Of a stretch of 32,556 nt of DNA, positions 1 through 32,556 are shown piece after piece. The stretch covers positions 1-32,556 of the forward strand of contig CAINDP010000218.1 in NCBI GenBank assembly GCA_903847405.1, written 5' to 3'. The number at the start of each line of letters is the position of its first letter. Position 1 is the stretch's first letter. Source of the stretch: an uncultured Myxococcales bacterium (lineage in GTDB: Bacteria; Myxococcota_A; UBA9042; DTJE01). The notes beneath the pieces were generated by a model that saw only the letters and a list, made by a program, of their open reading frames with translations, made no database searches and was not told where the DNA came from. A program made the position numbers and the translations under genes.

Positions 1-308
1 AGCGCCAGGAACTTCCACTCCTGGTTCACGCAGGCTTCGACGTTGTGCAGGGACGCGCATCGCACGGCGGATTCGACGCAGGGCACGTCCATTTCCGCGG
101 GGTCGAAGGCGTAGCCGTCATTGCGGGGGACGTCCGGGACGTCCGCGTTGGACGGGACATCCCGCGCATCCGGCGTGGCAATCCCGAAGTCGTAGGCGGT
201 CCCGCTGCCGGACCCGCCGCAGCCCGCCGCGACGACGGCCAGGGCGGTCCACAGGACGGGCGACTGCAGGCAGGAAGACAACCGGGAGCGGAGGTTCGTC
301 GGCGCCAT
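1..308 (-). CDS. Lipoprotein with Asp-Val-Pro linker, 3' end outside window
   Basis: Only the first 102 codons are present; the gene runs off the left edge. The ATG at 308 is preceded by GGAG about nine bases upstream. The product begins with a signal peptide whose hydrophobic stretch ends in V-A-A-G-C, so Cys30 is the probable lipidated residue, although Ala at -3 is looser than the usual Leu. A Gly/Ser segment and an acidic Pro-rich linker with three D-V-P units (about residues 48-59) follow. After that come regularly spaced cysteines (Cys72, Cys78, Cys87), which suggests a disulfide-bonded secreted domain. The same signal-plus-linker architecture recurs in several other genes of this window. 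The function of the main domain cannot be judged from this fragment. It lies 50 bases downstream of corA on the same strand. Confidence 0.75.
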   Translation of the reverse strand, partial: MAPTNLRSRLSSCLQSPVLWTALAVVAAGCGGSGSGTAYDFGIATPDARDVPSNADVPDVPRNDGYAFDPAEMDVPCVESAVRCASLHNVEACVNQEWKFLA

Positions 309-358
309 GATGGACTTCTCCAAAGGGAGCACGGGCGGCATTGTACCTCAAGGACGTT

Positions 359-1495
359 TCAATCCCACCGATCTCGCCCGCCCAGCCACCCCTTGCGGCG
401 GAACCAGAACAGCATGCCCCCGGCCGAGGCCAGGATCAGGGACCAGAAGTAGACGTACCCGAAGTGCCACGACAGTTCGGGCATGTTGAACGGCGAATCC
501 TCGGTGTGGAAGTTCATGCCGTACACGCTGGCCAGGAACGACAGGGGCATGAAGACCGTCGCGATGATCGTCAGGACCTTCATCACGGCGTTCAGGCGGT
601 TGCCCACCGAGGACTGGTAGGCCTCCATCAGGCTGCTGCCGATTTCCCGGTAGGTTTCGATCATGTCCAGGACCTGGACGGCGTGGTCCAGGCAGTCCCG
701 GAAGAAGGGGCGGGTCTCGACCCCGATCAGGGGCGTTTCCTCGCGCAGCAGCGACGCCAGGGCATCCCGCAGGGGCCACACGGCACGCCGCAGGGCCAGC
801 AGGTCGCGCTTGACCTGGTGGATGTCCGCGATGCACTCGGAGGTGGGCCGCTCGACGATGACGTCCTCCAGGGCGTCCAGGCGCTCGCCGAAGGCCTCCA
901 GGACCGGGAAGTAGCCGTCCACCACGGCGTCCACCAGCGCCCACGCCAGGTAATCGGAACCGGACCGGCGCATGCGGCCGACGCCCTTGCGCAGGCGTTC
1001 GCGAACCCCGGCCAGGCAGTCGCCCGGGCGCTGCTGCTGGAACGTCAGCAGGAAGCCCGCGCCCAGGAACACCGACAACTGCTCGGAAGCCAGGCGGTCG
1101 TCCTCGACGAACAGCATGCGCGACACGATGAAGAGGTGTTCGTCGTATTGCTCGACCTTGGGCCGTTGTGTCGGGTTCAGGACGTCGTCCTGGGCCAGGA
1201 CGTGCATCCCGAACAGGCTGGCGATGCGCCGCACGGTGTCCGGATCCCCCACGCCGTCCACGTCCACCCAGGTCACCGGACGCCGGTCCTTCCAGGCCGA
1301 AAGTTCCTCGGGAGTGGAAAGTACCTGCTCCTCGAATTCGTCGGGGCCGTAGGAAAACACGCGGATCACCGGAGCGGCGGCCGGGACCGCGGGCGCCGGT
1401 GCGACTGCCGGTGCGGGATGCGGCACGCCGGGCTCCGGCGGGGACGCACGGCGCGTGGGCAACGCGAACCATCGACGGTAGTGGTCCAGGTCCAT
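359..1495 (-). CDS. corA: CorA-family magnesium/divalent cation transporter
   Basis: A 378-residue inner-membrane protein that should carry Mg2+ (or Co2+/Ni2+) as a homopentamer. The C-terminus has two membrane segments. The first runs directly into the family signature Y-G-M-N-F, followed by an acidic loop and a second segment rich in aromatic residues. The N-terminal cytoplasmic funnel is recognisable from 'TWVDVDG' onward and is preceded by an Ala/Pro-rich tail of about 30 residues not typical of the family. The ATG at 1495 has GAGG seven bases upstream. An in-frame ATG at 1516 would add seven residues, but its nearest GGAGG lies about 16 bases away, so the shorter form is preferred. The gap to the kinase gene upstream is 113 bases, so it may have its own promoter (a TACCAT box lies at 1545-1540). 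Confidence 0.93.
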   Translation of the reverse strand: MDLDHYRRWFALPTRRASPPEPGVPHPAPAVAPAPAVPAAAPVIRVFSYGPDEFEEQVLSTPEELSAWKDRRPVTWVDVDGVGDPDTVRRIASLFGMHVLAQDDVLNPTQRPKVEQYDEHLFIVSRMLFVEDDRLASEQLSVFLGAGFLLTFQQQRPGDCLAGVRERLRKGVGRMRRSGSDYLAWALVDAVVDGYFPVLEAFGERLDALEDVIVERPTSECIADIHQVKRDLLALRRAVWPLRDALASLLREETPLIGVETRPFFRDCLDHAVQVLDMIETYREIGSSLMEAYQSSVGNRLNAVMKVLTIIATVFMPLSFLASVYGMNFHTEDSPFNMPELSWHFGYVYFWSLILASAGGMLFWFRRKGWLGGRDRWD

Positions 1496-1608
1496 GACGC
1501 GCCTCGCTGTGAACATCCCGACGGCCCGGGGACCTCCGGATGGTAGCGGCATTCGGCAGGCGGCGGTAGAGGCGATGGACGCGGAATGGTGCGGGGAACG
1601 AGGAGGCC

Positions 1609-2733
1609 TCACGCCCCGATGGGCAGCGTCACGGTGAACGTGGTGCCGACGTCCGGCGTGCTGGCGACGGTGGCCTCGCCGCCGTACAGGTGGGCCAGGC
1701 GCTGGACGATGGACAGGCCCAGGCCGCTGCCTTCGATCAGGCGGGTCTTGTCGTTCTTGATGCGGACGAACTCGCCGAACAGGCGCGCGCAGTCGGCGGG
1801 GGCCATGCCGATGCCGGTGTCGGCGATCGTCAGGACCACGGCGCCGTCGCCAGCCTGGACCCCGACGTCCACACGGCCCGCATCGCGGTTGTACTTGACC
1901 GCGTTGGACAGCAGGTTGTTCAGGATCAGTTCGATTTCGCCGCGGTCGGCCTTCATCGGCACGGGGGCGCCGGCCGTCAGGTCGATGGTGATGTTGCGCG
2001 CCAGGCCCAGTTCGCGGGCGTTCACGATGCACGCGGTCGCGACCTCGCGGACGTCCAGGTCCACCACCGTACGCGTCTTGCGCCCAGACTCGATGCGCGT
2101 GATGTCCAGCAGGTCGTTGACCAGCTTGCGCATGCCTTCCAGGCGGATGATCGCCCGGGCGATGGGGTGATCGTAGGCGGTCACGTCCTCGCCCAGCACC
2201 CGGTCCTGCATCATGCGCAGGTAGTTTTCGATGGCCGCGGTCGGGGCCTTCATCTCGTGGGCGACGACGGACAGCAGCTCGAAGCGGACGTGCTTGCGCT
2301 CCTCGGCCAGGCGCTTCGCTTCCCGCTGCACGACGATGTGCTTGGCCGCCTTGAACATCACGGACTTCAGTTCGTCGGGCGCGAAGGGCTTCGCCAGGAA
2401 GTCGAAGGCGCCGCGCTTGGTGGCCGCCACCGCGGTTTCCAGCGACGCGTAGGCGGTGATGACGATCGTCACCACGTCCACGCCGTCGGTGTTCAGGCGG
2501 TCCATCAGGTCCAGGCCCGAAATGCCGGGCATCTTGTAGTCCAGCAGCAGGATGTCCGGGGGGGCCTTGCGAATGGTTTCCAGGGCGTCTTCGCCCGACG
2601 CGGCCTGCTCGATGGCCAGGCCGAATTCCTTGCCGAAATCGGGAACCTTGACGACGAAGGCCCGCAGCGCCCGCTCGACGGCCATGCGGATCCCGGGCTC
2701 GTCATCCACGACCAGCACGCGCAGGCTGTCCAT
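1609..2733 (-). CDS. Hybrid response regulator / histidine kinase (REC-HisKA-HATPase)
   Basis: A 374-residue cytoplasmic signalling protein. Residues 1-130 form a receiver domain: acidic pocket D10-D11, phospho-acceptor D65 in 'LLLDYKMPG', and conserved K115 in 'AKPF'. A short linker leads to a dimerisation/phospho-acceptor helix with H159 in 'VVAHEMKAP'. The ATP-binding domain follows, with N-box 'NNLLSNAVKY', G1 'DTGIGM' and G2 'GSGLGL'. There is no membrane segment or sensor domain, so the input is presumably phosphorylation of the receiver. The ATG at 2733 follows a G-rich ribosome site. A GTG at 2763 overlapping the stop of the preceding regulator gene is also possible and would add ten residues. 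It is the last gene of the hydrogenase-linked signalling run, 26 bases after the CheY-like regulator, which may share a phosphorelay with it. Confidence 0.92.
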   Translation of the reverse strand: MDSLRVLVVDDEPGIRMAVERALRAFVVKVPDFGKEFGLAIEQAASGEDALETIRKAPPDILLLDYKMPGISGLDLMDRLNTDGVDVVTIVITAYASLETAVAATKRGAFDFLAKPFAPDELKSVMFKAAKHIVVQREAKRLAEERKHVRFELLSVVAHEMKAPTAAIENYLRMMQDRVLGEDVTAYDHPIARAIIRLEGMRKLVNDLLDITRIESGRKTRTVVDLDVREVATACIVNARELGLARNITIDLTAGAPVPMKADRGEIELILNNLLSNAVKYNRDAGRVDVGVQAGDGAVVLTIADTGIGMAPADCARLFGEFVRIKNDKTRLIEGSGLGLSIVQRLAHLYGGEATVASTPDVGTTFTVTLPIGA

Positions 2734-2759
2734 CGGTGCCCCCCGTTCCCTCGACGACC

Positions 2760-3149
2760 TCACCCCAGCAAGCGGTCGATCTCCGCCTTCAACTGGTCGT
2801 AGCGGATCGGCTTCGGCAGGACCGCATCGGCCGGAACCCAGCGCCGCTCCTCGGCCGTCGCGGCGTCGAACTCCAGCCCGGTTTCGCCCGTGACCCCGGT
2901 CACCAGCAGCACGGGCGTCCCGGGCCGCTTGCGCCGCACGTGATGCCCCAGCACGAACCCCGAGTCCGGGTTTTCCATCATCAGGTCCAGCACCGCCAGA
3001 TCGAAGGGAGTGCCGGCGGACAGCACCTCTTCCCCCTTGACCTGGCCCTCGGCCGTCAGCACGTCAAAGCCGTCGGCCCGCAGGCGCAGGGCCGTGGCCT
3101 CCAGGAAATCCACGTCGTCGTCCACCATCAGGATCGTCTTGCCAGCCAT
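2760..3149 (-). CDS. CheY-like single-domain response regulator
   Basis: A 129-residue stand-alone receiver with no output domain. The phosphorylation site is complete: D10-D11-D12, acceptor D55 in 'AVLDLMMEN', T84 in 'LLVTG', and K113 in 'LPKPI'. The loop after the acceptor is extended ('MMENPDSGF') and closely resembles that of the regulator at 10791-11222 ('MMDNDTEGF'), so the two are probably paralogues. The ATG at 3149 is preceded by GGAGG at good spacing. It sits between two kinase genes and most likely passes phosphate between the hydrogenase-like kinase upstream and the receiver-kinase downstream, or acts by protein contact. The partner is inferred from position only. Confidence 0.92.
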   Translation of the reverse strand: MAGKTILMVDDDVDFLEATALRLRADGFDVLTAEGQVKGEEVLSAGTPFDLAVLDLMMENPDSGFVLGHHVRRKRPGTPVLLVTGVTGETGLEFDAATAEERRWVPADAVLPKPIRYDQLKAEIDRLLG

Positions 3150-3194
3150 CGCAGAACCTCCGGTATCCTGCGGCGGGAATCGCCGCGAAACAAC

Positions 3195-3212
3195 GCGGGG
3201 TCATCGCCCCGC
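3195..3212. other. Intergenic hairpin between kinase and regulator genes
   Basis: A perfect six-base inverted repeat (GCGGGG, six-base loop, CCCCGC) lies in the 71-base gap between the hydrogenase-like kinase and the CheY-like regulator. There is no following T-run, so it is not a standard terminator. It could lower read-through or protect an mRNA end, or be a chance pairing in GC-rich DNA. Confidence 0.3.
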
Positions 3213-3220
3213 ACGCCACG

Positions 3221-5224
3221 TCATTCGGCGCGTCCGCGCCGGGGCAGATCGATCTTGAACGTCGTCCCGGTGGGGCCGGCCGCCGGGTCCGCATTGGACG
3301 TCGGCGTGATTTCGCCCCGGTGCATCTTCACGATGCCGTAGGACACCGCCAGGCCCAGGCCCGTGCCGCGCCCCATGGGCTTGGTCGTGAAGAACGGCGT
3401 GAAGATCTTCCCCATGTGGTCCGGGCGGATCCCGGTGCCCGTGTCCACCACCTCGAACACCATGCGTTCGTCGGTCCCGCCCGTGCGCACCGTCAAGGTG
3501 CCGCCGTTGGGCATCGCCTCGATCGCGTTGACCATCACGTTCGTCAGGACCTGCAGGATCTGGTCCCGATCCAGTTCCGCCACGGGGTCGATGCTGGCGT
3601 GCTCGACGCGCACCTTCACGCCCTCGGGGCGCCGAACGCCCCGCATGGCCGCGTCCACCAGGTCCCGCACGTTCACCGGTTGCAGGTTCACCTGGCTCTG
3701 GCGCGCGAAGTTCAGCAGCCCCGACACGATGCGCTTGCACCGGTCCGCCTGCTCGGCGATCAGTTTCAGGTCCGTGTGCAACTGCGTGTCCTTGCCCGCC
3801 TCGTCGGCCAGCAGGTGCGCATACATCAGCACCACGCCCAGGGGGTTGTTCACCTCGTGGGCGATGCCCGCCGCCAACTGCCCCATGCTGGCCAGTTTCT
3901 CGGCGTGCACCAGCGCGTCCTGCGTGCTAGCCAGTTGCCGGTGCGACTCGTGCAGTTCGCCCACCGTCGTCCGCAGCCGGTCGATCGTCCACGGCAGGCA
4001 CATCTCGCTTTCGGCGAGGCCCTGGTGGATCGCGATCGCATGCTCGCAGCACGTCGGGTAGCCGCACGCGCCGCAGTTCAGTTCGTCCTCGGGACGGTCC
4101 TTTCCCATGCGGGACAGGATCGCCTGGATTTCCTCCCGGGTCGGCCCCTGCAGGCGCCGGTCGTCCGGGGCGAATCCCCGGGACAGGTCCAGGCCGGCAT
4201 AGCGCCGCATCGCCTTGCGCCACACCTTTTCGTCCAGCGTCACCGCCCGATCCTTGACGTAGTGCGACACGGCCGTCTGGCGGGTGAAGCGCGGCGCCCG
4301 CGTGGTCATCCCCGGCCCCATCACGCACCCCTGGCAGGCAAGGACCTCCAGCAGCGCGGCCGGGATCGCGCCGGCCTCGAACTCCTTCACGGCCTCGACG
4401 AACCGCTCGTGCCCGTCGGCGGTCACGCCCTCGGCGTCCACCAGGTCGTCGTCCACCGCGGCGGCCTTCAGCAGCCCGCCCGTGATCGCGAACAGCCCGC
4501 CCACGGCGCCGTGGGGGGGATCGAAATCCGAATCGACGACGTCCTCGGCCCGCACGCCGCGCCGCCGGAACAGTTCCCGCAATTCGGCGAACGTCATCGC
4601 CGCGACGACCTCGTCCCGGGCGAAGCCGTCCGTTTCCGCCTTCTTGGCGATGCACGGTCCGGCGAACACCGTGGGCACCTCGGCGCCGTGGATGCGCCGC
4701 ATCACGCGGGCCGCCGCCACCATGGGCGACACGATCGGCGCCAGGGACCCGACCAGGTGCGGGTGATAGCGTTCCACATACTCGACCAGGGCCGGGCAGG
4801 TGGTCGCGACATAGGTGCGTCCGGCCGCGCCGTCCAGCAACTGGCGGTACCGCTCCGACACGAGGTCCGCCCCGAAGGCCACCTCGTGTACGAAGGTGAA
4901 CCCGGCGGCCCGCAGCATCCCCACGAACCGCTTCCAGGGCACGTCCAGGAACTCCGCGGGGAACGACGGCGCGACCATGATCGACACGGGCGTCCCGGCG
5001 TCCAGCAACGGCTCGATTTCGCCCAGGCTGTCGCGGACCTGCTTGGCGTGCTGGCTGCAGACCTGCACGCAGTTGCCGCAGCCGATGCACCGGTCGGCCA
5101 TGACCTCGGCCTGGCCGCCCGTGATGCGGATCGCCTTCGCCGGACACTCGCGGACGCAGCCGTAGCAGACGCGGCACCGCTCGCGAATCGTCGTGATCAA
5201 CGGTCTTGCCAGCATGCCCGTCAC
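3221..5224 (-). CDS. Sensory [FeFe]-hydrogenase-like Fe-S protein fused to histidine kinase
   Basis: A 667-residue soluble fusion. (1) Residues 15-60 carry two ferredoxin-type 4Fe-4S motifs. (2) Residues 75-330 form an [FeFe]-hydrogenase large-subunit-like domain. It keeps single cysteines at the H-cluster loops: C143 in 'TTCPAL', C191 in 'GPCIAKKAE', and C297/C300 in 'ACQGCVMGPG'. The proton-transfer cysteine of catalytic enzymes is Thr here, and the last pair is CX2C rather than CX3C. (3) Residues 383-410 are a small four-Cys Fe-S domain ('NCGACGYPTCC'). (4) A histidine kinase core follows, with H456 in 'AHEVNNP', then 'DTGTGI' and 'GTGLGL'. The GTG at 5224 has GGAGG six bases upstream; ATG 5215 is the alternative. 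It follows hydA by 52 bases. Role inferred: a cytoplasmic redox or H2 sensor that signals to the adjacent regulators. Whether an H-cluster is really bound cannot be told. Confidence 0.9.
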   Translation of the reverse strand: MTGMLARPLITTIRERCRVCYGCVRECPAKAIRITGGQAEVMADRCIGCGNCVQVCSQHAKQVRDSLGEIEPLLDAGTPVSIMVAPSFPAEFLDVPWKRFVGMLRAAGFTFVHEVAFGADLVSERYRQLLDGAAGRTYVATTCPALVEYVERYHPHLVGSLAPIVSPMVAAARVMRRIHGAEVPTVFAGPCIAKKAETDGFARDEVVAAMTFAELRELFRRRGVRAEDVVDSDFDPPHGAVGGLFAITGGLLKAAAVDDDLVDAEGVTADGHERFVEAVKEFEAGAIPAALLEVLACQGCVMGPGMTTRAPRFTRQTAVSHYVKDRAVTLDEKVWRKAMRRYAGLDLSRGFAPDDRRLQGPTREEIQAILSRMGKDRPEDELNCGACGYPTCCEHAIAIHQGLAESEMCLPWTIDRLRTTVGELHESHRQLASTQDALVHAEKLASMGQLAAGIAHEVNNPLGVVLMYAHLLADEAGKDTQLHTDLKLIAEQADRCKRIVSGLLNFARQSQVNLQPVNVRDLVDAAMRGVRRPEGVKVRVEHASIDPVAELDRDQILQVLTNVMVNAIEAMPNGGTLTVRTGGTDERMVFEVVDTGTGIRPDHMGKIFTPFFTTKPMGRGTGLGLAVSYGIVKMHRGEITPTSNADPAAGPTGTTFKIDLPRRGRAE

Positions 5225-5276
5225 GTCCCGCCTCCGGCCTCGGACGCCCCCAGTATCGTGACCGCCCCCGTCGAGG

Positions 5277-6995
5277 TCAAACCTCGGCGTCGCGCGGGTG
5301 ATAGTGCGTGTGCAGCAGGTGGTGGGCTTCCTCGCTGCCGGGGTGTCCCAGGTCCTCGTCGTACAGGCGCTGGACCAGCACGTTGGTATGGGAGGTCCGC
5401 TGGGCCGAGTCCCGGTCGATGTCGTACAGCGCCTTCATGCGGGCCCGCACCGCGTCCAGGTCCGCGCCGATGGGCTGGCCGCCGCCGTTGACGCACCCGC
5501 CCGGGCACGCCATGACCTCGATGACCGCCAGGTCGCTGCGCCCCGCGCGGACTTCAACCATCAGCCGCCGGGCATTCGCCAGGCCCGACACCGCGGCCAC
5601 GCCGATTTCCAGGCTGCCCAGCTTGACGCGGGCCTCCTTCAGCCCCTGCAGGCCGCGGATCTCGCGCACCTTCACCGCGTCCATTTCGGCGCCGGTCACC
5701 AGGAAGTGCGCGGTCCGGATGGCCGCCTCCAGCACGCCGCCCGACGCCCCGAACAGCTTGCCCGCGGAACTGCGCTCGCCGAACGGCGTGTCCGGCCCCT
5801 CGGCGTCCATGTCGCGCAGGTCCAGGCCCCGCATCTTGATGATGCGCGCCAGTTCCCGGGTGGTCAGGACCGCGTCCACGTCCGCCAGGCCGTCGTGCCG
5901 GCGCTCGGGGAGGTTGGCTTCGAACTTCTTGGCGGTGCACGGCATGATCGACACGACGAACACGTCCTCGGGCCGCACGCCCGACCGCTTGGCGAAGTGG
6001 CTCTTCAGCACGGCGCCCAGCATCTGCTGCGGGCTCTTGCAGGACGACAGGTGCGGCAGCAGGTCCGGGAACTCCTGCTCGGCGAAGTCCACCCACGCCG
6101 GGCAGCAGGAGGTGATCAGGGGCAGCACGCCGCCGTTCTTGACGCGCTGAACCAGTTCGTGGGCCTCTTCCATGATGGTGAGGTCGGCCGCGAACGAGGT
6201 GTCGAACACGTGGTCGAACCCCAGGCGCCGCAGGGCCGCGTTCAGCACGCCCGCGACGTCCACGCCGGGCCGCGCGCCGAACAGTTCGCCGATGGTCACG
6301 GACACCGCCGGGGCGTGCTGGACCACGACCAGTTTCTTCGGATCCCGGATGGCGTCGAACACGTCCTTGAAGTGGCTGCGCTCGGTCAGCGCGCCGGTCG
6401 GGCACGCCAGGATGCACTGGCCGCAGTCCACGCAGGACGACACGTTCAGGCCGACGTTGAACGCGGGCGCCACGTGGGTCTTGGACCCGCGGCCCACGAA
6501 GTCGATGGCCGAAACGGACTGGATTTCCTCGCACACCCGCACGCACTTGCCGCACAGGATGCACTTGTCCGGGTCCCGGACCACGGACGGGCTGGACATG
6601 TCCAGGCGCGCCGGGGTCCGACCGCCCTGGTAGCGGCGCTGGCGCACGCCCAGTTCGCCCGCCAGGTTCTGCAGTTCGCAGTTGTTGTTGCGGCTGCAGT
6701 ACAGGCAGTCGTCGGGGTGGTTCGCCAGCAGCAGCTCCACGATGGTCTTGCGGGCCCGGACCGCACGCTGGGAGTGCGTCTGGACCTTCATGCCGTCCCG
6801 GACCGGGAACGCGCACGACGGCACCAGTCCCCGGGTACCTTCGACCTCGACCACGCACATCCGGCAGGCGCCGGTGGGCAGCAGGCCTTCCATGGCGCAC
6901 AGGGTCGGAACGTGGACGCCGCCGCGACGCAACGCCGCCAGCAGCATTTCGCCGGGCTTCGCCTCGAGGGTCTTGTCGTTGACAGTGATCTGCAT
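5277..6995 (-). CDS. hydA: [FeFe]-hydrogenase catalytic subunit HydA
   Basis: A 572-residue catalytic subunit that interconverts H2 with protons and electrons at the H-cluster. Domains in order: an N-terminal 2Fe-2S domain (C33, C44, C47, C61); a His-ligated 4Fe-4S motif ('NHPDDCLYC...NNNCELQ', about residues 92-108); two ferredoxin clusters (CILCGKC and CVDCGQC, about 145-205); the H-cluster domain with all three loops intact (T295-S-C-C-P, M351-P-C-T-A-K-K-F-E, M495-A-C-P-G-G-C); and a C-terminal small-subunit segment ending in 'LLHTHYHPR'. With the NuoF- and NuoE-like partners it forms an NAD(P)-linked trimer of the kind known to bifurcate electrons between ferredoxin and NADH. The ATG has a strong AAGGAGG site. 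The maturation genes hydE, hydF and hydG are not in the window. Confidence 0.97.
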   Translation of the reverse strand: MQITVNDKTLEAKPGEMLLAALRRGGVHVPTLCAMEGLLPTGACRMCVVEVEGTRGLVPSCAFPVRDGMKVQTHSQRAVRARKTIVELLLANHPDDCLYCSRNNNCELQNLAGELGVRQRRYQGGRTPARLDMSSPSVVRDPDKCILCGKCVRVCEEIQSVSAIDFVGRGSKTHVAPAFNVGLNVSSCVDCGQCILACPTGALTERSHFKDVFDAIRDPKKLVVVQHAPAVSVTIGELFGARPGVDVAGVLNAALRRLGFDHVFDTSFAADLTIMEEAHELVQRVKNGGVLPLITSCCPAWVDFAEQEFPDLLPHLSSCKSPQQMLGAVLKSHFAKRSGVRPEDVFVVSIMPCTAKKFEANLPERRHDGLADVDAVLTTRELARIIKMRGLDLRDMDAEGPDTPFGERSSAGKLFGASGGVLEAAIRTAHFLVTGAEMDAVKVREIRGLQGLKEARVKLGSLEIGVAAVSGLANARRLMVEVRAGRSDLAVIEVMACPGGCVNGGGQPIGADLDAVRARMKALYDIDRDSAQRTSHTNVLVQRLYDEDLGHPGSEEAHHLLHTHYHPRDAEV

Positions 6996-7036
6996 GGTTC
7001 CCTCCTTCCCGTACTGGTCCCGAACCCGGTCCGCGC

Positions 7037-9010
7037 CTAGGCCACCAGGACCGCGTGGTGCCGGCACTCGATCCGGCACTGGCCGCACGCGATGCACTTT
7101 TCGGGCACCACGTAGTGGGCCGCCCGGGGCGCGCCCAGGATGGCGGCCGTCGGGCAGGACCGTGCGCACAGGCCGCACCCGTTGCACTTTTCGACGTCGA
7201 TGCTGAAGGTCAGCAGCTCGGTGCAGGCCCCGGCGCGGCACTTCCGCTCGAAGACGTGCTCCTCGTATTCCTCCCGGAACCACCGCAGGGTGGACAGGAC
7301 CGGGTTCGGCGCCGACTGGCCCAGGCCGCACAGGCTGGTGTCCTGGATGACGCCCGCCAGGCGCTCCAGGTACAGCACGCCCTGGAAGCGCTCCAGCGCC
7401 TCGTTCGCCTTTTCGTTGCGACGGCTGCGGGTGATGCGCTGCAGGATTTCCAGCATGCGCCGGGTGCCCTCGCGGCACGGGATGCACTTGCCGCAGGACT
7501 CGCGCTGGATGAAGTCCATGAAGAACTTGGCCAGGTCCACCATGCAGGTGGTTTCGTCCATGACGACCAGGCCGCCCGAGCCCATCATCGCGCCCACGGC
7601 CTTCAGGGATTCGTAGTCGACCACCGTGTCCAGGTGCGATTCCGGGATGCAACCGCCCGAGGGTCCGCCGATCTGCACGGCCTTGAAGGCCTTGCCGTCC
7701 GGCACGCCGCCGCCCACTTCGTACACGATTTCGCGCAGGCTGGTGCCCATCGGGACCTCGACCAGCCCCGTGCGCGTCACCCGCCCCGACAGTGCAAAGA
7801 CCTTGGTCCCCTTGCTGCCCGCGGTGCCGATCGCCGCGAAGGCCTCGGCGCCGCCCGCCATCAGGCCCGGGAGGTTCGCCAGCGTCTCGACGTTGTTGAT
7901 GATCGTCGGCTTGCCGAACAGGCCCGACACGGCCGGGTAAGGCGGCCGGGGGCGGGGCATGCCGCGCTTGCCCTCGATGCTGTTCAGCAGGGCCGTTTCC
8001 TCGCCGCAAACGAAGGCGCCGGCGCCCTGCTTGACCGCGATTTCCAGGTCCACGCCGCTGCCCAGGATGTCCTTTCCGATGAATCCCCAGGACCGGGCCT
8101 GCTCGATCGCCTCGTGCAGGCGGGCCACGGCCAGCGGGTACTCGGCCCGGATGTACACGTAGGCCTTGGTGGCGCCGATGGCGTAGGCCGCGATGGCCAG
8201 GCCTTCCAGCAGCCGGTGGGGGTCGCCCTCGACGACGGCCCGGTCCATGAACGCGCCCGGATCGCCCTCGTCGGCGTTGCACACCAGGTACTTGCGGTCG
8301 CCCGGCGAGTTCAGGGCGGTCTTCCACTTGGTGCCGGCCGGGAAGCCGCCGCCGCCACGCCCGCGCAGGCCCGCGCTTTCCACCAGGTTGCAGACCTCGG
8401 GCGGGGTCAGGGTGCGGACGGTCTTGGCGTAGGCCGCGTAGCCTCCGCCGGCCAGGTATTCCTCGATGCGGGCCGGATCGATGACGCCGCAGTTCTTCAG
8501 CACCCAGCGCATCTGGGGCCGGAAGAAGGGATGTTCGTTCTGGAAGGGCACGCCGTCCCAGGCCGCCTGGCCTTCGCCACGGAACTGGTACAGGGCCTTG
8601 TCCACCGGTGGGGTGCCGTCCAGCGTGCCGCCCAGGACCTCGGGGACGAACTTGGCGGTCACGCCGCCGAAGGACAGGCGGGCCCGGCCGGGCAGTTGCA
8701 CGTCCACCATGGGTTCGGACGCGCACAGGCCGATGCAGCCGACCTCGACCACGTCGCCGTCGATCCCGCGGGTCGCCAGCAGTTCCTTCACGGCGGCCAG
8801 GGTCTTCCCCGCACCGGCGCCCAGGCCGCAGGTCCCGGTCCCGACGAACACGGTCGGGCGGTCCACGTCATCGCGCCGCAGCCGGCGCATCGCGTCTTCG
8901 AGGCGCTTCACGCGGGCCTCGTCGGACTTCCGGGTCGCCCCGATCAGGACGGCCCGCATCTCGGATCGCGGCAGGTCGCCGTCCCGGGTCAGTTCGCGTG
9001 CAGTGTTCAT
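7037..9010 (-). CDS. hydB: NAD-linked hydrogenase flavoprotein subunit HydB (NuoF-like)
   Basis: A 657-residue NuoF-type diaphorase subunit that binds FMN and NAD(H) and carries electrons to or from HydA. Residues 20-115 form a thioredoxin-fold 2Fe-2S-like domain. It shows 'VGTGTCG' and 'GCIGLCAS', so one of the four usual ligands is replaced. The NuoF core follows, with 'GRGGGGFPAGTKW' and 'NADEGDPGAFMDR' for FMN/NAD binding and 'CGKCIPCREG' (from C506) plus 'CGLG' for a 4Fe-4S cluster. The C-terminus has a four-Cys segment ('KCRAGACTE') and two ferredoxin clusters ('CNGCGLCARSCP', 'CIACGQCRIEC'), which is the HydB layout and not that of complex I NuoF. Its ATG overlaps the hydC stop as ATGA, indicating translational coupling. 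HydA starts 41 bases after its stop. Confidence 0.96.
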   Translation of the reverse strand: MNTARELTRDGDLPRSEMRAVLIGATRKSDEARVKRLEDAMRRLRRDDVDRPTVFVGTGTCGLGAGAGKTLAAVKELLATRGIDGDVVEVGCIGLCASEPMVDVQLPGRARLSFGGVTAKFVPEVLGGTLDGTPPVDKALYQFRGEGQAAWDGVPFQNEHPFFRPQMRWVLKNCGVIDPARIEEYLAGGGYAAYAKTVRTLTPPEVCNLVESAGLRGRGGGGFPAGTKWKTALNSPGDRKYLVCNADEGDPGAFMDRAVVEGDPHRLLEGLAIAAYAIGATKAYVYIRAEYPLAVARLHEAIEQARSWGFIGKDILGSGVDLEIAVKQGAGAFVCGEETALLNSIEGKRGMPRPRPPYPAVSGLFGKPTIINNVETLANLPGLMAGGAEAFAAIGTAGSKGTKVFALSGRVTRTGLVEVPMGTSLREIVYEVGGGVPDGKAFKAVQIGGPSGGCIPESHLDTVVDYESLKAVGAMMGSGGLVVMDETTCMVDLAKFFMDFIQRESCGKCIPCREGTRRMLEILQRITRSRRNEKANEALERFQGVLYLERLAGVIQDTSLCGLGQSAPNPVLSTLRWFREEYEEHVFERKCRAGACTELLTFSIDVEKCNGCGLCARSCPTAAILGAPRAAHYVVPEKCIACGQCRIECRHHAVLVA

Positions 9011-9558
9011 GCGGCGGTCCTCCTCTTGTAGGAGTTGAGGATGGCGGCGACCTTTTCCGGGGCCACGCCCGCGTGGAATTCCCCGTTGACCGCGATCACC
9101 GGCGCCAGTCCGCAGGCCCCGATGCAGGCGACGACTTCCAGACTGAACATGCCGTCGCGGGTCGTTTCGCCGGGCTCGACCTTCAGGATGCGCTTGATCG
9201 CGTCCAGGACCGCGGCGCTGCCCTTCACGTGGCAGGCCGTCCCGCGGCACACCTGGACGTTGTAGGTCCCGCGCGCCTGGAACCGGAACTGGTTGTAGAA
9301 GGTCGCCACGCCGTAGACCTTGCTGGGAGGCAGGGCCAGGTGGCGCGCGACCTTGATGACGGACTCCCGGGACAGGTGGCCTTCCGCCTCCTGGACCTCC
9401 TGGAGGATCGGGATCAGTGCGTCCCGACCCGCGCCCGGATGACGGGACAGCACCTCTTCGATTCGTCCTTCCACCTTCGCCCCCTTCCCACCGGGGCCGG
9501 ACGATCCGCCCCCGTTCTGTTCAGCATTGTCGTCGGCGAGCACTTTCACGTTTTCCAT
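9007..9558 (-). CDS. hydC: NuoE-like 2Fe-2S hydrogenase subunit HydC
   Basis: A 183-residue thioredoxin-like ferredoxin subunit and the first gene of the hydrogenase operon. The four 2Fe-2S ligands are all present in the NuoE pattern: C104 and C109 in 'CRGTAC', C145 and C149 in 'CIGAC'. The helical N-terminal part ('LIPILQEVQEAEGHLSRESV', then 'VYGVATFYNQF') is also typical. The first 30 residues are a Gly/Ser/Asp-rich tail of low complexity. The only ribosome site is a weak GGA, and it lies inside the Rex operator that directly abuts the ATG. Repressor binding there would block both the transcription start region and the leader. The stop overlaps hydB by four bases. Confidence 0.96.
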   Translation of the reverse strand: MENVKVLADDNAEQNGGGSSGPGGKGAKVEGRIEEVLSRHPGAGRDALIPILQEVQEAEGHLSRESVIKVARHLALPPSKVYGVATFYNQFRFQARGTYNVQVCRGTACHVKGSAAVLDAIKRILKVEPGETTRDGMFSLEVVACIGACGLAPVIAVNGEFHAGVAPEKVAAILNSYKRRTAA

Positions 9559-9576
9559 CTGTGATTCCGTTCACAG
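9559..9576 (-). promoter_or_regulatory. Rex operator of the hydrogenase operon
   Basis: A perfect inverted repeat, CTGTGA-N6-TCACAG, fits the known Rex pattern TGTGA-N6-TCACA. It lies immediately before the hydC ATG and just downstream of a promoter with TTGACA at 9614-9609 and CAAACT at 9591-9586. Rex bound here at low NADH would block transcription; high NADH would release it. The rex gene itself is the divergent neighbour. Confidence 0.8.
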
Positions 9577-9585
9577 CCACGGCGG

Positions 9586-9614
9586 AGTTTGCTCGCGACG
9601 GCCCGGGTTGTCAA
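9586..9614 (-). promoter_or_regulatory. Probable sigma-70 promoter for hydCBA
   Basis: A perfect -35 hexamer TTGACA (9614-9609) is followed after 17 bases by CAAACT (9591-9586), a weak -10. The expected start of transcription falls near 9579, at the edge of the Rex operator, giving a leader of about 20 bases. Confidence 0.55.
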
Positions 9615-9682
9615 GATCCGCGTGGTTCCCCCCTTCGTGTCGGGGAGTTCCGCCACCTCCCCGCCGCAAAAGAGCGGGACAG

Positions 9683-9880
9683 AAAATGGGGACAGACACC
9701 GATTTCCACTCGCCCTCACCCCAAGCGGGCAGACGGAGGCCAGCCACCTTCCTCCGCAAGAACGACGCCTGCCCTCCCGATCCGGCGCGGAACTCGACAT
9801 CAACGCACTGGTGAGCATGGAGGCGGACGTGGCGGAACTTCCCTACCCCGCTCACGGAAATCGGTGTCTGTCCCCATTTT
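9683..9880. repeat. REPIN-like pair of inverted REP sequences, copy 1
   Basis: Two 25-base copies in opposite orientation (9683-9707 and 9856-9880) are exact reverse complements. Their shared core reads GGGGACAGACACCGATTT. They enclose about 150 bases with no convincing gene. The same core occurs as another inverted pair at 14608-14744. A further 11-base inverted match (9646-9656 with 9829-9839) crosses the first pairing instead of nesting in it. This element fills most of the 429-base hydC-rex gap; the rest holds the two promoters. Such paired palindromes are typical of REP elements mobilised by a RAYT-type transposase, which is not present here. Confidence 0.7.
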
Positions 9881-9929
9881 TGGGCAGTCCCCAATTTCGC
9901 CGACCTGACACCACCGACACACGTCGGGC

Positions 9930-9959
9930 TTGACAACCACCCTGCTGTGAATGTAGTAA
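9930..9959 (+). promoter_or_regulatory. Probable rex promoter
   Basis: TTGACA (9930-9935) is followed after 18 bases by TAGTAA (9954-9959), a weak -10. It would give a leader of about 40 bases for rex. An imperfect Rex-like palindrome overlaps the -10. Confidence 0.45.
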
Positions 9960-9963
9960 CAGC
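9944..9963 (+). promoter_or_regulatory. Degenerate Rex-like operator at the rex promoter
   Basis: GCTGT and ACAGC arms enclose a TGTGAA half-site and a poor second half (GTAACA against the expected TTCACA). It covers the putative -10 of rex. Autoregulation of rex is known in other bacteria, but this site is weaker than the two other operators in the region. Confidence 0.4.
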
Positions 9964-10005
9964 ACACCAGGGACGCAGAACGGTGCTCCCCGGACGGAGG
10001 CTCCC

Positions 10006-10668
10006 GTGGATCCGCTGGACCCGATCGATGGGACGGAAAAGACACCCGGTCGGGTTCCGCCCCAGACCGTGGCCCGCCTGACCGTGTACCGAAAGGTCCT
10101 GGCAGAACTGCACGCCGAGGGCGTCGAAAACGTCTATTCGCACCGCCTGGCGGAACTGGCCGGCGTCCACCCCGCGCAATTGCGCCGGGACCTGTCGATC
10201 TTCGGCTCGTTCGGCTCCATCAGCCGCGGCTACGAGGTCTACCAACTGTCCTTGACGATCGGCAGGCTGCTGGGCACGGATCGCCAGCAGACCGTCGCCC
10301 TGGTCGGCCTGGGCAACCTGGGGCGCACCCTGCTGACCTACCACGGCTTCGAGGAGCGCGGCTTCCACGTAGGCGTGGTCTTCGACAAGGACCGGGAAAA
10401 GGTCGGGCGCGTGTACGCCGGACGCCGCTGCCACCCGGTGGAGGACATCCAGACGGTGCTGCCCGAATACGGCGCGCGCATCGCGATCCTGGCGTGCGGC
10501 CCCGTGGGCGTCGAGGCTGTGGTGGACCACCTGGCGAAGGCCGGCGTCAAGTCCATCCTGAACTTCGTGCCCCGGCGCATCCCGGCGCCCCCGGGCGTGC
10601 ACGTGGAGGACGTCGATATTTCGGCCACGCTGGAAATGCTCTCCTTCCTGAGCAAGGTGGAGGAATGA
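10006..10668 (+). CDS. rex: Redox-sensing transcriptional repressor Rex
   Basis: A 220-residue dimeric repressor that reads the NADH/NAD+ ratio. Residues 18-85 form the N-terminal winged helix ('PPQTVARLTVYRKVLAEL', then 'LAELAGVHPAQLRRDLSIFGSFG', the DNA-recognition part). The Rossmann domain follows, with the nucleotide loop G101-L-G103-N-L-G106. The C-terminus has 'NFVPRRIPAPPGVHVEDVDIS', typical of Rex, and the domain-swapped last helix. The GTG at 10006 has CGGAGG five to six bases upstream; no better start exists. It is divergent from hydCBA and followed by its own short terminator. Two clear Rex-type operators lie on either side of the gene, so its targets here are probably the hydrogenase operon and the response regulator downstream. 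Confidence 0.96.
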   Translation: MDPLDPIDGTEKTPGRVPPQTVARLTVYRKVLAELHAEGVENVYSHRLAELAGVHPAQLRRDLSIFGSFGSISRGYEVYQLSLTIGRLLGTDRQQTVALVGLGNLGRTLLTYHGFEERGFHVGVVFDKDREKVGRVYAGRRCHPVEDIQTVLPEYGARIAILACGPVGVEAVVDHLAKAGVKSILNFVPRRIPAPPGVHVEDVDISATLEMLSFLSKVEE

Positions 10669-10688
10669 CGCGGCTTGCGTCCTTTTTT
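10667..10688 (+). terminator. Short intrinsic terminator overlapping the rex stop codon
   Basis: GACGC, five-base loop GGCTT, GCGTC, one C, then six T. The stem is only five base pairs but GC-rich and directly followed by the T-run. It would separate rex from the next gene, which has its own promoter region and operator. Confidence 0.55.
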
Positions 10689-10697
10689 GTTGACCCA

Positions 10698-10719
10698 AGT
10701 TGTGAACGTTTTCACAACT
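10698..10719 (+). promoter_or_regulatory. Strong Rex operator upstream of the response regulator
   Basis: A perfect 22-base palindrome has nine-base arms AGTTGTGAA and TTCACAACT around CGTT. It contains the full Rex consensus TTGTGAA-N4-TTCACAA. A TTGACC -35 candidate lies just upstream at 10690-10695, so the operator covers the spacer and -10 region. It controls the gene starting at 10791, not rex itself. Confidence 0.85.
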
Positions 10720-10790
10720 ATTTCACCGCGGTCCGCGGGTGCGGACGGCGAGGTTCGACGATCCGGGGAATCTCCTAGGAGGAAGCGACC

Positions 10791-11222
10791 ATGGCGAACG
10801 CGAAGCGGATCCTGGTAATCGACGACGACGAAGACCTGGTGCTGTCCACCACCGCCCTGCTGCGAGCCCGGGGCTGGGAAGCCGAGGGCGCGCGGAACAG
10901 CGTCGACGGACTGGCGAAGATCCGCGACTGGCAGCCGGACCTGCTGGTGCTGGACATCATGATGGACAACGACACCGAGGGCTTCCAGCTGGCGTACAAG
11001 CTGAAGGAAGACCCGACCCTGCGCGGCCTGCCCGTCATCATCGTGTCGTCCTTCCAGGAGCACCTGGCCGACAAGATGGACAAGTTCCAGTTCGTGCTGG
11101 GGAACGAGTGGCCGGCGGAAGCGATGCTGGAGAAGCCCGTCAAGCCCGAGAAGCTGGCCGAAACCGTGGCGAGCCTGCTGGCCGCCGCCGACGCCCGCGC
11201 CGCCGCTGCCGCAGCCGAGTAG
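10791..11222 (+). CDS. Single-domain response regulator under Rex control
   Basis: A 143-residue CheY-type receiver without an output domain. Conserved residues are D11-D12-D13, acceptor D55 in 'LVLDIMMDN', Ser in 'IIVSSF', and Lys in 'LEKPVKP'. The last 15 residues are almost all Ala. The acceptor loop 'MMDNDTEGF' resembles the regulator at 2760-3149, so the two look like paralogues. A strong ribosome site (AGGAGG) precedes the ATG. No kinase gene adjoins it; the kinases of the hydrogenase operon are the obvious candidates. The near-perfect Rex operator in its promoter means it should be made when NADH is high, together with the hydrogenase. It converges on lspA with only four bases between the stops. 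Confidence 0.92.
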   Translation: MANAKRILVIDDDEDLVLSTTALLRARGWEAEGARNSVDGLAKIRDWQPDLLVLDIMMDNDTEGFQLAYKLKEDPTLRGLPVIIVSSFQEHLADKMDKFQFVLGNEWPAEAMLEKPVKPEKLAETVASLLAAADARAAAAAAE

Positions 11223-11226
11223 GGGT

Positions 11227-11757
11227 TCACGCCCTGCCCTTCGCCCTCCACTGACGGAACTCGCCCAGCAGCAGGTCCAAAAATACCAGGCCCACGCCCA
11301 CCGTGACGAAGATGTCCGCGACGTTGAGGATCGGCCAGGGGTCGACGGGCGGGAAGCCCAGGTCCACCCGGATGAAGTCCACCACGCCGGGACGTCCCAC
11401 GACGCGATCGATGAAGTTGCCGATCGCCCCCGGCAGGATCGTCGCCAGCCCCAGTCGCGTCAGGCGGTTCGTCGCGGCGTCCAGGCGGGCCCAGACCGCG
11501 GTCAGCACGATGATGCCGACGATCGACACGCCCAGGTAGAACGCGTTCGTGGGGAACCCCGGGATCCACCGGCCCGGATCCATGCTGAACGCCGCACCCG
11601 GGTTGTAGACCAGCGTCCATTGCAGCACATCGCCCAGGACCGGGTGCAGCGAGTCCGGCTCGATGTCGCGCAGTACCAGCGCCTTCGTCCCCCAGTCCGC
11701 GAACACGCCAACGCCGGTCGTCAGGGCCAGCACCAGCCATCGATTCACACGTCCCAT
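11227..11757 (-). CDS. lspA: Lipoprotein signal peptidase (signal peptidase II)
   Basis: A 176-residue inner-membrane aspartyl protease that removes signal peptides from prolipoproteins after the conserved Cys is lipidated. Four membrane segments are visible. Family motifs are in order: 'DWGTKALV' near the N-terminus, 'NPGAAFS' (52-58), 'GNFIDRV..RPGVVDFI' with catalytic D127, and 'LNVAD' with catalytic D148. Length is normal for the family. The ATG at 11757 has GGAGG eight bases upstream; an in-frame extension upstream has no signal. Its substrates are plentiful nearby: about ten predicted lipoproteins lie in this window. Confidence 0.95.
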   Translation of the reverse strand: MGRVNRWLVLALTTGVGVFADWGTKALVLRDIEPDSLHPVLGDVLQWTLVYNPGAAFSMDPGRWIPGFPTNAFYLGVSIVGIIVLTAVWARLDAATNRLTRLGLATILPGAIGNFIDRVVGRPGVVDFIRVDLGFPPVDPWPILNVADIFVTVGVGLVFLDLLLGEFRQWRAKGRA

Positions 11758-11826
11758 GGGGCAATCCTCCGCGACACGCCCGGTTCTACAACGCGAACAC
11801 AGGCGCGGCAAGGCCGAAGGATCGGG

Positions 11827-11832
11827 TATCCT
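11827..11832 (+). promoter_or_regulatory. Candidate -10 box TATCCT
   Basis: TATCCT lies about 30 bases before the GTG of the Cys-rich lipoprotein. The same hexamer stands at similar distance before three other plus-strand genes of the window (21797, 28065, 29094). No good -35 is seen. Confidence 0.4.
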
Positions 11833-11859
11833 CCCCCCCATCGACCACGAGGCGCCACC

Positions 11860-12987
11860 GTGACGACCTTACACGCCGCATCGCGCAGGGTCCTGCTGAT
11901 CTCGACGGCCCTGGCGTTGGGCGTCCTGGGCTGCGACGGCGGCACGACGACGCCAGTCGGCGCAACCCCATCGTCGGTGGAGGAGGGCTGCATCCAACTG
12001 GGCGAAGCGTGGGCCGATTCCATGTCGCAATGCGCGTCGCTCACCTTGTACAGTCGCGACGGGAACGAAGGCAACGATGCGCGGTCTTCCCTGGAATGGG
12101 CCCTCGCCAACGGATGGTGCGCAGCCGCCTCGGCCGCAGCAACGGCCGCCCAGACCCGGGGCGCCCTCCGGATCGACCTGGTGGCCCTGGGAGCCTGCGC
12201 GGCGCGCCTTCGCACAACCTCGGGGTGCGAGGGGTTTGCGACCTTCTACTCGTTCGCCCCCTGGTCGTCGCCCTTCGACGCGTGCCCCGCGGCGCTCGTC
12301 GCGAACGGGGACGAAGGCGCCCCCTGCGTATCCCGGTTCGAGTGCCGGTCCGGCTTCTACTGCGACGCCTGGGCCTCGGGGGGTTGTCCGGGCGCCTGCA
12401 GGAAGAAACTGCCCCTGGACGCCGAATGTGACCTGCTCGACTCCTGTGCCGGCAAGGCCCTCTGCATGCAGGGCCGATGCGAAGCGGGAACCCAGTGCGA
12501 CGCCACGCCAGCCGACGAGTTCTACTGGCCGGCGACGTGCCGGGCCCTGGTCCCCGCAGGAGGCCCGAACGCCCCGTGCTCGATCGTGGGCGACGACGGG
12601 AAATACCACGTCTGCCCTGCAGGCACCTGGTGCCGCATGCCTTCCGACGAAACCCAGGGCACCTGCGTCGCGACGCCGGGCCGCGGCGACACCTGCATTG
12701 ACGCCGTCCCCTGTGCAATGGGACTGGTCTGCATCGGGGGCATCTGCGGGGACGGCCTGCCCGAGGGCGCGACCTGCCAGCACTACGACGGCGACCCCTG
12801 CCTGTTTGGCGGCGACTGCACCGGCGGTTCGACCGAAGGCACCTGCCAGAAGTACTGGCACGAGTTCGCGGGTGGCGACGCCTGCACCTCGGACCGCGAC
12901 TGCGCCAGCCGGGCGTGCGTTGCCGGACACTGCCTGACGTTCAGCGAGGTGGCCGACAGCGATCCGTGCGGAATGCGGGGGATATAG
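11860..12987 (+). CDS. Cysteine-rich secreted lipoprotein
   Basis: A 375-residue predicted lipoprotein. The GTG at 11860 follows GAGG by about eight bases and opens a signal peptide ending in L-G-V-L-G-C, with Cys25 lipidated. Residues 45-150 form a helical Ala-rich domain with spaced cysteines. From about residue 150 to the end there are many short Cys modules of the type 'GAPCVSRFECRSGFYCD', 'DAECDLLDSCAGKALCMQGRC' and 'GDACTSDRDCASRACVAGHC', each with several probable disulfides. This Dickkopf-like pattern is common in large surface proteomes of myxobacterial relatives; its molecular role is not known. It is divergent from lspA (102-base gap). Confidence 0.85.
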   Translation: MTTLHAASRRVLLISTALALGVLGCDGGTTTPVGATPSSVEEGCIQLGEAWADSMSQCASLTLYSRDGNEGNDARSSLEWALANGWCAAASAAATAAQTRGALRIDLVALGACAARLRTTSGCEGFATFYSFAPWSSPFDACPAALVANGDEGAPCVSRFECRSGFYCDAWASGGCPGACRKKLPLDAECDLLDSCAGKALCMQGRCEAGTQCDATPADEFYWPATCRALVPAGGPNAPCSIVGDDGKYHVCPAGTWCRMPSDETQGTCVATPGRGDTCIDAVPCAMGLVCIGGICGDGLPEGATCQHYDGDPCLFGGDCTGGSTEGTCQKYWHEFAGGDACTSDRDCASRACVAGHCLTFSEVADSDPCGMRGI

Positions 12988-13013
12988 GGATTCCCGACCG
13001 GCGCCCCTCGCCC

Positions 13014-13265
13014 CTACCCGGCCTTCGTGAAATACGTCTTCACGGCGCCCGGGTCCGACGGATCCGTCCATGCGACGAACCCCTGCCCCTTCGCGACGTC
13101 CACCAGCGGCGCGGGCGGGAAGGGCGTCACCAGCAGGTAGACCTCGCCGGCCCCCAGCGTCGCCAGCCCGGCCATGACCTTCGACAGCGGATGCTCCCCA
13201 CCGGCCAGCATCGGCCGCGCGTCCAGCGTCTGCACAGGTTCCTTCACCCAATCCGGCTTCGCCAT
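13014..13265 (-). CDS. DUF2249-type small protein
   Basis: An 83-residue cytoplasmic protein with a TusA-like fold signature: 'TLDARPMLAGGEHPLSKVMAGLATLGAGEVYLL' in the first half, then 'PFPPAPLVDVAKGQGF'. It lacks the CPxP motif of true TusA sulfur carriers, as DUF2249 proteins do. GAGGGG precedes the ATG. It lies 42 bases downstream of the DUF438-hemerythrin gene on the same strand and is probably cotranscribed. In other bacteria DUF2249, hemerythrin-like and cupin genes cluster with nitrosative-stress or denitrification functions; a role here is inferred from that. Confidence 0.8.
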   Translation of the reverse strand: MAKPDWVKEPVQTLDARPMLAGGEHPLSKVMAGLATLGAGEVYLLVTPFPPAPLVDVAKGQGFVAWTDPSDPGAVKTYFTKAG

Positions 13266-13307
13266 GTCATTCCCCTCGCTGAAACCCCTTGGAACCGTTC
13301 ATCACCG

Positions 13308-14585
13308 TCAGTCATGGGCGGCCCCGTCCGTCGTCACGTCCTTCGCGGCGTCGCCCTGCCAGGCCAGCAGCCGACGATCGCCCTGCAACGCCCGCTTGGC
13401 CGTCAGGTCCTGGCTGACCTCCAGGGTGCCCAGGTACGCGTCCGCGTCGTCGCGCAGCGCGAAGTACTCGATATGCACGAACCGCCCCTTCAGGGTCAGC
13501 CAGAACGCCGCGGCGTCCTGCGCCCCCTCCTTGAACGCCGCCAGGATGCTTTCGACGACGTGCACGCTGGCCGGCGGGTGGCAGAACTGGACCTTGCGGC
13601 CCAGGATCGCGCGGTTGCGGTCGAAGATCCGCTCCTTGCCCTGCGTGAAGAAGCGGACGGTGTCGTCGGCATCCACGAAGGTCAGGTCGAAGGGGATCGT
13701 GTTCAGGACGGCCTGCAGTTCCGCCGCGGTGAAGGACCCGCTGGGCAGCTGGATGCGCCCCTCCACCGCGGGGTTGGCGGCCGGAACCGCAGCGGCGCCC
13801 TCGGGCAGCCACTCCACCGTGGGATCGAACAGGCAGAAGCCGATCTCGTGGGACTGGCGGGCGATTTCCAGCCACTCGCCTTCCTCCAGGGTATCCAGGC
13901 ACATGGGCAGGAGGATCTGCTCCTCCTTGTCGATCATGCCGCCGACCGCATCCGACGCCGGCCGGAACGCCGTCTGCACCAGCCCGCGCAGGGCCTCGAC
14001 CGACGCGAACCCCGCTGTGGCCAGGGCGTCGAACGCGCCCCGCAGCAGCGCCCGCGTTTCGTCGTGCTTGCCCCACATCACCGTCGGCGGCCCGCTGATC
14101 CCGTGCTTTTCCAGGTGCGGGAACAGCAGGTACTCCTTGCGGCGGTAGTGCTTGTCCACGTCCATCAGGGCGTTGAACCGCACGCGGATGCGATCCAGGG
14201 CCCCCAGCGTTTCGGCACCGTCCGCCAGCCCGGCGACCTCGTCGTAGGCCTTGGACAACTGCTCCAGTTCCCATCGCAGCGCCAGGTTTTCCTGCTGGAA
14301 CGTGTGGACCGGATGGCCGGGGGGCGCCACCTTCGCGCCTTCCTGGCTGATGGCGCCCTGCAGCGCGGCCGCGTGGATGTCGCACAACCGCAGCACCTCG
14401 GCCACAGGCAGCCCCTCGGCGATCAGTTCCTGCTCGACCTCCACGACCTCGCCGTAGGGCACCTGCCCCAGCAGCCGGATCAACTGCGGCCGGACCTCCT
14501 CCGGCGCCGTGCCGTCGTGCAACTGCAGGATCATGTGCTTCAGCAGTTCCTTCCGCCGCTGCGCACTGTCGATCAATTCGCTCAT
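13308..14585 (-). CDS. DUF438-hemerythrin-PAS protein
   Basis: A 425-residue cytoplasmic protein. The N-terminal 75 residues match DUF438 ('RRKELLKHMILQLHDGTAPEEV', then 'VVEVEQELIAEGLPVAEVLRLCDIHAAAL'). The middle is a hemerythrin-like helical bundle with candidate di-iron ligands in 'HPVHTFQQEN', 'DKHYRRKEYLLFPHLEKHG', 'WGKHDETR' and 'DKEEQILLPM'. The C-terminal part (about 285-400) is a PAS domain ('LNTIPFDLTFVDADDTVRFFTQGKERIFDRNRAILGRKVQFCHPP'). Such proteins are thought to sense or bind O2 or NO. The ATG at 14585 has GAGGGA upstream; an upstream in-frame extension would run into REP sequence and is rejected. It heads a two-gene unit with the DUF2249 gene. Confidence 0.9.
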   Translation of the reverse strand: MSELIDSAQRRKELLKHMILQLHDGTAPEEVRPQLIRLLGQVPYGEVVEVEQELIAEGLPVAEVLRLCDIHAAALQGAISQEGAKVAPPGHPVHTFQQENLALRWELEQLSKAYDEVAGLADGAETLGALDRIRVRFNALMDVDKHYRRKEYLLFPHLEKHGISGPPTVMWGKHDETRALLRGAFDALATAGFASVEALRGLVQTAFRPASDAVGGMIDKEEQILLPMCLDTLEEGEWLEIARQSHEIGFCLFDPTVEWLPEGAAAVPAANPAVEGRIQLPSGSFTAAELQAVLNTIPFDLTFVDADDTVRFFTQGKERIFDRNRAILGRKVQFCHPPASVHVVESILAAFKEGAQDAAAFWLTLKGRFVHIEYFALRDDADAYLGTLEVSQDLTAKRALQGDRRLLAWQGDAAKDVTTDGAAHD

Positions 14586-14607
14586 GCGTTCCCTCACCCT
14601 TTCCCCG

Positions 14608-14744
14608 AAAATGGGGACAGACACCGATTTTCCGCGCGGAGGTGCGAACGCGCAGCAGGCGGGCCCGTAACGAACGGGGTTCGTCGCCGATTCCAGGGCA
14701 GAGGCCGGCACCATTTTTCGGAAATCGGTGTCTGTCCCCATTTT
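14608..14744. repeat. REPIN-like pair of inverted REP sequences, copy 2
   Basis: Two inverted copies of a 23-base core (14608-14630 and 14722-14744) include GGGGACAGACACCGATTT and are the same repeat as at 9683-9880. Single-base length differences in the flanking A/T runs show slight divergence. About 90 bases lie between them, without a gene. The element occupies most of the 244-base divergent gap between the DUF438-hemerythrin gene and the cupin gene. Confidence 0.7.
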
Positions 14745-14829
14745 TCGATTTCATCCCCACAGTGAACTCGGCACGCGTTTTTGATGCAAAGGGTGCGATG
14801 ATCGCGCCCGTAACCGAGGAGGCCTGAAC

Positions 14830-15171
14830 ATGGGGACCCAGAAGCAGACCGGCGGGATCCCGCCCGCGACCGCGATCCGCCTGGCCGACCTGGTGGATTA
14901 CCAACCGGGGTCGATCGTCAGCAGGACGCTCACGAACACTCCGGTGGGCACCTTGACCCTGATGGCCTTCGACGAGGGCCAGGGGCTGTCCGAGCACTCG
15001 GCGCCCTACGATGCCTACGTCACCGCCCAGGACGGCGTCGGCGAACTGGTCATCGGCGGCGTGCCCGTGACGTGCAAGGCCGGGGAAACCGTGCTGATGC
15101 CGGCGAACGTCCCCCACGCCGTGAACGCCCGCCAGCGCTTCAAGATGCTGCTGACCATGATCCGCGGGTAG
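14830..15171 (+). CDS. Small cupin-domain protein
   Basis: A 113-residue single-domain cupin. The first metal motif region reads 'GQGLSEHSAPYDAYVTAQDGVGELVIGG' and the second 'GETVLMPANVPHAVNA'. The visible candidate ligands are H in 'SEHSAP' and H in 'VPHAV'; the first motif has only one His, so metal binding may be weak or different. GAGGAGG precedes the ATG by seven bases. Small cupins of this kind are often found beside hemerythrin and DUF2249 genes, as here. The substrate is unknown. Confidence 0.85.
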   Translation: MGTQKQTGGIPPATAIRLADLVDYQPGSIVSRTLTNTPVGTLTLMAFDEGQGLSEHSAPYDAYVTAQDGVGELVIGGVPVTCKAGETVLMPANVPHAVNARQRFKMLLTMIRG

Positions 15172-15274
15172 GACGCCCCGCACCCGACGCCCGCCCCGCC
15201 CCCCGAAAGCCTTCCCTTGCGGATCCCGGCATGAACCCCATCGTCACCACCGCTGGGTTCGACTGGAGGCGTCC

Positions 15275-15961
15275 ATGCGCAAGACTTTCCTATTGTCGTT
15301 TCTGTCCGCGGTCCTGGTCGCGAGTTCCGCGTGGGCGGTCCCGGCGCCCGGGGACTACACCGCACAGGGGGCGGAACTGCTGAAACCGGGGCCGATTGCC
15401 GTGGAGGCATGGGCGGGGTATCCCGAACTGGGTGTCGGTGTCCACATCCCCCTGGCCACGAACCTCGAAATCGTGCCTCGCTTCTCGTTCTTCTACGGGG
15501 AGGACCTGTTCCTGAACGTGGGAAATTCGATCGGAGCCCAGGTGAAGATCAACGTGATGCAGAAGGGCATCTGGAACCTGGCGGTCAACCCCGGCCTGGA
15601 CCTGGTGTTCGGGTACTGGGGAGGGGGCTATGGCGGCCTCGCCTTCGGTGCAAGCCGCACCTATCACTCGGGATTTTCCTTCGGCATCCGGGTCGAACCG
15701 GACGTCACGGCCACCGTGCGCCCGCTGAACTGGCTGGCGGTGTATTTCGGGATGCACATGCCGGTGACGTTCTGGGTGACACCGGGCTTCATGGCGCGGA
15801 TCCCGATCCTGATCCGGGCCGGCGTGGAGTTCACGCTGACCCCCAAGATCAACCTGTGGGTCACTCCGATCGACGTGGGCCCGTCGATCCGGGCCGCGTC
15901 CGGCGGGACCTTCGTGTGGCCGTCGGCCAGTTTCATGGTCGGAGCGGCGTTCAAGTTGTAG
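15275..15961 (+). CDS. Secreted, probable outer-membrane beta-barrel protein
   Basis: A 228-residue protein with a clear Sec signal peptide, probably cleaved after 'SAWA'. The mature part alternates polar and hydrophobic residues in short strands, with many Gly and aromatic residues ('VGVHIPLATNLEIVPRFSFFYGEDLFLNVG', 'SGFSFGIRVEPDVTATVRPLNWLAVYFGMHMPV'). It ends with a hydrophobic strand 'SFMVGAAFKL'. This fits a small outer-membrane barrel; no named family was recognised. GGAGG precedes the ATG at 15275. It is monocistronic by spacing (103 bases before, 75 after). Confidence 0.8.
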   Translation: MRKTFLLSFLSAVLVASSAWAVPAPGDYTAQGAELLKPGPIAVEAWAGYPELGVGVHIPLATNLEIVPRFSFFYGEDLFLNVGNSIGAQVKINVMQKGIWNLAVNPGLDLVFGYWGGGYGGLAFGASRTYHSGFSFGIRVEPDVTATVRPLNWLAVYFGMHMPVTFWVTPGFMARIPILIRAGVEFTLTPKINLWVTPIDVGPSIRAASGGTFVWPSASFMVGAAFKL

Positions 15962-16036
15962 CCCCGCCCCCTCGTCCCCTCCTGGCATCCCGGGCCCCAG
16001 GCCGCTAGAATCCAGGGGTCCGAATCGCAGAGGCCC

Positions 16037-18322
16037 ATGATGACGCACCCTTCCCGAAGGTTCCTCGCCCTGGCCTTGACGACGCTGGTCGCGTGCGCAG
16101 GGAGCGCCTCGGACCCGGGAGTTGGCGTCATGGACCTGACGCCCCTATCGGACCCGGGGCAACGCGACGTTCAGAGGGCCGACCCGGGGCTCGACACGAC
16201 GGACACCCCCGATGTCCTTCCCGACCTCCCGTTCGACGAATCCCCGACCGACGCGGAACCCGACATCCTCGCCACACCGCGGATCACCGTGCTCCCCGAC
16301 ACCGTCGACTTCGGCTTTGCCGCGCAGGGGATCGCGGTGCAGCGCACGGTGAACGTGCGCAACGGCGGGACGGCGCCCCTGTCCGTGTCGGCCGTCACCC
16401 TGCCCGACGATTCCGCCGGCGAATTCACGGCCGATGCCGGCGCGGTTCTCGCCGGCCCCATCGCCCCCGGCGTGACGATCGGGATCCTCGTGTCGGCCAC
16501 GAACGGCGGTCTGGATTCCGCGGCAATGAACGGTGTCCTGCGCATCGCATCCGACGACCCCACGACCCCCACGTTCGACGTCGTCCTGACGGCCCGGCGA
16601 GCCGCGGCCCCCACGTGCAGCCTGGAACTGGTGCCCGCGGAACTGAACTTCGGCACCGTCGCCAAGGGGTTCACCCGGGAACTGCCCATGAACCTCGTCA
16701 ACACCGGGGACAGCCCCCTCCAGGTGGACACCCTGACCGTCAACCACTGCGAAACCCTCGACGGAACCGTGACGTGCGGTTCGTTCCTGGGGGGCTCGCC
16801 GTGGTGGTCCATCGCCCTGGCCCCGGACGCCGCGTCCGTCGTCGCCCCCGGCAGCCACACGTCGATCCGCGTGCGCGTGAACGTTCCCGCGGCCGGCAGC
16901 ACCCTCCTCCCGGACCTTCCGGGACGGTACGCGATCGCCTGGCGCTGTCCCGCAGGGGCCCCCGCCTCCCAGCCCTACACGTTCCCGACCGATTGCGCCC
17001 CCTCGGCGCCGTGCCCGCCGAACCTCGGCGTCGTGGTCGGCGTGCCCGCGGTCACCGCGACCCCCTCCGAGGTCCTCTTCGCCGACGCCCTGCAGGGCTG
17101 CGAATCCCCCACGACGCGGGTCCGGTTGAAGAACACGGGCGACGTCACCGTGCGGATGACGTCGGTCGCCCTGGACCCCGCCTGCCCGGACCTCGCCGCG
17201 TTCACGCTGGCCGCGCCCTCCCCCCTGCCGACGGACATCGTCCCCGGCGCGTGGCTGGACGCCTTCGTCGGCTTCGTCCCGACCTCGTCGGGCCCATCGA
17301 ACTGCGCGCTGCTCGTCACCCTCGGCTCGCCGACGTCCGCGACGCTGCGGGTGCCCCTTGCGGGAACTTCGTCCTCCGACGGCTCCCGGACCGACCGGTT
17401 CGTCCAGGTGGCCCACAAGTCCGACCTCCTGCTGGTGCTGGACACCACGGGGTCCATGCTGGACACCCTCCCCCGCTTCGTCGACGCCCTGCCGGCCCTG
17501 GTCAAGGCCGCGAAGAAGGCCGGGACCGACACCCGGTTCGGCATCATCGGGATCGGCATGGATCCCGCCTGCGCGACCACCGCGAACTTGCAGGGGACGC
17601 CCCGGCTCCTGGACCCGGCCGACCTCGACTCGGTTGCCACCACCGTGGCCGCGATGTTCGACGACTCCTCCTGCGACGCCTCGATGAGGGAGGCGGGCCT
17701 CGAGGCCGTCCGCCTGGCCCTGTCGCCCCCCCGGATCGACGACGAAGGCCAATCGTGCGCGCTGGACAACGTCTGCGCGGAAGGGCACCGGTGCGTGGAT
17801 GGCGCCTGCGGGGGGGCCAATCGCGGCTTCCTTCGACCGGACGCCGCCCTGGACGTGGTCATCGTCTCGGACGAAGACGACCAGTCGCCCGAGCCGGTCG
17901 CGGCCTACGCCACGTTCCTGGATGGCCTGAAGGGCGGGGGCGGCGCGGGGCTCGTTCGCCTGCACGCCATCGCCGGCGACCTCCCCAACGGCTGCGACAC
18001 GACCCTGGACTACGCTGCGCCGGGGACGCGGTACAGCCAGATCGTGGAGGCCACCGGCGGCACCTTCACCGGCATCTGCCAGCCCAGCCTCGACGCCGCG
18101 TTGACCGCGCTGGGCGACCTGCCCTACGTGCCGCGCATCCAGTTCCCCCTGTCGGGACGGCCCTGGCAGGAATCCCTGGCGGTCACGGTGGACGACGTTG
18201 CCTGCACGCAGGGGTGGATCTGGTCCGCCGCCCCTTCGGCCATCGTGTTCGACCCGGCCGGCCCCTGCTTCCCCGGCCCGGGGGCCCAGGTGGTCGTCCG
18301 CTACTTCGAACCGTGCCCGTAG
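16037..18322 (+). CDS. Choice-of-anchor-D / VWA-domain surface lipoprotein
   Basis: A 761-residue predicted lipoprotein with Cys20 in 'TLVAC'. An acidic Asp/Pro linker covers residues 25-80. Three immunoglobulin-like choice-of-anchor-D (ASH) repeats follow, beginning near 82 ('PDTVDFGFAAQG'), 197 ('PAELNFGTVAKG') and 335 ('PSEVLFADALQG'), each with the 'N-G/T-G' turn. A von Willebrand A domain follows from about 460, with metal-site start D469-T-T-G-S. A Cys-rich insert ('CALDNVCAEGHRCVDGAC') and 'SDEDDQSPEP' lie inside it. It probably mediates adhesion or protein contact at the cell surface. Two adjacent ATG codons (16037, 16040) are possible; GAGG suits the second slightly better. A TAGAAT box lies at 16006-16011. 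Confidence 0.88.
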   Translation: MMTHPSRRFLALALTTLVACAGSASDPGVGVMDLTPLSDPGQRDVQRADPGLDTTDTPDVLPDLPFDESPTDAEPDILATPRITVLPDTVDFGFAAQGIAVQRTVNVRNGGTAPLSVSAVTLPDDSAGEFTADAGAVLAGPIAPGVTIGILVSATNGGLDSAAMNGVLRIASDDPTTPTFDVVLTARRAAAPTCSLELVPAELNFGTVAKGFTRELPMNLVNTGDSPLQVDTLTVNHCETLDGTVTCGSFLGGSPWWSIALAPDAASVVAPGSHTSIRVRVNVPAAGSTLLPDLPGRYAIAWRCPAGAPASQPYTFPTDCAPSAPCPPNLGVVVGVPAVTATPSEVLFADALQGCESPTTRVRLKNTGDVTVRMTSVALDPACPDLAAFTLAAPSPLPTDIVPGAWLDAFVGFVPTSSGPSNCALLVTLGSPTSATLRVPLAGTSSSDGSRTDRFVQVAHKSDLLLVLDTTGSMLDTLPRFVDALPALVKAAKKAGTDTRFGIIGIGMDPACATTANLQGTPRLLDPADLDSVATTVAAMFDDSSCDASMREAGLEAVRLALSPPRIDDEGQSCALDNVCAEGHRCVDGACGGANRGFLRPDAALDVVIVSDEDDQSPEPVAAYATFLDGLKGGGGAGLVRLHAIAGDLPNGCDTTLDYAAPGTRYSQIVEATGGTFTGICQPSLDAALTALGDLPYVPRIQFPLSGRPWQESLAVTVDDVACTQGWIWSAAPSAIVFDPAGPCFPGPGAQVVVRYFEPCP

Positions 18323-18383
18323 GATCGATCCCGACGCAGTTTCACACCCGCACGATCATCTTCGGGATGCTTTTCGGGGAGCG

Positions 18384-19286
18384 TCAGAATCCGTTCGACG
18401 GGTGGGCCAGCAAGTCCGCGGCCTGGCGCTGGATCAGGACGTTCCACCCGTTCTGGCCGGGCGACGCCTTCAGATCCCGTCCGACGACCCACTCCAGGTC
18501 CGCGCGGAACCCATCGAGGTCGCCCTTCGCGGTCGCCAGGTAGCGGGCCCGCCCCCAACGGTTGCGCAGGAACTCCGGGGACGCCGCGATCGCCTCGTCG
18601 AACAGGGCCGCCGCCTTCGCCAGGTCGCCGCCGGCCCGCTTCGGCATCACCGCCGCCGTGACGGCCGTGTCGTAGGTCGCCAGGCTGCCGTTCCAGGACG
18701 GGGCCAGGGTCTGCAGGTGCGCCAGGACCTTCCGGTCGCGGTCGATCCACACCTTCCGGGTTTCCTGCACCACGCCCGACAGGCACTCGTTGTACATCCG
18801 CATCATCGCCGTGGCCCACCAGCCCACGGCATCGGCCCGGGCGGCGGGCAGCACCGTGATGGCGTCCCACGTTTCGGCGCCCGCATCGATTTCCTTCCGG
18901 AAGCCCTCGTCCAGCGCCATGGCGCGCTCGGCGCTCTGCAGGGCCTTGCGGTACATTTCGCCCTTCTCGCCGACGGAACGGGAGTACCCTGCGCCCATCA
19001 GCGTGTAGGCGGACGACAGGTTCCACAGGGCTTCGTAGTCCTCGGGGACCGCGCGCAGGACGTCCTTCCAGGCGCGGACCAGGGACTCGACGCCCTTCAG
19101 GTCCACCGCGGCGCCATCGGCCGCACGGGCCGCCAGGCGCAGCGCCTCGACGTCCGGCGTGCCCTTCAGGGGGGTCGCCGCATCCAGCTTCCAGCCCTGG
19201 GTCCAGCCCATGCTGCACCCCGCCGCCAGGGGAAGGGCCAGCACCGCGATCAGCAGGCACGAACGGGTCTGAACGAAACCGCGCAT
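18384..19286 (-). CDS. TatT-like helical-repeat lipoprotein
   Basis: A 300-residue predicted lipoprotein with signal peptide 'AVLALPLAAGC' (Cys24). The mature protein is all-helical. Features such as 'LWNLSSAYTLMGAGYSRSVGEKGEMYRKALQSAERAMALD', 'ATYDTAVTAAVMPKRAGGDLAKAAALFDEAIAASPEFLRNRWGRARYLA' and a final 'F..DLEWVV' resemble the TRAP-transporter-associated TatT family of periplasmic TPR-like lipoproteins. No TRAP permease or binding-protein gene is nearby, so a transport role is not shown. GAGGG precedes the ATG at 19286, and a TATCAT box lies at 19319-19314. It converges with the VWA gene (61-base gap). Confidence 0.75.
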   Translation of the reverse strand: MRGFVQTRSCLLIAVLALPLAAGCSMGWTQGWKLDAATPLKGTPDVEALRLAARAADGAAVDLKGVESLVRAWKDVLRAVPEDYEALWNLSSAYTLMGAGYSRSVGEKGEMYRKALQSAERAMALDEGFRKEIDAGAETWDAITVLPAARADAVGWWATAMMRMYNECLSGVVQETRKVWIDRDRKVLAHLQTLAPSWNGSLATYDTAVTAAVMPKRAGGDLAKAAALFDEAIAASPEFLRNRWGRARYLATAKGDLDGFRADLEWVVGRDLKASPGQNGWNVLIQRQAADLLAHPSNGF

Positions 19287-19417
19287 GGGTCACCCTCGAA
19301 AGTTCCGGGCGCGATGATACCTCAGACCCGTTTGCGCGCGAATCGAACAAGCATGGCTTTGTACCGGAAAACTGCGGATTGTCGTCGAAGACAGGTTCCA
19401 ACGAGGGAAGACGCGGG

Positions 19418-20680
19418 CTACATCGCAGGATCGATGCGGGCCGTGGTGCCGTCGGCGAACTGGCCGATCAGGAAGATGTCGGCGCCGCTCTTGACGGCAA
19501 ACGCGGTGACCATCGTCCCTGCGGCCAGCGCCGGCAGCTGGAAGGCCACTTCGGGCGTCCCGTTGTTGTCCACGTCGATCCCGATCTTGTAGGTCCCGGC
19601 CGGGATGTCCAGGGCCGCACTGGCCTCTGCATAGTCGAGGTCCGCGATCAGCCCGGACGGCGTGCCGTCGGACGCAATGCTGAGGATGTCCACCTGCCCC
19701 ACTCCCGCGGCCACGTGGACCGCGCGGACACGGATGCTCCCCGCGCCCAGGGTGCTGGTCTTGTCCACCAGGGCCATGCCCTTGAGCGCGGCCACCAGAT
19801 CGTACGCCACGACCGTGTAGGACACGTCGGATTCCAGGACCACGTCCGTCAGTTCCAGGACCTTCGCGCCGATGCCCGTGCCCGTCGCGGAAACCGCGAA
19901 CGTGTAGGTGCCGGCATCCAGGTCCAGGTACGCGGTCCCCGTCGGGAACGCCAGGTTGGTCACCGCGGCCGTGGCGCCGCCGTTCGCGAAGATGTCCACC
20001 GCGGGCGCGTCGGGCGAAAGGTGGATCGCCCGGAGGTGCGCCTTTGCCGGGGGCGGAACCGGGTCGATGCGGACCGTGGTCCCGTCGGCCAGTTCGGCGA
20101 CCAGGAAGACGTCGGCGCCGCTCTTGACGGCATACGCCGTGGCAACGATTCCCGCGGGCAGCGGCGGCAGTTGGAAGACCACTTCCGGCGTGCCGTCGTT
20201 GTTCAGGTCCACCCCGACCTTGTAGGTGCCGGCGGGGATGTCCAGGGCCGCACTGGCCGCTCCGTAGGCAAGGTCCGAGATCAGCGCGGACGCCGTCCCG
20301 TCAGCGGCGACGTTGAGGATGTCCACGACCCCAATGCCCGCGGCCACGTGGACCGCGCGGATGCGGATCTTCCCCGCGTCCAGGCCGGCGTAATCGTCCA
20401 CCAGGGCCATGCCCTTGATCGACGCCAGGAGGTCGTAGGCCACCGCGGTGTACGACGTTCCGGCTTCCAGGGCCACATCCGTGAATTCCAGCACCTTCGC
20501 GCCGATGCCCGCGTCCTTCGGCGCCACGGCGAACGTGTAGGTGCCCGGGTCCAGGTCCAGGTAGCGCGTCCCGTCGGGGAACGCCAGGGCCTTCACCGCG
20601 GCCGTGGCGCCACCGTTCGCGAAGACGTCCACCTCCGGCGCGTCCGGCGACAGGTGCATCACCCGCAGGCGCGCCTTCGT
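19418..20680 (-). repeat. Intragenic tandem duplication (about 630 bases per copy)
   Basis: The two halves of the DUF4397 gene encode copies that match closely over their length, for example 'GTYKVGVDLNNDGTPEV' and 'GTYKIGIDVDNNGTPEV'. The boundary is near 20041. Differences are mostly conservative, so the duplication is not recent but the copies are still alignable by eye. Confidence 0.75.
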
Positions 20681-20884
20681 CGGGGGAACGTCTGCGCCCG
20701 GATCGGTTCCGGGATCGGTCGGCACGTCCATGCCCGGATCCATGCCCGGGTCGCCGGGCACGTCCATCGGCGCATCGGTCACCGTGTCGGGCATGTCCGA
20801 AGAACTCGACGACGAACTGCATGCACTCCAGGCGCCCGCCATCACCATGGCGGCCACAAGCATCAAGAATCGGTTGACCTTCAT
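19418..20884 (-). CDS. DUF4397 lipoprotein with internal duplication
   Basis: A 488-residue predicted lipoprotein. The signal peptide ends 'GAWSAC' (Cys22), followed by a run of Ser and an Asp/Pro/Met/Gly linker to about residue 68. The rest is two tandem copies of a unit of about 210 residues, starting near residues 70 and 282. Each opens with 'LSPDAP.VD.FANGGATAAV' and ends near 'GADVFLVAELADGTTVRIDP'. Each unit contains two DUF4397-like beta domains ('HLSPDAP..D' and 'VHVAAG...VDIL'). Such proteins are predicted extracellular beta-sandwiches of unknown function. GGAGGAGGG precedes the ATG. A second DUF4397 lipoprotein begins at 32197. Confidence 0.9.
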   Translation of the reverse strand: MKVNRFLMLVAAMVMAGAWSACSSSSSSSDMPDTVTDAPMDVPGDPGMDPGMDVPTDPGTDPGADVPPTKARLRVMHLSPDAPEVDVFANGGATAAVKALAFPDGTRYLDLDPGTYTFAVAPKDAGIGAKVLEFTDVALEAGTSYTAVAYDLLASIKGMALVDDYAGLDAGKIRIRAVHVAAGIGVVDILNVAADGTASALISDLAYGAASAALDIPAGTYKVGVDLNNDGTPEVVFQLPPLPAGIVATAYAVKSGADVFLVAELADGTTVRIDPVPPPAKAHLRAIHLSPDAPAVDIFANGGATAAVTNLAFPTGTAYLDLDAGTYTFAVSATGTGIGAKVLELTDVVLESDVSYTVVAYDLVAALKGMALVDKTSTLGAGSIRVRAVHVAAGVGQVDILSIASDGTPSGLIADLDYAEASAALDIPAGTYKIGIDVDNNGTPEVAFQLPALAAGTMVTAFAVKSGADIFLIGQFADGTTARIDPAM

Positions 20885-21038
20885 GGATCCCTCCTCCTGT
20901 CGTCAGGAATCGCCACGCGGCCCAGCGTTCTGGACCACCGTTCACGACGATAGGAGGCAACCCCCGGGAGGGGGACGCAAGGTCGTCAAAATTGCCCGGA
21001 ATCCCTTGGGTATTCGAGTCATCACAGGCGGGGGGGGG

Positions 21039-21695
21039 CTAGCTTCCCTTCGCCGCGGACAGGATCGACGGCAGCAGTTCCTGGATGCCCTGGGCGATGA
21101 ACTGGATCGCGACCGCGGCCAGCAGCAGGCCCATCAGCTTCATCAGGATGCGGGTGCCGGTGTCGCCCAGCCAGCGCTGGAACCGCTGGGCGCCGGCCAT
21201 CAGCAGCCACGCGGCGGCACAGGTCACGACCACGGACACCAGGACCGGGATGACCTTCCACGAGAACTCGCCGGGATTCGCCAGCAGCGTCACCGTGGCG
21301 ATCGATCCCGGGCCCGCCAACTGGGGCACGGCCAGCGGGGTGATCGCGACGTCCTCGCGGGCCGAGGCATCGATGCGGTCCTCTTCCGTGGACTTCGTGC
21401 GCGACGTCTGGCCGTGCAGCATGTCCAGGGCCACCCGCAGCAGCAGGATTCCGCCCGCGATTCTAAACGCCCCGATCGTGATGCCGAACAGTTTGAAGAT
21501 CAGCATGCCCAGCAGGGAGAACACGATCAGGACCCCGCAGGCCACCGCCGCGGCGCGCCACGCCGTCCGGCGACGCTCCTCGGGCGTCTGGCCCGAGGTC
21601 AGGGCCAGGAAGACCGGGAGGATCGCGATGGGGTCCACGATGAAGAAGATCGACGTGAACGCCAGCAGCGAAAAGGAGGCGATTTCGCCCAGCAC
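21039..21695 (-). CDS. MarC-family integral membrane protein
   Basis: A 218-residue inner-membrane protein with six hydrophobic segments in the MarC layout. Family stretches are present: 'FFIVDPIAILPVFLALT' near the N-terminus, 'FRIAGGILLLRVALDML', 'AITPLAVPQLAGPGSIATV' and 'RILMKLMGLLLAAVAIQFIAQGI'. Members were once linked to multiple antibiotic resistance and are now mostly called putative transporters; the substrate is unknown. The GTG at 21695 has GGAG six to seven bases upstream. The 3' end runs into a tract of nine G beside the stop codon. It is divergent from the lipoprotein gene at 21797. Confidence 0.9.
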   Translation of the reverse strand: MLGEIASFSLLAFTSIFFIVDPIAILPVFLALTSGQTPEERRRTAWRAAAVACGVLIVFSLLGMLIFKLFGITIGAFRIAGGILLLRVALDMLHGQTSRTKSTEEDRIDASAREDVAITPLAVPQLAGPGSIATVTLLANPGEFSWKVIPVLVSVVVTCAAAWLLMAGAQRFQRWLGDTGTRILMKLMGLLLAAVAIQFIAQGIQELLPSILSAAKGS

Positions 21696-21765
21696 GGCCG
21701 ACTCCGGAACAGGACGGGGCGCAGTCTAGGGTCAATCGCACCGCGCCACAAGCCGCGGAATGCAG

Positions 21766-21771
21766 TATCCT
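21766..21771 (+). promoter_or_regulatory. Candidate -10 box TATCCT
   Basis: TATCCT lies 25 bases before the ATG of the lipoprotein gene at 21797, leaving room for a leader of about 20 bases with the ribosome site. No good -35 is seen. Confidence 0.4.
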
Positions 21772-21796
21772 TGCGCGACTTCGGAGGGAGGCGTCC

Positions 21797-23431
21797 ATGC
21801 GGCGTTCGATGGCGGTGCTGGCAATCTTGACGCTGACGTGCGCGGCGTGCGGCAGTTCGGGGACGGGGAACGCGCAGGACGTGGCAGGGGATCCGGCAGC
21901 GGACGTGCCCGCCGACATCGCCGATGCGATCGACCCGGGGACGCCCGACACCCCCGAGGACACCGCCGACGTGCCGGCCCCGGATTCCGTGGACGATGGC
22001 GACGCGCCTGCCGCGGACGTCCCGGCCGACGTCCCCGACGTGCCGTGGATCCGCCCCGAAAAGGGCGACCCGGTGACGGCCGAGGAAACCGCGACGGTCA
22101 CGGACCTCTACCTCGACCTCCTGGCGCAGATGAACTACTTCGGCCTGCTGGACGAGCGCGTCCACGGCTGGCCGGAAAGCGACCCCGCCCAGGGCTACTG
22201 GTACGGCAGTTGGTGGAGCGGCGTCCGGATCCTCAAGGCGGACGGCAAGGTGACCTACCTTCATTCGCCCGACGGCGCGGACAACAACGGCATGCGCACG
22301 GCCCCCATGCTGGTCGGCACGGCCTTCGTCCACCAGTTGGGGGGCAAGGCCGAAAACCTGCACCTGCTGCGCCGCCTGGTGCGCGGGTACAACTCGTGGA
22401 TCCTCGCGATGGAGCGCACGTCGCAGCCCGAGGGCATCACGATGATGACGCGCGCCTCCTACCCCCCGTCGACGACGTGGACCTGGGGCGGCCGCGAGGT
22501 GACGATCGACTACTCGTTGAACCACCCGGGCGAGGACAACGGCGCGTGCCAGTACGTGCACATCCCGGACAACCCCTACTGGGGCGACTACTGGGTCAAG
22601 AACAAGCGGTCCAAGGACGACATCGGCCACCTGCTGCTGAGCATCGCGCTGGTGAAGGGCGCGGTGGAAGCGGCGAACGACCCGGACCTGAACGTGGAGT
22701 GGGCGCAACTGCTGGACCTGTACGGCAAGTGGAGCCGCCAGGTCGAGGACGACGGCTGGCGGATCGCCACCTACGACAAGGATCTGGCGCCGTGGTTCCC
22801 CGAGGACGACCTCGCGTACTACATCATGGACGTCAACGGCATCGATCCCGAGTGCGACGTCGCGCTGGCGACGCGCCTGATGGGTCGCGGCGACGCAGGG
22901 ACCCTGGACTGCGAAAACGGCATCAGCATCATCGATGACGTGGTCAGCATGAAGCCCAGCAACGGCCAGCAACTGCGCTCCTACCACGAGGCCGCCATCG
23001 CCCTGGCGCGGGTGAAGGGCCGGCCCGACCTGGTGGCGACCCTGCTGCCGGGCCTGGCGCTGCGCATCGACAAGATCCTGGACGGCGACCCGGCCAACGG
23101 CGATCCGCCGCGCCCCGGCGACGAGGATCTGGGCGAACTGATGATCATGGCCGACGCGGTGGGCGTCCCCCTGACCTGGCGGGAAGTCCGCTTTGCCCAG
23201 GACCGGATCCGCGACGCCCACGCCGCCTACCTGACGGAAGGTGCGAAGCCCGGCTACAACGTGTTCGACGCCGCCACCCCCGACGGCGAGTACAGTTTCG
23301 ATCCGGGCGGCGGCGGGTTCGCGTTCCGGTACCTCGGCGCGGTCCTGTCCTTCTGCGCCTCGCCGTTCCGGCACCCCGACGCCCACCCGGTGCTGGACTG
23401 CGACCGCGTGCGGGCCGCCCTCGCGGACTGA
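21797..23431 (+). CDS. Uncharacterised lipoprotein with Asp-Val-Pro linker
   Basis: A 544-residue predicted lipoprotein; I do not recognise the family. The signal peptide ends 'LTCAACGSSG', with Cys18 the likelier lipid site. An acidic Pro/Ala/Asp linker with several A-D-V-P units runs to about residue 85. The globular part is mainly helical with conserved-looking aromatic motifs ('QGYWYGSWWSGVRI', 'HSPDGADNNGMRTAPMLVG', 'GYNSWILAME', 'YHEAAIALARVKG'). The helix spacing might suit a helical toroid, but this is a guess. GGAGGGAGG precedes the ATG. Its stop is 25 bases before the SGNH lipoprotein gene, so the two probably form one transcript and may act together on the cell surface. Confidence 0.82.
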   Translation: MRRSMAVLAILTLTCAACGSSGTGNAQDVAGDPAADVPADIADAIDPGTPDTPEDTADVPAPDSVDDGDAPAADVPADVPDVPWIRPEKGDPVTAEETATVTDLYLDLLAQMNYFGLLDERVHGWPESDPAQGYWYGSWWSGVRILKADGKVTYLHSPDGADNNGMRTAPMLVGTAFVHQLGGKAENLHLLRRLVRGYNSWILAMERTSQPEGITMMTRASYPPSTTWTWGGREVTIDYSLNHPGEDNGACQYVHIPDNPYWGDYWVKNKRSKDDIGHLLLSIALVKGAVEAANDPDLNVEWAQLLDLYGKWSRQVEDDGWRIATYDKDLAPWFPEDDLAYYIMDVNGIDPECDVALATRLMGRGDAGTLDCENGISIIDDVVSMKPSNGQQLRSYHEAAIALARVKGRPDLVATLLPGLALRIDKILDGDPANGDPPRPGDEDLGELMIMADAVGVPLTWREVRFAQDRIRDAHAAYLTEGAKPGYNVFDAATPDGEYSFDPGGGGFAFRYLGAVLSFCASPFRHPDAHPVLDCDRVRAALAD

Positions 23432-23456
23432 CCCCCGAACCCCTGACGAGGCCGAC

Positions 23457-24749
23457 ATGAACCGGGTTGCAGGCACGCTGTTCGCGGTCGCCCTGCTGGC
23501 CTGCGCGCCCGTCGCGGCCCGGTCCCCGTCCCCCCGGGTGCCGCCCCCGCCTCCCCTGCCCGCCGTCGCGGCGCCAACGCCCATCGAGGATCCGTCCGGA
23601 CACGCCCTGGACACCTTCGCGGCCGGCCTTCGCCGCGCCGCCGCGGGCCGGGGCCAGACGCACATCCTGGCCTGGGGCGCGTCCCACACCGCCGGGGACT
23701 TCTATACCGGGTTCCTGCGCCGGGCACTGCAGCAGCGGTTCGGCGACGCGGGCCACGGGCTGGTCCTGCCCGGAAAGCCGTGGCGTCACTACCGCCACTC
23801 GGACATCAACCTGGCGTCGTCCGACGGCTGGATCACGGACCGCGCGGACAAGGCCGACGCCCGCGCCGACGGCCTGTACGGGATCGCCGGCGCCAGCGTG
23901 CGCAGCGACAGCCCGGCCGACTGGGTCCGCGTGTCGACCACCCGGGACAACCCCGTGGGCCGGAAGGCGGCGGTCGTCGAGGCCTGGTACCTCAAGCAGC
24001 CCGGTGGCGGCGCCTTCGACGTCCGCATCGACGGCCGCAAGGCCCGCCGCGTGGCCACCGCCGCGGAATCCACGGCGGCCGGCTACGAAACCTTCGCCCT
24101 CAGGGACGCCGGCCACACCCTCGAAATCCGCCCGGTCGGCGACGGCGAGGTGCGCCTGTTCGGCGTGCTGATGGAACGGCGCAAGTCGGGCGTGGTCCTG
24201 GACACCGTGGGCATCCCGGGGTCCCGGGCCGAAAACATCCTGCAGTGGAACGAGACGCTGTTCCGCGAGCAGGTCGCGCGCCGGCGGCCCGACCTGGTGA
24301 TCCTGTCCTACGGCACGAACGAGGCCGGCGACGACGACGTCCCGATCGCCGACTACGAAACCGCGCTGCGGGCCGCCGTCGCCCGGGTCCGGTCCGCCGC
24401 CCCCGACGCATCCTGCCTGCTGATCGGCCCGACCGATCGCCCCCTGCCCCTCCCCGAAGGCGGCTACGCCCCGCGCCCCCGCCGCGCCGAAATCACCGCG
24501 GTCCAGCGCCGCGTGTCCGCCGAAACCGAGTGCGCGTTCTTCGATGCGGCGGGGCTGATGGGGGGCGAAGGCGGCATGCTGCGGTGGGTCGCCGCCAACC
24601 CGCCCCTGGGGTCGTCGGACCACGTGCACCTGACGCCCGAAGGCTATGCGGTCATGGGATCGGCGCTGCTGCGGGAACTGCTGCGTCCGGCCGCGCCAGC
24701 CAGTCCGCGAACCCCTTCAACAACGCCTTGTAGAACAGGTTGCCGATGA
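23457..24749 (+). CDS. SGNH/GDSL-fold lipoprotein, possible O-acyl esterase or transferase
   Basis: A 430-residue exported protein with a lipobox-like 'LLAC' (Cys16) followed by a Pro-rich linker. The SGNH blocks are present but altered. Block I reads 'WGASHT', with Ala replacing the usual Asp before nucleophile S76. The oxyanion region is 'SYGTNEAGD', and the catalytic Asp/His are D388 and H391 in 'DHVHLTPEGY'. It is clearly paralogous to the protein encoded at 24652-26376 ('EDPSGHALDTF' against 'EDPSGRAMDAF', 'RFGDAGHGLVLPGK' against 'RFGDAGHGFLLVGK'). GAGG precedes the ATG by six bases. The last 33 codons overlap the end of that convergent paralogue. Expected role: handling acyl groups on cell-surface glycans. 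Confidence 0.85.
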   Translation: MNRVAGTLFAVALLACAPVAARSPSPRVPPPPPLPAVAAPTPIEDPSGHALDTFAAGLRRAAAGRGQTHILAWGASHTAGDFYTGFLRRALQQRFGDAGHGLVLPGKPWRHYRHSDINLASSDGWITDRADKADARADGLYGIAGASVRSDSPADWVRVSTTRDNPVGRKAAVVEAWYLKQPGGGAFDVRIDGRKARRVATAAESTAAGYETFALRDAGHTLEIRPVGDGEVRLFGVLMERRKSGVVLDTVGIPGSRAENILQWNETLFREQVARRRPDLVILSYGTNEAGDDDVPIADYETALRAAVARVRSAAPDASCLLIGPTDRPLPLPEGGYAPRPRRAEITAVQRRVSAETECAFFDAAGLMGGEGGMLRWVAANPPLGSSDHVHLTPEGYAVMGSALLRELLRPAAPASPRTPSTTPCRTGCR

Positions 24750-26376
24750 GCTCGTACCCCGCCGGGGAGGCGTGGCGGTAGTCGCCCCACCCCAGGCGCG
24801 GCCGCGACTTGTACCAGCGCCCCATTGCGCCGTTCCCGCCCATGGCCTTCCAGGTGTCGAAGAACGCGCAGCCTTCGTCCGCCGCCACCTGCCGCTGGGA
24901 CTCGACGATCTTCGGGATGGTCGGCATGGACCGGACGCCGCCCCGGGGCCCGACCTCGCCCTGGTCCAGGGGCGCCAGCAGCAGGCACGACGCGTCCGGA
25001 CGCCCGGCACGCAGCGCGCGGACCACCTTCACCAGGCCTTCGCGGTACTTTTCCATGTTCATCCGCTCGTCGCCCGCCTCGTTGCCGCCGAAGGCGATGA
25101 CCAGCAGGTCCGGCGCCCGGTGCTTCACCTGCTCGGCCAGGTGCGTCGGCTCGGCGTTCAGCAGGCGGTTCGCCCGGGCCCCCACGATGCCCAGCGAGTC
25201 GTACACGACGCCCGGGCCGGGACGCTCCATGGCCACGCCGTAGACCCGGGCATCGCCGCCACCCGCCACCTTCAGCGTCACCTGGTGCGGCCCGTCCGGC
25301 AGTTCCGTGGACCACCAGCGATCCTCGACCGCGCCGGCCTTCATCGGCACGGCCTGGGGCGCACCGCCGTCCACGACCACCTCGATGGTCCCCGCCTCGG
25401 GGTGCGCCTGGTACCACAGTTCAAAGCGCGACAGGCTGCGGCCCACCGGCCCCGTGTCCACCGTGCCGAACGTCGCCTTTGCGCCCGCGGTCGCCCGCTG
25501 CAGGAACCCGCCGTACCCGTAGCGCCCGTCCTTCCGGTCGTCGGAAATCACCGAGTGCACGTTCCAGTTCCGCGGCTCGTCCCAGGTCACGTCCTTGTGG
25601 CGGTAAGGCAGCGTGCCCTTCCCCACCAGCAGGAAGCCGTGCCCCGCGTCGCCGAAGCGCTTCTGGAACCGCCGCCGCAGCGTCCCGGTCACGTCGTCGG
25701 CCGCGATCGTCGAATCCCCCCAGTGGGCGATGCGCGTCACGGCCTCGGGCGCGCCCTTCGCCGTCCGGGCCAGCGATGTGTAGAACGCGTCCATCGCCCG
25801 GCCCGACGGGTCCTCGATCGGGCGGACCAGGCCTTCCAGTTCCTCGGCGGCGATCGTGATGCCCGCGTGCGTTTCCGGCACGTCGGGAACCTCGGCGCCC
25901 TCGCCCGCGGCCAGCGTTTCCGGCGACAGGTTCTTGGCCAGGTCAGCCCCCAGGGACTCCTCGGCCGCCGCCCGCGCCTGGTCGGGCGTCATCGGGCCTT
26001 CCGCCGCGCCGCCGTTCGCCCCCGTCGCCGGCGCGCCGCCCGTCGGCAGGAACAGCAGCTTCGCCATAGGCACCGGTTCGCCCGGCATCCAGGGCCGCAG
26101 CTCGTCCAGTCCCGGGATCGCGTAGGTCACCATGGCCATCGCGGCGAAGGTCCCCGACGCGGTCAGCAGGTGCCGCAGGGCCGGCCAGCGCGAGCGCCAG
26201 TTCCCGCACCCCCGGTCCGGCGGCGGGACGGGCAGCTTCAGTTCGTTTTTCGGCAGGGCCGCCTGGGCGTACTGCGCCCCGAAGCCCGCCTCGGCCTGCA
26301 CCGCGTCCCGGGCCGATGAAGTGCGGATCGAGCCGCCGGTCGGCGCCGCTTCGTCCTGGGGGTTCTCGTCCGCCAT
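24652..26376 (-). CDS. Membrane-anchored SGNH-fold protein, partner of MBOAT
   Basis: A 574-residue protein. A cytoplasmic tail of about 70 residues precedes one membrane segment ('LLTASGTFAAMAMVTYAIPGL'). An Ala/Gly/Pro-rich linker and the periplasmic SGNH domain from about residue 190 follow. Catalytic motifs: block I 'HWGDST' with nucleophile S222, 'AFGGNEAGD', and D532/H535 in 'GDYRHASPAGY'. The ATG at 26376 has GGAG seven bases upstream and lies 25 bases after the MBOAT stop, so the two form an operon. MBOAT-SGNH pairs are known to O-acetylate alginate, cellulose and peptidoglycan; here the glycan is not known. In that scheme the MBOAT passes the acyl group across the membrane and the SGNH protein transfers it. 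Confidence 0.88.
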   Translation of the reverse strand: MADENPQDEAAPTGGSIRTSSARDAVQAEAGFGAQYAQAALPKNELKLPVPPPDRGCGNWRSRWPALRHLLTASGTFAAMAMVTYAIPGLDELRPWMPGEPVPMAKLLFLPTGGAPATGANGGAAEGPMTPDQARAAAEESLGADLAKNLSPETLAAGEGAEVPDVPETHAGITIAAEELEGLVRPIEDPSGRAMDAFYTSLARTAKGAPEAVTRIAHWGDSTIAADDVTGTLRRRFQKRFGDAGHGFLLVGKGTLPYRHKDVTWDEPRNWNVHSVISDDRKDGRYGYGGFLQRATAGAKATFGTVDTGPVGRSLSRFELWYQAHPEAGTIEVVVDGGAPQAVPMKAGAVEDRWWSTELPDGPHQVTLKVAGGGDARVYGVAMERPGPGVVYDSLGIVGARANRLLNAEPTHLAEQVKHRAPDLLVIAFGGNEAGDERMNMEKYREGLVKVVRALRAGRPDASCLLLAPLDQGEVGPRGGVRSMPTIPKIVESQRQVAADEGCAFFDTWKAMGGNGAMGRWYKSRPRLGWGDYRHASPAGYELIGNLFYKALLKGFADWLARPDAAVPAAAPIP

Positions 26377-26401
26377 CACCCTGCTCCGCACAGGAATGGA
26401 A

Positions 26402-27823
26402 CTAGAACTGGAAATAGATGTACGGCACGACCTGGCTGGACGCCATCCGCATCATCACCGCGCCGGCCATCGCCAGCACCAGGCCCTGGGCCGGCGCCGG
26501 CAGGCCCACGTAGAAGTTCCGCGCCAGGCCCACGAACCGCTTCGGCGTCCAGTGGATCGCGAACGACACGATCAGCACCGCCCAGACCGTCCACGACACC
26601 TGGGCCAGGGAACTGGTCCCCTTGAACAACTGCGCCGTCACCACCTCTGCCGCACCCAGGCTGGGCGAGCGGAACAGGATGCGCGACAGCACCACGAAAT
26701 GGAACGTCGCCGCGATCTTCAGCACGATCAGCCACGTGGCGTCCCGCGTGTCGGCCGTCCGCCCGGATCGCTTGTAGAAGAACCGGTGCACCACCATGGC
26801 GCCGCCGTGCAACGCGCCATAGATGACGAAGTTCCACGACGCGCCGTGCCAGATGCCGATCAGGAACAGCGTCAGCCACAGGTTGAAGTAGGTCCGGAAC
26901 GTCGAGCCCTTGGACCCGCCCAGCGGGAAGTAAACGTAATCCCGCAGCCACGACGACAGCGTCATGTGCCACCGCCGCCAGAACGCGGCCGGACTGGTGG
27001 ACAGGTACGGCCGGTCGAAGTTTTCGGGCAGCGTGAAGCCCATCAGCATGGCCGACCCTCGGGCCACGTCCGTGTACCCCGAAAAGTCGCAGTAGATCTG
27101 CATCGTGTAGGCGTACAGCGCGACCAGGACCTCCAGGGACGTGTAGGCGGACGGATTGTCGAACATCCGGTCCACCAGGTTCACGCTCAGGAAGTCCGCG
27201 ATCACGACCTTCTTCAGCAGGCCCTTCAGGATCAGGAACAGGCCCTGCCCCACCATCTCCGGCGTCAGGGCCGGACGCGTCAGCAACTGCGGCAGCAGCA
27301 GGTGCCCGCGGACGATCGGCCCGGCCACCAGGTGCGGGAAGTACAGCAGGTAGGTCGCGTAGTGCAGCAGGCTTTCGGCGGGCGGGGCGCGACGCCGGTA
27401 GACGTCGATCACGCAGGACATCGTCTGGAACGTGTAGAAGGAAATCCCCACGGGCAGCAGCACGTTCAGGACGGGCCGAGGCACGTCCAGGCCGATGAAG
27501 GCCAGCGAGTCCGCCGCGGCGCCGACGAAGAAGTTGAAGTACTTGAAGATCCCCAGGGCGCCCAGGTTCCAGGCCAGGCTGACCCCCAGCCACAACTTGC
27601 GCCGCCGGGCATCGTCCGACGCCGCGATCTTCCGCTGCGCCACGAAGTCGATGACGATGTTCGACAGCACCAGGCCCACGTAGTAGGGATTCCAGACCAT
27701 GTAGAACCGGCACGACATCAGGAACAGGAACAGCAGGCGCCAGCGGTCGTGGCGGATCAGCGCCCAGAAACCCGCGACCGCGATGGCGAGAAAGAGGACG
27801 TAATCGAGGCTGTGGAACAGCAT
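26402..27823 (-). CDS. MBOAT-family O-acyltransferase (AlgI/DltB-like)
   Basis: A 473-residue polytopic inner-membrane protein that should move acyl groups, usually acetyl, towards an exported polysaccharide. It opens 'MLFHSLDYVLFLAIAVAGFW', typical of AlgI-type proteins. It also shows 'LPVGISFYTFQTMSCVIDVYRR', 'FPHLVAGPIVR', 'YCDFSGYTDVARGSAMLMGF', 'FWRRWHMTLSSWLRDYVYFPLGGS' and the catalytic 'IGIWHGASWNFVIYGALHG', whose His is the MBOAT active-site residue. The ATG at 27823 was chosen because the first membrane helix begins there; the upstream in-frame extension is Arg/Pro-rich shadow sequence. The ribosome site is weak. The SGNH partner follows after 25 bases. Confidence 0.95.
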   Translation of the reverse strand: MLFHSLDYVLFLAIAVAGFWALIRHDRWRLLFLFLMSCRFYMVWNPYYVGLVLSNIVIDFVAQRKIAASDDARRRKLWLGVSLAWNLGALGIFKYFNFFVGAAADSLAFIGLDVPRPVLNVLLPVGISFYTFQTMSCVIDVYRRRAPPAESLLHYATYLLYFPHLVAGPIVRGHLLLPQLLTRPALTPEMVGQGLFLILKGLLKKVVIADFLSVNLVDRMFDNPSAYTSLEVLVALYAYTMQIYCDFSGYTDVARGSAMLMGFTLPENFDRPYLSTSPAAFWRRWHMTLSSWLRDYVYFPLGGSKGSTFRTYFNLWLTLFLIGIWHGASWNFVIYGALHGGAMVVHRFFYKRSGRTADTRDATWLIVLKIAATFHFVVLSRILFRSPSLGAAEVVTAQLFKGTSSLAQVSWTVWAVLIVSFAIHWTPKRFVGLARNFYVGLPAPAQGLVLAMAGAVMMRMASSQVVPYIYFQF

Positions 27824-27916
27824 TCTACCGTGCCTGGATTCATTGGTAGGGGAACGCCCTGCCGGCGTCGCCCGGCCTGAACCGTCCCCCCGTCGGACCG
27901 TGCAGGCGAGCGCCCG

Positions 27917-27922
27917 ATTGTA
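27917..27922 (-). promoter_or_regulatory. Candidate -10 box TACAAT of the MBOAT-SGNH operon
   Basis: TACAAT lies on the minus strand about 94 bases before the MBOAT ATG, in the 241-base divergent gap 27824-28064. A TTGGCG 19 bases further upstream is a poor -35 candidate. The rest of the gap holds the opposite-strand TATCCT box and nothing else recognised. Confidence 0.35.
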
Positions 27923-28025
27923 AACGCCGGTCCGGGGGCAGCGCCAAGCGGACGACAGGGCCGCCGGAATCCTTGGGGAATCCTGCGAGCCCGACACCGA
28001 TGCGGCACCGGCCGCGGCCTTCGGC

Positions 28026-28031
28026 TATCCT
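28026..28031 (+). promoter_or_regulatory. Candidate -10 box TATCCT
   Basis: TATCCT lies 33 bases before the GTG of the secreted SGNH-like gene at 28065. It is the same hexamer as before three other plus-strand genes here. No convincing -35. Confidence 0.4.
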
Positions 28032-28064
28032 TTCGGCCGGACGGGCGTTGAATGGGAGGCAACC

Positions 28065-29012
28065 GTGATCCGATTCCTGGCGACGACGCTGGCCCTGGCC
28101 CTGCTCCTCCCGGCAACCGCGGGAATCGCGACCGCGAAGCCCGGCGAAGGCGAAACGATCGGCACCTGGTCCTTCGCGACCGACCGCCCCGTGAAGGCGG
28201 TCCTGGTGGGCGGGTCGGTCGCCGAGTTCCCGGGCGGCTTCGCCGAACAACTGCAGGGCGCCTGCGGCAAGGTGGAAATCGTCAACATCGCCAAGGCCCG
28301 CCTGGGCGCCGCGGCCATCAAGAACCGCTTCGACATGCAGGTCCTGCAGAACCCGAACCTGGCCAAGGGCTGGGGCGGCGCCGGCGAGCGCTGGACGCTG
28401 GTCATGGGCGGACTGAACAGCGTGGGCAACCCCGAGCAGACGAACCTGGACGTCCTGGGCATCTACCGGGCGGCCCACGGCGCGGGCCTGAAGGTCGTCG
28501 GGCTGACGCTGGGCCCCTGGGGCGACGAGTCGGACAAGCGCTGGGCCGGCTTCGCGGGCATCCGCCGCCAGAACAACACGCGCAAGGCCTGCGAGTTCGT
28601 GATGGGACGCCTGTCGCCGGCCGAGGCCCTGGGGAAGAAGGCCGCGGGACAGGGCGCGTGGCAGCCCGGCGACCTGCCGGACGTGTCGGTGGACCTCTAC
28701 GACAGCGACCTGCGCGACCGCGCGGCCGAACCGCGCCCCGAGGGCCCCCTGGCGGCGCGGATCGACGGCGATCCGGACGTGAGGACCACGCTGGAGGACG
28801 TGCCGGCCGACCGCCGCGCGGCCGAACGCGCCCGGATCCTGTCCCAGGCCTGCCAGATCCCGCGCTGGTACCTGCGCAAGGACCTGCGCTCCTTCGACCA
28901 CATCCACCCGAACAAGGACGGCCACCGCATCATCGCCGCACGGATCTGCGCCAAGGCGCCCGCGTCCTGGGGGTGCGACTGCGCGCTGCTGTCCCCGACG
29001 GCGAAGCGCTGA
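28065..29012 (+). CDS. Secreted SGNH-like protein
   Basis: A 315-residue exported protein with a Sec signal peptide cleaved probably near 'ATA'. It shows a divergent SGNH pattern: 'AVLVGGSVAEFPGG' with candidate nucleophile S51, 'MGGLNSVGNPEQ' as oxyanion block, and D278/H281 in 'DHIHPNKDGHRIIA'. It is unlike the other two SGNH proteins in the middle region and lacks their 'GDAGHG' motif, so it is a more distant relative. Four cysteines near the C-terminal half may form disulfides. The GTG at 28065 has GGGAGG six bases upstream. It is divergent from the MBOAT-SGNH operon and may act on the same glycan as an esterase; this is inference. Confidence 0.8.
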   Translation: MIRFLATTLALALLLPATAGIATAKPGEGETIGTWSFATDRPVKAVLVGGSVAEFPGGFAEQLQGACGKVEIVNIAKARLGAAAIKNRFDMQVLQNPNLAKGWGGAGERWTLVMGGLNSVGNPEQTNLDVLGIYRAAHGAGLKVVGLTLGPWGDESDKRWAGFAGIRRQNNTRKACEFVMGRLSPAEALGKKAAGQGAWQPGDLPDVSVDLYDSDLRDRAAEPRPEGPLAARIDGDPDVRTTLEDVPADRRAAERARILSQACQIPRWYLRKDLRSFDHIHPNKDGHRIIAARICAKAPASWGCDCALLSPTAKR

Positions 29013-29056
29013 GGCCCCGGCCGGGGATGCCCCTTCCGCCGTCGGCCGCATCACGG

Positions 29057-29062
29057 TATCCT
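29057..29062 (+). promoter_or_regulatory. Candidate -10 box TATCCT
   Basis: TATCCT lies 31 bases before the GTG of the esterase-like lipoprotein at 29094, in the 81-base gap after the SGNH-like gene. No convincing -35. Confidence 0.4.
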
Positions 29063-29093
29063 TGCCCCCGCCTGGTTTTCCCCGGAGGTTGAC

Positions 29094-30182
29094 GTGGTAC
29101 GGCGTGTCCTGGGCCCGATCGCACTGGCCGCGATGTTCGCGTTCGCCTGCAGCAGCAGTTCCAGCACCACCGACACCACGCCCGCCACCGACCCGGGTTC
29201 GGTGGAGGACACCGCGCTGCCCGGCGACGACGTGCCCGCCCTGGACGTGGAACGCGACGCGCCGGCCGACGACGTACCGGTCGCCACCGACGTGCCCACG
29301 GACGTCCCGCTGGAAATCACGCCCGAGTGCGCCGCGATCACGCCCAACACCGGCGCCATCAACACGCTGACGGTCGCCGGCGTCGCCCGCCGCTTCCTGC
29401 TGTCCGTCCCCAATGGCGCCACGGGCCCGGGCGGAAAGTGGCCCCTGGTCTTCCTGTGGCACGGGTTCGTCGGCGCCTCCACCCCCGACAGCATGGAGGC
29501 CACCCAGGCCCCCTTGTTCCACAACCAGATCATGGGCCCGGCCGTCAACGACGCCCGCATGCCCTTCCTGCTGGTCACACCGTACGCCGACGGTTCCGCC
29601 TTCATGGACTGGAACATCACGCCGTCCGACGTCAGCCAGCCGAACCCCGACGTCCAGTTCTTCGACGCGGTCCTGGCCTGCCTGGAGGCGAAGTACGGCG
29701 TGGACCCGGACCACATCCACTCGGTCGGGTTTTCCGCGGGCGGCATCATGAGCGACCTGCTGGGCGTCACCCGGGGCGATCGCATCGCGTCGGTGCTGAC
29801 GTGGTCGGGCGCCTACCTCGGGGCCCCTGCGAACTACGACGAAACCTTCCCCATCTACTGGCCCGATCCGGTTCCCTCGTCCGGCTACGTGCAGGTCGCG
29901 TTCCACGGCGGCGTCGCCGACCAGTGGTCCATGGGAGCGATGTTCACCGCCCGGTTCAACGTGTGGAACGAAAACGACGTCCCGTGGCTGAACGGGCTGG
30001 GGCACGACGTCATCCTGTGCCCGCACACCAAAGGCCACGACCTGCCCCCCGGCTACAGCCCGGCCGCCTACGTCATCGACTTCTTCAAGGCCCACCCGCG
30101 CGGCACGACGACGTCGCCCTTCGCGGCCGGCCTGCCCGCGTCGTTCCCCACGTACTGCGTCTACCACGCGAAGACGAACTGA
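29094..30182 (+). CDS. Alpha/beta-hydrolase lipoprotein, PHB-depolymerase/feruloyl-esterase-like
   Basis: A 362-residue predicted lipoprotein: signal peptide ending 'FAFAC' (Cys19), then Ser/Thr and an Asp-Val-Pro linker to about residue 75. The rest is an alpha/beta-hydrolase of the LpqC / polyhydroxybutyrate-depolymerase type: '[14 protein letters not shown]' (oxyanion region), '[15 protein letters not shown]' with nucleophile S214, '[12 protein letters not shown]' with the probable Asp, and '[12 protein letters not shown]' with the probable His. It should hydrolyse ester bonds of an extracellular polymer or surface acyl group; the substrate is open. The GTG at 29094 has GGAGG six bases upstream. 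It is followed by galE after 31 bases. Confidence 0.87.
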
Positions 30183-30213
30183 CCTGAAACACCCCCTTCG
30201 ACGGAGGCCCATC

Positions 30214-31230
30214 GTGAAGGTCCTGGTCACCGGCGGCGCCGGCTACATCGGCAGCCACACGTGCGTATGCCTGCTGCAGGCGGGCCACGACGTCGTGGTC
30301 GTGGACAACCTGGTGAACGCCCGGCCCGAGGCCCTGCGCCGCGTGCAGCAGATCGCGGGCCGCTCCCTGACGTTCCACCAGGTGGACCTGTTGGACCGGC
30401 AGGCGCTGGGGGGCGTGTTCGCGGGTTCCCCCTTCGACGCCGTCATCCACTTCGCGGGCCTCAAGGCCGTGGGCGAGTCGGTGGCGCAACCGCTGATGTA
30501 CTTCCACAACAACCTGACCGGCACGATCCACCTGCTGCAGGCCATGGCCGCCGCGGGCGTGAAGGATCTGGTGTTCAGTTCGTCGGCCACGGTCTACGGC
30601 GACCCCCACGCGGTGCCGATCACGGAGGACTTCCCGTTGTCGGCCGTGAATCCCTACGGGCGCACGAAACTGGTCATCGAGGACATGCTGCGGGACCTGC
30701 ACCATGCGGACCCGTCCTGGAACGTGCTGCTGCTGCGCTATTTCAACCCCGTGGGCGCCCACGAAAGCGGGCGGATCGGCGAGGATCCGCGCGGCATCCC
30801 GAACAACCTGCTGCCCTACGTGGCCCAGGTGGCCGTGGGGCGCCTGCCCGGCGTGCGCGTTTACGGCGGCGACTACCCGACGCCCGACGGCACCGGCGTC
30901 CGGGACTACATCCACGTGGTGGACCTGGCCGAAGGGCACCTGAAGGCCCTGGAGCGCCTGGCCGATCGCCCGGGCATCGTCCCCTACAACCTGGGCACCG
31001 GGCGCGGCGGGTCCGTGCTGGATGTCGTGAAGGCGTTCGAAACGGCCTCCGGTCGCCCGATCCCCTACACCATCACCGATCGCCGTCCCGGGGACGCCGC
31101 CATGTGCTACGCCGACCCGACGCGGGCCAACCGCGAACTGCACTGGCACGCCACCCGCGATCTGGACCGCATGTGCGCCGACGCCTGGCGCTGGCAGTCC
31201 AGCAATCCGGAGGGTTACCCCGAAGATTGA
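30214..31230 (+). CDS. galE: UDP-glucose 4-epimerase
   Basis: A 338-residue cytoplasmic enzyme interconverting UDP-glucose and UDP-galactose with bound NAD+. The nucleotide loop is 'GGAGYIGSH' (7-15). The catalytic Ser lies in 'FSSSATVYG' and the Tyr/Lys pair in 'NPYGRTK'. Further GalE hallmarks are '[11 protein letters not shown]', '[32 protein letters not shown]', '[20 protein letters not shown]' and '[15 protein letters not shown]'. Length matches the family. The GTG at 30214 has GGAGG seven bases upstream. Supply of UDP-galactose fits surface-polysaccharide synthesis, in line with the acyltransferase genes nearby. Confidence 0.97.
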
Positions 31231-31302
31231 TCCCCCTCGCCTTCCCCCGGTCCCTTGACCGCCGCAACATGGATACCCACAGTCCGTTTCGTGAACTTTG
31301 AA

Positions 31303-31325
31303 CACCCCGGGGGGTGCATCCCCCC
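31303..31325 (+). promoter_or_regulatory. Two overlapping hairpins in the yceI-like leader
   Basis: CACCC-loop-GGGTG (31303-31316) and GGGGGG-TGCAT-CCCCCC (31309-31325) share the same G-run and cannot form together. The second ends six bases before the GGAGG ribosome site. This could be a simple switch or the end of the galE transcript. No T-run follows. Confidence 0.3.
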
Positions 31326-31343
31326 ATTTCGGAGGAAGACATC

Positions 31344-31985
31344 ATGACGCGGAACACCCTCGGTTTCCCGATCCTGGCCCTGGCCCTGATCGCGGTCGCG
31401 TGCGCCAATCCGGCGAAGGACAAGCCCAAGGCCGGCGCGGCCGAACCCGCCGTCCTCCAGGCCGCCCTGCCGTCCACGGCCCGCCCGATTCCGTACGCCG
31501 TCGCCCCCGGCGCCTCGAAGATCGAGTTCGTCGGCTCGAAGGTCACGGGCAAGCACGAGGGCGCCTTCGCCCAGTTCACCGGCTCGGTGGACATCCCCGG
31601 CGGCAAGCTGGAAAACGGCCGCATCGAAATCGCCATCGACACCGCGTCCCTGACGGCCGAGCCCGAAAAGCTGGCGGGCCACCTCAAGTCGCCGGACTTC
31701 TTCGACGTGGTCCAGTTCCCCAAGGCCACGTTCGTATCGACCGCCATCGCCCCGGCAGGCACCCCGAACGCCTTCACCATCACCGGCAACCTGACGCTGC
31801 ACGGCGTCACCAAGTCGATCACCTTCCCGGCCAACGCCGTGCTGACGGACAAGGACCTCAAGGCGAACAGCGAGTTCAGCATCAACCGCAAGGACTTCGG
31901 CCTGGTGTATCCCGGCATGCCGGACGACCTGATCCGCGACGAGGTGCTGATCAAGCTGACGATCGCCGCGCCCAAGGGCGTTTGA
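31344..31985 (+). CDS. YceI-family periplasmic lipoprotein
   Basis: A 213-residue predicted lipoprotein: signal peptide ending 'LIAVAC' (Cys20), then a Lys/Ala/Pro spacer. From about residue 50 the YceI lipocalin-like barrel is recognisable: 'SKIEFVGSKVTGKHEGAFAQFTGSVDI', 'IEIAIDTASLTAEPEKLAGHLKSPDFFDVVQFPKATFVST', 'FTITGNLTLHGVTKSITFPA', 'INRKDFGLVYPG' and 'IRDEVLIKLTI'. YceI proteins bind long isoprenoid-type or amphiphilic molecules in the periplasm. The ATG at 31344 has CGGAGG and an in-frame ATG 30 bases upstream was rejected because it lies before that site. It is preceded by galE (113-base gap). Confidence 0.93.
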   Translation: MTRNTLGFPILALALIAVACANPAKDKPKAGAAEPAVLQAALPSTARPIPYAVAPGASKIEFVGSKVTGKHEGAFAQFTGSVDIPGGKLENGRIEIAIDTASLTAEPEKLAGHLKSPDFFDVVQFPKATFVSTAIAPAGTPNAFTITGNLTLHGVTKSITFPANAVLTDKDLKANSEFSINRKDFGLVYPGMPDDLIRDEVLIKLTIAAPKGV

Positions 31986-32011
31986 TCGGGCTGCGACTTC
32001 TGCCCCCCCCT

Positions 32012-32070
32012 CCCCATCGCGATGGAATCCCCGATCGATTCCGGACCTCTCCGCCACCGTCGCGATGGGG
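32012..32070 (+). terminator. Long stem-loop after the yceI-like gene
   Basis: An 11-base perfect inverted repeat (CCCCATCGCGA at 32012-32022 and TCGCGATGGGG at 32060-32070) encloses a smaller stem (GGAATC...GATTCC). It lies 26 bases after the stop codon and before the promoter of the next gene. There is no T-run, so factor-independent termination is uncertain. Confidence 0.4.
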
Positions 32071-32100
32071 GGGCAATGGCGGCCGATGGTCGGGTACCGG

Positions 32101-32130
32101 TTGACAGGCTTCCGGGAACACCCCTAGATT
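32101..32130 (+). promoter_or_regulatory. Probable promoter of the right-edge lipoprotein gene
   Basis: A perfect TTGACA (32101-32106), an 18-base spacer and TAGATT (32125-32130) lie upstream of the ATG at 32197, giving a leader of about 60 bases. Confidence 0.55.
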
Positions 32131-32196
32131 GGCGCCGGCCCGGAACAGTCCCACCTGCGTTCAAACCCCCGAATTACCGGGGGGCAAGGAGTCGCC

Positions 32197-32556
32197 ATGA
32201 CGAACATCCGCCGGTTCCCGTGGATCCTCATCGCCGCGCTGGTCGTGGCCTCGTGGGGCGCCGCCTGCGATTCCGGTTCGGGGGGTGCGACCGACGTGTC
32301 GACGGACGTGCCGGCCGATGTCCCCACGGACGTCCCCACGGACGTCACCCCCGACACCCCGGCCGACGTTCCCGCCAACGTGCCGACCGACGTCCCCGCC
32401 GAGGTTTCCGTCGATCTGCCCGGGGATCCCGGCATCGACGTGCCGCCGCTCCCGCCCCAGGCGAAGATCCGCTTCATCCACCTCAGCGAGGACACCCCGC
32501 CCGTGGACTTCTTCCTCAACGACGCGGAGCCCGCGCTGGTGACGTACCTCCAGTAC
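32197..32556 (+). CDS. DUF4397 lipoprotein, 5' part only
   Basis: The first 120 codons are in the window; the gene continues past the right edge. The ATG at 32197 follows an AAGGAG site. The signal peptide ends 'SWGAAC' (Cys24). A long linker of D-V-P-x tetrapeptides follows (residues 33-83). From about residue 89, 'AKIRFIHLSEDTPPVDFFLND' matches the opening of the DUF4397 units in the gene at 19418-20884, so the two are probably paralogues. Predicted location: outer-membrane surface or periplasm. Function unknown. Confidence 0.85.
   Translation, partial: MTNIRRFPWILIAALVVASWGAACDSGSGGATDVSTDVPADVPTDVPTDVTPDTPADVPANVPTDVPAEVSVDLPGDPGIDVPPLPPQAKIRFIHLSEDTPPVDFFLNDAEPALVTYLQY
32293..32400 (+). 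repeat. 12-base tandem repeat coding for D-V-P-x
   Basis: Nine consecutive 12-base units of the form GACGTSCCSRCC with scattered substitutions encode Asp-Val-Pro-Thr/Ala tetrapeptides in the lipoprotein linker. Units two and three are nearly identical, which suggests recent slippage. The linker length is therefore likely to vary between strains. Confidence 0.8.

Follow-up and report, generated by a model that had tools for sequence, protein, structure and literature searches.

A kinase-fused [FeFe]-hydrogenase-like sensor with a CX2C ligand pair, encoded beside HydABC in a Myxococcota genome

A conserved hydrogenase and putative phosphorelay locus

The window, which is the whole 32,556-nucleotide stretch of DNA analysed here from an uncultured Myxococcales bacterium, contains a compact hydrogenase locus with the following genes and sites:

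1609..2763, minus strand: hybrid of receiver, HisKA and HATPase, whose gene shares 4 nt with that of the lone receiver
2760..3149, minus strand: lone receiver of 129 aa without an output domain, downstream of the sensor and in the same direction
3221..5224, minus strand: HydS-type [FeFe]-hydrogenase-like sensor histidine kinase, 667 aa
5277..6995, minus strand: HydA with intact H-cluster motifs, upstream of the sensor
7037..9010, minus strand: HydB, NuoF-like, FMN, Fe-S
9007..9558, minus strand: HydC, NuoE-like, 2Fe-2S
9559..9576, plus strand: Rex-box-like site CTGTGATTCCGTTCACAG, directly adjoining the start codon of hydC (pattern match)
10006..10668, plus strand: redox-sensing repressor Rex, divergent
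10700..10717, plus strand: perfect Rex-box-like site TTGTGAACGTTTTCACAA, between rex and the second lone receiver gene (pattern match)
10791..11222, plus strand: second lone receiver, adjoining rex and divergent from hydCBA

The sensor gene has a GTG start at 5224 and a stop codon ending at 3221 on the minus strand, and conservation along its full length rules out a chance open reading frame. The adjoining HydA is intact, as the first-pass annotation had stated, with all three motifs retained (TSCCPAW, MPCTAKK, and CPGGC), and scores above the cut-off of the NCBIfam family 'NADH-dependent [FeFe] hydrogenase, group A6'. The order Rex, HydCBA, HydS-kinase, receiver, receiver-kinase is conserved. 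HydA lies directly upstream of the sensor in 59 of 69 relatives with enough flanking sequence, and a receiver-kinase gene lies downstream in 64 of 68 such loci. No DNA-binding output for the phosphorelay is encoded in the operon. The same genome holds a second set of HydA, sensor kinase, and receiver on another contig (C204; 47% identity), and the genome's HydE, HydF, and HydG all score over cut-off.

Core-perfect Rex-box-like sites were also found at the hydC start in three close relatives (L038-L040) and in none of the control segments. Across the window, matches at a loose threshold (3 mismatches) were no more numerous in total than chance would give; the case for predicted Rex binding depends instead on one site being perfect and on where the sites lie.

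Domain architecture of the sensor kinase

The 667-residue protein can be divided into the following parts, all on the minus strand:

5057..5185, minus strand: two [4Fe-4S] ferredoxin motifs, Fer4_10, residues 14-56 (Pfam)
4313..4990, minus strand: H-domain, Fe_hyd_lg_C, residues 79-304 (Pfam E 9.5e-38; AF2; Foldseek)
4796..4801, minus strand: L1, T142-C143, Thr at the CpI C299 position, then ligand Cys (alignment)
4643..4657, minus strand: L2, P190-C191-x-x-K194, ligand Cys, with K194 equivalent to CpI K358 (alignment)
4325..4336, minus strand: L3, C297-Q-G-C300, CX2C in place of CX3C (alignment)
3992..4081, minus strand: C-terminal Fe-S domain PF04060, residues 382-411, Cx2Cx4Cx16C (Pfam)
3698..3886, minus strand: HisKA dimerisation and phospho-acceptor domain, residues 447-509, with His456 (Pfam)
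3239..3571, minus strand: HATPase_c kinase domain, residues 552-662 (Pfam)

This Pfam order agrees with the earlier description of a single polypeptide joining two ferredoxin clusters, a hydrogenase-like domain, a further Fe-S domain, and a full kinase. The match to PF02906 (Fe_hyd_lg_C) reached 130.6 bits against a curated cut-off of 22.1. The four cysteines of the C-terminal domain span residues 384-409 and match exactly the HydS motif Cx2Cx4Cx16C, published as the C-terminal motif of group C/D sensory hydrogenases (PMC8163306). In the kinase part, H456, D594, G596, G598, G620, G622, and G624 are invariant in 72 aligned homologues.

The AF2 model of the protein had a mean pLDDT of 87.9, with low values only at residues 1-4 and 431-450 and values mostly of 90-98 in the H-domain. 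Foldseek searches with this model returned [FeFe]-hydrogenases as best matches (CpI, DdH, and HydABC structures), and the kinase ZraS was also matched. An AtoS/ZraS-like identity was rejected, as the NCBIfam matches are confined to the kinase part and fall below cut-off. Pfam detected no PAS domain in the sensor. The gap from C409 to HisKA is only ~37 residues, and in the model helix 410-431 runs into the DHp helix 439-475, leaving no room for one. The protein therefore lacks the PAS domain that follows the C-terminal cluster in group C M2f (TmHydS-like) sensors, and it has the HisKA and HATPase fusion plus an adjoining HydABC hydrogenase gene that mark the BfuT/C3 type.

CX2C is a signature of kinase-fused sensors

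All four ligand cysteines named in the first-pass annotation (C143, C191, C297, and C300) are present, a threonine (T142) does stand at the position of the proton-transfer cysteine (CpI C299), and the last ligand pair does read CX2C. Its L3 sequence, EVLACQGCVMG, departs from the CX3C of the PF02906 superfamily. The claim that this ligand set is unusual held only for the pair. The proton-transfer cysteine is not conserved in groups C and D (relatives of the sensor have T, P, S, A, F, N, or D there), and since only 17% of sensory sequences keep Cys at this position (PMC10055695), the threonine is ordinary and was set aside as a notable feature.

A profile scan of 84,980 species genomes yielded at least 518 relatives of the sensor. 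The best 80 come from Myxococcota, Hydrogenedentota, Planctomycetota, Acidobacteriota, Latescibacterota, Calditrichota, and other phyla, and all of these 80, as far as their contigs extend, show CxGC together with the fused order of Fe-S and kinase domains. The closest named relatives belong to Myxococcota or Deltaproteobacteria bins (L038, L039, and L040). We then compared 137 kinase-fused, 18 PAS-type, 8 sigma-54-fused, and 12 group A/B rows in a common column alignment. The four ligand cysteines are kept in 137/137 kinase-fused homologues and 136 of these are CX2C, a pattern that is not due to chance and that rules out a local mutation as the source of the altered ligands. CX3C is found in the one remaining kinase-fused row (L152) and in every row of the other types: 18/18 PAS-type (including Ruminococcus albus), 8/8 sigma-54-fused, and 12/12 group A/B. 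Relatives from R. albus (HydS), Monoglobus, Acetoanaerobium, and Subdoligranulum have CX3C and no fused kinase.

In a tree built without the L3 columns, L152 nests in the clade of the window protein; it has CX3C with its other motifs unchanged, and this spacing therefore looks regained. Placing all kinase-fused rows in one clade was not rejected (p-AU 0.82) and gave the higher likelihood. An extra cysteine just before the pair (LCCxGC) occurs in 56/137 kinase-fused members, leaving them, at least in theory, an alternative pair with CX3C spacing; the window protein, with LACQGC, has no such option. Judged from these alignments, CX2C is a clade-wide signature of kinase-fused sensors that sets them apart from R. 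albus-type group C and from group A. We found no description of it in the published texts consulted, so that the signature appears to be undescribed so far, and among the sequences compared there is no precedent for CX2C with a characterised H-cluster.

A group-D-like HydS with PAS, HisKA, and HATPase domains and CX3C (L186:1-2445, minus strand) apparently represents an independent kinase fusion.

Is the H-cluster retained?

CX2C spacing is typical of plain [4Fe-4S] clusters. This raises the alternative that in the CX2C lineage the [2Fe] subsite is gone and the [4Fe-4S] cubane alone remains, in which case these proteins would be ferredoxin-redox sensor kinases and not H2 sensors. The residues that contact [2Fe] speak against it: P231 and P354 (CpI numbering) are conserved in 137/137 kinase-fused rows and K358 in 129/137, the window-type clade keeps all three, and they would have no reason to remain invariant if [2Fe] were gone. 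HydG points the same way: among the tested genomes that carry this sensor type, 15/15 from Myxococcota (including G054, which has the CX3C member) and 10/12 from other phyla have it over cut-off. The nesting of L152, CX3C with otherwise unchanged motifs, within the window-type clade also argues against a cubane-only lineage.

Other relatives fit the loss of [2Fe] better. Among 25 sensor-bearing Bacteroidota genomes, 11 had no HydG match, and nine of these 11, with CX2C sensors, had no HydF match either. It is possible that HydG and HydF matches were missed or that the maturases of Bacteroidota are divergent. Six Bacteroidota genomes without a HydG match encode an intact HydA beside the sensor, which weakens the absence of HydG as proof of a missing H-cluster. 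Further points in favour of loss are the eight of 137 kinase-fused rows without K358, where 5/8 genomes have neither HydG over cut-off nor HydF, and the sigma-54-fused sensors, which have lost P231, P354, and K358 and whose genomes have HydG over cut-off in 0/8 and HydF in 0/8. On balance, we consider it rather unlikely that the window protein belongs to a lineage holding the cubane alone.

G379, assembled as one 3.7 Mb contig, and eight other Bacteroidota genomes (L222 among them) have HydABC-type genes and the sensor kinase without a HydG or HydF match. The HydA adjoining the sensor in G286, G306, G379, and G522 has intact motifs. The rows without K358 form a CX2C kinase-fused subclade (L193-L197, L199, L201, and L204) in which L2 reads TPCLAH or TPCLAQ. 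The sigma-54-fused type is represented by L198:1489-3789 (plus strand), where an [FeFe]-hydrogenase-like sensor is joined to a sigma-54 activator AAA+ domain (PF00158, E 4e-67) and a Fis-type HTH; L200, L202, L203, and L205-L208 were assigned to the same type by motif and length, the domain scan having covered L198. These sensors are probably hydrogen-free one-component redox regulators, and we found no paper on a sigma-54-fused hydrogenase-like sensor in the literature.

Ligand variation was also seen in group A HydA. A TSCSPGW-type L1, with Ser at the position of a cubane-ligand Cys in CpI numbering, occurs in L152:4082-6046, L154, L014, L156, L188, and L155, as well as in the solved HydABC structure 7q4v. 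Zheng and Huang 2024 mention this variation (PMC11406978).

Relation to known sensory hydrogenases

The direct kinase fusion, which the first-pass annotation put forward for direct tests, is not new: HydDB lists group C1 as 'histidine kinase-linked (putative)' (PMC5037454), and a 2024 paper described group C3 hydrogenases that carry a kinase and are encoded beside HydABC (PMC11406978). As far as the text of that paper goes, BfuT is a group C3 hydrogenase with a histidine kinase domain that adjoins A3 hydrogenases in Hydrogenedentota, in sub-type V BfuABC clusters; the cluster organisation is the same in Calditrichota, with related clusters in Bacteroidota, and Caldithrix abyssi and HydDB best hits including WP_006928132.1 are named (PMC11406978). 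The same text describes group C1 proteins with a HATPase domain as ones in which H-cluster motifs are hard to find, and it makes no mention of CX2C or of receiver and receiver-kinase partners (PMC11406978). BfuT resembles the window protein in its fusion of H-domain and histidine kinase and in adjoining bfuA/hydA, and its phyla, Hydrogenedentota and Calditrichota, are also among the relatives found here (L047, L087, and L075); the window protein differs in its Myxococcota host and its divergent rex. We infer that it falls within the BfuT/C3 set. It is an ordinary member of a published sensor family, with one apparently undescribed feature.

The group C (M2f) sensors R. albus HydS and TmHydS (Thermotoga maritima) share with the window protein the N-terminal clusters, the H-domain, Cx2Cx4Cx16C, a Gly at the M353 position, and co-occurrence with group A hydrogenases. 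However, R. albus HydS has a PAS-length tail, no fused kinase, and a CX3C L3 (CNGSC), and TmHydS, compared by description, ends in PAS without a fused kinase. TamHydS (Thermoanaerobacter mathranii, group D, M2e), also compared by description, has the same four-Cys C-terminal motif and likewise misses the proton-transfer Cys, but it has neither PAS nor a fused kinase. We found no biochemistry of kinase-fused members in the literature. The regulatory [NiFe]-hydrogenase HoxBC, with its kinase HoxJ, is a precedent for a hydrogenase that serves a histidine kinase as H2 sensor; it belongs to another metalloenzyme family and works through separate subunits, so the parallel is one of analogy only.

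A model for signalling at the locus

We favour, with reasonable confidence, the view that the window protein is a cytoplasmic group-C-type [FeFe]-hydrogenase turned sensor, fused to a histidine kinase and tuning HydABC. The architecture, the conserved HydABC/receiver locus, and the homology to group C all support the earlier suggestion of a hydrogenase converted into a sensor kinase; the signal is most likely H2 or the linked ferredoxin redox state, a choice that sequence cannot decide. In the proposed mechanism, electrons or H2 would reach the H-domain, with its presumably complete H-cluster, via the N-terminal ferredoxin clusters. A conformational change in the C-terminal [4Fe-4S] domain would follow from the state of the H-site and, since this domain is carried on the helix running into the DHp helices, would set the autophosphorylation of His456. 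Phosphate may then pass to the lone receiver, to the adjoining receiver-kinase hybrid, or to both, and the phosphorelay would tune the HydABC hydrogenase in whichever direction the response may take. Rex appears to control HydABC too, through NADH.

A different role, in which the protein acts chiefly as an enzyme of low activity or as an electron-transfer partner for HydABC and its kinase part is vestigial, would be in keeping with co-encoding beside HydABC, with the shared fold, and with the slow H2 turnover of characterised sensory hydrogenases (PMC8163306). The invariance of His456 and the ATP-binding residues in 72 homologues and the receiver partners conserved nearby make it highly improbable.

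Returning to the sensor kinase reading, we tentatively propose that the kinase-fused sensors share a single, old origin, and that shortening of the ligand pair to CX2C in this lineage gave either a re-spaced sensing H-cluster or a redox sensor with the cubane alone. Alongside the relatives that lost K358 and those fused to sigma-54 activator domains, they may line up naturally as steps from an enzyme, through an H2 sensor, to a redox sensor that is hydrogen-free. The characterised [FeFe]-hydrogenase sensors TmHydS and TamHydS carry no output module in which the relay of H2 information to the cell could be assayed. A soluble protein that joins sensor and kinase in a single chain would make this relay directly measurable, and the conserved replacement of CX3C by CX2C would probe the ligand geometry that an H-cluster tolerates.
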